Shown piece after piece: positions 1 to 64,000 of a DNA stretch of 64,000 nucleotides. Source of the stretch: Malacoplasma iowae. GTDB lineage: Bacteria; Bacillota_I; Bacilli_A; Mycoplasmatales; Mycoplasmoidaceae. Every line of letters starts with the position of its first letter. The first letter of the stretch is position 1. Made by a program: the position numbers and the translations under genes. The DNA lies in assembly GCF_900660615.1 (NCBI RefSeq), contig NZ_LR215023.1, positions 1,054,001 to 1,118,000 of the forward strand, written 5' to 3'. Under the pieces are notes generated by a model. That model worked only from the letters and a program-made list of their open reading frames with translations. It was not told where the DNA came from and ran no database searches.

Positions 1-702
1 TCTATCATTGATTATTTTGATACTTCAGTTGAATTAGAAAACATTTTGTTAAAAAAAAGCAAAATAAAAGAAAAGCAGGAAATTGAAAATATTTCAAATA
101 TGGTGAATTTATACTTTTTAAGGCAGAAAAAACCATTAGGTCTTGGACATGCAATATCAATAGCTAAATCATTTGTCAAAAATGAGCCATTTGCTATTCT
201 TTTAGGAGATGACATAATTGATAAAAATAATGGAAAATTTGCTTTAAAACAATGTATTGATGAATATGAAAAATTTAGATGTTCTATTGTAGGTGTGCAA
301 TTTGTAAATGATGAAAATATATCAAAATATGGGGTGATCGATATAAAAGATAAAAAAGATGATAATGCATATGAAATAAAAAACATCATTGAAAAACCAC
401 CTTTAGGAAAAAATCCATCAAACTATGCTGTAATGGGAAGATATGTTTTAACCCCTTCCATTTTTAATGAGTTAGAAAAGATCAAACCAGATAAATCTGG
501 TGAAATTCAATTAACAGAAGCCATTGCTAATTTATTAAAAAATGAAAAAGTCATTGCTAAATTATTTACAGGAAAAAGATATGATTTAGGTTCGAAATTT
601 GGTTTTTTAAAAGCAAACATTAATTTTGGATTAAAACATAATGATACAAAAATTGAACTAAACAAATATATGAAAAGCATGTGTTTAAATAAATTAAAAT
701 AA
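1..702 (+). CDS. galU: UTP-glucose-1-phosphate uridylyltransferase, 3' part
   Basis: The open frame runs in from the left edge, so the N-terminus (nucleotide-binding start) is missing and 233 residues remain. It makes UDP-glucose from UTP and glucose-1-phosphate in the cytoplasm, feeding glycolipid or capsule synthesis. Visible GalU blocks in order are KPLGLGHAI, ILLGDD, YGVIDI, IIEKP, GRYVLTPSIF, GEIQLTEAI and GKRYDLGSKFGF, all expected for the C-terminal two thirds of the family. It stops with TAA. No partner gene is visible downstream; an IS remnant follows. The family call is secure. Confidence 0.93.
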   Translation, partial: SIIDYFDTSVELENILLKKSKIKEKQEIENISNMVNLYFLRQKKPLGLGHAISIAKSFVKNEPFAILLGDDIIDKNNGKFALKQCIDEYEKFRCSIVGVQFVNDENISKYGVIDIKDKKDDNAYEIKNIIEKPPLGKNPSNYAVMGRYVLTPSIFNELEKIKPDKSGEIQLTEAIANLLKNEKVIAKLFTGKRYDLGSKFGFLKANINFGLKHNDTKIELNKYMKSMCLNKLK

Positions 703-914
703 TTAAAATTTTAGTTTGTTTAATAAAATTCATTGATATGCATCATCTTTATGAAAACTATAATTTAAAATGAAAATAATTAAACTTATTTATGTTTTAA
801 ATTTAGTTTTTTTTAGTTATTTTAAAAACTAATTTGTAGAACAAAGTATAAAGAAATTTTTAAAAACTTTTGTTAAACTAACTTTTTTAATAATTGAATA
901 ATAAAATATAAGAA
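703..914. other. AT-rich spacer after galU
   Basis: This very AT-rich stretch lies between the galU stop and the left inverted repeat of the decayed IS256-type element. I see no open frame, RNA gene or convincing terminator hairpin in it. Confidence 0.5.
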
Positions 915-2277
915 ATGGTAGTGTAGCGATTTTTGGAGAAAATAATTTTTTAAGTTATCTTTTAAATTACTTAATAATGTTTTTTATGTCTAATAATTTA
1001 TTAGAAAATAAGATAGTTATTTGATTCAATATTTATATCAGTTATGAATTGTGTTTATGAACCATAATTCTTTTAAATTTAACTAAATTCTTGTAAATTA
1101 TTTTTAATAATGATTGGTGTTTGTAAAAGCACATTTTATTTTTGTAATTTTTATAATGTTTTAATTTAGATTTTTATTATTATTGTTTTCATAGATTAAT
1201 TTTCCAATTGCAAATGAATGGTCATAAATTATACTAATCCATCAAAGTTATTTTTTCATGATTTAATAGCATATGGGTATTTCTCTCCTCAAGATTTTTC
1301 AAATGAATCCAATACTTTAAATGTGGCATCATAACTTGGTGATTTATAAATTTTTTTCATATTACTTGTAAATGATGCAACATCTTTTGGTGATACATGT
1401 TTAGTAGAATTTCTTATTTGATGAATAACTCATTTTTGAATGTCAACATTTGGGAATACAGCTTTTAAAGTTTTTGATATTCCTTTCAAATTATCACAAC
1501 AAGTTAAAAGAACATCTTTTATACCTCTTGTTTCAAGTTCATCAAAAATCATTAATCATTGTTTAGATGATTCAGATTCAGCTATTCAAAAGGCTAAAAT
1601 CCTTTTTTTCTCTCAGTATTAATACCAATTATTAAATAAACTAATTTTTCCTTGTAGACAAAATTTTCTCTAATTTTAAATCTAATTCCATTTATGTACA
1701 TAATTGGATAAACTAATTCTAATGGTCTTTGTTATACATCACAATTTCTGGAATTATTTTATTTGTGATTCTAGAAATTGTGTCTTTTTCTAAATCATAA
1801 CAAAACATTTGGTATGTTGTTTCTTGAATGTCTCTTGTAGACATTCATTTTGAATATAAGAAAAGTATTTGATCTTCAATTCTTAAGACGTTCTTTTTGT
1901 ACTTCTTTACAATCTTTGGTTCGAATGTAGATTGTTAATCTCTTGGAACTTTAATATTAATTTTTCCATTATTTGTTGAGATTATTTTCTTAGTTTTTCA
2001 TTTTCTATAATTGTTAGAAATATCTCTAGAATTTTGATCATGTTTTTAACAACCCATATGTTAATCAAATTCAGCATCTGGGTTTTTCGATAAAATGTTT
2101 TTTAATTTTTCTAATTAGTTTATTCAAATTTGTTATAGATTAAACATCACTATTTTTTTAATAATTATTGTATATTTAATTTATTTTTATTTTTTGTTTT
2201 TTGACATAACTCACTTCTAAAATTTATTTTAATATTTTTCTAAGAATGAGTTTCTCCAAAAATTATGGCAGTATTAA
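915..2277 (-). mobile_element. Decayed IS256-family insertion sequence
   Basis: The ends carry imperfect inverted repeats with an identical 12-bp core (TTTTTGGAGAAA at 930-941, its complement at 2251-2262); the flanking matches TAGTGTAGC versus TACTGCCAT place the borders near 915 and 2277. Between them lies a broken minus-strand transposase of the IS256 (Mutator) type. The element is about 1.36 kb, the usual size for IS256 relatives. I saw no clear direct repeat at the borders. It is inactive and is unrelated to the intact IS30-type copies elsewhere in the window. Confidence 0.75.
1146..2110 (-). pseudogene. IS256-family transposase remnant
   Basis: Read on the minus strand with TGA as Trp, the conserved IS256 blocks remain: a segment like YPIMYINGIRFKIR, then GIKDVLLTCCDNLKGISK, then QKWVIHQIRNSTKHVSPKD and GEKYPYAIKSWKNNFDGL. 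The frame is interrupted by several stops and at least one frameshift in the N-terminal half. The first catalytic Asp, normally in YLDAI, appears as Asn (AAT) around position 1699, so even the DDE core is spoiled. The second Asp (CCDNLKG) survives. Limits are approximate because both ends have decayed. Confidence 0.8.
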
Positions 2278-2329
2278 AGAATTTAAATAAAACATTTGAA
2301 CCAATAATTAAATAAATTGTATAAAAAAT

Positions 2330-2358
2330 ACCTTATAGCTTTTATAAAGCTATAAGGT
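2330..2358 (-). terminator. Rho-independent terminator of ferritin gene
   Basis: A perfect 13-bp stem (2330-2342 with 2346-2358, 3-nt loop) lies 22 bp past the ferritin stop. Read on the minus strand it is followed by a T-rich run. Confidence 0.85.
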
Positions 2359-2379
2359 AAATAAAAACTATATTTTAAA

Positions 2380-2889
2380 TTATTGCTTGTTATATTCTTT
2401 TGTTTTTCTTCTAATGCTAGTTTCAATAGTTAGCATACTAGAATTTGGTGTATCAACATAAGTTAGTACATCATCTATATCGCCAACATCCTTTATAGCA
2501 TCTCTTATAAATCATTGAATAAATTCAAATGTTTCATAATCTTTAATTGATAATGCATAGTCAGCTATATGATGTATGTGTTTTCTTAAATACAATTCAT
2601 AATTTAACATTTCTTTAAAAATATCATGAACAGTTTTTGAATCATAAGATCTAGGAATAGAATTTTGATTTACTTTTATTTCCAAATCAAGATCTGTGAA
2701 GTAGTCATATATTCTTGATAAGTGAGCTTCAATCTTATCATCAGCCATTACTTTTAAAAATTCTGATGTATAAGTATAGCCAAGTTTGTTTGCTACACTT
2801 GAATAATGAATATACATATTAGCTGCTGCTAATTCAAGATTGTAATGAGTATTTAAAAGTTCAACTATTTTTTCGTCTTTATTTCACAT
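2380..2889 (-). CDS. ftnA: Non-heme ferritin
   Basis: The protein has 169 residues, the normal size for a bacterial ferritin, and would store iron in a cytoplasmic 24-mer. The start ATG follows an AGGGG ribosome site eight bases upstream; the second codon is TGA (Trp). Helix A carries NLELAAANMYIHYSS with the family's first ferroxidase Glu (residue 19). Helix B ends in RIYDYFTDLD, and helix D has FEFIQWFI. The E-x-x-H motif of helix B and the acidic residues after IQWFI (here RDAIKD) differ from E. coli FtnA, so ferroxidase chemistry may be altered. It is monocistronic, with its own terminator downstream. The family call is firm; catalytic competence is uncertain. Confidence 0.85.
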
Positions 2890-2988
2890 AAATAAAACCC
2901 CTATTAATTATTCACTCACATAATAATAAATTATGTGAATATTCTATATTACCACAAATAGTTAATTATTATATTTAAAATAAAAAAT

Positions 2989-3009
2989 ATCCCATTTAAA
3001 AAATGGGAT
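2989..3009. repeat. 21-bp target duplication of IS copy 1 (partner 4171-4191)
   Basis: The same 21-bp inverted repeat (core CCCATTT..AAATGGG) stands on both sides of IS copy 1. It is a terminator hairpin. On the minus strand the left copy keeps the T-rich tail, whereas the right copy, directly behind the YfcC-type gene, has the IS attached in place of the tail. Confidence 0.9.
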
Positions 3010-4170
3010 GCTCGACTGACATGTGAAGTGCAACACTCGAAAAAGAGTGTGCACTTCATTTGTTTTGTTTGTAAGTGTTCACTAATAAAAAGATAATGAA
3101 TATTAGGAGTGCTTATGAAAACTTATAAACATTTAACAAAAGAAGAAAGATGCTTAATTTATTTTCTTTGAAATAAAGAAAAATATTCTATGAATAAGAT
3201 TGCAAAAATCTTAAATAAAAACAAATCAACAATATCAAGAGAATTAAAAAGAAACACATCTTCAACAGGAATTTATTATTCATCAAATGCTCACAAAAAA
3301 TACATTAGAAGAAAATCAAATTGTCATATGTTTTTTATGTTGAAGTACAAAAACTTCACAGATCTTTTTATTCAAAAATTTAATCCTAAATCTCATGGTG
3401 TAGAAGCTACAATTTTTTGAATAAAAGAAAACTATCCATTAGTTAAAGTTCCAAGTGCTAGGCAAGTATTTAGATGAATCAATAGCAAGATTTGAAAGAT
3501 ACAAAGAAGAGATTGTTTAAGAAGAAAATATGTTAAAGGAAAAAGAAGAAAAATAGGTATATTTTCTAAAATTGATGGAAAATACTGCATTCCTTATAGT
3601 CTAAGACCAGAAAAGATAAACAAAAGAAAAGAATTTGGACATTGAGAAGCTGATCTAATAGTTAGTAAAAGGCAAAGTGGTTATTACCACTTATTAACAT
3701 TAGTAGAAAGAAAAACAAGGTTGGCAATTATTAGAAAAATAAAAGGTAAAAACGCTAGATCAATGATGGCTAAAATGTATACCATTATTCGAGATGAAAA
3801 ACTCCCAATAAAAAGCATCACTGTTGATAATGGGTTAGAGTTTCAAATGATGGGAATAACTGCAAAACAATTCAACTTTAAAGTTTATTATTGCCAACCT
3901 TATTCTTCATTCCAAAGAGGGTCCAACGAGAACATAAATGGGATAGTTAGAAGATGATATAAAAAAGGAACTGACTTCAGTTTAGTAAGTGAAGATAAAA
4001 TAAAAACTCTTGAATGAAAAGTAAACAACATCCCAAGAAAAATGTTTGGTTATAAAACAGCTTACCAAATGTATCAAGAAAATATTTAAAACAAAAAACT
4101 CTCAACTTATATTTCAAAGTCGAGAGTTTAATGTAACATTGAAGTGTTGCACTTCACATGTCAGTTAGGG
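3010..4170 (+). mobile_element. IS30-family element, copy 1 (IS1630-like)
   Basis: The element is 1161 bp with terminal inverted repeats sharing CTGACATGTGAAGTGCAACACT; the outermost bases differ (GCTCGA left, CCCTAA right). It holds one complete transposase gene and an internal hairpin just after the gene stop. It is flanked by a 21-bp duplicated hairpin. Duplication of an inverted repeat of variable length is the behaviour described for IS1630 of M. fermentans. Confidence 0.93.
3115..4089 (+). CDS. IS30-family transposase, copy 1
   Basis: This 324-residue enzyme cuts and joins the element's ends. The N-terminus holds a helix-turn-helix (MNKIAKILNKNKSTISRELKR, residues about 26-46) for end recognition. 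The DDE core is visible: Asp in GHWEADLIV, Asp in ITVDNGLEF, and Glu in RGSNENINGIVRRWYKKGTDF. Several Trp are encoded by TGA, so translation needs the mollicute code. The start ATG follows AGGAGTGCTT. No frameshift or stop breaks it, so it is probably functional. Confidence 0.95.
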
Positions 4171-4205
4171 ATCCCATTTAAAAAATGGGATATTTTGAAT
4201 ACCTA

Positions 4206-6314
4206 TTAGAATATACCGTTTAAAGCATCACTTGCAGAACTGAATCCAGTTCCGTTTACAGCTTGACCAATTAATAATAGTGCAATTGATAATACCATAA
4301 ACACACCTAAGAATCATCCAGTTGTTTTGTAGTAATTTCCTAAAGGAATTTTACTTACAGACAATGCAGCTATGAAAATACCACCAGATGGAGAAGCGAT
4401 ATTAACAAGACCTGACGCCATAGAGAATGAAGCGATTTGTCCACTAACTGTTAATCCTAAGTTATAGCTACCAATAACTGCTGGTCCTAAAACTGGGAAC
4501 ACAGCTGCAGCAAACCCAGATGTACTTGGTATCAAGAATGATAGGATTATGAATATGAAATAGAATATGAATACAACTGCAAATGCATTACCAATTCCAT
4601 TCAACATTCCTTGTAATCCATTAATTATCAATTCACTTAATCCTGTATCTTTAACAACTACTGATATACCTCTTGCGATTGAAATAACAATAGATACACC
4701 AATAAAGTCAGCAGAACCAGCCAAGAATTTATTAATAAAGTGAACTGATCCACGTCATGATAATGCACCAATTATTAGAGATGATAAAAAGAACAAGAAA
4801 CTCATCTGAATTAGATATCATGTACCAAACGCACCAATTAAACTACTTCCATCAGTTTTTGTACCACCAATGAATGGGAAATATTTATCTATTCAATTTG
4901 CTGCATCAATAAATATTTGTGTTTTAGCAACATCTTGTCATGTAATAACAGAAATAATCATAAACAAGAATGTTAACCCAAAAGTTGATAGTATTAATTT
5001 TCTTTTTAATGTAAATTCTGGTAAAGAATCAATATCAAAAGCAAATTCTTTTTCATGTTCAGCTTTTAAATGATAAACAGCAGATTTTTCTGGGTGTTTT
5101 TTAACTCTTCATGCATATCATGTTACATAACTTGCACCAGCTATAACAAGTACAACATATATTACAGATCTTCAAATAATACCAATAGATGGTGATAATT
5201 TAGCTATTGCATCATTTACTCCAGAAGTTCCATCAGCTGCTGCCATTGCTGAAGAACCAGAATCAGCAATTGGTTTAATTCCACTTATAGCAGTATTAAC
5301 AACAAATGGGTTAAGAATTGATGATGCAGTACCTAAACCAGCACCCAATAATATTGTTAAGAAAGCCGTATAAGCATCAAATCCAGCCGCTAAGAATACT
5401 GGAATTAATAATAAGTAGAAAGGAATAGTTTCTTCAGCCATACCATATGTTGTTCCACCAACTGAGAATAGAACAAACAATATAGGCACCATAATAATTT
5501 CTTTACCATGCATTTTCTTAACCATTCTACCAAGACCAGCTTCTAAAGCTTGAGATTCAGTAACAATAGCTAAGAATCCACCCATTATCATTAAGAATAT
5601 AATTAACTCAGCTGCATCTACAAACCCTTGTATTGGTGCAACTAAAACATACAAGAATCCTGCAGGTGCTAAACTACTACTTCCATTAGTTCATGTAACA
5701 AGTCATGAAGCTACGATAACTACAAAGATAATTATCATTAACGTTACATAAACATGAGGCATTGTTTTTTTAGGTCTTACATACCCCATTTTTTTAACTT
5801 TTTCGTCTTCGTAGAATTCTTTTGATTCCATAGAAGAGAAAACAAATAGACCAATAAATCCTAATGGAATAAAGGATAATATTGAACTTCATATTTTAAA
5901 TTCTTGTCTAAAACACTTTATTCTTTTACTATAGAACAAAGCATTCATCACCACATTAAGAACTAGTCCTAAACCAACTAATACTCATGCAAATATCATA
6001 TTTGCAATGTATTTATCGTTGCTAATACCGCTAGTTCAAAAGAAAGCTAAAAATACAAATACTATACCAACTGTAAGTAAAATGTTAAATAGCCCCATTT
6101 TGCTTCATCAATTATAAGCTGCAATGTTTCCAAAAACTTTAGTAGCTTTTTCTGCTGGAGCTTCTTTTTCATTTTTGTTTGTTGTTTCTTTTGTCTCTTC
6201 TTTTTCTTCCTTTTCTCGTGATGATTCAATTACTTCATCTTTAGATGTAATTTCTTTAGCTTCATTAGAAATTTCATCTGAAGATTCAGGTTTTACTTTT
6301 TTTTCCTTCTTCAT
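4206..6314 (-). CDS. YfcC/ArcD-type integral membrane carrier
   Basis: This 702-residue protein has an unusually charged N-terminal tail (about 65 residues rich in Glu, Lys and Ser) followed by some 12 hydrophobic segments. The block GGTTYGMAEETIPFYLLLIP and the following GAGLGTASSILNPFVVNTA are hallmarks of the YfcC family, which includes C4-dicarboxylate and arginine/ornithine-type carriers. The substrate cannot be read from sequence; amino acid or peptide-like uptake is inference. The ATG at 6314 is chosen over an in-frame GTG twelve bases upstream; neither has a strong ribosome site. The acidic tail is an addition compared with typical members of about 500 residues. Confidence 0.82.
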
Positions 6315-6528
6315 AATTAAACTCACAAAATTTATTTTTACATAAGTATTATAAAATATTGTATATATAAATTAATAATTTTTTTACGTTAGTTATTTTT
6401 TATTTATAAGTATAAATTATTTATTAACTTATGCAAGTATTTTATAAACTAAATTTTTTAAATTTAATACTTTTTTTATACTTTCACTAATTTATAATGA
6501 TAGTTTGTTTTGAATATAATTAGTATGT
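6315..6528 (+). promoter_or_regulatory. Divergent promoter region of the carrier and dinB
   Basis: A TATAAT hexamer at 6515-6520 lies only eight bases before the dinB ATG, so a transcript from it would be leaderless or nearly so. A second TATAAT lies at 6493-6498. I see no clear -35 boxes. Confidence 0.45.
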
Positions 6529-7698
6529 ATGGAATATAATATTTTTCACATTGATATGGATTCTTTTTATGCTTCAGCTGAAATGGCTGATAAACCCGAA
6601 TTAAAAAATAAACCAGTATGTGTTGGTTCTAGAAACAAACACGGTATTATTTCATCTGCAAACTATGTAGCAAGAAGCTTTGGTGTAAAAGCTGCAATGA
6701 AAATATATGAAGCAAAAAGATTATGTCCATCACTTGTTGTTTTAGATGTTAATATGAATAAATATATAAAAGTATCAGACCAAATATATTTGTTTTTAAA
6801 TTCCCTTACTCCTAATGTTGAAATTGGTTCTATTGATGAATGATATTTGGATACAAATGGTTCCAAATATGAATCTTGAAATGAAACAGATTTTGCTTTT
6901 TTTATTAAATCTGAAATCTTAAAAAGATTTAATCTCAATTGCACTATAGGATGTTCACATACAAAATTTTTAGCTAAAATGGCAACTAATTATATAAAAC
7001 CTAATGGACATATAGTTTTTACAAAAGAAAATTTCAAAGATTACATATATCCATTATCAATAGGCAAAATGTTTTTTGTAGGTAAAAAATTAGAAAATTT
7101 TTTCCTTAGTGAAAATATTAAAACAATTGGTGATTTAGTTAACACAAATCAAGATTTATATTTTTATAAAAAAATAGGTGTAATTTATAACAAATTAAAA
7201 AATGAAGCTTTAGGAATTTCAAAAGCAAAGGTTGATACTAAATCAAATTATCAAAAAGCTATTGGAAGAAGTTTTACCATAGATAGTTTCACAGAAACAA
7301 AAGAATTTTTAAACCTTATAGATGAAATGGTTTTATATATTAACAATCATTTAAAAATAAATAATGCAAGTTTTATGTCTTTAACATTAAGATTGAAATT
7401 AGAAAACAGCAACAACAAAGTAAAAACAATAAGATATCCTTTAAGCAAATTTAAAGTTGACATTGTTGATGCTATATCAATGTTTGAAAGTATAACATAT
7501 GATGTTAACTACAAAAATATATACAATATATCACTTACTGCTAATGAACTTATTTTTAATATTAGTCAAGCAGAACAAATAGATATGTTTGACAAAACAA
7601 AGAGTGATAACAACCCATTTAAAAAAATATCAAATGATGTTAATGAAAAATTAAATAAAAAAATCATTTATTTAGCAAAAGATTACTTTGATAAATAA
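6529..7698 (+). CDS. dinB: DNA polymerase IV (Y family)
   Basis: This 389-residue error-prone polymerase carries out translesion synthesis. The palm motif FHIDMDSFYASAE is at the N-terminus and SIDEWYLD supplies the second catalytic acidic pair; the usual Ala before Tyr is Trp here, encoded by TGA. GCSHTKFLAKMATNYIKPNG matches the thumb/palm block. The little-finger domain is followed by QIDMF (residues 350-354), a good sliding-clamp binding motif, and a Lys-rich tail. The last 12 codons lie inside the inverted repeat duplicated by IS copy 2, but the stop is intact. Confidence 0.93.
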
Positions 7699-7703
7699 AT
7701 GAT
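7663..7703. repeat. 41-bp target duplication of IS copy 2 (partner 8866-8906)
   Basis: The 41-bp sequence has arms ATCATTTATTT and AAATAAATGAT and contains the final codons and stop of dinB. The identical right copy supplies the base next to, and part of, the stop codon of the convergent membrane protein gene. Before insertion this was a shared bidirectional terminator between two converging genes. Confidence 0.92.
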
Positions 7704-8865
7704 GCTCGATTGACATGTGAAGTGCAACACTCAAAAAAGAGTGTGCACTTCATTTGTTTTGTTTGTAAGTGTTCACTAATAAAAAGATAATGAATATTAG
7801 GAGTGCTTATGAAAACTTATAAACATTTAACAAAAGAAGAAAGATGCTTAATTTATTTTCTTTGAAATAAAGAAAAATATTCTATGAATAAGATTGCAAA
7901 AATCTTAAATAAAAACAAATCAACAATATCAAGAGAATTAAAAAGAAACACATCTTCAACAGGGATTTATTATTCATCAACTGCTCACAAAAAATACATT
8001 AGAAGAAAATCAAATTGTCATATGTTTTTTATGTTGAAGTACAAAAACTTCACAGATCTTTTTATTCAAAAATTTAATCCTAAATCTCATGGTGTAGAAG
8101 CTACAATTTTTTGAATAAAAGAAAACTATCCGTTAGTTAAAGTTCCAAGTGCTAGGCAAGTATTTAGATGAATCAATAGCAAGATTTGAAAGATACAAAG
8201 AAGAGATTGTTTAAGAAGAAAATATGTTAAAGGAAAAAGAAGAAAAATAGGTATATTTTCTAAAATTGATGGAAAATACTGCATTCCTTATAGTCTAAGA
8301 CCAGAAAAGATAAACAATAGAAAAGAATTTGGACATTGAGAAGCTGATCTAATAGTTAGTAAAAGGCAAAGTGGTTATTACCACTTATTGACATTAGTGG
8401 AAAGAAAAACAAGGTTGGCAATTATTAGAAAAATAAAAGGGAAGAACGCTAGATCAATGATGGCTAAAATGTATACCATTATTCGAGATGAAAAACTCCC
8501 AATAAAAAGCATCACTGTTGATAATGGGTTAGAGTTTCAAATGATGGGAATAACTGCAAAACAATTCAACTTTAAAGTTTATTATTGCCAACCTTATTCT
8601 TCATTCCAAAGAGGGTCCAACGAGAACATAAATGGGATAGTTAGAAGATGATATAAAAAAGGAACTGACTTCAGTTTAGTAAGTGAAGATAAAATAAAAA
8701 CTCTTGAATGAAAAGTAAACAACATCCCAAGAAAAATGTTTGGTTATAAAACAGCTTACCAAATGTATCAAGAAAATATTTAAAACAAAAAAACTCTCAA
8801 CTTATATTTCAAAGTCGAGAGTTTAATGTAACATTGAAGTGTTGCACTTCACATGTCAGTTAGGG
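7704..8865 (+). mobile_element. IS30-family element, copy 2
   Basis: The element is 1162 bp. One extra A in the run after the transposase stop, and a T for C in the left end (CTCGATTGAC), distinguish it from copy 1. By eye it is identical to copy 3. It sits between the stop codons of dinB and the convergent gene at 8906-10090 without damaging either. Confidence 0.93.
7809..8783 (+). CDS. IS30-family transposase, copy 2
   Basis: This is a full-length 324-residue DDE transposase with the same helix-turn-helix and the same GHWEAD, TVDNGLEF and RGSNENING blocks as copy 1. There are a few substitutions relative to copy 1, such as Thr for Asn before AHKKY and Asn for Lys in KINNRKEF. No stop or frameshift is present under the UGA=Trp code. 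It starts at ATG after AGGAGTGCTT. Confidence 0.95.
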
Positions 8866-8905
8866 ATCATTTATTTAGCAAAAGATTACTTTGATAAATA
8901 AATGA

Positions 8906-10090
8906 TTATTTTTTCTTTTTAAAATGAACATAAATACCTACAGGACACAAAAGCAATCCAACTATTGTAGGAATATAAAACAAGAACGATCTTCAAACAA
9001 ATATAGATTCATCAATAGCAGTTCCAATTTGTTGTTGTGTTAAACCAGTATTATTTGATGTGTTAACTCAAACATTAATAAATTTTTTCATTAACACTTG
9101 AATTGTACCCTCACCACCTGGAATTGGTACAAAATTATTAGCTGTAACTGCAACATTAGATAAATTAAACAAATTAATAGCACTGAATATTGGTTGATCA
9201 TAACCTAGTGTTCTAAAAGAAAAAAACATTGATAAATAAATCATGCAAGCATATATCATTGTTGCAATTAATAATATAGAAACATGAGATATTTTTTTCA
9301 TCTCATTAATATATGCGGTTCTAAATCATGAATTTGTTTGGAAATCATTAATAATTTCTTCTTTTGGTTTATAAGGTTTTTTCATTCATTTTAAAAATCT
9401 ATTAAATATTGTACTTATAAACACATGTACTCTTTTACTAAAAGATAAAGAGAATAAAACTGTACAAACTGAAAGATCAACTAATAGTCCTACAAATGTT
9501 AATCAAAAAGCATATGCACCATCATTTGAAACAATATCTGTATATCTTGTTGCAAAATAAATAAATGATGGTCATGTCACTAATATTTGTGCAATGCTAA
9601 AAAATATTGTTGTACTAGAAACTGACAGAGTTGCTTCTCTTGTGGTTAATCCTTTTTTCTTTAATCAGTATATTTTAAATGCTTCGCTTCCAAAAGCAAA
9701 AGGAGTAATGTTATTTAAAAATAATGAAAATATTCCAAATAAAAACACTTCAAAGAAATTTGCTTTTAAACCAAATTGTTTTGCAGTTACTATACAATAA
9801 TAACCATTTCATATTCACATATACAATAAAGTAATGATCATACCAAACATAAAACCAATTTCAGTCCCATTAATTGGTTTATTAACAAGGTCTTTGATAA
9901 ATGAATAGTCTATTCCTAAAAAGAACACTGAAACTAAAACAGAAACAATTACCAAAATAGAAAAACCTAATACAAAACCAATAATAGTTTTCTTATTTCA
10001 AAAGTTTTTTGAATTAGGACTATTTTTTAATATTGTTTCTTGTTTAAATTCATTTGTGTTATTAGTTGTTGTCATTTTGCTTTTATCCAT
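8906..10090 (-). CDS. Lysylphosphatidylglycerol-synthase-type (UPF0104) membrane protein
   Basis: The protein has 394 residues with about eight membrane segments. The late motif FVPIPGGEGTIQ matches the P-x-PGG-x-G signature of the flippase-like family named after the MprF membrane half (PF03706). It has no C-terminal lysyl-transfer domain, so it is a stand-alone lipid-flippase-like protein of unknown substrate. The ATG at 10090 is the first in frame after a GGGG-containing leader. The stop codon shares a base with the target duplication of IS copy 2. Confidence 0.78.
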
Positions 10091-10116
10091 TTGAAATATA
10101 ATACCAAAAAAGGGGT

Positions 10117-10139
10117 TAAAAAAACCACCTTAATGGTGG
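10117..10139 (-). terminator. Terminator of tRNA operon
   Basis: The stem CCACC/GGTGG with a 5-nt loop lies just past tRNA-Ser on the minus strand and is followed by seven or more T residues. Confidence 0.8.
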
Positions 10140-10152
10140 ATTGTTAAAAAAA

Positions 10153-10241
10153 TGGCGGAGATGATGAGATTCGAACTCATGCGCCGCAGAACGACCTAAC
10201 ACCTTAGCAGGGTGCCCTCTTAACCACTTGAGTACATCTCC
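10153..10241 (-). tRNA. trnS: tRNA-Ser (GCT)
   Basis: This 89-nt long-variable-arm tRNA has anticodon GCT, which reads AGC/AGU. The acceptor stem GGAGATG pairs with CATCTCC, and the T-loop GTTCGAATC and an encoded CCA are present. It is the last gene of the cluster on the minus strand, separated from tRNA-Gly by a hairpin, so it may also have its own promoter. Confidence 0.95.
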
Positions 10242-10314
10242 AAAATAACAATTATTATTATAACAATATTTTAATCATTAAACCATACAAATAAAACAAA
10301 GTTAATAAAATAAA

Positions 10315-10336
10315 AAATATTCCCATCGGAATATTT
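10315..10336 (-). terminator. Hairpin between tRNA-Gly and tRNA-Ser
   Basis: A 9-bp stem AAATATTCC/GGAATATTT with loop CATC is followed on the minus strand by a T-rich run. It probably ends transcription of the five upstream tRNAs, at least partly. Confidence 0.7.
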
Positions 10337-10348
10337 ATCTTTTTTTAA

Positions 10349-10422
10349 TGGAGCAGGTGATGGGAATCGAACCCACGTTAATAGCTTGGAAGGCTATAGT
10401 TCTACCATTGAACTACACCTGC
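10349..10422 (-). tRNA. trnG: tRNA-Gly (TCC)
   Basis: This 74-nt gene has an acceptor stem beginning GCAGGTG, anticodon TCC, T-loop GTTCGATTC and an encoded CCA end. It is part of the minus-strand tRNA cluster. Confidence 0.95.
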
Positions 10423-10429
10423 AAAAAAA

Positions 10430-10515
10430 TGGTGCTGGAAAAGGGACTTGAACCCTTACGACATTGCTGTCACAGGATTTTAAGTCCTGTGCGTCTACCA
10501 TTCCGCCACTCCAGC
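10430..10515 (-). tRNA. trnL: tRNA-Leu (TAA)
   Basis: This 86-nt gene has a long variable arm. The acceptor GCTGGAG pairs through C72, the anticodon TAA reads UUA/UUG, and CCA is encoded. UUA is the favoured Leu codon here, so it is probably the major leucine tRNA. Confidence 0.95.
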
Positions 10516-10537
10516 AACCATAGTTTTTTTAAAAAAA

Positions 10538-10612
10538 TGGTGTCCCATAAAGGAATCGAACCTTTGACCCCTTCATTAAAAGTGAAATGCTCTACCGCTG
10601 AGCTAATGGGAC
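10538..10612 (-). tRNA. trnK: tRNA-Lys (TTT)
   Basis: This 75-nt gene has acceptor GTCCCAT, D-arm TAGCTCAGCGGTAGAGC, anticodon TTT, T-loop GTTCGATTC and an encoded CCA. Confidence 0.95.
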
Positions 10613-10655
10613 ATAGTAAAATGATTGATCATCATTTTATAAACTTTATTTTTAT

Positions 10656-10730
10656 TGGCTGGGCTGGTTGGGGTCGAACCAACGCATGATAGAGTCAAAG
10701 TCTATTGCCTTACCACTTGGCTACAGCCCA
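10656..10730 (-). tRNA. trnQ: tRNA-Gln (TTG)
   Basis: This 75-nt gene has acceptor TGGGCTG (U1-A72 as usual for bacterial tRNA-Gln), anticodon TTG, T-loop GTTCGACCC and an encoded CCA. Confidence 0.95.
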
Positions 10731-10734
10731 ATAA

Positions 10735-10819
10735 TGGTGGGCAGTGACGGATTCGAACCGCCGAAACACGAGGTAACTGATTTACAGTCAGCTGCGTTTG
10801 GCCACTTCGCTAACTACCC
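10735..10819 (-). tRNA. trnY: tRNA-Tyr (GTA)
   Basis: This 85-nt gene has a long variable arm, acceptor GGGTAG, anticodon GTA, T-loop GTTCGAATC and an encoded CCA. It is the first gene of the cluster. A TATTAT/TATAAT-rich stretch about 20-40 bp upstream (10840-10860) is the likely promoter. Confidence 0.95.
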
Positions 10820-10892
10820 AAATATGTTCGTTTTTTTACCAACAAACATAATATATTATAAATGAAAATTAAACAAAATAAAACTAAAAATA

Positions 10893-11372
10893 CTAAGAAA
10901 TTTTTTTGATTATAACTTTATAAGGGTTTTCAACACCTTTAACCATTATTTCATCACCAACTTTTTTACCTAAAATAGATTTAGCAAGTTGACATTCATT
11001 TGAAATTTTATTATTTGCAGGGTCTGACTCTGTTGAACCTAAAATTTGATAAGTATAGTCTTTTTTATCTAAAACATCATAAATTGTTACAGTAGAAGAA
11101 AGTTTTACTATATCATTACCAGACCCACTTTTTTTAGTCCCTTTTTCTATGATTGATGAATTATCAATTTGATCTTGTAATTCTTTAATTCTTCCTTCTA
11201 TTTGAGCCTGAGCATTTTTAGCAGCATCATAATCTGCATTTTCGGACAAGTCACCTTGTTCTCTTGCTTCTTGAAGTTGTTTTAATATCTCAGGTCTTTT
11301 AACTTTTATTAAATGGTCAAGTTCTTTTTTAAGTTCTTTTAAACCCTCTTTTGTTATAAAGTTTTTACTCAT
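10893..11372 (-). CDS. greA: Transcription elongation factor GreA
   Basis: This 159-residue protein stimulates RNA cleavage by backtracked RNA polymerase. The N-terminal coiled coil begins SKNFITKEGLKELKKELDHL and its tip carries the acidic pair in GDLSENADYDAAK. The C-terminal FKBP-like domain starts near residue 80 and contains YQILGSTESDP. Length and both domains match the family exactly. It stands between the tRNA cluster and the membrane-protein pair and appears monocistronic. Confidence 0.97.
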   Translation of the reverse strand: MSKNFITKEGLKELKKELDHLIKVKRPEILKQLQEAREQGDLSENADYDAAKNAQAQIEGRIKELQDQIDNSSIIEKGTKKSGSGNDIVKLSSTVTIYDVLDKKDYTYQILGSTESDPANNKISNECQLAKSILGKKVGDEIMVKGVENPYKVIIKKIS

Positions 11373-11455
11373 TAAAAACTCCTAATTTTTTATATCAATA
11401 TAATAGTATATATGAAAACGTCATTTTTTTAAATAATATTTTAGTGAAAATAAAA

Positions 11456-11482
11456 AAGAAAAGAACTTTATGCACTTTTCTT
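11456..11482 (-). terminator. Terminator overlapping the end of the 11468-12184 gene
   Basis: The stem AAGAAAAG (11456-11463) pairs with CTTTTCTT (11475-11482), including the last codons of the gene. A T-rich run follows on the minus strand. Confidence 0.65.
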
Positions 11483-12184
11483 GTTACTTGTCATTTGAAA
11501 TTTAATAATTTCATTTTTAATTGCTTCTTTTTGGATACTAAAGACTTGACTTCTTTTTGTTTTTAATAAGAAAAAGAAAACAATTGTTTTAGTATTAATA
11601 GTTGAAACACACAATAATACAGCTATTGTTATTCATTGGATTTTTGGTTGGAAGACACCAACTATTATTCTTTCATAATATTTATTTAACGCATCTCCAA
11701 AACCAAAAATACCTTTTTCAGAAAAAGTATCAAACATATTAACTCACCCTTTTGATACTTCACTAACATCTAAAACCACAAAGGGATAGGCTATACCAAT
11801 CAAAATTAAGACTAATGGCACAAAAAGAAAAGCATATACCATTCCAATTGAAAAACTAATTTTAAAATCTCAAATTAATCTTTTATTCATGTTAATTGAT
11901 TGTTTAATATCTCCATAAGATATACAAAATCTAACTATAGAAATAATTGAACCAATAAACAATGGAATAAAATCAATTATGCTAATTTTATAGTATCTAT
12001 TAAATTTGTTGCTTATTATCGCATAACCAACTTTTTTGGGTCTACTTTGGACTTTTTCATATTCTTTTTTTTCTGTTGGCGTCATTTGTTCTAAAACACT
12101 AGGGTCTAATCTTTTAGCATTTTTAGGTATTGAAAAAGTACCTTCTCTATTTTCATAGTTTTCGCTATAAACATTTTTTTTCAT
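11468..12184 (-). CDS. Membrane protein of unknown function (a)
   Basis: The product has 238 residues. The first 65 or so are polar (KNVYSENYENREGTFSIPKN onward), followed by about four hydrophobic segments and a Lys-rich tail. I do not recognise a family. Its layout and several short blocks (a helix ending in a Pro-bearing FVPLVLILIG, later IQWITIAVLL) parallel the next gene upstream, suggesting an old tandem duplication. The start codon at 12184 is an ATG two bases downstream of the neighbour's stop, so the two are co-transcribed. Confidence 0.75.
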
Positions 12185-12185
12185 A

Positions 12186-12830
12186 TTAAACCCCTTTCTT
12201 TTCTCTTACAAATCTTGAAATTTTCATTTTAAAATTATCTTCAGCTAAATAAATTTTTAAAACATTATCATTTACAACATTAATAATTCAAGAAGAAAAA
12301 ATCACAGAAACATTGATCATTGAGGCACCACATTGAACTAATAATGCAATTCATCAAATATTTGAATTAAAATACGGCACAATAATTGTTGTTCCAAAAT
12401 TCTTTATACCATCAGCTATAGTAAAAATACCTGCCCATGCATTTAAAAGCTGTGTTAATGTTATTGTTCCAGCAAATAATGGAGAAAAGAAAGAAATAAC
12501 CAAAAATAAGATTGGTCCAAACAAAAAGTATATAAATCAAATAATAATGATTTTTCTTTTAAAGTATTTATACAAATCTAAATTAAAAATAGAACTTGAT
12601 TTAATTCTTCCATAACAACAAAAAATACCAACAAGCGAGTAAAAATAGCCAAATATTGGTAAAAAATAAGAGAACTTAAGTTGAAAAAATCCATTGAATT
12701 TAGAATAAATTTTCTTATTTGGGTTTGAGTTAAATTCAATGTTTTTTGAAGAAATAGCCTCTACCTTATTAAGATATTTTTTATCTCAATGAAGTGATGG
12801 TCTATCTACATTTTTTACTTCTTGTGACAT
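12186..12830 (-). CDS. Membrane protein of unknown function (b), paralogue of (a)
   Basis: The product has 214 residues: a polar N-terminus of about 55 residues, then four or so membrane segments (FLPIFGYFYSLVGIF, IIIIWFIYFLFGPILFLVI and two more) and a basic C-terminus FVREKKGV. The internal pattern resembles the following gene at low identity. Trp residues are encoded by TGA. The start ATG has a GAGGTTTTAG-like ribosome site. No function is assigned. Confidence 0.75.
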
Positions 12831-12925
12831 CTAAAACCTCAAAATGATAATCATAATAATGTTACTACTAATAAAAATAAAACTCAAATTTTAATATGTA
12901 ATATTAAAAATTAAGTTTTATTTTA

Positions 12926-14698
12926 TTAAATAAATAATACATTTTCGTTTTTTTGTTTATATACCATTTCTAAAAAATTGCTTCTGTCAATTTTGATTAT
13001 GTCTATGCATGGTTTTTTATGTTTGTGAATTAAAACATTTTCTTTAATTTCATAATCTACACCATGAATTTTAAAAACTTGTCAAACTTCGTTACTAAGA
13101 AAACTTAGCATTTGTTCTTTTGTAAGTTTAATGTTATCTTTTTTGTATTTTCTACTAAATTTATTGTTTGTTGACTTAATTTCACAATTTCAAGTTTTAT
13201 TTGACATAGTTACTTTCTTATTTAAAATTTCTTGTTCAAATGTAATTCCAAAATCAAAATCACTTTTAATATTAGTTAGTGATTTTCAATCAATTTTAAA
13301 TAAATCATCGTATTTTTTATTTTTAAAAATTCTTGGTGTTATATTTTTAAAAAATGTTGATATAAAATTATTAAAAAGCGGTAATCCATCATCATTTTTC
13401 TGAGTTAAGATTTTATAAAATATTAACTCACCTATATATCCAGTTACACTTGGATCTTTTTTTAACTTATAAATTTTTTCAAATATTTTTTTAATGTCTT
13501 CAAAGTTACTATCATTTTTGAAATCATCCAATGAAATTTGTTTAAAGTAACTTCCATCCAATCTACAATGTTTAAATGGACTTAATTTTTTATCAAGAAA
13601 AATTCTAAATGGGCCTTCAAAACCTTCATTTATTTTTTCATTAACATAAATTTTTAGTTCACCAACAATTTTATGCAATTCATTTTCTTTGCTTTTTATT
13701 ATTTTTTTATTATCAACTTTTGAAATCGATGATGGTTTGTTAAGTTTATCAGCTATTTCACTAACGGTTTGAAAATCAAGTGGGTTATTAACAATTAGTT
13801 TGTTGTTGTTTTGATGATTGTCATTATTTTTTATATGATCGTGTTTTTTTCCTTGTTGAAAAAAACCTTGATTCAAAACAATAGATTTATCTTTTTCTAT
13901 ATTTCTTTCAATAGACATTTCTCCTTCGTCTAAATCAATATCCAAATCTAAATCTTCAATTTCTTCATAAGGATTTACACTATCATTTATTTCACTTTTA
14001 AGTTTTGATTCAAAATTAATATCTAATTTGTTATCCAAATTATTTTTATTATTTATGAAATCAAGTGTTTGTGTTTTATTTTCAATATAACTTTCATTAA
14101 TTTTTATTGATAGATCATTATCATTATTATTTAAATTTTTTTGATCATCTAATTTTGTTATTTTGTCTTCTATTTCATCATTGGATTTTAAATCAGAATT
14201 TAGATTTTCATTAATTTCAGATTTTTTTTCATTTAAAGAAAAATCATTAATAGTATTATTCTCATTATAATTTTGATCAACACTTTCTGGATTTGAATTA
14301 TTTTTTATTTGATCTATAGTTTTTTGTTCGCATGGTGTGTTGTGAAATGAACTATAAACTTTTCTTTTTCCAAAAACATCAAAGGGAATAGCATTCATAA
14401 TGCTATCTTTAGGGATTTCATTGTTAGGTTTGTTGTCTTTAGAAACAAAATTATTTTCATTAATTATTTTAGAATCAATATTTTTTTCAATTCAGTCATT
14501 ATATTTATTTTTATTTACTTCTTTTTTGTCGATAAAAAAATTATCAATATTGAAGACAAAATCTTCATCATTATCGACAATTTGATTTTCAATTAAATCA
14601 TTATTAGGTTTTCTGTTTTGTTTAGTTGAGTTAACATCAACTACAGAAATCCTTCTTCTTCTTTTTAAATTATTTCTAAATTTTATAAATAAACCCAT
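12926..14698 (-). CDS. Acidic, disordered protein with nuclease-like C-terminal domain
   Basis: The product has 590 residues. The N-terminus MGLFIKFRNNLKRRRR is basic; residues about 30-330 are low-complexity Asn/Asp/Glu/Lys, probably disordered. From about residue 340 the sequence becomes globular. It contains YIGEL (E424), then SDFDFG (D480/D482), then WNCEIKST (E506-x-K508), then KLTKEQM. This order resembles the G-E...D...E-x-K...(T/S)xxE pattern of DUF3883-like PD-(D/E)XK nuclease domains. That assignment is inference from motif spacing, not homology search. The start ATG at 14698 is preferred to earlier in-frame codons because the upstream part overlaps the acpP terminator. Confidence 0.8.
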
Positions 14699-14754
14699 AA
14701 TACCTAAATATTGTATATCAAATACAATGTTATTTTTTATTAAAAATATTTTAA

Positions 14755-14788
14755 TAAAAAATTGATACACCATAAACTGATGTATCAA
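14755..14788 (-). terminator. Terminator of the acpP operon
   Basis: A perfect 8-bp stem TTGATACA/TGTATCAA (14762-14769 with 14781-14788) is followed on the minus strand by a T run. Confidence 0.88.
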
Positions 14789-14801
14789 TTATAATAACTT
14801 T

Positions 14802-15032
14802 TTATTTTTTAATCTGTTCTATTAAACCAATTAAATCATTAACTGTTTTAAGTTTTAGTAATTCGTCATCAGGAAATGATAAATCAAATTCTGACTCAAT
14901 TTTTATTATAAGTTCCATTATTTCTAAAGAATCAACTCCAAATTCTTTAAAATTAATACCCATTTTCTTTTCGTTAAGATCTATATTTAGTTCATTTTTA
15001 ATTATTTTTATTACATCATTTTTTATATTCAT
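14802..15032 (-). CDS. acpP: Acyl carrier protein
   Basis: This 76-residue acidic protein carries the phosphopantetheine attachment motif GVDSLEIMEL with Ser35. Because mollicutes generally lack de novo fatty acid synthesis, its role is probably in phospholipid assembly or acyl transfer; that is inference. It is the last gene of an operon whose first three members match, in order and type, the small genes I recall next to the acyl carrier homologue in M. genitalium (MG284-MG287). The ribosome site GAGGTG lies before the ATG, inside the end of the preceding gene. Confidence 0.93.
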   Translation of the reverse strand: MNIKNDVIKIIKNELNIDLNEKKMGINFKEFGVDSLEIMELIIKIESEFDLSFPDDELLKLKTVNDLIGLIEQIKK

Positions 15033-15039
15033 AAATACT

Positions 15040-15543
15040 TTAATACACCTCTAATATAAACATTGATTTAAATTTTTTATTAGGTATGTTCTTATTATAC
15101 AAAAAGATATTAAATTCAACTTTTTTTCTTCCTTGGTGAATGTAATATCTTGCGCTGATATTATAATCATCTACATCATCTTTAAATCAATATAGTTGGC
15201 TAACAGCTTTTTTAATTATATTAATTATGTTTTGTTGAATCAAATCTTCAGAAAAATAATATGTATATATATTATTTTCTATATAAAAATCAACAAGATT
15301 ATTTTTTTCTTTTATCTTTTTTAGTTCTTCAATGATACTTAGATTTGTATATTGATTTGTAAAATTATTATCTTCATCAACTATAATAGTTGAATCTTTT
15401 TTATTTGAAAATATAGTTGCAGCACTAACTGATCCAACAAAAATAGTAAGAAAACATACAAAAGCAAAAATACTTCATTTTCTTTTCTTAAAAGTTTTTA
15501 CAATTTTAATTTTGGTGTCTTTACTAATAGTTTTTAACAACAT
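15040..15543 (-). CDS. Single-pass membrane protein of the acpP operon
   Basis: The product has 167 residues: a basic N-terminus (KTFKKRKW), one transmembrane helix (SIFAFVCFLTIFVGSVSAATIF, about residues 22-43) and an extracytoplasmic domain ending FNIFLYNKNIPNKKFKSMF. It starts at an ATG that overlaps the end of the preceding gene by 20 bases, a sign of translational coupling. By position and architecture it corresponds to the MG286-type gene of M. genitalium; the biochemical role is unknown. Confidence 0.75.
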
Positions 15544-16606
15544 TAAAATTTTCTAATATTTTATTTGTTTCTAAACAATTAATATTGTAAAAACTATTTT
15601 CTTTAAGATGTTTAAAATTGTTTTTAAATATAAAGTTTTTTTTGATGTTATCTACATATAGTGAAAATTCAACTATATAATATCCATCTGTTTCAAAATC
15701 AAAATATAAACCTTTGTTACCATTTTTTATTTGCATTTTACTTTCTTTTTTGTCAAAATAAATATCATATTTTTCTAAGTTTATATCCAAATTAGTTAAA
15801 CCATTTATATTAATATTTGAAAGATCTATTGCATCATTCTTATATTTGTTCTGATAGTTATAAATTATATTTAAATAAACATTATCAATTCTTATATTTT
15901 TATTTATATCTGTTTTCAAACTAGTAAGTTCTAATATGTTTTGGAAAGGATCATCTACATAATTTTGTCCTTTTAAAATTATTGGATAACCTATATATTC
16001 TTGTCTTTTATTAGTATCAAATACTTCTTTTTTTGGAATTGAAAAAACTCCATATAAATCAGCATTATATACATTTTTATATTCAATATCTAAGTGTATT
16101 TTTTGATCTGTTATTTCATTAACAAAATTTTGAAAGTCTTTTGTACTAATGTTTTCAAATGATGTTTTTAAAACTTCTGGATTTGCAGAAAATTTTATAT
16201 CAAACCCTATTTGTTTTCCCTGACTTTGAAGTAGGTATTCAACTTCATTTATATCTATAGAAACAATAGTTTTATAAATTTTCTTATATTCTTTTTTGTT
16301 ATCATAAACAATTTTTGATTCAGCATCAGTTGTTTCATAAATGCTTACATTCTCATAAACACCAAATGGCGTATTGATATCAATTATAAAAAAATCTGTG
16401 GGTAAAAAATAACTACCATTAACATAAAAATAAAATGTAAGAATTCACTTATTTTCATTTTGAGTTGAAATCACTTTAGAATAGTTAATATTTAAATACT
16501 TGAATCCATCTCCAAAATCACCTGAACTAATTGTGAAGTCTTTTGTTGATTTTGGAAGGGGAACTTTATTTTGAATATTTTCAAAATAATTATATAGATT
16601 CACCAA
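15524..16606 (-). CDS. Conserved hypothetical protein of the acpP operon
   Basis: The open frame spans about 360 residues with no recognised domain. It is rich in beta-type alternation with many Asn, Lys, Ile and Tyr residues (for example YFLPTDFFIIDIN and YLLQSQGKQIGFDIKF). There is no signal peptide or hydrophobic helix after the chosen start. The start is uncertain: the frame has no ATG early on, and TTG/GTG codons at 16606/16603 overlap the end of the preceding gene; the frame stays open somewhat further upstream. Gene order suggests an MG285-type protein. Overlaps on both sides point to one transcript. Confidence 0.7.
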
Positions 16607-16907
16607 AGTTATAAATTTCCAAAAATCTTTGAACAGCTCTTTTTTGTTTCAAATAAAAAGTTGAAATAGAATAATTCATGTTTTCTTTGCCAATTTTTGC
16701 AATGTATATTTTTTCTATTATGTCTCTTTGTTCATAATCCAATTGAGATAAAATATCATCAATTAAAGATACATATTTTTGTCATTCTATGTATTTTTCA
16801 TTCACATTTTCATCATTTTTATCGGTTTTTTTAGACACATTTTCTATTCAAAATTTGGCTATATTATATTTTTCTATTTTACTTTTAAAATCTTGGTATA
16901 TATTCAT
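16590..16907 (-). CDS. MG284/MPN403-like small protein (sigma-region-4-like fold?)
   Basis: The product has 105 residues. It begins with a strong ribosome site (GGAGGAATAAAGG before ATG) and heads the acpP operon. The second half, with QRDIIEKIYIAK followed by YSISTFYLKQKRAVQRFLEIY, has the spacing of sigma-70 region 4 or phage ArpU-type DNA-binding helices. That is a visual resemblance only. Gene order supports the MG284 family. A role as a regulator is possible but unproven. Confidence 0.72.
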
Positions 16908-17026
16908 TCCTTTATTCCTCCAATTTATTTATTTTGCGCCTTAATTCTTTCCCAAAAATATTATATTTTAAACCAAAAATAGAAATCAATATAGCAAGAC
17001 AATGGCAATAAAAAAACTCCTATGAT

Positions 17027-17057
17027 ATTAAAATTTTTATTAAATAAAAATTTTAAT
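17027..17057 (-). terminator. Hairpin between tsaD and the acpP operon
   Basis: A perfect 13-bp AT-only stem (17027-17039 with 17045-17057) has a 5-nt loop and lies 31 bp past the tsaD stop. It probably ends the pot-tsaD transcript, although no separate T run follows. Confidence 0.6.
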
Positions 17058-17087
17058 AACAAGGAATTTTAAAGCAATTAATTTTTT

Positions 17088-18026
17088 TTAATTTGATTTT
17101 TTTAAATATTTCTCATAAAATGCAAAACCTATCATTGCAGCATTATCACATGAGTATTCTTTTTCTGGTACAAAACTATAATCAAATAATTCTTTTATTC
17201 TAGTTTTAAATAAACTATTAGCTGAAACTCCACCCCCAATTGCTACAATTGATGTATTATATTTTTCTTTAAAAAATTCTAATTTATCCATCAATATATC
17301 AATTGCTCATTTTTGAAAAGATGATCCAATTTCAATTTTATCAATATATTCTTTTTTGTTTTTTTTGTTATTAATTAAACTAATAACTCTATTTTTAATT
17401 CCAGAAAAAGAAAAGTTTTTATTAATTTGTGGATGTGGAAATTCTATTGTTGCTTTTTCTAACACAAAATTTTTATCTATTCATGGTCCTTGTGGATAAG
17501 GGTATCCCAAAGCTTTTCCTATTTTATCAAATGTTTCCCCAAGTGCATCATCATCTGTTTTGATAACTTCAGTGATATCATTTGCGTTTTTTGCAACATA
17601 GATACTTGTTGTTTTACCTGACGCAATTAATGATATAAAAGGATATTTAACTTCACTATTTATAAAAGGACTTAATACATGACCATGAATATGATTAATT
17701 GGATATGCTTTAATATTTAAAAAATATGCTAAAGACAATGCAAATGTTTTACCAACATGCAATGAACCTGGTAACCCAGGTTCATTTGTATAACATATAT
17801 AATTAATATCTTCTTTTTTTATTCCGGCTTCTTTTATTGCATCATTAAAAACATCAATAATAAATTCTTCATGTTTTCTTGATGCTATTTCTGGAACAAT
17901 ACCACCAAATTCATTTAATGATTTAGTTGAGTCTTTTGTAACACAAGACAATACTTTATTTTCTTTTAAAATTGCAATGCTTGTGTCATCACAACTTGTT
18001 TCTATTGCTAATATATAGTTATTCAT
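17088..18026 (-). CDS. tsaD: tRNA N6-threonylcarbamoyladenosine transferase subunit TsaD
   Basis: This 312-residue protein transfers threonylcarbamoyl to A37 of ANN-decoding tRNAs. The N-terminal ETSCDDTSIA phosphate loop, EFGGIVPEIASRKH, and the metal-binding HIHGH (H112 and H116) are intact. GGGVSANSLF and the late SCDNAAMIG complete the ASKHA fold. The usual SGGHT loop reads SGKTT, a departure worth noting. It directly follows potD (about 8 bp), the same order I recall from M. genitalium (MG042-MG046). Trp codons are TGA. Confidence 0.95.
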
Positions 18027-18034
18027 ATTAAATC

Positions 18035-19480
18035 TTATAATTTTGCTCTTATTTTATTATAAGCATAAAACATATTAGATTTATTTAATTCACTTAAATC
18101 TTTTTCTATTAAATTATGTTTTACTGGTTGAGTAGGACTTTCAGTTGAATTATATAAACCAATCCGATAAATTTCTTGACAAAGTTTTACAAATTCTTCT
18201 GAATATCCCTCATCTAATAAATATGAGAAATACGTTGATTGAATTTTATTTTCACTTTCATCTTTATTATTTAATTGTTTAGTTTTTGGATTAGTTTCTT
18301 TTTTACCAAGAACATATTCAGTAATTTTTTCCAAAGGAGAAGTATATTGAACATAATCAAAATTTACCATTGGGCCATAAATATATGAATCTTCATCATC
18401 GGTATTAGTTATATCTTCATCTTTACTTAGGCCTTCTAAAGCAATTTTTTTAATTATGTCATAAGCTTCATTTTGAAATTTAGAATTTTTATTTATTACT
18501 AACATATCTAATGCTATAAGTGTATTTTTTGGTCTAATGAAGTGAACATTATTCTCATCAAATAATTGTTCTTCACTACCATTATCACCACCTTGAATAG
18601 CGTACAGTAAATCACCATTATACATAATTCCAACACTTGCTCCCTTAGGGTCAGCAAAGTCATTAAGAATAAAATTAGAATCTGAATTTAATAAAAAGGT
18701 ATTACTCTCAGTGAAATTTGAAGACAAGATGCCATAAGTATTAACAAAATTATTTATTGTGACTACATCTTCACCTTTTGGTCCTGCATTAGGATTAACA
18801 TTAGGAGAACCACTGCTTTCTGTTTCTATCAATCTAGGAATAGAATAAACTGTTCTATAATCATCAATCATTGCGATTTTTTTATATGTTTTAGATCTAC
18901 CAGAATTTTTGCCAAAATAATTAATTACATCAGTTCATCTATTTTCATTATTTTTTGCAAATTTCTGTAGTTTTTCTCCTTTGTATCCAACAATAAAATC
19001 TTGAAGGAAGTAGGGCACTCCATAATTTAATAAATTATCGTGTTCTTTATCAACTTTCCCATCACCATTTATATCATATATTGATGTTAAAATTGTTTGT
19101 GCTGTCGGGTCAAATAGCTTAAGGGCTTTTTCTGCATCAGTAATTAATTGACCATCAGAATCTTTAATATTAAATTTTGATCAATCTAATTTGACTAATT
19201 TTCCACTTGATGCAAATTTTGCCATTAAATATGATGAGGGAACAGCAACATCATAATTTCTTACAAATGATCTTTCTAAATCTTCATTAGTTCCATAATA
19301 TCTAAAATTCAAATTATCATATTCAGATTTTAATGAAGTCATTAATTTAGGGGCCATATAACTTTCAAAGTTAGCTAAATAAAAACCATTATCACTACAT
19401 GATGTTAATGTGAAACCAAAACCCAAAGAAAAAGAAGCAAGAAGAATCGAACTAGTTATTTTTAATTTATTTAAACCCAC
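18035..19480 (-). CDS. potD: Spermidine/putrescine-binding lipoprotein
   Basis: This 481-residue surface lipoprotein delivers polyamines to PotBC. The likely start is a GTG with ribosome site AGGAAGGAAG, overlapping potC by 14 bases. The signal ends at the lipobox TLTSC (Cys near residue 22). The mature part has periplasmic-binding-protein features such as YDVAVPSSYLMAKFA and YLLNYGVPYF-like segments. It is longer than E. coli PotD (about 350), as is usual in mollicutes. Downstream tsaD begins within about ten bases. Confidence 0.88.
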
Positions 19481-20324
19481 ATTTTCTTCCTTCCTTTCTT
19501 TTTTCAACAATAATTTTTCTAAGAGCAATAATTACAGATCCTGCAAAAAATAACATAACTAGTATTGCGCCAAATGTAACAATTCAAGCCTTAATACCTT
19601 TTGCTGATAAATAAATACTTGTAGAAATTGTTTGGAAATTACCATTAACTAATGAAGTAATAACAAAGTCATCAAAACTCATTGCTGTAACAATTATTGA
19701 AGCTGAAATTATTGAAGGAGAAAGATATGGAAGAATAACTTTCATAAAAGTTCTTGTTTTACTTGCACCTAAATCATTAGACGCATTAACTAAACTAACT
19801 TTTAAACTCATAATTCTTGGATAAATAGCTACAATAGCATATGGAATACAAAATGAAATATGAGATATTACAACTGTAGCATAACCAAAATCCAAACCTA
19901 AAGGGATTCACACAATAGAATAAAATATTGCAAGACTTATACCTGTAATAATTTCAGGAATACTTATATTACCACTTGATATACCTTTAGTGAATTTAGT
20001 AATTCTTTTCTTACTATATCACATTCCAAGACACGTAAAAATAGCAACACAAACTGATACTGGAACAACTACAATAACAACTAAAAATGTATTAAATAAT
20101 GAATTTAAAAATTCATCATTTTTAAATAAGTTAATATAGTTAACACCAGTTAAATTTCCAGTTATATTTGTAACTATATTTCCTCTAGAACTTTCTCCAT
20201 TAAAACTTATTATTATCAAAACTATAAAAGGAATATAAATTAAAGATAAAAGAATGAAGATGTATCATTTTCTTATAAAACTAAGAATTCTATCTTTTGA
20301 AAAGAAATCAGTAAAACTATTCAT
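19467..20324 (-). CDS. potC: Polyamine ABC transporter permease PotC
   Basis: This 285-residue inner permease has six membrane helices. The EAA-type loop LVNASNDLGASKTRTFMKVILPYLSP, which docks on the ATPase, is clear. The ATG at 20324 overlaps the potB stop in TAATG, indicating coupled translation. The C-terminus runs 14 bases into potD. Confidence 0.92.
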
Positions 20325-21205
20325 TATAAAACACCTCCATTGTCCCTTTTGCTTTTTTGTACTTTTAGTACTTTTCTAATTACTAAAAAAATTGCAAATA
20401 AAATCAAAATTGCAGCACATAAAACTATACAAAGTGCTGACACCCTAGATAAAGCAATATTACTTACAAGCGCTGATTGACCTTGACCAACAATAATATC
20501 ACCAACTAATTCTCCATCATTGGAATTATTCATAAATTTACTAACCCCAGCAACTGTAATACTTGGTAAAAATACTAAAGTTAATCCACTCATAATTGCA
20601 TTTTTTGTATAAGGAACAATAACAAAAAAGAAAGTTTGTAAACTATTTTTTCCAAGATCTTTACTAGCATCTAAAAGATTTTTTGGAATGGAATTAATGT
20701 AAGTGTAAATTGTTAATATAAAGATAGGTAGATTTATATAAACTAAAGCAATTATTGAATAAATATTTCCATATGTACTATTTGGACTTCCATTCATTAA
20801 ATCAAATAGAGTTTTTAAACTAACCAACTTAATTAGAAAACTCATTCAAATTGGAGATATTACAATTGATACTGTTAATATTTTCAAACACTTATTTTTA
20901 TTAAGAGATAAAAAGTAAGCAAATGGGTAACCTATAACCAAACATAATAAACTTGTTACAAATGCAATCCCAATGGACAATAAAATTTTTTCAAAAACAG
21001 TATAATCAATAAAGTTTCAATTTTCGCTTACTGGCAAACTAACACTACCATCTCCAGATGAAACAACTGCTGGAGTAAAAGCTCTAATAACAACAATAAT
21101 AAGAGGTATTAATACCAAAATAATACTTATTAAAAAATAAGGAATAAACATTCAAAATTTATTATTTTTTTTAATAGTAGAGATAAATTTATTATTCATT
21201 TTCAT
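20324..21205 (-). CDS. potB: Polyamine ABC transporter permease PotB
   Basis: This 293-residue permease has six helices. Its ATPase-docking loop is NLLDASKDLGKNSLQTFFFVIVP. Two candidate ATGs lie at 21205 and 21199, both overlapping the 3' end of potA; the GAGG ribosome site fits the second slightly better. The gene stops where potC starts. Confidence 0.92.
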
Positions 21206-22862
21206 CTACCTCTTTCATAATATGTAAATCCTCAGTATCTCAACTTAAACCTATTTTTTGAGATACATCAACTTTATCAATCACTTCAACATTAATAAGA
21301 GTTCCATCTCAATCACAAATAACTTCTCACATTAACCCTTTATATATAGTTTCAATTACTTTAACTTCAATTAATGCAGTTTTTACTGGAACAACATTAA
21401 AATCTTCTGGTCTTATCATGACATTAACTTTTTCATTTTCTTTGAATTTAGAATAATCATTATCGTTTGAAAGTTTAAATTTTTTGTTGTTAATTTTAAC
21501 ATGATTATCACCACAAAAAGTTCCAGAAAAGATATTTGCTTTACCAATAAATTTTGCAACTCAATTATTGGCTGGTGAATCATAAATTTCAATTGGACTA
21601 CCAACTTGTTCAATATTCCCATTTGACATTACAACAACTTTATCAGAAAGTGTTAAAGCTTCTTCTTGATCATGTGTTACAAGAATAAATGTAATTCCAA
21701 ATTCTTTGTGCAATCTTTTTAACTCATGTTGCATTTGTTTTCTAACTTGAGCATCCAAAGCACTAAGTGGTTCATCCAATAGTAAAATATCAGGTTTAAC
21801 TATCAAAGCTCTAGCAAGAGCAACACGTTGTTGCATCCCACCAGATAATTCGTTTGGATATTTTTTATTTTTACCTTTAAGACCAACTTTTGCAATCATA
21901 TCATTGATCTCTTTTTGCATTTCTTCTTTTGTTAGTTTTCTAGATAATTTTGTCTTAACAAATCAATCTTTTTCTTCAAGTGCAAAATTTTCTCAATAAG
22001 AATTTCAATAATCTAAATCATTGTACTTATAATCAATGTTATCTATTTTTCTTTTCAAAACAACATTTAATCTATAATTTCTTTCATATCTTAAATAACT
22101 TGAAATTAATTGATTATTTTCATTATTTAATTTATATTCGATATATTTATCTGACCCAAAAAAATTTAACAAATTGTTAATAAACTCACAAAATCTAATT
22201 TTTAAGGGAATAGATAATAATAAACTCTTATTGTTTTTTTCTTCAAAATCATCTTTTATTTTTTGAATTTGATTATCATATTCTTCATCTGTCATTTCAT
22301 AGATTGCTTTTAAAAAAGGTTTTTCATCTATTTTTTTAAGTAATTTTTCTTTTTCTTTTAAAAGTGAATTTTTTGTCTTAGCTAAATCTTTAATTTTTTC
22401 ATTTGCTTTCTTTTTACAGTCTTCAAAATATTTGTCACATTGCTTCATTAAATTTTTTAATCTATTAATTTCTGTTCTATCCTCTTTTGAAAGATTTTGG
22501 TTTTCATTTAACTCTTCCATTGTTTTTAAAGGAATTCTATTTTCTTTCAAACCATATGCAATATTTTTTTCTACATTCATGTTTGGAAAAAGAGCATAGT
22601 CTTGAAAAACTGTTGCAGTTGGCCTTCTTTGAACTGGCAAATCTTTTATATCTATATTTCTAACAAGAATTTTCCCAGATGTTGGTTGCTCAAAACCGCC
22701 AAGCATTTTTAAAAGAGTTGTTTTACCACATCCTGATGGACCAAGAATGGTAACAAATTCACCTTTATTTATATTTAAATTAATCCCATTAACAGCAACA
22801 TGTTGATCATCATAAACCTTTTTTATATTTTTAATTTGAATAAATGCTTTTTCATTTTTCAA
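21192..22862 (-). CDS. potA: Polyamine ABC transporter ATPase PotA with long insertion
   Basis: This 556-residue ATPase powers PotBCD. Walker A is GPSGCGKTT (residues 41-49), the Q-loop is [16 protein letters not shown], the signature is LSGGMQQR (339 onward), Walker B is ILLLDEP (Asp363) and the switch is THDQEEA. About 190 residues of Lys/Glu-rich, partly coiled-coil sequence separate the Q-loop region from the signature, within the helical subdomain. The M. genitalium homologue has a similar total length, so the insertion is a lineage trait, not an error. A C-terminal TOBE-type domain follows. This is the first gene of the pot operon. Confidence 0.94.
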
Positions 22863-22892
22863 CTCTATTCACCATATTTACCTTTACAAAAA

Positions 22893-24467
22893 TTATTTTA
22901 AAAAATGTTGAATGATAAATTTGTTAACTTCGTCAAAAATAGTTTGGTTATTTTCCAATAGTTGTCTTGCATCAATTTTTAAAATGTTATCAGAAAGTTG
23001 TTTTTTAATTATTTTTTCATAATTAAAATCTTCGTCATTTTTTAAACTTAATCTTAAAACATTGTTTTCAAAACATACATTTAAGCTTTTAAGATTTGCT
23101 TCTTCTGGAATTCTATCAAGCCCAAAAATATTTACTGAAGTAACATCTTTTAGTTCTTCTAAATAACTAGTGTTATCACTTAAATTTACAAATTCTATAT
23201 TTTCATTTGAAAACATTGAATTATTCAAAAAGTAAGAATAATTACTTTTGTTTGTTGATAAAAATATATTTTTATCATTTAATCTGTTTATTAATACAGA
23301 TATATTAGGATTGTTGTTTATGCTAGAAACTAATAATCCTCTAATACATACTAACTGGGTCAGACTAAAAATATTTTTTGATAAATACTTATCTTTGTTT
23401 TTACAAAATTTAATATTATTACCAGAATCTGAAATCAATAAAACTTTTTCATTAATAAAAAAGTGTTTGAACATATTTTGCATATCTCACATAGAAAGAT
23501 GTGACAAAATAGCAATATTATTTTGATTAATTAAAAAATTTCAAAAAGCTTCATATTTATTAAATTCTGATTGATTGATATTAAAATATTTAATTCCTGT
23601 AAAATCAATTAATAAAGTTTTTTCTTTATCAAAATTAAAGTTAATATTTTTTACATAATCTAATGCTTTTTTAACACCTTTTTTATTTTTTATTTGTTTA
23701 TTGGCCCAAGAGTATAAAGTTTTATTTTTGTTGCCTAAACATATTTTGTGGCCAGCTTTTTTAAACATAGAAATATCATTTCCAGAATCTCCTATGGCTA
23801 CAAATTTAAGAGGGTTTATTTTTTCAAGATTACTTAAAAAATCCAAACCATCCCCCTTACTTGCATTAAGACCAGTTATTTCAATGCAGTGCCTTGAAGT
23901 TAGAGAAACAGTTAAGTCTTTTTCAAAATTATTTTTAAGTAGTTGTCCAAAATCAGTAAATTTTTTGTGTGAAAATAATCCAAAATTAAAAACTAATATT
24001 TTATAAATTTCATCATCATTTGACATTTCTTTTAGATCTACTATCTTTCCATAATTAAATTTATTCATAAGTCATTTTAAATTAATCTTATGAGTATAAA
24101 TTTTTCTATTTTCAATTCCTTTTTTTGAATAAATTCATAAAGCAAAATTATTATCTTTTATTAAATTTACCAATTGACTAAAAATATTTGAATCTATAAG
24201 AGATTCATATATTATTTTGTTTTCAATTAAATTAAAAATTAAAGAACCGTTAAGTGAAATTAAGTATTTGTTTTTTAAAGATGTGAATTTTTCAATAGTA
24301 TCGTTGAAAATGGTGGCAGAAACAGGTCATCTTCCTGTACAAATAGCAATTTGATTGCCGTCAATTAAAAATTGTTTTATTCCTTCCAAATTATGTTTTG
24401 AAATTTTGCTACGATGAGATAGCAAAGTCCCATCAAGGTCAATCAAAGCTAAAAGTCTGTTTTCCAT
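22893..24467 (-). CDS. Cof-type HAD phosphatase with degenerate second HAD domain
   Basis: This 524-residue protein is about twice the usual Cof length. The first half is a normal Cof hydrolase: LIDLDGTLL (D10, D12), ICTGR, Lys in NASKGDGL and GDSGNDISMF. The second half begins again at residue 283 with LLIDFTGIKYF, then NFLINQNNIAILSH, and LLISDSGNNIKF. These mirror the first-half order, but the acid/base Asp is Thr290 and other catalytic residues are gone. It looks like a tandem duplication whose second copy became a pseudo-enzyme or regulatory part. Substrate is unknown (sugar or nucleotide phosphates are usual for Cof). Its stop is 30 bp from potA, so it may lead the pot operon. Confidence 0.87.
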
Positions 24468-24509
24468 TTTCACTTCCAATCTATTTAAAAACTAATAATA
24501 GTATACAAA

Positions 24510-24570
24510 AAAAACCTAAAAAAACAATTAAATTTTTAAAAAAATAAAATTATTGATTTTTTAGGTTTTT
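24510..24570. repeat. 61-bp target duplication of IS copy 3 (partner 25733-25793)
   Basis: The 61-bp inverted repeat (arms AAAAACCTAAAAAA and TTTTTTAGGTTTTT) stands on each side of IS copy 3. It lies between the convergent or tandem ends of trmB and the start of the HAD gene and would act as the trmB terminator. It is the longest of the four duplications. Confidence 0.92.
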
Positions 24571-25732
24571 GCTCGATTGACATGTGAAGTGCAACACTCA
24601 AAAAAGAGTGTGCACTTCATTTGTTTTGTTTGTAAGTGTTCACTAATAAAAAGATAATGAATATTAGGAGTGCTTATGAAAACTTATAAACATTTAACAA
24701 AAGAAGAAAGATGCTTAATTTATTTTCTTTGAAATAAAGAAAAATATTCTATGAATAAGATTGCAAAAATCTTAAATAAAAACAAATCAACAATATCAAG
24801 AGAATTAAAAAGAAACACATCTTCAACAGGGATTTATTATTCATCAACTGCTCACAAAAAATACATTAGAAGAAAATCAAATTGTCATATGTTTTTTATG
24901 TTGAAGTACAAAAACTTCACAGATCTTTTTATTCAAAAATTTAATCCTAAATCTCATGGTGTAGAAGCTACAATTTTTTGAATAAAAGAAAACTATCCGT
25001 TAGTTAAAGTTCCAAGTGCTAGGCAAGTATTTAGATGAATCAATAGCAAGATTTGAAAGATACAAAGAAGAGATTGTTTAAGAAGAAAATATGTTAAAGG
25101 AAAAAGAAGAAAAATAGGTATATTTTCTAAAATTGATGGAAAATACTGCATTCCTTATAGTCTAAGACCAGAAAAGATAAACAATAGAAAAGAATTTGGA
25201 CATTGAGAAGCTGATCTAATAGTTAGTAAAAGGCAAAGTGGTTATTACCACTTATTGACATTAGTGGAAAGAAAAACAAGGTTGGCAATTATTAGAAAAA
25301 TAAAAGGGAAGAACGCTAGATCAATGATGGCTAAAATGTATACCATTATTCGAGATGAAAAACTCCCAATAAAAAGCATCACTGTTGATAATGGGTTAGA
25401 GTTTCAAATGATGGGAATAACTGCAAAACAATTCAACTTTAAAGTTTATTATTGCCAACCTTATTCTTCATTCCAAAGAGGGTCCAACGAGAACATAAAT
25501 GGGATAGTTAGAAGATGATATAAAAAAGGAACTGACTTCAGTTTAGTAAGTGAAGATAAAATAAAAACTCTTGAATGAAAAGTAAACAACATCCCAAGAA
25601 AAATGTTTGGTTATAAAACAGCTTACCAAATGTATCAAGAAAATATTTAAAACAAAAAAACTCTCAACTTATATTTCAAAGTCGAGAGTTTAATGTAACA
25701 TTGAAGTGTTGCACTTCACATGTCAGTTAGGG
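24571..25732 (+). mobile_element. IS30-family element, copy 3
   Basis: The element is 1162 bp and appears identical to copy 2, including the CTCGATTGAC left end and the extra A after the transposase gene. This indicates very recent transposition from one to the other or from a common source. It is inserted in the intergenic hairpin upstream of the HAD gene. Confidence 0.93.
24676..25650 (+). CDS. IS30-family transposase, copy 3
   Basis: This is a full-length 324-residue transposase, the same as that of copy 2 by eye. The helix-turn-helix and the DDE residues (GHWEAD, TVDNG, SNENING) are intact. It starts at ATG behind AGGAGTGCTT and ends at TAA before the internal hairpin of the element. Confidence 0.95.
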
Positions 25733-25802
25733 AAAAACCTAAAAAAACAATTAAATTTTTAAAAAAATAAAATTATTGATTTTTTAGGTTTTTTATATAA
25801 AT

Positions 25803-26453
25803 TTATATTTTTGAAAAAACAATTTTTTTTATTGTTTTTCCAGCTGAATGTCACTTTCTTTCATATTCGGTTGGGACATTAAATTTGATTTCTTCTTTAT
25901 CACTATATAAATCATATGATAAGTAATGAATATTCATATTATTACTTTTTACAACATCTACAGTATAGTCAAATAAAATGTCATTGTCAGTTTTAAATTC
26001 TATAACCCCACCATCTTTTAAAATATTAAAAAAAATATTTAAAAAACTTATATTTGTTAGTCGATTTTTTTCATGTTGTTTTTTAGGTCATGGGTCAGAA
26101 AAATTTAAATAAATTTTATCAACTTCGCCCTTTCCAAAAACTGAGTTTAATTCTTTTGCATCTGTTGATATTATTTTTAAATTATTTCTCATTTCCTTAT
26201 TCACTTTTGATAATGCTTTATATAAAACTGTTGGAAATTTATCTATGGCAACATAGTTTATATTTTCATTGTTTTTTGACAAAGAATTAATAAAATCACC
26301 TTTACCACAACCGATTTCAATATGTATTTCATTATTATTTTTAAAAACTTGTTTTTTTCAATTATTAATATATTCAAGATGATTAATTATAAAAACATTA
26401 GTGTCATTAAAAAGTTTCTCTTCGTATTTTCTATTTCTTCTAAGTCTACCCAT
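25803..26453 (-). CDS. trmB: tRNA (guanine-N7-)-methyltransferase
   Basis: This 216-residue SAM-dependent enzyme methylates G46 of tRNAs. IEIGCGKGDF is the SAM-binding motif I. FSDPWPKKQHEKNRL is the family signature. TEYERKW near the C-terminus completes the active site. The start ATG encodes MGRLRRNRKYEE, typical of the family's basic N-terminus. Trp codons are TGA. Its terminator hairpin has been duplicated by IS copy 3. Confidence 0.95.
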
Positions 26454-26557
26454 AACATGTAAAATTTTATAATAAAAAAAATTTATTGATATTTTTTTTA
26501 TTTAAGATTAATATAATTTAATATAAAAACAAAATTATTATTTACGGACGTATAAAA

Positions 26558-27520
26558 ATGCAAATAATGACCACAGTCAAACAAAAAACTAAAGATGCCT
26601 TTCGAGGTAGTAGAGCTTTATTTTATTTAATTAATACAACTTATTGAAATGGAATTTTTGGGCCATTTTTTTCTTTTGTATTTCCAATTATTTTTATAAC
26701 TATACTTGGTAACATGTTAGGTTATGACCAAATCCTTGGTGGAAGTTTAATTGTACCATCAATGTCTGTTGCAATGTGTTCAATGCCTCAAGCAATTTTT
26801 GAATTTAAAAAATCTTCGCTACTAAAAAGGATTGGTGTTACTCCAATAAAACCATCTCTTTTTTTATTCATTAGTAGTTTATATTATTTTGTCGCAATGT
26901 TCATCTCCATATTTTGATGCATATTATTTTCAATGTTAATTTTTGGAATAAATTATTGGGGTTCTGGAAAAGAAATTTTTTCCATTGCAAGTAGTACAAA
27001 AATATATGCAATGAATTTTAAAGATACACTAAATAATGTAAATTGATTTGGGTTTATTTGGGGACAAACATTTTCAATTATTATTGGTATAAGTATTGGT
27101 ATATTTTTGGTTTCAATTGGTAGATCAACTATAAGCATACAAACAACAGGTATCTCTATATTAATAACATCAATGTTTTTAGCAGTAACTGTTATACCAC
27201 TAGGTTTAGTTAGAGAAGAAGAGGGTTTTTGATATGCAGGGTATGTATTATCACCTTTTAAAGGTGCATCAAATATGGTACTTGAATCTTGATATGGTAA
27301 CTTTAAAGGTATTGATAGTTCAACACAAACAATGATGTTTGAAAAATCTAATATTTTTAATTTTGATCAAAACTTTACATTCATTAATATAAAAAATCCA
27401 ACAACACAATTAATAGTTCTTAAAAAAGCTGAAAAAATTGTTTCAATGTTTAGTGTTTTTTTATGAATAGCTTTATTTTCGGGATTAGCAATTTGAAAAT
27501 TTAAATGAAATGTGAGGTAA
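26558..27520 (+). CDS. ABC-2-type transporter permease
   Basis: This 320-residue protein has about six hydrophobic helices (for example FFSFVFPIIFITILGN, SLYYFVAMFISIFW and ISILITSMFLAVTVIPLGL). The arrangement, with a coupled ATPase starting four bases after its stop, fits an ABC-2 exporter permease. The substrate is unknown; drugs, lipids or peptides are all possible. A TATAAT-rich leader lies upstream at about 26510-26525. Confidence 0.82.
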
Positions 27521-27523
27521 ACA

Positions 27524-28375
27524 ATGTTTGGTTTTAATAAAAAAATAGGCAAAATTAAATATGATATTGAAAAAATAACTGATCAATCAATCATTAAATC
27601 TCTAAAAGAAAATGAAAATACAAATATGTCAGATGAAGTTATAATCAATGAAAATAAAGATGATAAAAAGTTATTAATAGAAGTTAAAAACTTAACTAAA
27701 GTTTTTGGACACAAAGAAAACAAAGTAACAGCTATTAATGGTGTGAATTTAAATATATATCAAAACCAAAACATTGCTTTGCTTGGTGGCAATGGTGCTG
27801 GCAAAACAACTTTTGTTGAAATACTATCTGGTTTAAACAAACAAACAAGTGGAGAAATAAAATATCATTTTGAAGATAATTATAATTTTAAAGAATATAT
27901 AGGAATCCAATTTCAAGATAGTTCATATCCTGTTGGTATTAAAGTTAGACAAGTAATAAAGTTCATTACAAAAATTTCAAAAATAGCAATTAATAAAGAC
28001 ACTTTAAATGCAATGCTTTGCATCTTTGGAATAGATGAATTTTATAATAAAAAAGCTTCTAGTTTATCAGGTGGACAACAACAAAGATTAAATTGTTTAT
28101 TAGCGATTTTAAACAAACCTAAATTTATAATACTTGATGAACTTTCAACAGGTTTAGATGTAACAATAAGAAATAAAATAAAAACATTTATAAAAGAATA
28201 TGCAAAAGAAAACAATATTACAATATTGATCGTTTCTCATGACATGGATGAAGTGGATTATATAGCAGATAGAATTGTAATTATGAAAAAAGGTGTAGTA
28301 TATCTTGATATGGATAAAAAAGATGTAATAAAAAAATACAAAACACTTAATAACTGTATTAGCAACTATATTTAA
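27524..28375 (+). CDS. ABC transporter ATP-binding protein
   Basis: This 283-residue ATPase is the partner of the preceding permease. A non-conserved N-terminal stretch of about 45 residues precedes the domain. Walker A is GGNGAGKTT, the signature is LSGGQQQR, Walker B is FIILDELSTGLD, and the switch His is in VSHDMDE. In Walker B the catalytic Glu is followed by Leu-Ser rather than the common Pro-Thr/Ser. The gene end overlaps the convergent coaX-like stop by four bases. Confidence 0.92.
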   Translation: MFGFNKKIGKIKYDIEKITDQSIIKSLKENENTNMSDEVIINENKDDKKLLIEVKNLTKVFGHKENKVTAINGVNLNIYQNQNIALLGGNGAGKTTFVEILSGLNKQTSGEIKYHFEDNYNFKEYIGIQFQDSSYPVGIKVRQVIKFITKISKIAINKDTLNAMLCIFGIDEFYNKKASSLSGGQQQRLNCLLAILNKPKFIILDELSTGLDVTIRNKIKTFIKEYAKENNITILIVSHDMDEVDYIADRIVIMKKGVVYLDMDKKDVIKKYKTLNNCISNYI

Positions 28376-29148
28376 TTAGTTGCTTTTTTATTTGTGTTTA
28401 AAAAGAAAATGTTTGCAAAACCAATAATAATTGCATTTTCATCAATTATATAATCAAAATCAGAAATAATATCATGGCACTCGCCACCTGAAATAATACA
28501 TGCCATTGTTTGATTTTCAACTTTAAGTTTTGCTTGTTTATAAAAACTATTCACAAATCCAGATCTAATATTATTAACTCCACTTTCTAAAGCTTTAATG
28601 GTGTTATCACCAAAAAAAGTTAATTCTTTTTTGTTTAAATTAATGACATCAATCATATGAACACGATTAATAAATTCATCAAATGAAGTACCAATTCCTG
28701 GAGCTATACTAGCTCCTAAAAATTCATTTTCTATTAACAAAACAGCAAATATTGCTGTGCCAAAAGAAAAACCAACAGCATTTTTATTTTTCAAACTACA
28801 ATATTCAGATAAAGCTAATAAATCTTGACCAATTGTTTTTTTGTTTGGCAAATTAAATTTAAAACTAACTTTTACATTTTCTTGGTCTATTAAAAAAGGT
28901 GTTACATTAAAAATTTTTTTTATTAAACAAAAAAATTTATTAGTTATATGAGAAACAACAGAACCAATTATAGCTCCATCAATATTAATATTTTCTGATA
29001 GTGATAATAATTTTTTTGAAATAAATCTTTTTGAAATTTTCTCTGTGGTTTTAAACATTAATTTATTTAAAACATTTAAATTGCTATTAACAATTGCTAT
29101 TTTTATATATGAATTTCCAATGTCAACAACAATTATATTAGATACCAT
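28372..29148 (-). CDS. coaX: Type III pantothenate kinase homologue (divergent)
   Basis: This 258-residue ASKHA-fold protein would phosphorylate pantothenate, the first step to coenzyme A. VVDIGNSYIKIAIV (Asp9) is the P-loop-like motif and LGASIAPGI matches the family G-G/A-x-I-x-PG block. Two usual residues differ: the G-x-D-R motif reads GQDL (residues 107-110), and the Asp of D-x-GTA is Ser128 in FSFGTA. Loss of that Asp could impair catalysis. A non-catalytic role or a changed mechanism cannot be excluded. It overlaps the convergent ABC ATPase stop. Confidence 0.78.
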   Translation of the reverse strand: MVSNIIVVDIGNSYIKIAIVNSNLNVLNKLMFKTTEKISKRFISKKLLSLSENINIDGAIIGSVVSHITNKFFCLIKKIFNVTPFLIDQENVKVSFKFNLPNKKTIGQDLLALSEYCSLKNKNAVGFSFGTAIFAVLLIENEFLGASIAPGIGTSFDEFINRVHMIDVINLNKKELTFFGDNTIKALESGVNNIRSGFVNSFYKQAKLKVENQTMACIISGGECHDIISDFDYIIDENAIIIGFANIFFLNTNKKATN

Positions 29149-29203
29149 AATACACCTACAAAGCTTTAAAATATATGTTTTAATTCATGGTTTTAATTAT
29201 AAT

Positions 29204-29284
29204 AAATTAAATAATGTTATTAGTAAAAATAAATTAAATAATTTTATTGTTAATAATAAATTAAATAATGTTATTAATAAAAAT
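29204..29284. repeat. Three tandem 27-bp repeats
   Basis: Three head-to-tail 27-bp units (29204-29230, 29231-29257, 29258-29284) begin AAATTAAATAAT and differ at a few positions. They fill the region between the divergent coaX-like gene and the SemiSWEET-like gene, upstream of a TATACT box. They could vary in number by slippage and change promoter spacing. Confidence 0.85.
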
Positions 29285-29346
29285 AAATCTTTTTGAAAAA
29301 ATAATATTTGTTATTCATATATACTTATTTTAGTTAAGGAGACAAT

Positions 29347-29748
29347 ATGTTAACAGCAAGCGATATAGTTATAACTATCATTGGATATTTAGGCGCTGTA
29401 GGTATTGCCATTTTTAGTATGCCTGAAGTGTTTAATGTCATAAGAAAGAAAAAAACAAATCATATTAATATGGCTTTATTTTTGATATTGATGATTAGTT
29501 CTTTCTGCTTTGTGATTAGTGGATTTTATAACATTGCAAAAGATATTAGTTCTGGAGTTGATGCAATTAAATGGTCATTTGCATTGGCTGTTGCAATTGC
29601 AAATGTAATGTCTGGTTTATCTGCTGGAATTGTTGTATTTGTAAAAACTTACAACATAATTATGGGTAAAAAAAATAAAATGACAGAAGAAGAATATGGA
29701 AACTACAGGGCAAATAAAAAAAGCCAAGAAATAACAAAAACTAATTAA
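29347..29748 (+). CDS. PQ-loop / SemiSWEET-like membrane protein
   Basis: This 133-residue protein has three hydrophobic helices, the size of a SemiSWEET half-transporter. The first helix and loop (GYLGAVGIAIFSMPEVFNVI then RKKKTNHINM) resemble a PQ-loop, with Pro-Glu in place of Pro-Gln. A polar C-terminal tail follows. Sugar or amino acid transport is inferred from fold resemblance only. The ATG follows a strong AAGGAGA ribosome site. Confidence 0.72.
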   Translation: MLTASDIVITIIGYLGAVGIAIFSMPEVFNVIRKKKTNHINMALFLILMISSFCFVISGFYNIAKDISSGVDAIKWSFALAVAIANVMSGLSAGIVVFVKTYNIIMGKKNKMTEEEYGNYRANKKSQEITKTN

Positions 29749-29750
29749 AT

Positions 29751-29797
29751 AAAAAACTAGATAAATAAGTTTATTAAACTTTATTGTCTAGTTTTTT
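29751..29797. repeat. 47-bp target duplication of IS copy 4 (partner 30959-31005)
   Basis: The 47-bp inverted repeat has arms AAAAAACTAGA and the near-complement ending CTAGTTTTTT. It is the terminator of the SemiSWEET-like gene, which ends two bases earlier. Identical copies flank the element. Confidence 0.92.
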
Positions 29798-30958
29798 CCC
29801 TAACTGACATGTGAAGTGCAACACTTCAATGTTACATTAAACTCTCGACTTTGAAATATAAGTTGAGAGTTTTTTGTTTTAAATATTTTCTTGATACATT
29901 TGGTAAGCTGTTTTATAACCAAACATTTTTCTTGGGATGTTGTTTACTTTTCATTCAAGAGTTTTTATTTTATCTTCACTTACTAAACTGAAGTCAGTTC
30001 CTTTTTTATATCATCTTCTAACTATCCCATTTATGTTCTCGTTGGACCCTCTTTGGAATGAAGAATAAGGTTGGCAATAATAAACTTTAAAGTTGAATTG
30101 TTTTGCAGTTATTCCCATCATTTGAAACTCTAACCCATTATCAACAGTGATGCTTTTTATTGGGAGTTTTTCATCTCGAATAATGGTATACATTTTAGCC
30201 ATCATTGATCTAGCGTTTTTCCCTTTTATTTTTCTAATAATTGCCAACCTTGTTTTTCTTTCTACTAATGTTAATAAGTGGTAATAACCACTTTGCCTTT
30301 TACTAACTATTAGATCAGCTTCTCAATGTCCAAATTCTTTTCTATTGTTTATCTTTTCTGGTCTTAGACTATAAGGAATGCAGTATTTTCCATAAATTTT
30401 AGAAAATATACCTATTTTTCTTCTTTTTTCTTTAACATATTTTCTTCTTAAACAATCTCTTCTTTGTATCTTTCAAATCTTGCTATTGATTCATCTAAAT
30501 ACTTGCCTAGCACTTGGAACTTTAACTAATGGATAGTTTTCTTTTATTCAAAAAATTGTAGCTTCTACACCATGAGATTTAGGATTAAATTTTTGAATAA
30601 AAAGATCTGTGAAGTTTTTGTACTTCAACATAAAAAACATATGACAATTTGATTTTCTTCTAATGTATTTTTTGTGAGCAGATGATGAATAATAAATTCC
30701 TGCTGAAGATGTGTTTCTCTTCAACTCTCTTGATATTGTTGATTTGTTTTTATTTAAGATTTTTGCAATCTTATTCATAGAATATTTTTCTTTATTTCAA
30801 AGAAAATAAATTAAGCATCTTTCTTCTTTTGTTAAATGTTTATAAGTTTTCATAAGCACTCCTAATATTCATTATCTTTTTATTAGTGAACACTTACAAA
30901 CAAAACAAATGAAGTGCACACTCTTTTTCGAGTGTTGCACTTCACATGTCAGTCGAGC
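29798..30958 (-). mobile_element. IS30-family element, copy 4 (inverted)
   Basis: The element is 1161 bp, oriented opposite to the other three. It has the CTCGACTGAC end like copy 1 and several private substitutions. It lies between the SemiSWEET-like gene and the RpiR-type regulator gene, whose stops converge on it. Confidence 0.93.
29879..30853 (-). CDS. IS30-family transposase, copy 4
   Basis: This is a full-length 324-residue transposase. It differs from the other copies by a handful of residues: Ala for Thr in TSSAGIYY, KEKRRK for KGKRRK, and IYGK for IDGK. The DDE residues and helix-turn-helix are unchanged. The reading frame is intact, so it is probably active. It is transcribed leftward toward the SemiSWEET-like gene's terminator. 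Confidence 0.95.
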
Positions 30959-31040
30959 AAAAAACTAGATAAATAAGTTTATTAAACTTTATTGTCTAGT
31001 TTTTTATAATTATTAAAAATAACTTTATTATTTTGAAAAT

Positions 31041-31892
31041 TTATTTTTTATTTTTAGATATTAATTTTAAATATAAATTAAAAATAATAATGCTAATTAA
31101 TGGGTCATAAAAAGTTTTGAAGTGAACTATTCTATCATATTCGTCCAATGTATTTTTATAGTTACCAATTACTATGTTGTTTTCAACATCAGGAAAAATA
31201 CCATCAATTCCAGAAATTGTAAATATAGGAACATTATTTTTCTTAAAGTAATCTAAAACCTTTGTTTCAAATTCATCTAATTTAGAAAAAGCTTTTGTAA
31301 TAATAAAAATTGAATCTTCAGAAATACCAAATTCTTGAATTAATTTAAAACGATAATAACTTTCAATACGATATATCTTTATACCAAGATAGTGACTGAA
31401 AATATCAAAACTGTTAATTGCAAAAATTTGATCTGGTTGATAAACATAAATATTTTTGCAATTAAAAATAGCATCTTGTAATTTTTTGTGAATATTTCAA
31501 TCAACTGTTTTATAGTCCATCATTAATTGCTTACAGTATGATTGAAAATTAAGTTCAGAAAATAAATCAATATCCATGTTATTGTTAGATATTGTTTTAT
31601 CTAAATCTTTATTTAATTGTTTGTTAAAAACAATTAAAGATTTTAGTTCATCGATATAAACACCTGTATAAAATCCTTTCATTTCTGTAGCCGTGTTAAA
31701 ACCTATTTTCTTTGCTAGTCTTTGAATAGTAGTAGCTGAGAATGGCTTATTTTCACAAAAAACGTTTAAATTATGCATCTTAAGAAATTCTTCTGGATTA
31801 TCGTTAATGTAGTCTATTGCAGATAATTCAGAAAAAGAAAATTCACTTTCGTTATAATTCTTAATTAATTTAATATTATTTTTTGTTGTCAT
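31041..31892 (-). CDS. MurR/RpiR-family transcriptional regulator
   Basis: The product has 283 residues. The N-terminal helix-turn-helix domain includes SELSAIDYINDNPEEF and SATTIQRLAKKIGFNTATEMKGF. A C-terminal SIS-type sugar-phosphate-binding domain follows (KNIYVYQPDQIFAINSF and SEDSIFIITKAFSKLDEF). Such regulators usually sense phosphosugars. No sugar operon is adjacent, so the target is unclear. Trp codons include TGA. Confidence 0.8.
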
Positions 31893-32029
31893 AATATTTC
31901 CGTTTACCTTAATAATATTATTATTTTAACAACAAAACATTTAATAACAAAAACGAAATATTTTATTTACTTTTGGTAAAAAATTGAGACTTTACCCACT
32001 TTTTATACAAACAAAACAAAAAAAAGAAT

Positions 32030-32071
32030 ACAAAATAAAATATCTATTTTGACCAAAAACAAAATAGATAT
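32030..32071 (-). terminator. Terminator of the miaB-kinase-rsgA-deoxyribosyltransferase operon
   Basis: A perfect 12-bp stem (32040-32051 with 32060-32071) has an 8-nt loop and is followed on the minus strand by a T-rich run, eleven bases after the last stop. Confidence 0.88.
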
Positions 32072-32081
32072 TAAAAAAATA

Positions 32082-32531
32082 TTAATTATTATTTGCTAAA
32101 TACTTTTCTATTTCTTTCAAAGCTTCATCAAAGTTGTTTACAAAAACTCCATATTCAAGTATTCCGCCTAAAACATAATGATTAAATCCGTAAGTTGGAA
32201 CATTATAATTTGATGCATCTTTTAATCTAATATCTGAATTCACACAAACAATAAATTTTTTTGTTGCAATTGCAATTCCTAATTCAACTAAAGTTCCAGG
32301 ATCATTATTTGTTAAATCAGCTAAAAAAATATCTGAATCTAAAATAGCTTTTGTATCATTAATAAAAATTTCATTAGGAGTTGGCAAACTACTTTTATTA
32401 GTATTAAAAGGTTGATCAATAGGATTGAATAAATTTATGTTAGGAAATTTATTTCTTATCATTTCACCTTCATATTTTCTTTGTTTTATTTCTGCTTCAT
32501 TAAATAAAGGACCAGCTATATATAACTTCAT
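32082..32531 (-). CDS. Nucleoside 2-deoxyribosyltransferase
   Basis: This 149-residue enzyme swaps bases between deoxynucleosides in salvage. The N-terminal MKLYIAGPLFNEAEI, the catalytic-type block SDIFLADLTNNDPGTLVELGIA with the Glu nucleophile (LVELG), and the C-terminal length match the family. Mollicutes depend on nucleoside scavenging, which fits. It lies 39 bp after rsgA, probably in the same transcript, and ends at a strong terminator. Confidence 0.9.
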   Translation of the reverse strand: MKLYIAGPLFNEAEIKQRKYEGEMIRNKFPNINLFNPIDQPFNTNKSSLPTPNEIFINDTKAILDSDIFLADLTNNDPGTLVELGIAIATKKFIVCVNSDIRLKDASNYNVPTYGFNHYVLGGILEYGVFVNNFDEALKEIEKYLANNN

Positions 32532-32570
32532 AAAATCTCACTCTCTCTACATTTAAATTATAAAAATGTT

Positions 32571-33473
32571 TTATTTTTTCTTTTTATAATTTAAAAAATT
32601 ATTTTTATTTTTAGATTGAATTTGATCCAACATTTTTAAATAATCTAGATATCTTTGTTTATAAATTTTGTTTTCATTAACTTTTTTAATAACATTACAT
32701 CCAACACTATTACTATCATGCAAACAATTGGAAAATTTACACTCTGAAGCATACATTCTAAAGTCATTATATGACCTTGCTAAATCTTCTGCTGAAAAAT
32801 CAAATTCTATAGATGAAAATCCAGGAGTATCAATAAAAAAACCATTGTTAAATTTAACTAATGACGCTGTTGTTGTTGTATGTTTACCACGATTCAAAGA
32901 CTTTGATATTTCTTGTGTTGCAATTTGTGAATTAGGAATAATTTTATTAATAAGAGTTGATTTACCAACACCTGATTGTCCTGCAAGACAACAAACTATT
33001 TCATCTTTGAATAATGATTTAAAAAAATCAATATCTTTTTTATCATTAGAATTTAAACAAATATATTTATCTTTTTTATAAGCTTTAAAAATTTCATTAA
33101 AGTCTTTTAACTCTTTTTGAGTAAGCAAATCCATTTTTGTAAAAATAATAATAACTTTGTCAATATTAAAAGATTCATAGAATGCTATAAATTTATTTAA
33201 TAAAAAACTATTGAAGTCAGGTTTTTTTACAGAATAAACTATTGCTAAATAATCAATATTTGCAACAGAAGGTCTTTTGATATAATTTTTTCTTTCTAAT
33301 ACATTTTCTATCACAAATGAATTATCTATAAGGTTATAGTTTACAACATCGCCAACCATTATATTAATTTCACTTTTTATTTTTTTTCTTGGAAAAGCTA
33401 TAACTTCTTCTTTTTTTTCTTTATCAAAAATTGTAAAATTTAGTGCTGTTTTCTTTATAACAGTTCCTATCAT
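32571..33473 (-). CDS. rsgA: Ribosome small subunit-dependent GTPase A
   Basis: This 300-residue GTPase checks 30S subunit maturation. It has an OB-fold N-terminus, a circularly permuted G domain with FTKMD (G4), AGQSGVGKSTL (G1), KHTTTTASL (G2) and DTPGFSS (G3), then a zinc site (ECKFSNCLH and VGCNV). Length is normal. Its ATG overlaps the kinase stop by seven bases, an arrangement also seen as neighbours MG109-MG110 in M. genitalium as I recall. Confidence 0.96.
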   Translation of the reverse strand: MIGTVIKKTALNFTIFDKEKKEEVIAFPRKKIKSEINIMVGDVVNYNLIDNSFVIENVLERKNYIKRPSVANIDYLAIVYSVKKPDFNSFLLNKFIAFYESFNIDKVIIIFTKMDLLTQKELKDFNEIFKAYKKDKYICLNSNDKKDIDFFKSLFKDEIVCCLAGQSGVGKSTLINKIIPNSQIATQEISKSLNRGKHTTTTASLVKFNNGFFIDTPGFSSIEFDFSAEDLARSYNDFRMYASECKFSNCLHDSNSVGCNVIKKVNENKIYKQRYLDYLKMLDQIQSKNKNNFLNYKKKK

Positions 33474-34594
33474 AAATTACCCAATAACAAAAATATAATT
33501 GATAAAAAAGTAACTAATCCAAATACAACAACACAACCTAAAACTCATTTATTTTTACATATACTTTTTCATAATGTAAAATTTTCTTTTAATTCTAATA
33601 ATAATTTACCTTGATAAGTTCTTTTATAGTAAGGTTTTAAAGTATCATCTTCTTTATCATTTTTTGTGTACTTATTTTGTATTCTTTTCACATCATCAAT
33701 TATTTCTTCAACACAACTATATCTTAAATGTTTATCATTATCTTTTGATGCAGTTAGTCTTAAAAAAACATTTTCAACATCATTTGTTATAGTTGGATTA
33801 ATATACTTCATTGGAGTAATATCATAATCAGCAAATAATTTTATTGTGCTACTATCATTTTCATCACTAATTTCAAAAGGTTTATCTCCAATTAACATTT
33901 CATAAAATATAATTCCTAAAGAATGAAAATCAAATTGCTTAGTAATTATTGGAATTCTTTTTCCTTCAGAAAAAGTACAATTAAAAGCATCAGGTGTTAC
34001 ATATGGCACTGTTCCAAAAAAACTAGTTTCATTTGTTAAAAAATTATTTTTACCATTTGGTTCGATAACAGTACAGACACCAAAGTCTGAAATTTTAGCT
34101 TCTAAAAGATCTGAAGAAGTAAGAATGTTTTCTGGTTTTAAATCACGATGAATTATACTTCTATCTTGATTGTGCATATATTGAATTCCAATAAGAATTT
34201 TTTCAAAAAAATACAATGTTTCAACTAATGAAAAACAACTTCTATCTCTCAAAACAATTTTAAGAGACTCTCCATCCATATATTCCATTACAGTTTTAAC
34301 AACATCTGAATCATTATTATCATAGTTAAAAAGTTTAACTATGTTAACATCACTTTTTTTTGAAAGTCTTGCATTAGTAACTGCTTCATCTAAAATTTTA
34401 TTTCATTGGTCACTTGTTGTATCACTAGTTTTTGTAATTATTTTTATAGCAGCATTTTTATATTTATCTGGGATGTCTTTATCATTACCAACATATTTGC
34501 CCAAATAAACTTCAGAATTCATACCACCAGTACCTAGTAATTCAACTAGTTTATAGTTCATGTAAATTGTATTAATTAGATTTTTGTTTTGCAT
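33467..34594 (-). CDS. prkC: Eukaryotic-like Ser/Thr protein kinase, membrane-anchored
   Basis: The product has 375 residues. The glycine loop GTGGMNSEVYLGK has an extra residue relative to GTGGMSSVY. AAIKII supplies Lys51; IHRDLKPEN gives catalytic Asp151; SDFGV gives Asp170. A single transmembrane helix ends the protein (VLGCVVVFGLVTFLSIIFLLL). No PASTA domain follows, unlike PrkC of walled Firmicutes, consistent with the absence of peptidoglycan. The ATG at 34594 follows the miaB stop directly; an ATG at 34615 inside miaB is the alternative. Confidence 0.9.
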
Positions 34595-34595
34595 A

Positions 34596-36047
34596 TTAAT
34601 TAACCATTTCACCATTTAAAGTAAATCTTGAAGCACTTGTTATTTTAACTTTCACTATATCACCAGGATTAGCTTCTCCTTTGAAATTAACAATTTTTCA
34701 TTGAGGAGAATATCCTGATAAAGTTGATTCATCTTTTTTAGAAGGTCCTTCAACTAAAACATCTAATGTAGATCCAACAAATTTCATATTGTTTGTTTTA
34801 GCATAAGTTTTAACTAATTCATTCAACTCGTTTAGTCTATCTTTTTTCTCTTGTAGTTCTATACTATCTGGTAATTGTGCTGCAACAGTTCCATCTCTTT
34901 TTGAATAAACAAAAGTAAATGCATTATCAAATTGAATTGTGTTATAAAGACTTAATGTTTTTTCAAATTGCTCCCTTGACTCATTTGGGAAACCAACAAT
35001 AATATCTGTTGTAATTGAACAATTTGGAATACTTTCTTTTATATAATTAACTAAACCAATATAGTCTTCAATTCTCATTGGACGATTCATTCTTTTTAAA
35101 ATAAGTTCATCCCCACTTTGAATTGGTAAATGAATATGTGGCATTATGTTAGGATGTGATTTCATTACATCAACAATTTCTTTTGTAAAATTTCATGGAT
35201 TGCTAGTAGTGAATCTTAATCTTTTAATTCCTGTTTCAGCAACATCTTTTAATAAATCATGAAAAAGATATTTCTTATCATTTTTAAAGTCAATTCCATA
35301 TGAATTAACATTTTGTCCTATTAACGTAACTTCTTTATATCCTTCTTTTATTAAAGATTTAACTTCATCAAGTATATCTTCTTTGCTTCTACTTCTAATT
35401 TTTCCCCTAGTAAATGGAACAATACAATATGTGCAAAATTTATCACAACCATACATAACATTAACAAAAGCTTTAATATTACTATTTCTAAATGAAGGTA
35501 AATTTTCAATGATATCACCTTCTTTTGACCAAACTTCAATTATTAAATTTTTTTCAAAAATAACTTGTTCTAAAATATTTAAAACTCTATGAATGTTATG
35601 GGTACCAAATATAAAATCTATGTTGCTATTACTCTTTAAAATTTTATTAACAATTGATTCTTCTTGAGCCATACAGCCACACATTCCAAAAATAAAATTT
35701 GGATTAGTTTTCTTAATTTTGTCCAAGACTCCAATATCTGCAAAAACTTTTTGCTCTGCGTGTTCTCTAACAGCACAAGTATTTAATAATACTAAATCAG
35801 CATCGTTAATTGAATCAGTATGAGTGTAACCTATCATCTCTAATATTCCCATTAATGTTTCAGAATCTCTAACATTTGATTGGCAACCAAAAGTTTTTAT
35901 ATGAAATTTTTTACCAACACCATAATTAACTAAATTTTCAGGAATGTTAAAACTATCTCTAACTATTTTTGATTCTTCAATTCTTTTTCTTGCATTCTTA
36001 ATATTTGGTAAGAAATATTTAGATGTGTCTCTTTTTGGTTTATTCAT
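34596..36047 (-). CDS. miaB: tRNA-2-methylthio-N6-dimethylallyladenosine synthase MiaB
   Basis: This 483-residue radical-SAM methylthiotransferase modifies A37 of UNN-decoding tRNAs. The N-terminal cluster Cys are in TFGCQSN, LLNTCAVRE and GMCGCMAQ. The radical-SAM cluster is GCDKFCTYCIVPFTRGK. The middle has HLPIQSGDE, and a TRAM domain ends in ITSASRFTLNGEM. Two Trp are TGA codons. It is the first gene of the operon with the kinase and rsgA. Confidence 0.95.
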
Positions 36048-36142
36048 AAAAACTCCATAGTAATTTCAAAAGTAAGCAATACATAATTTATAATAATATT
36101 ATATAATTACTAATAATATTAAAAAATATTTTTAGAGGTGTT

Positions 36143-36925
36143 ATGAAATTTAAAAAAAGGATAATTTTTGCTGCGGGTTTAGCAACTTCCTCGCTTGTTA
36201 TACCATTTGTTTTAACGTCATGTTCTTCAAATAGTATTTCTTCTCAAACTGTTAAATTAGTTTCAAATTCTTATACAAATCAAAAATATTCTACTTTATC
36301 ACAAACAAATTTAAGTGTAAAAGATGCTGTTTATGGATCTTCATACAATTCTGGAAATTATTTGTTTGTTTATGGAACTACAAGTTCTAGTGATGTTAGA
36401 TCATTCCTTTATGGGCCAAATGGAAATGCTGGAGCTGGTACAAACTTAACAGTAGATGAACAAAATTTTTCAACTAGTGATTTTATGAGAAATTTTTACT
36501 CTAGTTCAACAATAAAAAACAATAATGTAAAGCTAGTTTTATTTATAGATTTGCTACCATATAACGAAAACGCAGGTGGGCCATCAGCAACAAATGGTGA
36601 AGAAACTCCTTTTGATACTTATTCATCTCAAGAAGTATTAGATTTAGCAAATAAAGTTAATGTCCCAAATGAATCAACACCAGGAAAATATACAGAACAA
36701 AATTTACCTCTAGAATATAGATTTATGATAGGTTCATACAAAAGAAGAGATAATAGTGCTGCAGCTTATAGAAATTTTTATAACTATATTTCAGTTTTAA
36801 GACCATCTCTAAAAGACACAGCAAAAACAGGTGGAATGTTGGCCTTTAAAAATGGAAAATCTCCAGCTTCTTTTTCAATAACTGAAAAAATTGATAGCAT
36901 TAATACTTATTATCAAACAAAATAA
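36143..36925 (+). CDS. Lipoprotein of unknown function
   Basis: The product has 260 residues. The signal peptide has a basic start (KFKKR), a hydrophobic core and lipobox VLTSC (Cys27). The mature part is Ser/Asn/Thr-rich, with no recognised domain; it contains no TGA-encoded Trp. The ribosome site AGAGGTGTT precedes the ATG. It opens the lipoprotein-rich region and is the only rightward lipoprotein gene here. Confidence 0.8.
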   Translation: MKFKKRIIFAAGLATSSLVIPFVLTSCSSNSISSQTVKLVSNSYTNQKYSTLSQTNLSVKDAVYGSSYNSGNYLFVYGTTSSSDVRSFLYGPNGNAGAGTNLTVDEQNFSTSDFMRNFYSSSTIKNNNVKLVLFIDLLPYNENAGGPSATNGEETPFDTYSSQEVLDLANKVNVPNESTPGKYTEQNLPLEYRFMIGSYKRRDNSAAAYRNFYNYISVLRPSLKDTAKTGGMLAFKNGKSPASFSITEKIDSINTYYQTK

Positions 36926-37570
36926 TTAAATGTTAATTTAAATTAAATTACTGAATATTAATATTCAATTACCTAAAAATGTAATTTATATTTTTGATTT
37001 TGGTTTATATAGATAAAATATTGTATAAAACATTAAATAATAAAATCGGCTTGAATAGGGCTGTTTTTTTTTTTTTTTTTTAATTGTAAGCAATACAAGA
37101 ACTTTAATAATTTATTAAATTTTAATATGTAATATCTTTTTATATTAAGTTAAGAATTCATGTTCTTTTTTTTAGTGTAAAATGATTAAATTCATAATAT
37201 TTTTTATACAAAACAAATGTAATTAACTTATTTATATAGTTAATTAGATTTAAATATTTTCAAATATCATATATTCATAATACACATTCATTTAAAATGT
37301 TTGTTATTTGTCAATTTTTTTCATTTAATTAAAGAAAACATAATAGTTGAATCTTTTTAGTTAAAGTTCAGCATCGATAATAGTTGCCATAAATAATTTT
37401 TAAAATAATGAAATAGCATCACTTCATAAAAGTTACAATTAATTACTAAAACAAATAAAAATTGTAATTTATGTTTTAAAATATGTAATTTTAATATTAT
37501 ATTAATTCCACCAAGAAACAATTAAAAACATATTTTTTTACTTGAATATATACAGTTATATTCAAATAAA
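36926..37570. other. Non-coding AT-rich gap with an 18-nt T tract
   Basis: No open frame of note is present on either strand. A short AT hairpin (TGAATAT/ATATTCA, near 36951-36966) follows the lipoprotein stop. A run of 18 T lies at 37064-37081 with no inverted repeat before it, so it is not an obvious terminator. Otherwise I see nothing. Confidence 0.5.
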
Positions 37571-37598
37571 AAAAGTGAGCGCTATTAAAAATAGCGCT
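37571..37598 (-). terminator. Terminator of the poly-T-promoter lipoprotein gene
   Basis: A perfect 9-bp stem AGCGCTATT/AATAGCGCT (37578-37586 with 37590-37598) has a 3-nt loop and a T-rich run on the minus strand. Confidence 0.9.
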
Positions 37599-37683
37599 AC
37601 ACATAAAATGTTAATTATTAAATATAAGAAATGCGGTTTTAGTTAATATATAAAAATTAAATTTATTTTTTATAAAGATAATA

Positions 37684-39393
37684 TTATTGTCCTAATGAAG
37701 TCGCTAATTGTTCAACAGTTTTTGAAGCATTTTTTCAAATAGCTTTTTCATTTTCTGTATTGCTTAAGCTTATTCCAAATGTAACTTCAGATGTTTTTCC
37801 ATTAGTGTTATATTTATTATTGCCATTAGCAGTTAATGTAAAAGCTTTTTTGAAAGCAAAACCTTTATTTAAAGTTAAAGTAAGAGTAATAGTATCTTTG
37901 AAACCTTCATCTTGTGCATCAGTTACTTGATTTGACTTGTAAGAAATTGAAACACCATTATAAAGTGGAATTTGTTGAGTCTTTGAAGATTGATCAATTT
38001 TTTCAATAAACTTGTTAAATATTTTTTGGTTTTGTAAGTTTTTTCTAAGAATTTCTGTAGCAGACACAGTCTCATTTCAACCCATTTCAAATGATTTATT
38101 TCCAAAAAAAGTTTTTGTGATGTTCATGAATTTTCCACCATCTACAGTAGTATCAATGATGTAAGCATTTGGAACATTCACTTGTAATGGATGTTGAGTT
38201 TGATTATCTGATTTTTGTGAAACAATTTTATATGTGTTAAAATTCAAATTTAAATCTGTATTTTGTCCATTATTCAAAGTTGTAGAAACTAGTATATTGT
38301 ATTCTCCATTGTAATCTGTTTTGGAAACATCTCTTTGTTTCATTTCAATTTGAATACCAAGTAATTTTTCTTTAGTTAAACCATCGATTCCAAGATCAGA
38401 AATTATTGTATCTTCTTTTAATAATGTTGAATCAATGCCATCACCATCAACATGTTCATTATCTAAACTTTTGCTACTATCTAATCAACCTAAAGCTTTA
38501 AGAATTCCTTCATCTGTAACAGTTTTTCACAAACCAATAGAATCATTATCAGATGTTGCCATTTCTGCTAATGTTATAGTTTTTTTACTATCAGAATTTG
38601 TTACAAAAGTTTGTTCAATTAAAGGTGTACTTGTAACAGTATAAGTGAACACCACTTCTTCTGATGTAGATTGATTATTACCAAATGAAGCCTTTAAATT
38701 AATAGTTGGATTAAAGTTAATTACATTTGATGGAATAGATAGAGTGTAATTTGTAGAAGTTCTAACATCTCTTTTTGTTCTAACTATGTTTGTTTTAGTA
38801 GTATCTTCTGCTTTAATTGCAACTAATAAATTTCCATTCTCATCAACCTTAATATCAGCATCAGCTAAACTGGCTTTTTTAGTACCAAGACTTGATATAG
38901 CATTTTTTGCAATTTTTTCTATATTAGTGTTTAAAAAATCTCTTAATTCTTTATTTGATTTAAATTCTAATTTTTCATCTGAATTCGCTGTATCTTTAGA
39001 ACCTTTTCAATCAACTTTTGTTGAATTGCTTGTTTTGTTTCATTCATCAAAAGACATTGAACCTCAATTGTCATTATCTCAGCCAACTAAACTAGTATCT
39101 AAACTTATATTATTTTTTTCACTTTCTGGAATACATACTCAGTTAGCAATAACTGATTCTTTCTTAGAATTCAAAACAAATTTAACATTAGTGTTAACAT
39201 CATCTGCTTTACTTGATGTAGTAATGAATTCATCTAAACTTCCAATTCCACTAATTGATTTTTTTAATTGTGGAGTAACAGTTGCACTTTGTGATGTGCT
39301 TTTCTTTTTACATGATGTTAACATCACTGGGGTAGCTCCAACAATACCCAAACAACCAATTATACCTATGGTTTTTAATAATTTTATTTTCAT
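37684..39393 (-). CDS. Large lipoprotein behind a poly-T promoter spacer
   Basis: The product has 569 residues. The signal sequence ends in lipobox VMLTSC (Cys near 28). The mature protein is Thr/Ser/Asn-rich with predicted beta-type repeats of Lys/Asp-flanked strands (for example TNYTLSIPSNVINFNPTINL). No enzyme motif is visible. Trp residues are encoded by both TGG and TGA. Surface exposure is inferred from the lipobox. The promoter spacer is an 18-nt T run, so expression may switch on and off. Confidence 0.82.
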
Positions 39394-39426
39394 ATTTTTC
39401 TTTCCTATCCTTAAAAATTTACAAAA

Positions 39427-39457
39427 AGTATACTCAAAAAAAAAAAAAAAAAAGCAA
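39427..39457 (-). promoter_or_regulatory. Promoter with 18-nt poly-T spacer
   Basis: A TATACT -10 box (39427-39432) is preceded by GAG, then T18 (39436-39453), then TTGCTT overlapping the run (39452-39457) as a possible -35. The spacer is 19 bases; loss of two T would give 17. Predicted transcription starts about 27 bases before the ATG and includes AAGGATAGGAAAG. Confidence 0.65.
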
Positions 39458-39459
39458 GT

Positions 39460-39930
39460 CTGAAAAGTAAAAATTAATAAATTTTAAGAACATATTTAAT
39501 ACAAAAATAACTTGTGTTTTGTTTTTTAAAAAAAACATAAATTATAACTAAAAAGGTTCATAATTCAAAAATGTTTAAGTTTTAAATCATTGGAAAAATT
39601 GTTTTGTATCAAAATAGTTTATTTGATAAAAATGGTGTTTATTATTTATGTTTAAACTTAACTATAAATTGATGTTGAATTACTATTTTGCTTAAAGCCA
39701 AATAATATAAATATTTTTTAAAATGTTGCAACATAATAAAATCAATTTATTCTTTATAAATTAACTTGCATTAATATTCAATTTTTTATTTAACATTTTA
39801 ATAAAATTACTTAACTTTTTTAAAGAACAAAAAATTAAACACAAACTTATTTTTCATCCATGTTTAATGTTTTTTAAAGTATCAATTTTTAATAACAATA
39901 AATTGTAATGGGATTTCAATTAATATAAAT
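39460..39930. other. Non-coding AT-rich gap
   Basis: No open frame, tRNA or clear hairpin is visible here. The stretch separates the poly-T promoter from the terminator of the candidate small RNA. Confidence 0.5.
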
Positions 39931-40125
39931 AAAAAATCCGCACACTAGTGCGGAGTAATAAAAAGTTATATGATTATCAATCTATAAGCGATTAAGCATA
40001 TACAATTTTTTTTGAACCTTTTCATCCTAGACTATACTGATGGTTAAGATTTATTTTTGTTTAATTAAAAACTGTATAAATCTAATTACCAGAAAGGAAT
40101 TACACCTTATTCAAAAGATTCTTAC
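39931..40125 (-). ncRNA. Candidate small structured RNA (~195 nt)
   Basis: On the minus strand a TATACT box (40132-40137) is followed about 195 bases later by a very strong terminator: TCCGCAC/GTGCGGA with loop ACTA (39937-39954), then six T. Between them no frame of useful length exists. A long imperfect stem can be drawn between CTGG..GATTTA and TAAATC..CCATCAG. GC content is visibly higher than in the flanks. It does not look like tmRNA, RNase P RNA or SRP RNA. Confidence 0.5.
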
Positions 40126-40137
40126 ATATAAAGTATA

Positions 40138-40454
40138 TCACATTTTCAAAAAAATCAAAAGATTTTTTATTTTTTTTATTTTTTTTAAAACATATCAGTT
40201 TTAAATAATTTTGTTTTCTTTTTTTAAAAAATAAGTCTATGATTTATAACTAGTAATTTTTAAAAGTAAATTAAACATAAAATATGTTCACTTTATGTTC
40301 TTGATGATTTTAAAAATCATTTAAAATATTATCTATTAACTAAAGTTGATATAAACTTTAAAAAATTTATAAGAAAACAAATTAAGATATTGTTTATTAG
40401 TTTTCTAAAATATTTAATAAAAATATTTCTATTAACTCAAATTTAATATGTGAA
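40138..40454. other. Non-coding gap upstream of the candidate RNA
   Basis: This AT-rich sequence has no convincing gene. Its left end forms the upstream part of the candidate RNA promoter. Confidence 0.45.
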
Positions 40455-40492
40455 TATAAAAAAGCACAAATAATATAAGTTATTTGTGCTTT
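40455..40492 (-). terminator. Terminator of transglutaminase-like lipoprotein 1
   Basis: A perfect 12-bp stem (40461-40472 with 40481-40492) has an 8-nt loop. The minus strand then reads TTTATATT. Confidence 0.85.
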
Positions 40493-40502
40493 CAAAATTA
40501 TA

Positions 40503-43481
40503 TTAGAATTGTTTAACTATATTTATTGGTTTATTGTTTTGAGGTCTAATTTTTTGTTTTAAATCATTTGATAATTCAATTCATTTATCAAAGTTTTTTG
40601 TATCCACATCATTTTTTGTAATCATATACATAAATGGTGAATATAAATGAAACACTTGATTGTTTGTTTTATATTTAACCTCAACATCCATAAAGTAAAT
40701 ACCTTTATTATCTTCATCAACTTTACCAATAACATATTTTTCTTTTCTTAAAGGATTATCTCATGTTTGTAATGTATTAAGTTGTTTAGTTTTAAAATCA
40801 TATCTTTTTAAATAAACTTTAGTATCATAATTTGCTCTGATTTGAGATCAATTATAGTTTAAAGATAAAGTATATCTTTGATCATATCAATTATAAACAA
40901 ATTTATCATAGTAGTTTGTTTGTCCTACTGGTGTTGAAGGATGAGTGTTATCTGTATATTCAATATTAGGTTGTTCTGGCTGATTAACCACATTGTCATC
41001 ATCAGTTATAGCAAAGTAAAAATGATCTGTGTTGTATTCTATTGAATTATCATTGTTATGCATTTTTATATAATATTTACCATTCGGATTATCACTATAT
41101 TTTTCAAAGTATGATTTTTTAATTATAGGTTTATACAAATCATTAGCTATTAATTCATATTTATTGCTATCTTTTGGTAAAAAATATATGTCATATAGTA
41201 ATGCAGTATTATATTGATCTTTTGATAAATTATGAAAACTATCAAACCCAGGATTTATATTATCAAAATAATAACCATATTTTTCAAATGAATCTTTGTC
41301 AATTAGATAAATATCTGATGAAACACTACTTGCAATATTGCCTTTTTTAGATAATAAAGATTTTTCAAATTCATCACTATAATTTTTAACTTTTACTAAA
41401 TCATTATAAGCTGATCCAGAAGTTTTAAAATTTTTAAAATATTTATTATATTCATTTTTCTTTTCTAAAGTAGTTTGTTGATTTTCAGTTCCTATTTGGT
41501 GAGTGTTACCAATTAATTTATAATAAATGCTAGCTGTTTTAACAGCACTTGAATCTAAATATTGATCATTTTTAACTTGTACTTCAGTTGGCAAATCATA
41601 TTTTTTAATAATTGATGCAATTGTTTTCCCACCATTATCTTTAAAACTATATTCAATACATAATTTATCATTATCAAAGAAAAATGTTTGAAAGAAAGCC
41701 TTTTCTGTTTTGTATTCAACACCATTTTCATCTTTATATAAAACTTCATTAGGAATATCTATGCTTTTTGTGTTTTCCCAATTTGTATCCTTAAAGTTGT
41801 GGAAATAAATTTTTGTTTTGCTGTTAACTGGTTTTGGATCCATATAATTTGGTCTTTCAAAAACTGAAAAAGCCATTCAATCATTATATAAACCAAGATA
41901 TGGTGAAGAATATCTTTTGTTACCAAAAGAATATAAATCATTCAATATTTCTTGTGGAATACTAAATTCTTCTCTATTTGAGTTATTCATTGATGTTTTA
42001 TAAAATTTAATTTTTCTTTGATTATCTATAATCATGCTATATCATTCATTTTTATATCAAACTGGTCTTGATTGTTTATTTTGTAAATTACCAAAACCAT
42101 TTCTAATATTAGTGTAAGTACCTAAATTTTCTAAGTATTTTCTGTCAGACGAAACTTTAACTTGTTTGTTTTTAAAAGGTGAATATCAAGGGCTACTTAA
42201 AAATCTAAAAAAACTATTTTGTTTTAGACTGTAATCAATATTTCCGCCCTCAATATCTGAAACTGGTTCTAAAAAGTTACCCCAAGCACCACCACCATTA
42301 CTTATTACATAAGCACTTGGTCAAGTTGTTTCTGCTTTATAATCACCACTTGTAGCATCCATAATATATCACTTCTTTTGATTTGAATTGTCTGCATCAA
42401 TTCATACTCAAGTAACAGCATGTCCAGGATAACTAACTTGTGGATGAGAAAACATATCACTAGCAGTATTCATAAATGCTGGAACACCAATTAAGTTTAA
42501 TAAGAAAGCAGCAGTAAATGCATAATGAACACAAACTCCTAAGTGTTTCATATAAGCTCCATATGGGTCAACTGCTGAATCACCATATGCAATATATGAC
42601 ATAACAAAGTTAAAAACTGATAAAGCCTTATCCAAATCACTCATATCAGGACGATAATAATTAGTTAGAAATAATCTAACCATTTGAAAAAAAGCATCTC
42701 TTTGTTCTGATTGAATTGTAATTAAATCTGCTGTGTTTCCTATTTTTGATTCTTTAACATAAAATTTATGTTCATCAAAAAATTTAGTGTAATTATTTCT
42801 TCATTGATTCAATACATCATAGTCAAATTTTTGACTTGGATCATCACTATCAGTATGGAAATAAGGCACAATGTTTTCAAAGGAAATTCAAGGATATAAT
42901 GCTCAATTTTCAGCCAATCATTTAATATAAATGTTTGATAGTCAATCAGTTTCAATTTTTCTTTGTCCAAATGTATGAACTCTACCTAATTGCCCATTAT
43001 TAACTATGTATGTGAAATAATCATAGACTTCTTTTTCACTTACTTTTTCTTTCATTGGTAAAGGAACATTTCCTCAACGAGTTAAAATGTTTTTATTTTG
43101 TGTATTTGGATTAGTAATTCAATACTCTTGATTTTGTTCTTGATCTTTTGGTGTGTTAGGAGCAAGCATGTAATCAACATCTTTTATATATTCTTTTTCA
43201 TCTGGTACTACTGGAGGTTCAACTGGTTTTTCTTCTGGAGGAATTTCTGGAGAAGTTTCTGGTTGATCTACTGGTGGGTTCACAGGTGGTGTTGTAGTAT
43301 TATCTTCACCCGGTGCTGAACCAGGTTTATCAGTTGGTGGCACTATAGTTGGTGTATCTGGAGTATTAGTTACTAAACTACTTCCATTTCAACAAGATGT
43401 TAAAACTGTAGGCAATATTAAAAGTCCAGCTAAAGCTGTGGAACCAATCATCATTATTTTAAGTTTTTTTCATTTTTTCAT
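40503..43481 (-). CDS. Transglutaminase-like lipoprotein 1
   Basis: This 992-residue surface lipoprotein starts MKKWKK (TGA Trp) and has lipobox TVLTSC (Cys about 30). A Pro-rich linker (about residues 40-95, many Pro-Pro and Glu) precedes an N-terminal domain. The transglutaminase-like core has the Cys-His-Asp triad: GVCVHYAF (Cys317), PGHAVTWVWID (His354) and WYIMDAT (Asp375). Residues about 400-990 form beta-rich repeats without catalytic motifs, ending in a conserved block NYYDKFVYNWYD and beyond. The fold could be a cysteine protease, a transglutaminase or a peptide cyclase. It is the downstream member of three tandem paralogues, each with its own promoter. Confidence 0.88.
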
Positions 43482-43514
43482 ATTACACCTATCTCCTTAA
43501 TCTTTCTTTACCCG

Positions 43515-43520
43515 ATTATA
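43515..43520 (-). promoter_or_regulatory. Extended -10 promoter of lipoprotein 1
   Basis: TTTTGTTATAATCG (TG-T-TATAAT, an extended -10) precedes the gene by about 34 bases, followed by AAGGAGATAGGTG as the ribosome site. The same TTTGTTATAAT occurs before the two paralogues. Confidence 0.7.
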
Positions 43521-43615
43521 ACAAAATAAAAATATAGTAAAAGAATGTAAAACAATTTCTTATTTTTATTATGTCAAACCTTTTTTATTTATTTATTTAA
43601 AATTATTTTACTAAC

Positions 43616-43653
43616 AAAAAAAAAAAAAAAACAATCCTTTTTTGCAGGATTGT
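43616..43653 (-). terminator. Terminator of transglutaminase-like lipoprotein 2
   Basis: The stem ACAATCC/GGATTGT (43631-43637 with 43647-43653) is followed on the minus strand by 16 T residues. Confidence 0.9.
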
Positions 43654-43679
43654 TGTCTGTTATTTTACATGACGTTTTA

Positions 43680-46679
43680 TTATTTTTGTGGTTTGGGATT
43701 TTCTTTTAAAATTTCTTCTTTCAATTGTTTAGATAAATTAACTCATTCACTAAAGTTTTTTGAATCAACATCATTTTTTGTAATCATGTACATGAATGAA
43801 GAATATAAATGGAATTTTTTTTGATTGTTTTTATATTTAAGTTCTATATCTAAATAGTAAATCCCTTTATTATTTTCATTAATTTTACCAATTACATATT
43901 TTTCTTTTTTTAATGGATCATTTCAAGTTTTTAAAGTTTTGATTTTTTTAGTTTTAAATTCAAATGATTTTAAGTTTACAGTTATATCGTAATTTGTATT
44001 TATTCTAGATCATTGATAGTTAAATAATAGTTGATACTCTTTGTCATATCAATCATAAATAAATCTATCATAATAATTTGTTTGCCCTTGTGGTGTATAA
44101 GGTGTTAATACCTCTGTGTAATCAATTCTTGGTTGTTCTGGAATATAAGCAACATTTTTACTATCGCTTATTGCAAAGTAGAATGGTTCAGTTTCATATA
44201 AAAGCGAATTATCTTGATTATGCATTCTTATATAATATTTACCATTAGGGTTATTATTATACTCTTTAAAATATGATTTTTTAATTATTGGTTTATATAA
44301 ATCTTTTTGTAAAAGTTTGTATTCATTAGAAGATTCTGGAGCAAAATATATATCATATTTTAAAGTTGTATTATATTGATCATTTGATAAGTTGTAGAAA
44401 CTATCAAATCCAGGATTTATATCATCAAAATAATAACCATATTGGTCAAATGTATCTTGTTCACTAAGATATATATCTGATGATATTCCACTTGCAACAT
44501 TTTCTTTTGCAGTTAATAAAGACTTTTCAAAATTATCACTATATTCTTTAAGTTTTATTACATCCTCATAAGGCTTGTTAGTTGATTTAAAATCATTATA
44601 ATATTTGTTATAATTTTCTTTCATTTCTAAAGTTATTTGTTGATTTTCAACACCTATTTTATGTGTATTTCCAACAAGTTTGTAATAAATTTTTGCATTT
44701 TCAACAACTTTAGAATCTAAATACGTATCATTTTTAATTTGTACTTTTTCTGGTAAATCATATCTTTTAATTACTGAAGCAAAAGTTTTACCACCATTAT
44801 TTTTAAAACTATATTCAATACATAATTGATCATTATCAAAGAAGAAAGTTTGGAAAGTAGCATTTTCTGTTTTATATTCTTTACCATTTTCATCAGTGTA
44901 TAAAACTTCATTTTCTATTTCCATAGTTTGAGTATTTTTTCAATCTGAATCTTTAAAGTTGTGGAAATAAATTTTTCTTGCTTTTTTAAATGGAGTTCCC
45001 ATTGTATAGTCTGGAGTTTCAAAAACAGAAAATGCCATTCAATCATTATAAGTACCAGCAAATGGTTTTGAATATTTTACATTATTATTAGCTTTTATAT
45101 CTCTAATTATTTCATCTGGAATATTGATTTCTTCTTTATTTGCATCATTCATTGATGTCTTATAAATTTTAACATCTCTATCATTTTCAATGATAAGACT
45201 ATATCAATTGTTGTTGTATCAAATAGGTCTAGATTGGCTATTTTTGTTGCTACCAAAACTTGATCTTATATTTTGATATGTACCTTTATTATTTAAATAT
45301 GAATAGTCAGGAGAAACTTTTACATTTTTATTTTTAAATGGAGAATATCAAGGCCCATTTAAAAACTGGAAAAAACTATTTTGAGATAAATTATAATCAA
45401 TGTTTCCACCTTCAATATCAGAAACTGGATCTAGGAAGAAACTTCAATTACTACCACTAGTTGAAACATAAGCACTAGGTCATGTAGTTTCTCCTTCATA
45501 ATCACTAAATGTTGCATCCATTATATATCATTTCTTTTCGCCTGAATTATCTGCATCAATTCAAACCCAATTTACAGCATGACCTGGACGAGAAACATTT
45601 GGGTGACTATATAAATTATGAGCAGTATTCATAAATGATGGAACACCAATTAAATTCAATAAGAAAGCTGCAGTAAATGCATAATGAACACAAACTCCCA
45701 TGTGTTTCATATAAGCACCATAAGGGTCATTGTTAGAATCTCCATATGCAATATATGACATTACAAAGTTAAATACAGTTAATGCTTTATCTAAGTCGCT
45801 CATTCCAGGACGATAATAGTTTGTTAAAAACAATCTTATCATTTCAAAATATGCATCTCTTTGTTGAGACTGAATTGTAATGAAATCTGCTGAATTACTA
45901 AATTTATTACGATTCATATAAAATTTATTTTTTTCAAAATATTCAGGATATTTTCCTCTTCAAGTAACTAAGTCATCATAATCAAAATCTTGAGTTGGAT
46001 CTAATTTATTTGTTTCAAAATAAGCTGGATGATTTTCAAAAGACATTCATGGATATAAAGTTCAGTTTTTTATCAATCATTCTATAAATACATTAATAAT
46101 TCAATCAGTTTCAATTTTTCTTTTTCCAAAAGTGTATGGTCTACCAATTTGGTTATTAACTGCAACATATGTGAAATAATTATAAGCATCATCTTTGCTT
46201 ACATCATTTTTCATTGGCAATGGAACATTTCCCCATTCTTGAAGAATGTAATCATTTTGCGTATTAGGATTTGTTATTCAATACTCTTTATTATCCTCTT
46301 GTCCAGATGGTGTATTTGATGCTAAAAAATAATCAACACCTTTAATATAACCTTCTTTATCTGGTTCAACTGGTGGAATTACTGGTGTTTCATCTGATGG
46401 GTTTTCTGGAGAAGTTTCTGGTGGACTTACAGGTGGTGTTGTTGGTTCATTTGTGGAATCATCAACTGGTGGAACAACTGGATTTCCAGGATTAGATGTT
46501 GAACCATCACCAGGAATAGAACCCGAATCATTTGATGGTGGAACAACAGTTGGATAATTAGGTGTATTTGTTACAATATTACTTCCATTTCAACAAGATG
46601 TTAAAACTGTTGGAACAATCAGAAGTGTAGCCATTGCTGCTGTACCAACCATCACTCTAAATTTTTTCATTTTTTTCAT
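43680..46679 (-). CDS. Transglutaminase-like lipoprotein 2
   Basis: This 999-residue paralogue of lipoprotein 1 has a signal peptide with lipobox TVLTSC and the longest Pro/Ser-rich linker of the three. The catalytic triad is Cys330 (GVCVHYAF), His367 (PGHAVNWVWID) and Asp388 (WYIMDAT). The His-to-Asp distance of 21 residues is the same in all three. The C-terminal 600 residues align closely with the neighbours, including YNDWMAFSVFE and QTFFFDNDQLCIEYSF. It has its own extended -10 promoter and terminator, so the trio is three single-gene units, not an operon. Confidence 0.88.
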
Positions 46680-46715
46680 ATTCAAACTCCATAACCATAA
46701 AGAATACTTTACTCG

Positions 46716-46721
46716 ATTATA
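46716..46721 (-). promoter_or_regulatory. Extended -10 promoter of lipoprotein 2
   Basis: TTTTGTTATAATCGAG matches the lipoprotein 1 promoter at nearly every base around the TATAAT. The ribosome site TGGAG lies about 10 bases before the ATG. Confidence 0.7.
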
Positions 46722-46871
46722 ACAAAATAAAAATTTTAAAAAAGGTTTATAAAATATATAAAAAAAATTAACATTGATTTATTTAAATTTATTAACATTA
46801 AATTTTTATGATTGTCTTGTTATTTTAAAAAGAATATATATTAAATTTATAGTGTTATATTTTTGCTTTAA

Positions 46872-46902
46872 ATAAAAAAGTATAAGCAATTATAGCTTAT
46901 AC
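46872..46902 (-). terminator. Terminator of transglutaminase-like lipoprotein 3
   Basis: The stem GTATAAGC/GCTTATAC (46880-46887 with 46895-46902) is followed on the minus strand by a T-rich run. Confidence 0.85.
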
Positions 46903-46910
46903 CTACTTTT

Positions 46911-49811
46911 TTATATTTTAGAATTATTAGCTTTAATTAATGTTTTTAATTCATTTGATAAACTAACTCACTTAGTAAAGTTATTTGAATCAACATCGTT
47001 TTTTGTCATCATATACATAAATGGTGAATATAAATTAAATACTTTTGAATCTGATTTGTATTTAATTTCTACATCATAAAAGTAAATTCCTTTATTATCT
47101 TCAGTAATTTTTCCAATATCATATTTTTCATTTCGCAAAGGATCATATCAAGTTTTTAATGTTTTAATTTGTTTAGTTTTAAAATCATATCTTTTCAAGC
47201 TGACATTAACATCATAAGTTGCACTAATTTTAGATCACTGATAACTAAAAGACAATGTATATTTTTGGTCATATCAATTATAAATAAACTTATCATAATA
47301 ATTTGTCTGACCTTGCGGCAAAGATGGAGACAAATTATCTGTATATAAAATTTTTGGTTGTTCTGGTTGAATGGCAACATTCTTTGAATCAGTTATAGCA
47401 AAATAGAATGGGTCAGTATTATAAGTTAAAGTATCATTATAATTATGTATCTTTATATAATACTTTCCATTTGGGCTGCTATTATATTTTTCAAAATCTG
47501 TTTTTTTAATTACAGGTTTGTATAAATCCTTGGCAATTAAGTCATATTGGTCATCTGATTTTGATGAAAAATAAATGTCATATTTTAAAGCTGTATTATA
47601 TTGATCATTATTTAAATTATAAAAACTATCAAATCCAGGATTTATATCATCAAAATAATAACCATATTGTTCAAAAGCACTTTCTTCAATAAGGTATATG
47701 TCTGATGAAACTCCACTTGCTATATTTTCTTTTGCTGTCAATAATGATTTTTCAAATTTATCACTATAATCTTTAAGAGTTAGTAAATCATTATAAGGTT
47801 TATCAGATGCTTTAAATTTATCAAAATATTCATTATATTTTTCTTTATTTTCCAAAGTTACTTGTTGATTTTCTGTACCAACTTGGTGAGTGTTGCCCAT
47901 TAGTCTATAATATATTTTTGCATTTTCCACTACTTTTCAATCTAGGTATTTATCATTTTTAATTTGAACTTCTTTTGGTAATTCATATCTTTTAATTGTT
48001 GTTCCAATTGTATTTCCAGCATTATCTTTAAAACTAAATTCAATGCATAGTTTGTCACTATCAAAAAAGAATGTTTGAAAAAATGCTTTATTTGTTTCGT
48101 ATTTATTTCCTTTTTCATCCACAAATAAAACTTCATCTGGAATATCAAATGTTTGTGTATTTTCTCAATTTGTATCATTGAAATTATGAAAATATATTTT
48201 TCTTTTGTTTTCGAGTGGTTTTTGATTCATATAGTCAGGTTTTTCAAAAACAGAAAATGCTAATCAATCATTGTAAGTTCCAAAAAACGGATTAGAATAT
48301 TTTGTTCTTCCAAGGGTTCCTAATTCACTTATTATATTATTTGGAACATAAAATTCTTCTTTAACAGTATTTCCCATTGATGTTTTATAAAATTTAATTT
48401 GTGTATCGTTTTCAATTACCATACTATATCAATTTTTGTTAAATCAAACTGGTTTAGATTGTTTATAAGTGCTTTTTCCAAAACTATTTTTAATATTATA
48501 AAATGTACCCATTTGATCCAAATAATCATAATTCTCAGAAATTTTTACTTGTTGATTTTTATATGGTGAATATCAAGGCCCATTCAAAAATTCAAAAAAA
48601 CTATTTTGTTTTAAATTGTAATCTATGTTACCACCAGGTATATCAGAAACAGGATTTAAAAAATAGTTTCATGTACCATTGCTGCTTAAAATATAAGCAC
48701 TTGGTCAAGTAGTTTCACCCTTATAATCACTAGCTGTAGCGTCCATAATATATCACTTTTTTTGATTTGAATTATCACCATCAATTCAAACTCATGTTAC
48801 AGCATGTCCTGGTGGTTCTATACCCGGATGAGAAAGCATGTCTCCAGCTATATTCATAAATGCTGGAACACCAATTAAATTTAATAGAAAAGCAGATGTA
48901 AATGAATAATGTACACAAACACCCATATGTTTCATATAAACACCATATGGATCTTTAGAAGAATCTCCATATGCAATATATGTCATTACAAAGTCAAAAA
49001 CCGCTAAAGCTTTATCTAAATCACTCATTCCCGGACGATAATAATTTATTAAAAATAATCTTATCATTTCAAAGAATTTTTCTCTTTGTTGTGATTCAAT
49101 AGTAATTAAATCTGCAGTGTTACTAAATTTATTATTTTTTATATAAAATTTATTTTGATCAAAAAACTTATCATAATTGCCTCTTCATTTGTCTAAAATT
49201 CAATAATCATATTTTTGAGAACTATCCATATTGTCAGTGTGAAAATATGCTGGGTCATTTTCAAATGACATTCAAGGATATAAAGCTCAATTTTCAACTA
49301 ATCATTGAATGTAAATATTGGCAATTCAATCAGTTTCAATTTTTCTTTCCCCAAAACTATAAGATCTACCTAATTGTCCATTGTTGGCAACATAAGTAAA
49401 ATAATCATAAACCTCTTCTGCAGTTACATTTTCTTTCATTGGTAAAGGAACATTTCCTCAACGAGTTAAAATGTTTTTATTTTGAGTGTTAGGATTAGTT
49501 ATTCAATATTCTTTATTTTCTTCTTGGCCTTTTGGTGTATTTGGATCTAAAAAATAATCTACATATTTTATATAACATTCTTTATCTGGTGTAATAGGTG
49601 GGGTTACTGGTTTTTCATCTGGTGGAGTTGTATTATTATCTTCTCCAGGGTTTGTTCCAGGTTTTTCTGTTGGTGGAATTGGATTATCAGGTGTATTAGT
49701 TACAATTTCATTACCACTTCAACAAGAAGTTAAAACTGTTGGAACAATTAAAAGAACTGCTAAAGTTGTTGAGCCAAATAGCATTACTTTAAATTTTTTT
49801 CATTTTTTCAT
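46911..49811 (-). CDS. Transglutaminase-like lipoprotein 3
   Basis: This 966-residue third paralogue has the shortest linker. Lipobox TVLTSC is followed by a Pro/Thr-rich segment. The triad is Cys299 (GVCVHYSF), His336 (PGHAVTWVWID) and Asp357 (WYIMDAT). All conserved C-terminal blocks of the paralogues are present and the frame is intact under UGA=Trp. The divergent 5' neighbour is the TDT-type transporter. Its role is unknown but is presumably surface proteolysis or protein crosslinking, shared with the paralogues. Confidence 0.88.
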
Positions 49812-49852
49812 AACAACCCCCTTCATTTACATATACAAAGATTGTTTACATC

Positions 49853-49858
49853 ATTATA
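49853..49858 (-). promoter_or_regulatory. Extended -10 promoter of lipoprotein 3
   Basis: TTTGTTATAATG repeats the extended -10 seen before lipoproteins 1 and 2, with GAAGGGGG as a strong ribosome site. Confidence 0.68.
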
Positions 49859-50028
49859 ACAAATTAAAAACATGTGAAAAGGTAGTTAAAATTTATAAGA
49901 AATTTTTAAAAATTAAACATTTTATTAACTTAAAATAGTAAATTTCGAAGAAAAGATAATAAGGTTTTAAATCTATATTTGCTTTAATTGTTATAATCAA
50001 TAATAGTTTCTCTTTTTTTGAGGTAATT

Positions 50029-51180
50029 ATGAAAAATATGTTTAGACATAGAATACAACATATGCCAGTGGCTGTTACAGGTTTATCATTAGGGATTGCT
50101 GGACTAGCTTCTGTTTTAGATACTATATTTCAACAATTTTATAGTTCAAATAATTTATGATGATGTTCAATCCCTCTTATAGCAATTTCATCATTTCTAC
50201 TTTTATTAATGACAATAAGAAATTTTAGACACCCTAAAATATTAAAATTCGACTCAAGAGATACACTTTCTTCATCTTTGCTTCCAACATATAGTATGAC
50301 ATTAATGTGTATAGCTGAATTTATAGCAGGATGACAAAAAGGTTGTAGTGGTACCCCACCTTGTCAGGTTATTGGGGCAATAGTTATGTGTTTGTCTGTA
50401 TTAATACAATTAATTTTTATTGTTTTATTTTTTAAAAATGTATTAATGAAATTTAAATGACACATTCATCCAGCTTATGGTTCATGACTTGTTCCAACTG
50501 TTGGAATTATTACTTCTTGTACTTTTGCTGGTAGATTTAATGAGAATATATTACCTATATGATTTTTTCAAGCGATATGATTTTTTGGTTTTATAACATT
50601 TGTTCCTTTGTTTATAGTTATTACTTATCAATTGTTATTTAAAACTAAAGCAGCGCAAGAAAAATATCCAAGTATTGCAGTGTATTTTGCTCCTCCAAAT
50701 TTAGTACTTGCAGGTTTTATGCAAACATTTGCAATTCCAAGCCAAAACGCTAATATTGTTCCAGAAATTCAAGCTTTTGGCGGAAGCAACAGCACTTTTA
50801 TATTTGTAATGTCTGTATTGTTAATAATGCTTGCTTTTACATACACGATAGTTCTATGATTTTTTGCAACAAGAATTTTTATAACACATAAATTTGCCTT
50901 TATTTTTGCATCATTTACATTCCCTTTGGCTATTGGTTCAGCTTCTATGTTATATGCATCAAACTATTTAAAAAAGCTTTATACAAATTCAAATCAATCA
51001 TATTTACTTATTGTTTCAGATACTTTTAGATATATAGGATATATATTTTCAACAGTTGCTTTTATTTGTATAGTTTATATTGCAACAAGATTTTTTATAA
51101 AATTATTAAAAGATGTTTTTTCAAATAAAAACGATGATAAACATCATGTAGTTTATACAAAGGATCAAAAAAATGTTTAG
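50029..51180 (+). CDS. TDT/SLAC1-type transporter
   Basis: This 383-residue protein has about ten hydrophobic helices. The opening MPVAVTGLSLGIAGLA and internal HPAYGSWLVPTVGI and FAPPNLVLAGF match the tellurite-resistance/dicarboxylate transporter (TDT) family, related to plant SLAC1 anion channels. The ion or acid moved is unknown. The ribosome site TTGAGGT lies before the ATG. It overlaps the next gene by eight bases. Confidence 0.83.
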
Positions 51181-51604
51181 AACAAAATATCAACAAAACT
51201 TTGTAAACAAAGTTTGTTTGAAATCTATACTAAGAAAGTCAAATATATATAAAAAAACAATGCATCTAAATACTTTAGATACAAATATGAACATAATGAT
51301 AATTAAAACTAATAAAGAACTTTTAGAGCATGTTGCATCTAAAAAGCACTGAGATGATAATTTAGTTTTTTTGTGAAGAAAAAAGAAAGACATCAATACT
51401 TACTTATTTAAATCAGAAGTTGATATAGTGGTCTGTGACTCATATTTCAAAGTAATAAATCTAATTAGAAATGCAAAACCAAATAATAATTTCAATTTAC
51501 CTAATAAAGCTTTTAATATTTGAATTGGAAAAATCGGAATGATAGATTTTTTTAAAATAGAGTTAAATGACTATCTTTCAACTCTTCCATTAGTTAAAAA
51601 ATAA
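51173..51604 (+). CDS. Small protein of unknown function coupled to the TDT transporter
   Basis: The product has 143 residues, with no signal peptide or membrane helix, and is basic at the N-terminus. Three Trp are TGA codons, so it is hidden under the standard code. Blocks such as EVDIVVCDSYFKVINLI and AFNIWIGKIGMIDFFKI suggest a small alpha/beta fold, but I do not recognise a family. The start overlaps the transporter end by eight bases, so the two are probably translated together. Confidence 0.68.
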
Positions 51605-52201
51605 TGTCAAAGTTTTTTATAAACTTTTAATAATTTTTGCAAATTACATAAAAGTATATTATGTGCAATATTTTAATAATATAAAAATTCTCAACTTTGA
51701 AATATAAGTTGAGTTTTTTTCTTTTATTTAATTAATTCATATTTTTCTATATTTTAAATTTTTCAAAAAAATAATTTGTTAAATACATCATTAATTTTGC
51801 GAAATTATTTAATGAAAAATGTAGTTTTTGATATTAGAGAATATCTTTTATTATGTAAGTGAATTACTTGAATTAACATCAATTGCAATTTCTTTTATTG
51901 TTTTATTGTTGTAAAAACAAGATTTTTAATATTTAATTTTTTACTATTTATCTAAATTTTTTGATTGAGTTTCATTTTATAAAAAAGAACTAAACCTAAT
52001 AAATTAATTACATTTTAAAAACTTTAATTGTAGTTAATTTAATAAATCATTTTTTTGCATAAAGTTGATTCAAATATATAAAAACTTTGAACTAATTACC
52101 ATTAAAATCTTTTTTTCATATTTTGCTTAAATTAAAAAAATGATTTTAATAAACACTGAAAATTTATATATAAACAATAAAAACAAATATTAGGTTTATA
52201 A
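51605..52201. other. Non-coding gap between the TDT pair and ileS
   Basis: Apart from the IS-like terminator hairpin at 51690-51720 I see nothing that codes or folds strongly here. The sequence is very AT-rich. Confidence 0.5.
51690..51720 (+). terminator. Terminator resembling the IS30-element terminator
   Basis: The stem CTCAACTT/AAGTTGAG with loop TGAAATAT is followed by seven T. Twenty bases (ACTTTGAAATATAAGTTGAG) match the hairpin found at the end of each IS30-type transposase gene. Confidence 0.8.
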
Positions 52202-52231
52202 ATAAAAAAAGATCTCCATTAATGGAGATCT
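52202..52231 (-). terminator. Terminator of ileS
   Basis: A 22-bp perfect palindrome (AGATCTCCATT and its complement, 52210-52231) is followed on the minus strand by seven T. Confidence 0.88.
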
Positions 52232-52240
52232 AAATTAATA

Positions 52241-54940
52241 TTAATCAATGTTTTTTTCACATCTTTTGCAAAGTTCATTATTTGAACTCATTTGTTTTTT
52301 ATCAAAGAAATTTCAACATCTTTCACATTTAGTATACTTAGGATTTTTAACCTTAATTAAATCATCACCTTTTGTTTTTTGATTAGATTCAAATTTTGCC
52401 ACATTTAAATATTTAGCTAAAGTAGCATCATCAAACGGCATTTTTTCTACAGAAGAAATAGAAACTTCTGCTTCATTGTTTTTTGCAATAATATTTTCAT
52501 TTCTTGCTTTTTCAAGTTCTGAATATACTTTATCTTTTAAATTAAAGAACTTGTTTCATTTATCTAAATCAACTCTTAATTTAGGTTCTAATTTATAATC
52601 TGCAAAATCCTCTAAATGAATTGATTTCTCTTTATTTTTCTTATCAAAAAAACTATAAGCTTCTTCACAAGTATGAGGAATAATTGGTGCAAGAGCTTTT
52701 AAATAGTTATCCAACAAAATATAAAGTACGCATTGAATTGCTACTCTTTTAGGATCATTTTCTGAATCACAATATAGAACATCTTTAATATAGTCAAAAT
52801 ATCAAGATGATAGTTCTGTTATGTTTTTATTAATTAATTTAATGATATTTTTATAATCATATTTATCATAATAATCATCAATTTTTTTGATGTCTTCATG
52901 TAATTTAGTTAAAACATATAAATCAGCTTCACTATATTGAACATCCCTAAATTTTTTGTAATCAAAACCATTTAAATTACCCAACATAAATTTGAATAAA
53001 GTATTTCTAATTCTTCTATAAGTTTCAGTTGATTGATTCAATATATCTTTAGATATTCTTACATCATCTAGAAAATCTGTACTTGCAACTCAAATTCTTA
53101 AAACATCAGCGCCAAATTCTTTACATACTTCCATTGGATCAATTCCATTACCAGCTGATTTTGACATTTTATTACCGTTTTGGTCTAAAACAAAACCATG
53201 AGTAAGTAATGTTTTATAAGGTGCTATTTTATTAACAGCAACACTTGTTATTAAAGATGAATTAAATCAACCTCTAAATTGGTCTTTACCTTCAAAATAT
53301 AAATCTGCAGGATATGCTAATTTAAGAGCTTGTAATACTGTAAAACTTGTACCTGAGTCAAATCAAACATCCATAGTGTCATTTTCTTTAATGTATTTTT
53401 TAGATTTGTTATATTCTTCAGGTAAGAAATATTTTGCATCTTCTCTAAATCAAGCATTAACACCTTCATCATTTAGTATGTCAATTATATTGTTTAAAAG
53501 TTTAGTTTCTAAAATTGGTTGTTCATCCTTGTCATAAATTATAGGAATTGGAACACCTCAAATTCTTTGTCTACTAATACATCATTCTTGACGATTATTA
53601 ATCATTTCTTTCATTTTTGAAATAATAGATGGATCAATAGATTTTACTTTATTTAAAGATTTAATTATGTCACTATTAATTTTAGAAATATTTACAAATC
53701 ATTGTTTTGTAGCACGATATATTACTGGTTTTTTAGTTCTTCAATCATGTGCTGCAGCATGAACTATTTTTTCACTTAAAAGTAATTTTTCAGATTTTTT
53801 TAATCTTTCAATAATTATTGGATTAGTATCAATGTAGAATTTACCTACAAGTTCTTTATCTTTTACTTCTTCAGTAAATTTACCATAGTTATCAATTGGA
53901 CAAAAAATTTTAATATTATATTTTTTACAAGCTAAATAATCATCGTGACCAAATCCAGGTGCATTATGAACTAGTCCAGTACCATCTTTTTCTGAAACAT
54001 AATTAGCATTAATTACTATATTTTTTTTGTCATATAATGGGTGTTTATAGTGAATTTTTTCAATTTTTTTTCCATTAAATTCACTTAATATTTCATAATT
54101 TGATCATCCCAATTTTTCACTTATTTTTGGTAATAAAGAAGAACTTACAATATAAATTTTGTCATTCACTTTTACTCTTGCATAGTTTATTTTAGGATGT
54201 GCAGCAATTGCTAAATTTGATGGAAGAGTTCAAGGTGTTGTAGTTCATATTACTAAATTATCACCTTTACTAACAAAATCATTTTTTTCTTGAATTTCAA
54301 TAGCAACATATATACTATCAGATTCAACATCCTTATAAATAATTTCAGCATCAGCTAAAGCTGTTTGACTTGATCAACTTCAATAAACAGGTTTAAGGTC
54401 TTGGAATATTAATTTTTTTTGAACCATTTTTAAGAAAACTTTTAATTGTCTTATTTCATAGTCTCTATCACAAGTTAAGTAAGTTTCTTTCATTGCAGAC
54501 ATAATTCCAAGTCTTGCAAATTGCTCACTTTGCTTGTACATATTTTCTATAGCAAAATTTTTACACTTACTTCTTTTTTCACTAATGCTCATTTTAGAGT
54601 AATCAGAACCCATTTTTTTACTAATTTCTTGCTCAATTGGTAAACCATGAGTATCTCATCCTGGAATGAATTTTGTGTAAAATCCTTTCATAGATTTATA
54701 TCTTAAAATAAAATCTTTTATGATTTTATTTAGAGAGTGTCCTAAATGTAAATCACCATTTGCATATGGTGGTCCATCATGCAATATAAAAGGTTTATTA
54801 GATTTGTTTTTATCTAATATTTTCTTTTCTAAATAATCTTCTCTTCATTGTTTTTGAATACATGGCTCTTTTACATTTAAATTTGCTTTCATTTCAAAAT
54901 TTGTAACAGGCATGCTCAATGTTCTCTTATAATCTCTCAT
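52241..54940 (-). CDS. ileS: Isoleucyl-tRNA synthetase
   Basis: This 899-residue class I synthetase charges tRNA-Ile. The HIGH-type motif HLGHS follows [10 protein letters not shown]. The editing domain has WTTTPWTLPSNLA, and the catalytic loop is KMSKSAGN. The C-terminal zinc ribbon is CERCW with CKRCE. Many Trp are TGA. No T-box leader is visible before the ATG; only a short AT-rich leader separates it from the divergent gene at 55078. Confidence 0.97.
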
Positions 54941-55077
54941 AAAACACCCCTAAAAAATTAATATTGCATATCAATAAACAATTAAAACACAAAAATATAA
55001 AATATAATCATAATTAAAACAAAATGTATTAATTAATATTTTTGTGCTTTTTCACTTTAAATGGAGATATTTGAATA

Positions 55078-55530
55078 ATGAATCAACCAACATCCAAAGA
55101 ACAAAATTCAATAATAGAAAAATTAAAATCATATGACGATTTAACAAATTTTTACAAGCAAAGAAAATGATCAATTTACTTGTTTGTCATATTCTTAATT
55201 ATCTTAATAATATATCTTATTGTTTGTGTTTATTTATCTCAAAAAATATTATGAATATTTGTTATAGTTCCAACTGTTTTGCTTTTCATTATTCCTATGT
55301 CATTTAATATAATAAGTGTTAATTTGTTAATAAATAAATTAAATTCAAAAATAAATGAAAATATAAATGAACTTTATCAAATCCTTAATGGTAAAAATTT
55401 AGACAAAAATTTAACAATAAAATTCAAGTTTAAAAAAAATAAAGAACTATATAAAAAAAGAACTATATTTATCAATCAACTATACTTTACTATGTCATCA
55501 CAAGTTATAAATTATCTAAACAATATTTAA
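55078..55530 (+). CDS. Small two-helix membrane protein, unknown
   Basis: The product has 150 residues: a polar N-terminus, two close hydrophobic segments (IYLFVIFLIILIIYLIVCVYL and WIFVIVPTVLLFIIPMSF), then a Lys/Asn-rich cytoplasmic part. No family is recognised. The ATG at 55078 follows a TGGAGAT ribosome site. Its 3' end overlaps the convergent rnmV by 15 bases. Confidence 0.68.
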
Positions 55531-56064
55531 GGTTTGTTTAATTTCATTAATTTCTTTTAGTGTTATACCCAACATATTAAGTTTTTTAAATAATTGCTTG
55601 TGGTTACAATAAGAAATTTTTAAATATTGACATATTTTAAGTCTTTTTTCTTTGTTGTCTAAATCTAAAATTATATAATCAGATCATGAAATAGTATTAA
55701 TGTCATTATCAAATTTTTTAATATTTTTAAAAGCTTCAATAATGCTTTCAACAGAAGCTTCTGCTATCCCTATTTTCTTTTTCTTGTTAAGAATATCTTT
55801 TTTACTAATAAAGCAATTATAAGATACTGGTATTTGTTGAATTAATATTTTTCTTATTTTTTCACCTGGTCCATCGGGATCTAAAAATAAAATAACACCT
55901 ACATCATTGGCAATTTTTTTAATTTCTTCTATTTTGTTTTTTGTTAATGCAAGACCATTAGTTTCAATGGTTGAAACATCAAATATTGACTTTAATTTTG
56001 CAGAATCAGTTTTGCCTTCTACAATGACAACTTCTTTTATTTTTGGTTTGATGTTTGTGGACAT
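55516..56064 (-). CDS. rnmV: Ribonuclease M5
   Basis: This 182-residue toprim nuclease matures 5S rRNA. EVVIVEGKTDSAKL carries the toprim Glu and ILFLDPDGPGEKIR the DxD. GIAEASVESI and the C-terminal LKIC..LKISYCNHKQLFKKLNMLGI complete the family. The start lies inside the end of prs (28-base overlap), so the two are coupled. Confidence 0.92.
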
Positions 56065-57038
56065 CTTTTTGAAACCATATCTCAGTATTTATCGTATATT
56101 TTTGAAACTGATTTACTATGCATTTGAGCTGATATAATTTCAGCAAAGAATGTAGACAATGAAATAATATGAATTTTTGGATGATTAATTTTTAAATTTT
56201 CAACAATAGTGTCTGTTATATATAAATCAGTAATCACACCAGTCTCAATAGCGTCAATGAATTTTTCTATAGCATTATTTGAAAAAACACCATGTGTTGC
56301 AAGCACAGCAACACTTTTAGCTTTTTTATCTTTTAAAATAGCAGCAGATGATAAGATTGTACCTCCCGTATCAATCATGTCATCTATTAAAACACAATTT
56401 TGGTTTTCAACATCACCTAAGACATTACTAACTTCAACAACATTTGGTTTAGGTCTTCTTTTATCAATGATTGCCAATGGTACATTTATGTGTTCTGAAA
56501 TATCTCTAGCTTTTTTAACAGCACCATAATCTGAAGCTACAATAGTAAAATCATTATTTTTTGTATTTTCTAAGTATTTATTTAATAAAATAGTTGTTGC
56601 TCTTAAAGTATCTACAGGGATATCAAAAAAACCTTGCGTTTGTTCAGAATGAATATCCATTAAAATAACTTTTGTAGCACCAGCTTTTTCTAAAAAACTT
56701 GCAACAAGTTTACAAGAAATCGGTTCTCTACCCTTAGCTTTTCTATCCTGTCTGGAATAGCCAAAATAAGGTATTATAACAGTAATAGAATTAGCTGATG
56801 CTCTTTTTAAAGCATCGATTCCTATTAACAATTCCATCAAATTATCATTAACTGGATTTGATGTTGATTGAATTAATAAACAATCACAATTTCTAACAGT
56901 TTCTTTACTTTTTATTAAAATTTCTCCATCTGCAAATCTTGATATTTGCATTTGCCCCAATTGTATTTTTGCCATTTTTGAAATTTCTTCTGCATAATGC
57001 AATCCATTAGAAAGTCCAAATACTATTCAGTTCTTCAT
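56037..57038 (-). CDS. prs: Ribose-phosphate pyrophosphokinase
   Basis: This 333-residue enzyme makes PRPP from ribose-5-phosphate and ATP for nucleotide salvage. GYSRQDRKAKGREPISCKLVA is the ATP/flexible-loop region, DIHSEQTQGFFDIP the metal site, and VLIDDMIDTGGTI the PRPP-binding loop. The ATG start encodes MKNWIVFG with TGA as Trp. The last codons continue past an internal TGA. Confidence 0.96.
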
Positions 57039-57081
57039 ATAAATTCCTATTAAATTAAATTTTTATATTATATTATAATTC

Positions 57082-59448
57082 TTATATTTTTTTAATTATC
57101 AAATTATTTGATTCAAAATGAGAAATTACAGCATTAAATAAAACATTTATTTCATCAATTGAAAGTGATTTATTTTTGTTTTCATTTAATATTTCAAATT
57201 CAATCGTATATGAATTTTTATTTTCTTCCATTTTGAACACATCTTTTAATTTTCAATTTTTAATCAATTTACATTGGTTTAATTTTTCAACCAATTCAAT
57301 TGCTTTGTTATCTTCAACAACAAATGATAAAACACGAATAATTTTATTGATCACATTATCTTTACTTACTCTAAGATTTAAATCTATTTTTTTCTTATAA
57401 AAATCATCTAATCTTATTTCACAAAAATAAACATCTTCTTTACCAATTTTTTTATTTTTAATAAGCAATGGATTAACTTGTCCTATTATACCAATAGGTT
57501 TTTTTTCACTATTTAAAACTCTTATAGAATTATTTTTTAAATAAAGAGTTTTTAATTCCCCTAAATCTGTATCAAAACAAATTTCATAATTAAAGATTTT
57601 AAACATATCAAGTAATAATGATTTAAACAAGAAAATGTCATTAACAATAAATGATTTGTTAATATTATTTACTCTATAATTACCATAATTTACCAAACAC
57701 AAATGTGTATGAACTTTATCATCATAATTTAGATTTTGAATTTCAAAAATAGGGATTAGTTCATTTTGATGATTAGCATTATATTCATAAACATCTATAT
57801 GTTGTCCAATTAGAGAACTTCTTAGATATTCTCTATCTTTTGAAATTGGATTTATAACTTTTACATGTTTTTTTGAATTAAATAAATTAAATTTGTTGTT
57901 GAAATCAATAGAAGTTAAATTGTAAGTTTTTATTAAACTAAAACCTTTATCAATAAAGTAATTCTTAATTAACATAAGGTTATCGTATTCATAATTGTTA
58001 ATTATTCTCACACCAGTATTATCAATTGGTGTATTCTCAAGTTTATTAACATTTATTTTCTTTAAAATTTCTTCTGCAACATCATTAATATTTTCAATAT
58101 CTATTCTGTATGGTGGTGGCAAAATATAATTATCTTTTATAGAAAACTTCATATCTAATAAGATTTTTTTCAAACTAGCTATTGTATATTTAGCATTTAA
58201 TATTTCATTAATTTTTTCTAGTTCAAACTTAATCTTATTTGGTTGAATATTCAATTTTGAAAATTTTATACCAACAAATTTTGTTTTACTTTTCGATAAT
58301 AAATCAATTAATAATTCAAAAGTTTTGATTGTTATTCACAAAGGAATTTGTTTACTAAAAAGTGTAGAAGCATCTGTTTTTAAACCCATGTTCATTGATG
58401 TTTTTTTAATTGAAACATTATTAAAATTAGCCACTTCAAAAAGAGCTTTTTTTGTTGAATTATTAACACAAGTGTCTTTTAAACCAATTATTCCACCTAC
58501 TCCAATTATTTTTTCATCAGACATAACAACCAAATCATTTTTGTTTAACTCATATTTGTTGTCATCTAAAGCAACAATATTTTTCTTTTTAGAAAAATTT
58601 TCAACAAAGATTGTTTTGCCAAGAGTGTTTTTATCATAACAATGTGTTGGATTGCCTCCAATAATCATTGCTAAATTACTTATATCTACTAATCAATTAA
58701 TTGGTTTAATACCACTATTCATTAAATAACTTTTAACAACTCATGAAGATTCTTTTACTTCGACATCATCAAGTTCTATAGTTCCAAAAAAATCACAGTT
58801 ATCAAGTTTACCAATAGTCATACTATTTTTTTTATATTTTGAAAAATCAAATGAAAAATCTAATTTGTTTTTAGGGTAGAAAATCAACATTAGATCATAA
58901 CCTAAAGCTAAAATACCATTCAATTCATTTCTGTTAGATGGTAGTGATAAATCATATATGACATCATCAAGACCAATGTACTTAAAAACATCAGTATCAT
59001 TTAATTTTGCATTGTCATCTAAAATAATAATTCCATTTTTGTCTTCATCACTTAAATATTCATCTCTAGTTGTTAATTCATTATAACCACACATCATTCC
59101 ATTAGATTCAATACCAAGAATTTCTCTAGATGCTATTTTCATTCCATTTATCATTGTTGCGCCTTTTAAAGCAACAATAACTTTTTTATTTTCCTTAACG
59201 TTATTTGCACCAGTAACTATTATTGTTTCTTTATTGTTAACTAAAACAGTGCACACATTAAGTTTTTCTGATTTGGGGTGTTTTTCAATTTTAACAATTT
59301 TTCCAACTACTAAATTTTCAATTGGGTCAAATTTAGTTACACTTTCAACTTCTACACCAATTGCATTTAACATGTATTCAAGTTCATCATCATTTACACC
59401 TTTTAAAACAGGAAAAAAGGAATTCAATAATTTTTTAGATAATAACAT
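57082..59448 (-). CDS. pheT: Phenylalanyl-tRNA synthetase beta subunit
   Basis: This 788-residue subunit pairs with PheS. An EMAP/tRNA-binding domain comes first (VGKIVKIEKHPKSEKLNVCTV). The B3/4 editing region has SLPSNRNELNGILALG. B5 and the catalytic-like domain follow (for example NPISKDREYLRSSLIGQ). A C-terminal anticodon-type domain ends it. The ATG overlaps the pheS stop (TAATG). Confidence 0.95.
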
Positions 59449-60467
59449 TATCTTTTCCCCCTAAATTGTTTAATTAAATTAAAATCGTTCATATAAATAT
59501 CACGTATATCTGAAATTCCATATTTAATCATTGCAATTCTATCTAATCCAAGACCTGCAGCTATAGCATTTAATTCAGGATTAACTTTTGCAGCTTTTAA
59601 AACATTTGGATGAAGCAATCCTGATCCAAGAATTTCAATTCACCCTGTTTTTTTACACACATTACATCCATCACCATTACACATAAAGCAAGAAATATCA
59701 ACTTCCATTGAAGGTTCTGTGAAAGGAAAATAAGATAATCTATATCTGGTTTTTGTATCTTTATTAAATAAGTATTTCATTAATTCATTAATTAGCCATT
59801 TTAAATTTGAAATAGATAAACCTTTTTTAACTCAAACTAAATCAATTTGATTAAATTGATGCGAATGAGTTGCATCATCATCATCTTTTCTATAAACATT
59901 ACCATAAGAAACAACTTTGATTTCTTGTTCAGATTTGTTTTTTTCTAAATACATAGATGTAACACTAGTACAATGAACTCTTAATAAAAGTTTTTCATTG
60001 ATAAAAAAAGTATCAGATAAACTTCTTGCTGGATGATCATCTTTAAAATTTAATTTGTCAAAATTATAATCAACAGATGTAACTTCATTATCTGTTACTA
60101 TATCAAAAGATAAATCTTTAAAAAATCTTAAAATATCATTTGCAACTAATTCAATTGGATTAAAGCTACCTGATTTCATATAATCACTTGGAAGCATTAC
60201 ATCATATTTTGACTTAATGTCATTTAGTGATGCATTTCTAATGAATTCTAGTTTTTCTTCAAATAAGTTATCTATTTTTGATTTAACATCATTTATTTTT
60301 TGTCCAATTTCTTTTTTAAGTTCAATTGGAGCACTTTTTAGTTGATCATAAAGTTTAGAAATATGATTTTTATTAAAAATATTTTTTGTATCAATTAACT
60401 CTTTTTCATTGTTAATGTTACTTATAATTAACTTAAATTCATCTATTAATTTATTGTAATTTTCCAT
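59448..60467 (-). CDS. pheS: Phenylalanyl-tRNA synthetase alpha subunit
   Basis: This 339-residue catalytic subunit begins with an N-terminal coiled coil (to about residue 90), then motif 2/3 regions of a class II core such as FNPIELVANDI, DDHPARSLSDTF and RVHCTSVTSMYL. THSHQFNQIDLV is also present, with further sequence past a TGA Trp. The ATG at 60467 is taken over a longer upstream codon. It is followed at once by pheT. Confidence 0.95.
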
Positions 60468-60601
60468 AATTATCCTATTTTTGTACATATTAAATTTTAT
60501 ATATAAATTAGTTTTTTGATTAATGAATAATAAATTATTTAAAAAAATGTTATTAGACTCATCTTTAAAATTTAATAAAAGATTTTATCTAACAACAAAT
60601 T

Positions 60602-61288
60602 TTAATAATGTATTTTTAAATATTTTCTAGCCATTTTGTATTCTTTATAATATTTTTCCACATTATTTCAAAATTCCTTTGAATGATTTGGATGAATCAA
60701 ATGTGATAATTCGTGAATCAATAAATAATCAATTATGTTTTCTGGATATAAACAAATTCTTGGAGAAATATTAATTATTTTTTTATTATAAAAGCATTTG
60801 CCAAAACTAGTTTCAGCTCATTTAAATTTAAAGTCATTAAATGATAAACCCATGATTGTTGATCAATAATTAAGTTTTTTGAAAATAAAATCAGAATAAT
60901 TTTTTGTCAAAAACTTTATAATGGTATTCTTTTTTGAAAAATTTTTTCTGACATATAAATTTAAACAGTCTGAATCAATTGAATATTTAAAATTACCAGT
61001 TATCTCAATTCAGTTTATTTGATATTTTTTTCCTAATAAATATATATAATTGTCTTGCAAATTAATCATTGAATTATTTTTTTTACTATTATAACTATTT
61101 AAAATTCAATTTGTGTTACTTGCAATAAAGTTGCTAATATCATTAGCATTAACAATAATTGGTGATCTTATAACTAATTCAAGTTTTTCATTAAAAGACA
61201 TTGCCAATCTTTTATACTTTGTGGAAAATTTAACATTCACTTTAAATTCATTGTTATCTATTAATATACTTGATGAATATGTATTCAT
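60602..61288 (-). CDS. YgjP-type metal-dependent hydrolase (DUF45)
   Basis: The product has 228 residues. The zinc motif HELSHLIHPNHSKEFW is the classic HExxH-like site of the M48/DUF45 YgjP group. Such proteins are small zinc enzymes of uncertain function. An N-terminal beta-rich half precedes it. The start overlaps the dUTPase stop (TAATG), so the two are coupled. Confidence 0.86.
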
Positions 61289-61779
61289 TAATAATTTTCC
61301 TGTTGCCTTTTAAAATTGATTTCATTTTTTTTAATGTAAAAATCAATTATATCTTGAGCAGTAAATCCAAATGTGTGAGCTAATTCAAATAAATGAACTA
61401 TAAATTCTTTACAGTCATTTCTATTTTTAATTTTATTTGCGAGATTAATTAAATCTAAAACCTTTAATGTTAATTGATTATCATCATAAGTTACATCTTT
61501 AATTTCATATTCTGTTTCATCTAAACCAAAGTGCAAACTTATAGATAAAATAAAATGAAGGCAATCTACAAATTCATCACCAAGAACTTGTTTATCATAA
61601 TCTTTTTTTAAACTTCAAAATTTAAAACATCTATTAACATTAATCATTTCGCATATTTCAACAATCAAAGCCAATCTTCTTTTTTCAAAAACTTCATTTT
61701 CATTTATATTGTGTTTTTTATGAATATTGTCATCCAATTCTTTTTGTAATTCTAAAATTTTTCCTATATCTATTTTCAT
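61288..61779 (-). CDS. dUTPase (dimeric, all-alpha type)
   Basis: This 163-residue protein would hydrolyse dUTP (possibly dCTP) to prevent uracil in DNA. RRLALIVEICEMIN is the first metal/phosphate helix and GDEFVDCLHFILSI the second, both diagnostic of the all-alpha NTP pyrophosphatase group. A MazG-type relative is the alternative. The gene sits between the NUDIX and YgjP genes on one strand. Confidence 0.8.
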
Positions 61780-61801
61780 AATTTCTCCACTATTATTAAA
61801 G

Positions 61802-62356
61802 TTATAAATTATTTTTATATTTTAAAAACAATAAATAACAAGACTCTAATGAGATTAAATGTGTTTTATCTTTGTTTTCAAAAATAATTTTCAATAAATT
61901 GTTTTTGTCTATTCATTTATTAGTACTTACAGATTCGAAAATAGTTCCATCGCCACTTGGTTTTTGTTGTTTGCAATTTGTTGCGTCAATTAAAAAATTA
62001 TATACTTTTTCATTCATTTGTGTGGTTGAAATACAAATAGATGATTCGATAACATTGTTTTCATTTACTATAATTCCACCTTCTTCAAAAACTTCTCTAA
62101 TTGCTGTTTTTATTGGTTTTTCATTTTCTTCAATAGAACCAGTTATTGGACAAGGATATAAATCAGATCATAATTTTTTTTCTAAAATTTCAGGCATTGG
62201 TTGATATCTTATTAAAAAGTAATATTTATCATTAATAATTTTAAACACCAAGCAAGCAACACTATTTATAGATCTTCTTTGAGCATATACAAACCCTTTT
62301 TCTGTTTGATATAAACTTAGATGATATGTTGAATAAAGTAATTTATTATTTTTCAT
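61802..62356 (-). CDS. NUDIX hydrolase
   Basis: This 184-residue protein has a full NUDIX box: GSIEENEKPIKTAIREVFEEGG. It contains a Phe/Tyr-rich N-terminus with YHLSLYQTEKGFVYAQRR. The substrate is not readable. Its neighbour Sir2 produces ADP-ribose derivatives, so an ADP-ribose or O-acetyl-ADP-ribose pyrophosphatase is a reasonable guess. The start overlaps the Sir2 stop by 11 bases. Confidence 0.85.
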
Positions 62357-63101
62357 TTATTTTATCTTCCAATATCTTCTTTATTTCTTTAAACACTTTA
62401 TTCATATCATCATTAATCACTATATCTGAATATTTATCATAACTTGTTTGCTGTTTATTAACAATAATAAGTTTTTCACCTTCAAAGTAATTAATATAAA
62501 AAGACGCTGGGTATACAACCAAAGAACTTCCACAAATTATCAAAACATCTGCATTTGATATAGCATTTATTGCTTTACCTACTGTCTTTTCATCTAATGC
62601 TTCTTGATACAAAGTAACATCAGGTCTAATTATTCCAGTGCATGAACATAAAGGAACGCTTGGTTTGAATTTTAATATATCTTTTAAACTATATTTTTTA
62701 AAACATTTCATACAATGATAAGAAGAAGTTGTACCATGTATTTGAATAACATTTGATGAACCACCATGTTGGTGAAGATCATCAATGTTTTGGGTTACAA
62801 CAATTACATTTTTATATTTTTCTAATCAAGCTATAAACTTATGAGTAAAATTAGGTTTTGCATTTGGGTAAACTAAATTATTAAAATAAAATTCATAAAA
62901 TAGCTCAGTTTCATGTAAAAGAAAATCATGACTAACAATTGTTTCAGGACTTATTCCTTTGAATTTTTTGTCAAATAAACCATTACTACTTCTAAAATCT
63001 GGTATACCACTTGCTGTGGAAACACCAGCACCACCAAAGAAAACTATATTTTTGTTTTCATAAATTGCATTAGCAATTTTTTGTACTTTTAAATTACTCA
63101 C
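62346..63101 (-). CDS. cobB: Sir2-family NAD-dependent deacylase
   Basis: This 251-residue sirtuin has the Rossmann motif GAGVSTASGIPDFR, catalytic TQNIDDLHQHGG and IQIHGT, zinc ligands CMKC and CSC, and late GSSLVVYPAS. It removes acyl groups from lysine using NAD. It is the first gene of a run with NUDIX, dUTPase and YgjP genes. Confidence 0.93.
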
Positions 63102-63229
63102 AATTACTCCTCATAAAAAACTATTTTATATAAGTAAAAACAATAATTTTAAATTACTTTACATTTTGAATTATATAAATATAATAATAGTGCTCCCAAT
63201 TTATTTTTGTTTTATTTCTTTATTCCGTT

Positions 63230-63284
63230 CAATTTATGGGGGCTAAAAAGAGGGTTTTACCCTCTTTTTATTTTCCATAAATTG
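63230..63284 (-). terminator. Nested hairpin terminator after the YhcH-family gene
   Basis: An inner 11-bp stem (63244-63254 with 63260-63270, CTCTTTTT tail on both strands) sits inside an outer perfect 10-bp stem CAATTTATGG/CCATAAATTG (63230-63239 with 63275-63284). It may act bidirectionally. Confidence 0.8.
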
Positions 63285-63288
63285 AAAT

Positions 63289-63753
63289 CTAATAACTTAT
63301 TTTAAAGGTAAGTTTTGTGACTTCATTATCATCATATTTTAAATCAGTTAGATGAATTTCATCTTCCATAAAAATAGCAATATCATTTTTTGATAACAAA
63401 AAGTATTTAGCATAATCTGCAACACCTGTATACTCACAAGAATTAGTTTCTATCAATTCTGTTTTATTAGAATATGGTACATCGTTGTTATATGGATAAA
63501 AACCAATTGTTTCATTCCCTTCCAAAACAACATATAAAGTAATAGTCTTATTAAAACTTTTAAAAGTAAGATTCTCTATGTCTTGTCCAACAGATGTAGT
63601 TCTTTTAACATAAATATCTTTATTTTGACCAATTTGAGTTTCAGGTCTGTTAAATTCTGAAAACCCAACACTTGTCAATAAATTAATTAAGTAATCCAAT
63701 AAACTATTTATTCCTTTATATTGTTTTAAATTTGCTATAGTTGTTAAAATCAT
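63289..63753 (-). CDS. YhcH/YjgK/YiaL (DUF386) family protein
   Basis: The product has 154 residues. The cupin-like family is recognised from DIENLTFK, TLYVVLEGNETIGFYP and FLLSKNDIAIFMEDEIHLTDL. Members bind metal and sometimes act on sialic acid or sugar compounds; the substrate here is unknown. The ATG at 63753 has a GGTGG ribosome site supplied by the end of tpx and starts one base after the tpx stop. Confidence 0.82.
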   Translation of the reverse strand: MILTTIANLKQYKGINSLLDYLINLLTSVGFSEFNRPETQIGQNKDIYVKRTTSVGQDIENLTFKSFNKTITLYVVLEGNETIGFYPYNNDVPYSNKTELIETNSCEYTGVADYAKYFLLSKNDIAIFMEDEIHLTDLKYDDNEVTKLTFKISY

Positions 63754-63754
63754 T

Positions 63755-64000
63755 TTATCCACCAATTTTTTTTATTTCTTTTTTGATTTCTTCAAAATCT
63801 AATGATTCACCAATCTTTTTAGATCTTTGCAAATAAGTAACTTTATTATCTTTATCAACAATAAAAAATGCTCTATATATTAAATTAAAATACTTAATGT
63901 GTAACCCACAATTTTTTGCAAAATTATGAGTTTTATAATCTGATAATAAAAAAACGTTTTCATAGCTTTCATTATTGCATCATCTTTTAAATGCAAAAGG
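63755..64000 (-). CDS. tpx: Thiol peroxidase, C-terminal part
   Basis: The frame runs off the right edge; 81 C-terminal residues remain. PFAFKRWCNNESYENVFLLSDY with the resolving Cys, followed by HNFAKNCGLHIK and RAFFIVDKDNKVTYLQ, fits atypical 2-Cys peroxiredoxin Tpx. It detoxifies peroxides. It is transcribed with the YhcH-family gene. Confidence 0.85.

What the first reader, a model, noticed from the sequence alone, without database searches (positions are those of the whole stretch)
40503..49811. Three tandem transglutaminase-like surface lipoproteins
Three paralogues of 992, 999 and 966 residues occupy 9.3 kb. Each has an intact Cys-His-Asp triad with equal spacing, a lipobox, a Pro-rich stalk of differing length and a conserved 600-residue C-terminal half without recognised domains. 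Each has its own extended -10 promoter and terminator. A large family of anchored cysteine hydrolases or crosslinkers on a wall-less cell is not something I recognise, and it could act on host proteins or on neighbouring lipoproteins.
Basis: partly seen in the sequence, partly recalled or inferred. Interest (0 to 1): 0.72.

Follow-up and report, generated by a model that had tools for sequence, protein, structure and literature searches.

The report
Surface transglutaminase-fold lipoproteins of a mycoplasma
A bird-associated mycoplasma (almost certainly Mycoplasma iowae) carries four related surface-anchored proteins, three side by side, whose intact catalytic site suggests enzymes that cut or modify proteins outside the cell; the fold is known, but this mycoplasma family appears unstudied.

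Summary
Three genes (code 4; 992, 999 and 966 aa) each encode a lipobox, a Pro-rich stalk, a transglutaminase-like core with Cys-His-Asp at identical spacing (37 and 21 residues), and about 610 further residues with no Pfam domain above cut-off. A fourth paralogue lies elsewhere in the 1.28 Mb genome, so this is a family of four, not a large one. All four share a 26-bp extended -10 promoter block found nowhere else in the genome within two mismatches.

The family is not unique to this genome. Full-length relatives occur patchily in two families of the order (about 30 of 320 genomes), and the triad is unbroken in all 29 long sequences compared, down to 17-25% identity. The nearest solved structure by profile (E 3e-5) and by predicted fold (Z 7.3) is Streptococcus pyogenes TglA. 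Outside the order only the core matches.

Best reading: surface cysteine amidohydrolases, more likely proteases than cross-linkers, acting on extracellular proteins. The substrate is unknown, and nothing here separates protease, deamidase and transamidase. Structure predictions were poor (pLDDT 47-50); an Ig-like C-terminal end is only tentative. New variant of a known kind, of moderate interest.

The parts
40503..43481 (-). Paralogue 1 (992 aa): lipobox, Pro-rich stalk, TG core, ~617-aa C-terminal part
43680..46679 (-). Paralogue 2 (999 aa)
46911..49811 (-). Paralogue 3 (966 aa); an alternative ATG lies 15 bases upstream, but MKKWKK is shared by paralogues 1, 3 and 4
42531..42533 (-). Catalytic Cys317 of paralogue 1 (His354 42420-42422, Asp375 42357-42359)
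   Evidence: coordinates computed from residue numbers
45690..45692 (-). Catalytic Cys330 of paralogue 2 (His367 45579-45581, Asp388 45516-45518)
   Evidence: coordinates computed from residue numbers
48915..48917 (-). Catalytic Cys299 of paralogue 3 (His336 48804-48806, Asp357 48741-48743)
   Evidence: coordinates computed from residue numbers
43191..43391 (-). Pro-rich, acidic stalk of paralogue 1 (67 aa, 18 Pro)
46350..46592 (-). Pro-rich, acidic stalk of paralogue 2 (81 aa, 20 Pro)
49575..49721 (-). Pro-rich, acidic stalk of paralogue 3 (49 aa, 12 Pro)
43507..43532 (-). Promoter block TTTTTAWTTTGTTATAATNNNGTAAA upstream of paralogue 1
46708..46733 (-). Promoter block upstream of paralogue 2
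49845..49870 (-). Promoter block upstream of paralogue 3
40460..40493 (-). Terminator-like hairpin and T run after paralogue 1
43630..43654 (-). Terminator-like hairpin and T run after paralogue 2
46878..46904 (-). Terminator-like hairpin and T run after paralogue 3

Best explanation
These are four lipid-anchored ectoenzymes of Mycoplasma (Malacoplasma) iowae under one shared type of promoter. The lipobox Cys is lipidated and holds the protein in the membrane, and a flexible acidic Pro-rich stalk carries the catalytic part away from it. A transglutaminase-fold core uses the Cys thiol, activated by His and Asp, to attack an amide bond of an extracellular protein and form a thioester. The C-terminal ~600 residues, which probably end in one or two Ig-like sandwiches, position or recognise the substrate. 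My commitment is that the thioester is mostly resolved by water, so it is a protease or deamidase-type hydrolase of host or medium proteins rather than a cross-linker. Shown: anatomy, invariant triad, shared promoter, membership of the TG-like superfamily. Inferred: lipidation, surface exposure, activity, direction of the reaction, substrate.
For: Pfam Transglut_core is above cut-off in all three and matches all 16 diverse members (best E 6.6e-9). The Cys, His and Asp are invariant in 29 long homologues, and 8 of the 15 columns invariant across 16 members lie in the core. The profile hits S. pyogenes TglA 9CRN at E 3.3e-5 with Cys, His and Asp in register, and 9CRN is also the top fold match, Z 7.3, rmsd 3.7, 105 residues, one Z unit above the rest. 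The proteins hold only three or four Cys in about 1000 residues, one in the lipobox and one catalytic. Amino-acid identity is 65-71% between paralogues while four-fold sites are only 48-59% identical, which points to long purifying selection on all four. The promoter block is exact at the four genes only. Genome neighbourhoods of relatives show no conserved partner gene, which suggests a stand-alone enzyme.
Against: No activity has been tested for this family, and sequence cannot tell hydrolysis from transamidation. Structure models are poor (pLDDT 50 and 47), and Z 7.3 lies in the range that the tool calls common. Pfam scores are only 1-4 bits above cut-off in the window's proteins.
Confidence: 0.5

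Rival explanations
1. Transamidase or cross-linker: the thioester is resolved by a lysine or polyamine, so the proteins join host proteins to each other or to the mycoplasma surface, giving adhesion or a coat on a wall-less cell.
For: The fold and triad are those of the transglutaminase-like superfamily; the anchor would allow covalent attachment to host proteins.
Against: Most prokaryotic PF01841 proteins with known activity are hydrolases (own knowledge). No signature of glutamine-lysine specificity could be tested.
Confidence: 0.25
2. Adhesin or antigenic decoy in which catalysis is secondary: paralogues diversify the surface and the C-terminal part does the binding.
For: Lipoprotein expansion, stalk length variation, low conservation of the C-terminal part across species.
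Against: The triad is never lost in 29 sequences down to 17-25% identity, and the four paralogues evolve under purifying selection without sign of recent conversion or phase-variable repeats.
Confidence: 0.15
3. The transglutaminase domain is over-read and the conserved block is an unrelated fold.
For: Borderline Pfam scores in the window's own proteins; low-confidence models.
Against: All 16 family members hit the same Pfam model independently, the profile finds TglA and other TG-like structures, the predicted helix-strand order around the Cys, His and Asp fits, and other Bacilli match only over this core.
Confidence: 0.04

Closest known systems
Streptococcus pyogenes TglA (PDB 9CRN)
   Same: Best solved match by profile (E 3.3e-5) and by fold (Z 7.3 over 105 residues); Cys, His and Asp in the same register.
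   Different: 379-residue chain; no counterpart of the lipobox, Pro-rich stalk or ~600-residue C-terminal part was aligned.
Pfam PF01841 Transglut_core (transglutaminase-like superfamily)
   Same: Core above the curated cut-off, triad conserved.
   Different: Most of the protein is not covered by any Pfam or NCBIfam model above cut-off.
Mycoplasma CysP (IgG-cleaving cysteine protease of M. gallisepticum and M. synoviae; PMC8593674)
   Same: Surface cysteine enzyme of bird mycoplasmas, so a model for what such an enzyme could do.
   Different: CysP is papain-like (own knowledge); no Pfam papain model matched here.
MIB-MIP immunoglobulin cleavage system (PMC8593674)
   Same: Paralogous surface proteins of mycoplasmas with proteolytic function.
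   Different: MIP is a serine protease and works as a pair with MIB; here there is a Cys triad and no conserved partner gene.

Membership tests
Transglutaminase-like superfamily (PF01841) | Profile score above the curated cut-off | tested here: met
   24.3, 26.9 and 25.9 bits against 23; 16 of 16 members match
Transglutaminase-like superfamily (PF01841) | Cys-His-Asp triad | tested here: met
   Invariant in 29 long homologues; spacing 37/21 in all four own paralogues
Transglutaminase-like superfamily (PF01841) | Papain/transglutaminase alpha-beta fold | tested here: inconclusive
   Top match 9CRN, Z 7.3, but model pLDDT 50; profile to 9CRN E 3.3e-5
True transglutaminase (protein-glutamine gamma-glutamyltransferase activity) | Gln-Lys transamidation | not testable with these tools
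   Needs biochemistry
Bacterial lipoprotein | N-terminal signal with basic start, hydrophobic stretch and lipobox Cys | tested here: met
   MKKWKK..., LTSC with Cys at residue 29 or 30 in all four; lipidation itself not tested
CysP-type papain protease (C1) | Match to papain-family profile | tested here: not met
   Transglut_core is the only model above cut-off, and no papain-family model is listed at E up to 1
MIB-MIP immunoglobulin system | Serine protease (MIP) with adjacent MIB | tested here: not met
   No such family match; no conserved neighbours

The most novel reading that the evidence does not exclude
A previously undescribed, order-wide class of mollicute surface enzyme in which a TG-fold core and a mycoplasma-specific C-terminal recognition part remodel host proteins covalently (site-specific deamidation or transamidation), giving a wall-less cell a covalent coat or disarming host defence proteins.
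Probability: 0.12. Interest if true: 0.75.

Novelty: new variant of a known kind. Interest (0 to 1): 0.42.

Why it matters
Mycoplasmas have few known surface enzymes that act on host proteins. A family with an unbroken catalytic triad, spread patchily over two families of the order and present four times in one avian species under its own shared promoter, is a concrete, testable candidate for a host-facing activity. If it proves to be a protease of antibodies or matrix proteins it would join CysP and MIB-MIP; if a transamidase it would be a new way to build a surface coat.

Tried and rejected
A beta-propeller in the C-terminal part was suggested by strand patterns. Profile-profile comparison of the candidate blades gave no repeat signal beyond segment overlap, so it was dropped. 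The DM10-domain and Tim44-like hits are far below cut-off and were treated as chance. The Ig-like matches at the C-terminus (Z 6-7, all tied) are only suggestive because the models are poor. The first genome-contig scan failed, probably because its patterns contained Trp, which these genomes write mostly as TGA; a Trp-free query found five loci. No relatives turned up in viral contigs. Genome neighbours show no partner gene. No paper on the function of this family or on S. pyogenes TglA was found in the library.

Full report
Observation. Pfam Transglut_core is just above its cut-off in each. Triad residues are C317/H354/D375, C330/H367/D388 and C299/H336/D357, with identical spacing of 37 and 21. 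The lipobox is LTSC, the stalks are 67, 81 and 49 residues with 12-20 prolines, and 609-617 residues follow the Asp. Terminator-like hairpins follow all three genes.

Extent in the genome. The window lies in a single-contig genome of 1,278,574 bases. It holds a fourth full-length paralogue at about 607589-610519, at 65-71% amino-acid identity to the others, and no further Transglut_core match. So this is a family of four, three in tandem. The genome encodes a catalase.

Promoter. The upstream regions of the four genes share TTTTTAWTTTGTTATAATNNNGTAAA, an extended -10, about 25-34 bases before the start codon. In the whole genome this block occurs four times without mismatch, exactly at these four genes. 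No site with one or two mismatches exists, and five with three mismatches were found, against one in the reversed control. Four-fold sites of the coding regions are only 48-59% identical between paralogues, so the block has been kept while near-neutral positions drifted. Common inheritance explains its presence; selection or co-regulation is the likely reason it persists.

Relatives. A protein search in 95 genomes of the family gave only weak core hits outside this genome. A profile of six members, run over 320 genomes of the order, found relatives over the core in about 30 genomes of two families (my count from the table). Many of the weakest rows match only the signal peptide and were not counted; only two candidates per genome were scored, so copy numbers elsewhere are lower bounds. 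In 29 long sequences, four of them from this genome, Cys, His and Asp are invariant. Named relatives are an uncultured Mycoplasma, Candidatus Ureaplasma intestinipullorum, another Ureaplasma and Mycoplasmataceae bins. A tree groups the four M. iowae copies on a long stem (support 100/100), apart from the homologue of a same-genus genome, which groups with another genus. It also places one sequence of the window's own family (f1) inside a group of another family (f7) at 71% identity, as horizontal transfer would. In 395 genomes of the class, matches outside the order cover only the core. The full architecture therefore looks confined to this order, within the genomes sampled.

Structure. Even so, the best of 997 compared chains was S. 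pyogenes TglA (9CRN), Z 7.3 over 105 residues at the core. A 16-member profile independently finds 9CRN as its best sequence among all solved structures, E 3.3e-5, with Cys, His and Asp aligned. Two C-terminal stretches resemble Ig-like sandwiches at Z 6-7; this is a common fold and a weak model, so it is only a suggestion. Conservation is concentrated in the core: 8 of 15 invariant columns among 16 members.

Interpretation. Shown: anatomy, superfamily membership, invariant triad, purifying selection, shared promoter, absence of a conserved partner gene. Inferred from established knowledge of the fold: thioester chemistry. Inferred without test: surface location, hydrolysis rather than transamidation, host substrates. 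I put protease- or deamidase-type hydrolysis ahead of cross-linking because most prokaryotic proteins of this superfamily with known activity are hydrolases (own knowledge).

Known or new. Transglutaminase-like domains are already on record in mycoplasma domain surveys (PMC5293770) and in M. bovis annotation (PMC10504702), although I did not verify that those are this family. No NCBIfam model covers the proteins, and no functional study was found. I file it as a new variant of a known kind.

Noticed in passing
window 3009-4171, 7703-8792, 24557-25659 (+) and 29797-30972 (-): Four nearly identical (98-99%) copies of an insertion sequence encoding a 326-aa transposase with HTH_38 and rve domains (IS30-like), all in the first half of the window.
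   Followed up: partly
window 43507-43532, 46708-46733, 49845-49870: The 26-bp promoter block occurs in the genome only at the four family genes, suggesting a dedicated or co-inherited promoter.
   Followed up: yes
L016:4042-7470 (G084) and L022:1501-5037 (G212): 71% identical full-length homologues in two different families of the order, a likely horizontal transfer.
   Followed up: partly
L051:8179-12201 and L050:2710-6729: In two Ureaplasma-like genomes the gene is followed by a related large (over 1300 aa) protein with an N-terminal hydrophobic stretch and unknown function; not seen in the other neighbourhoods read.
   Followed up: no
window 50029-51180 (+): SLAC1/TDT-type anion channel gene divergent from paralogue 3.
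   Followed up: no
window 37684-39393 (-): 569-aa lipoprotein without any Pfam match directly downstream of the array.
   Followed up: no
window 10153-10819 (-): Cluster of six tRNA genes (Ser, Gly, Leu, Lys, Gln, Tyr).
   Followed up: no
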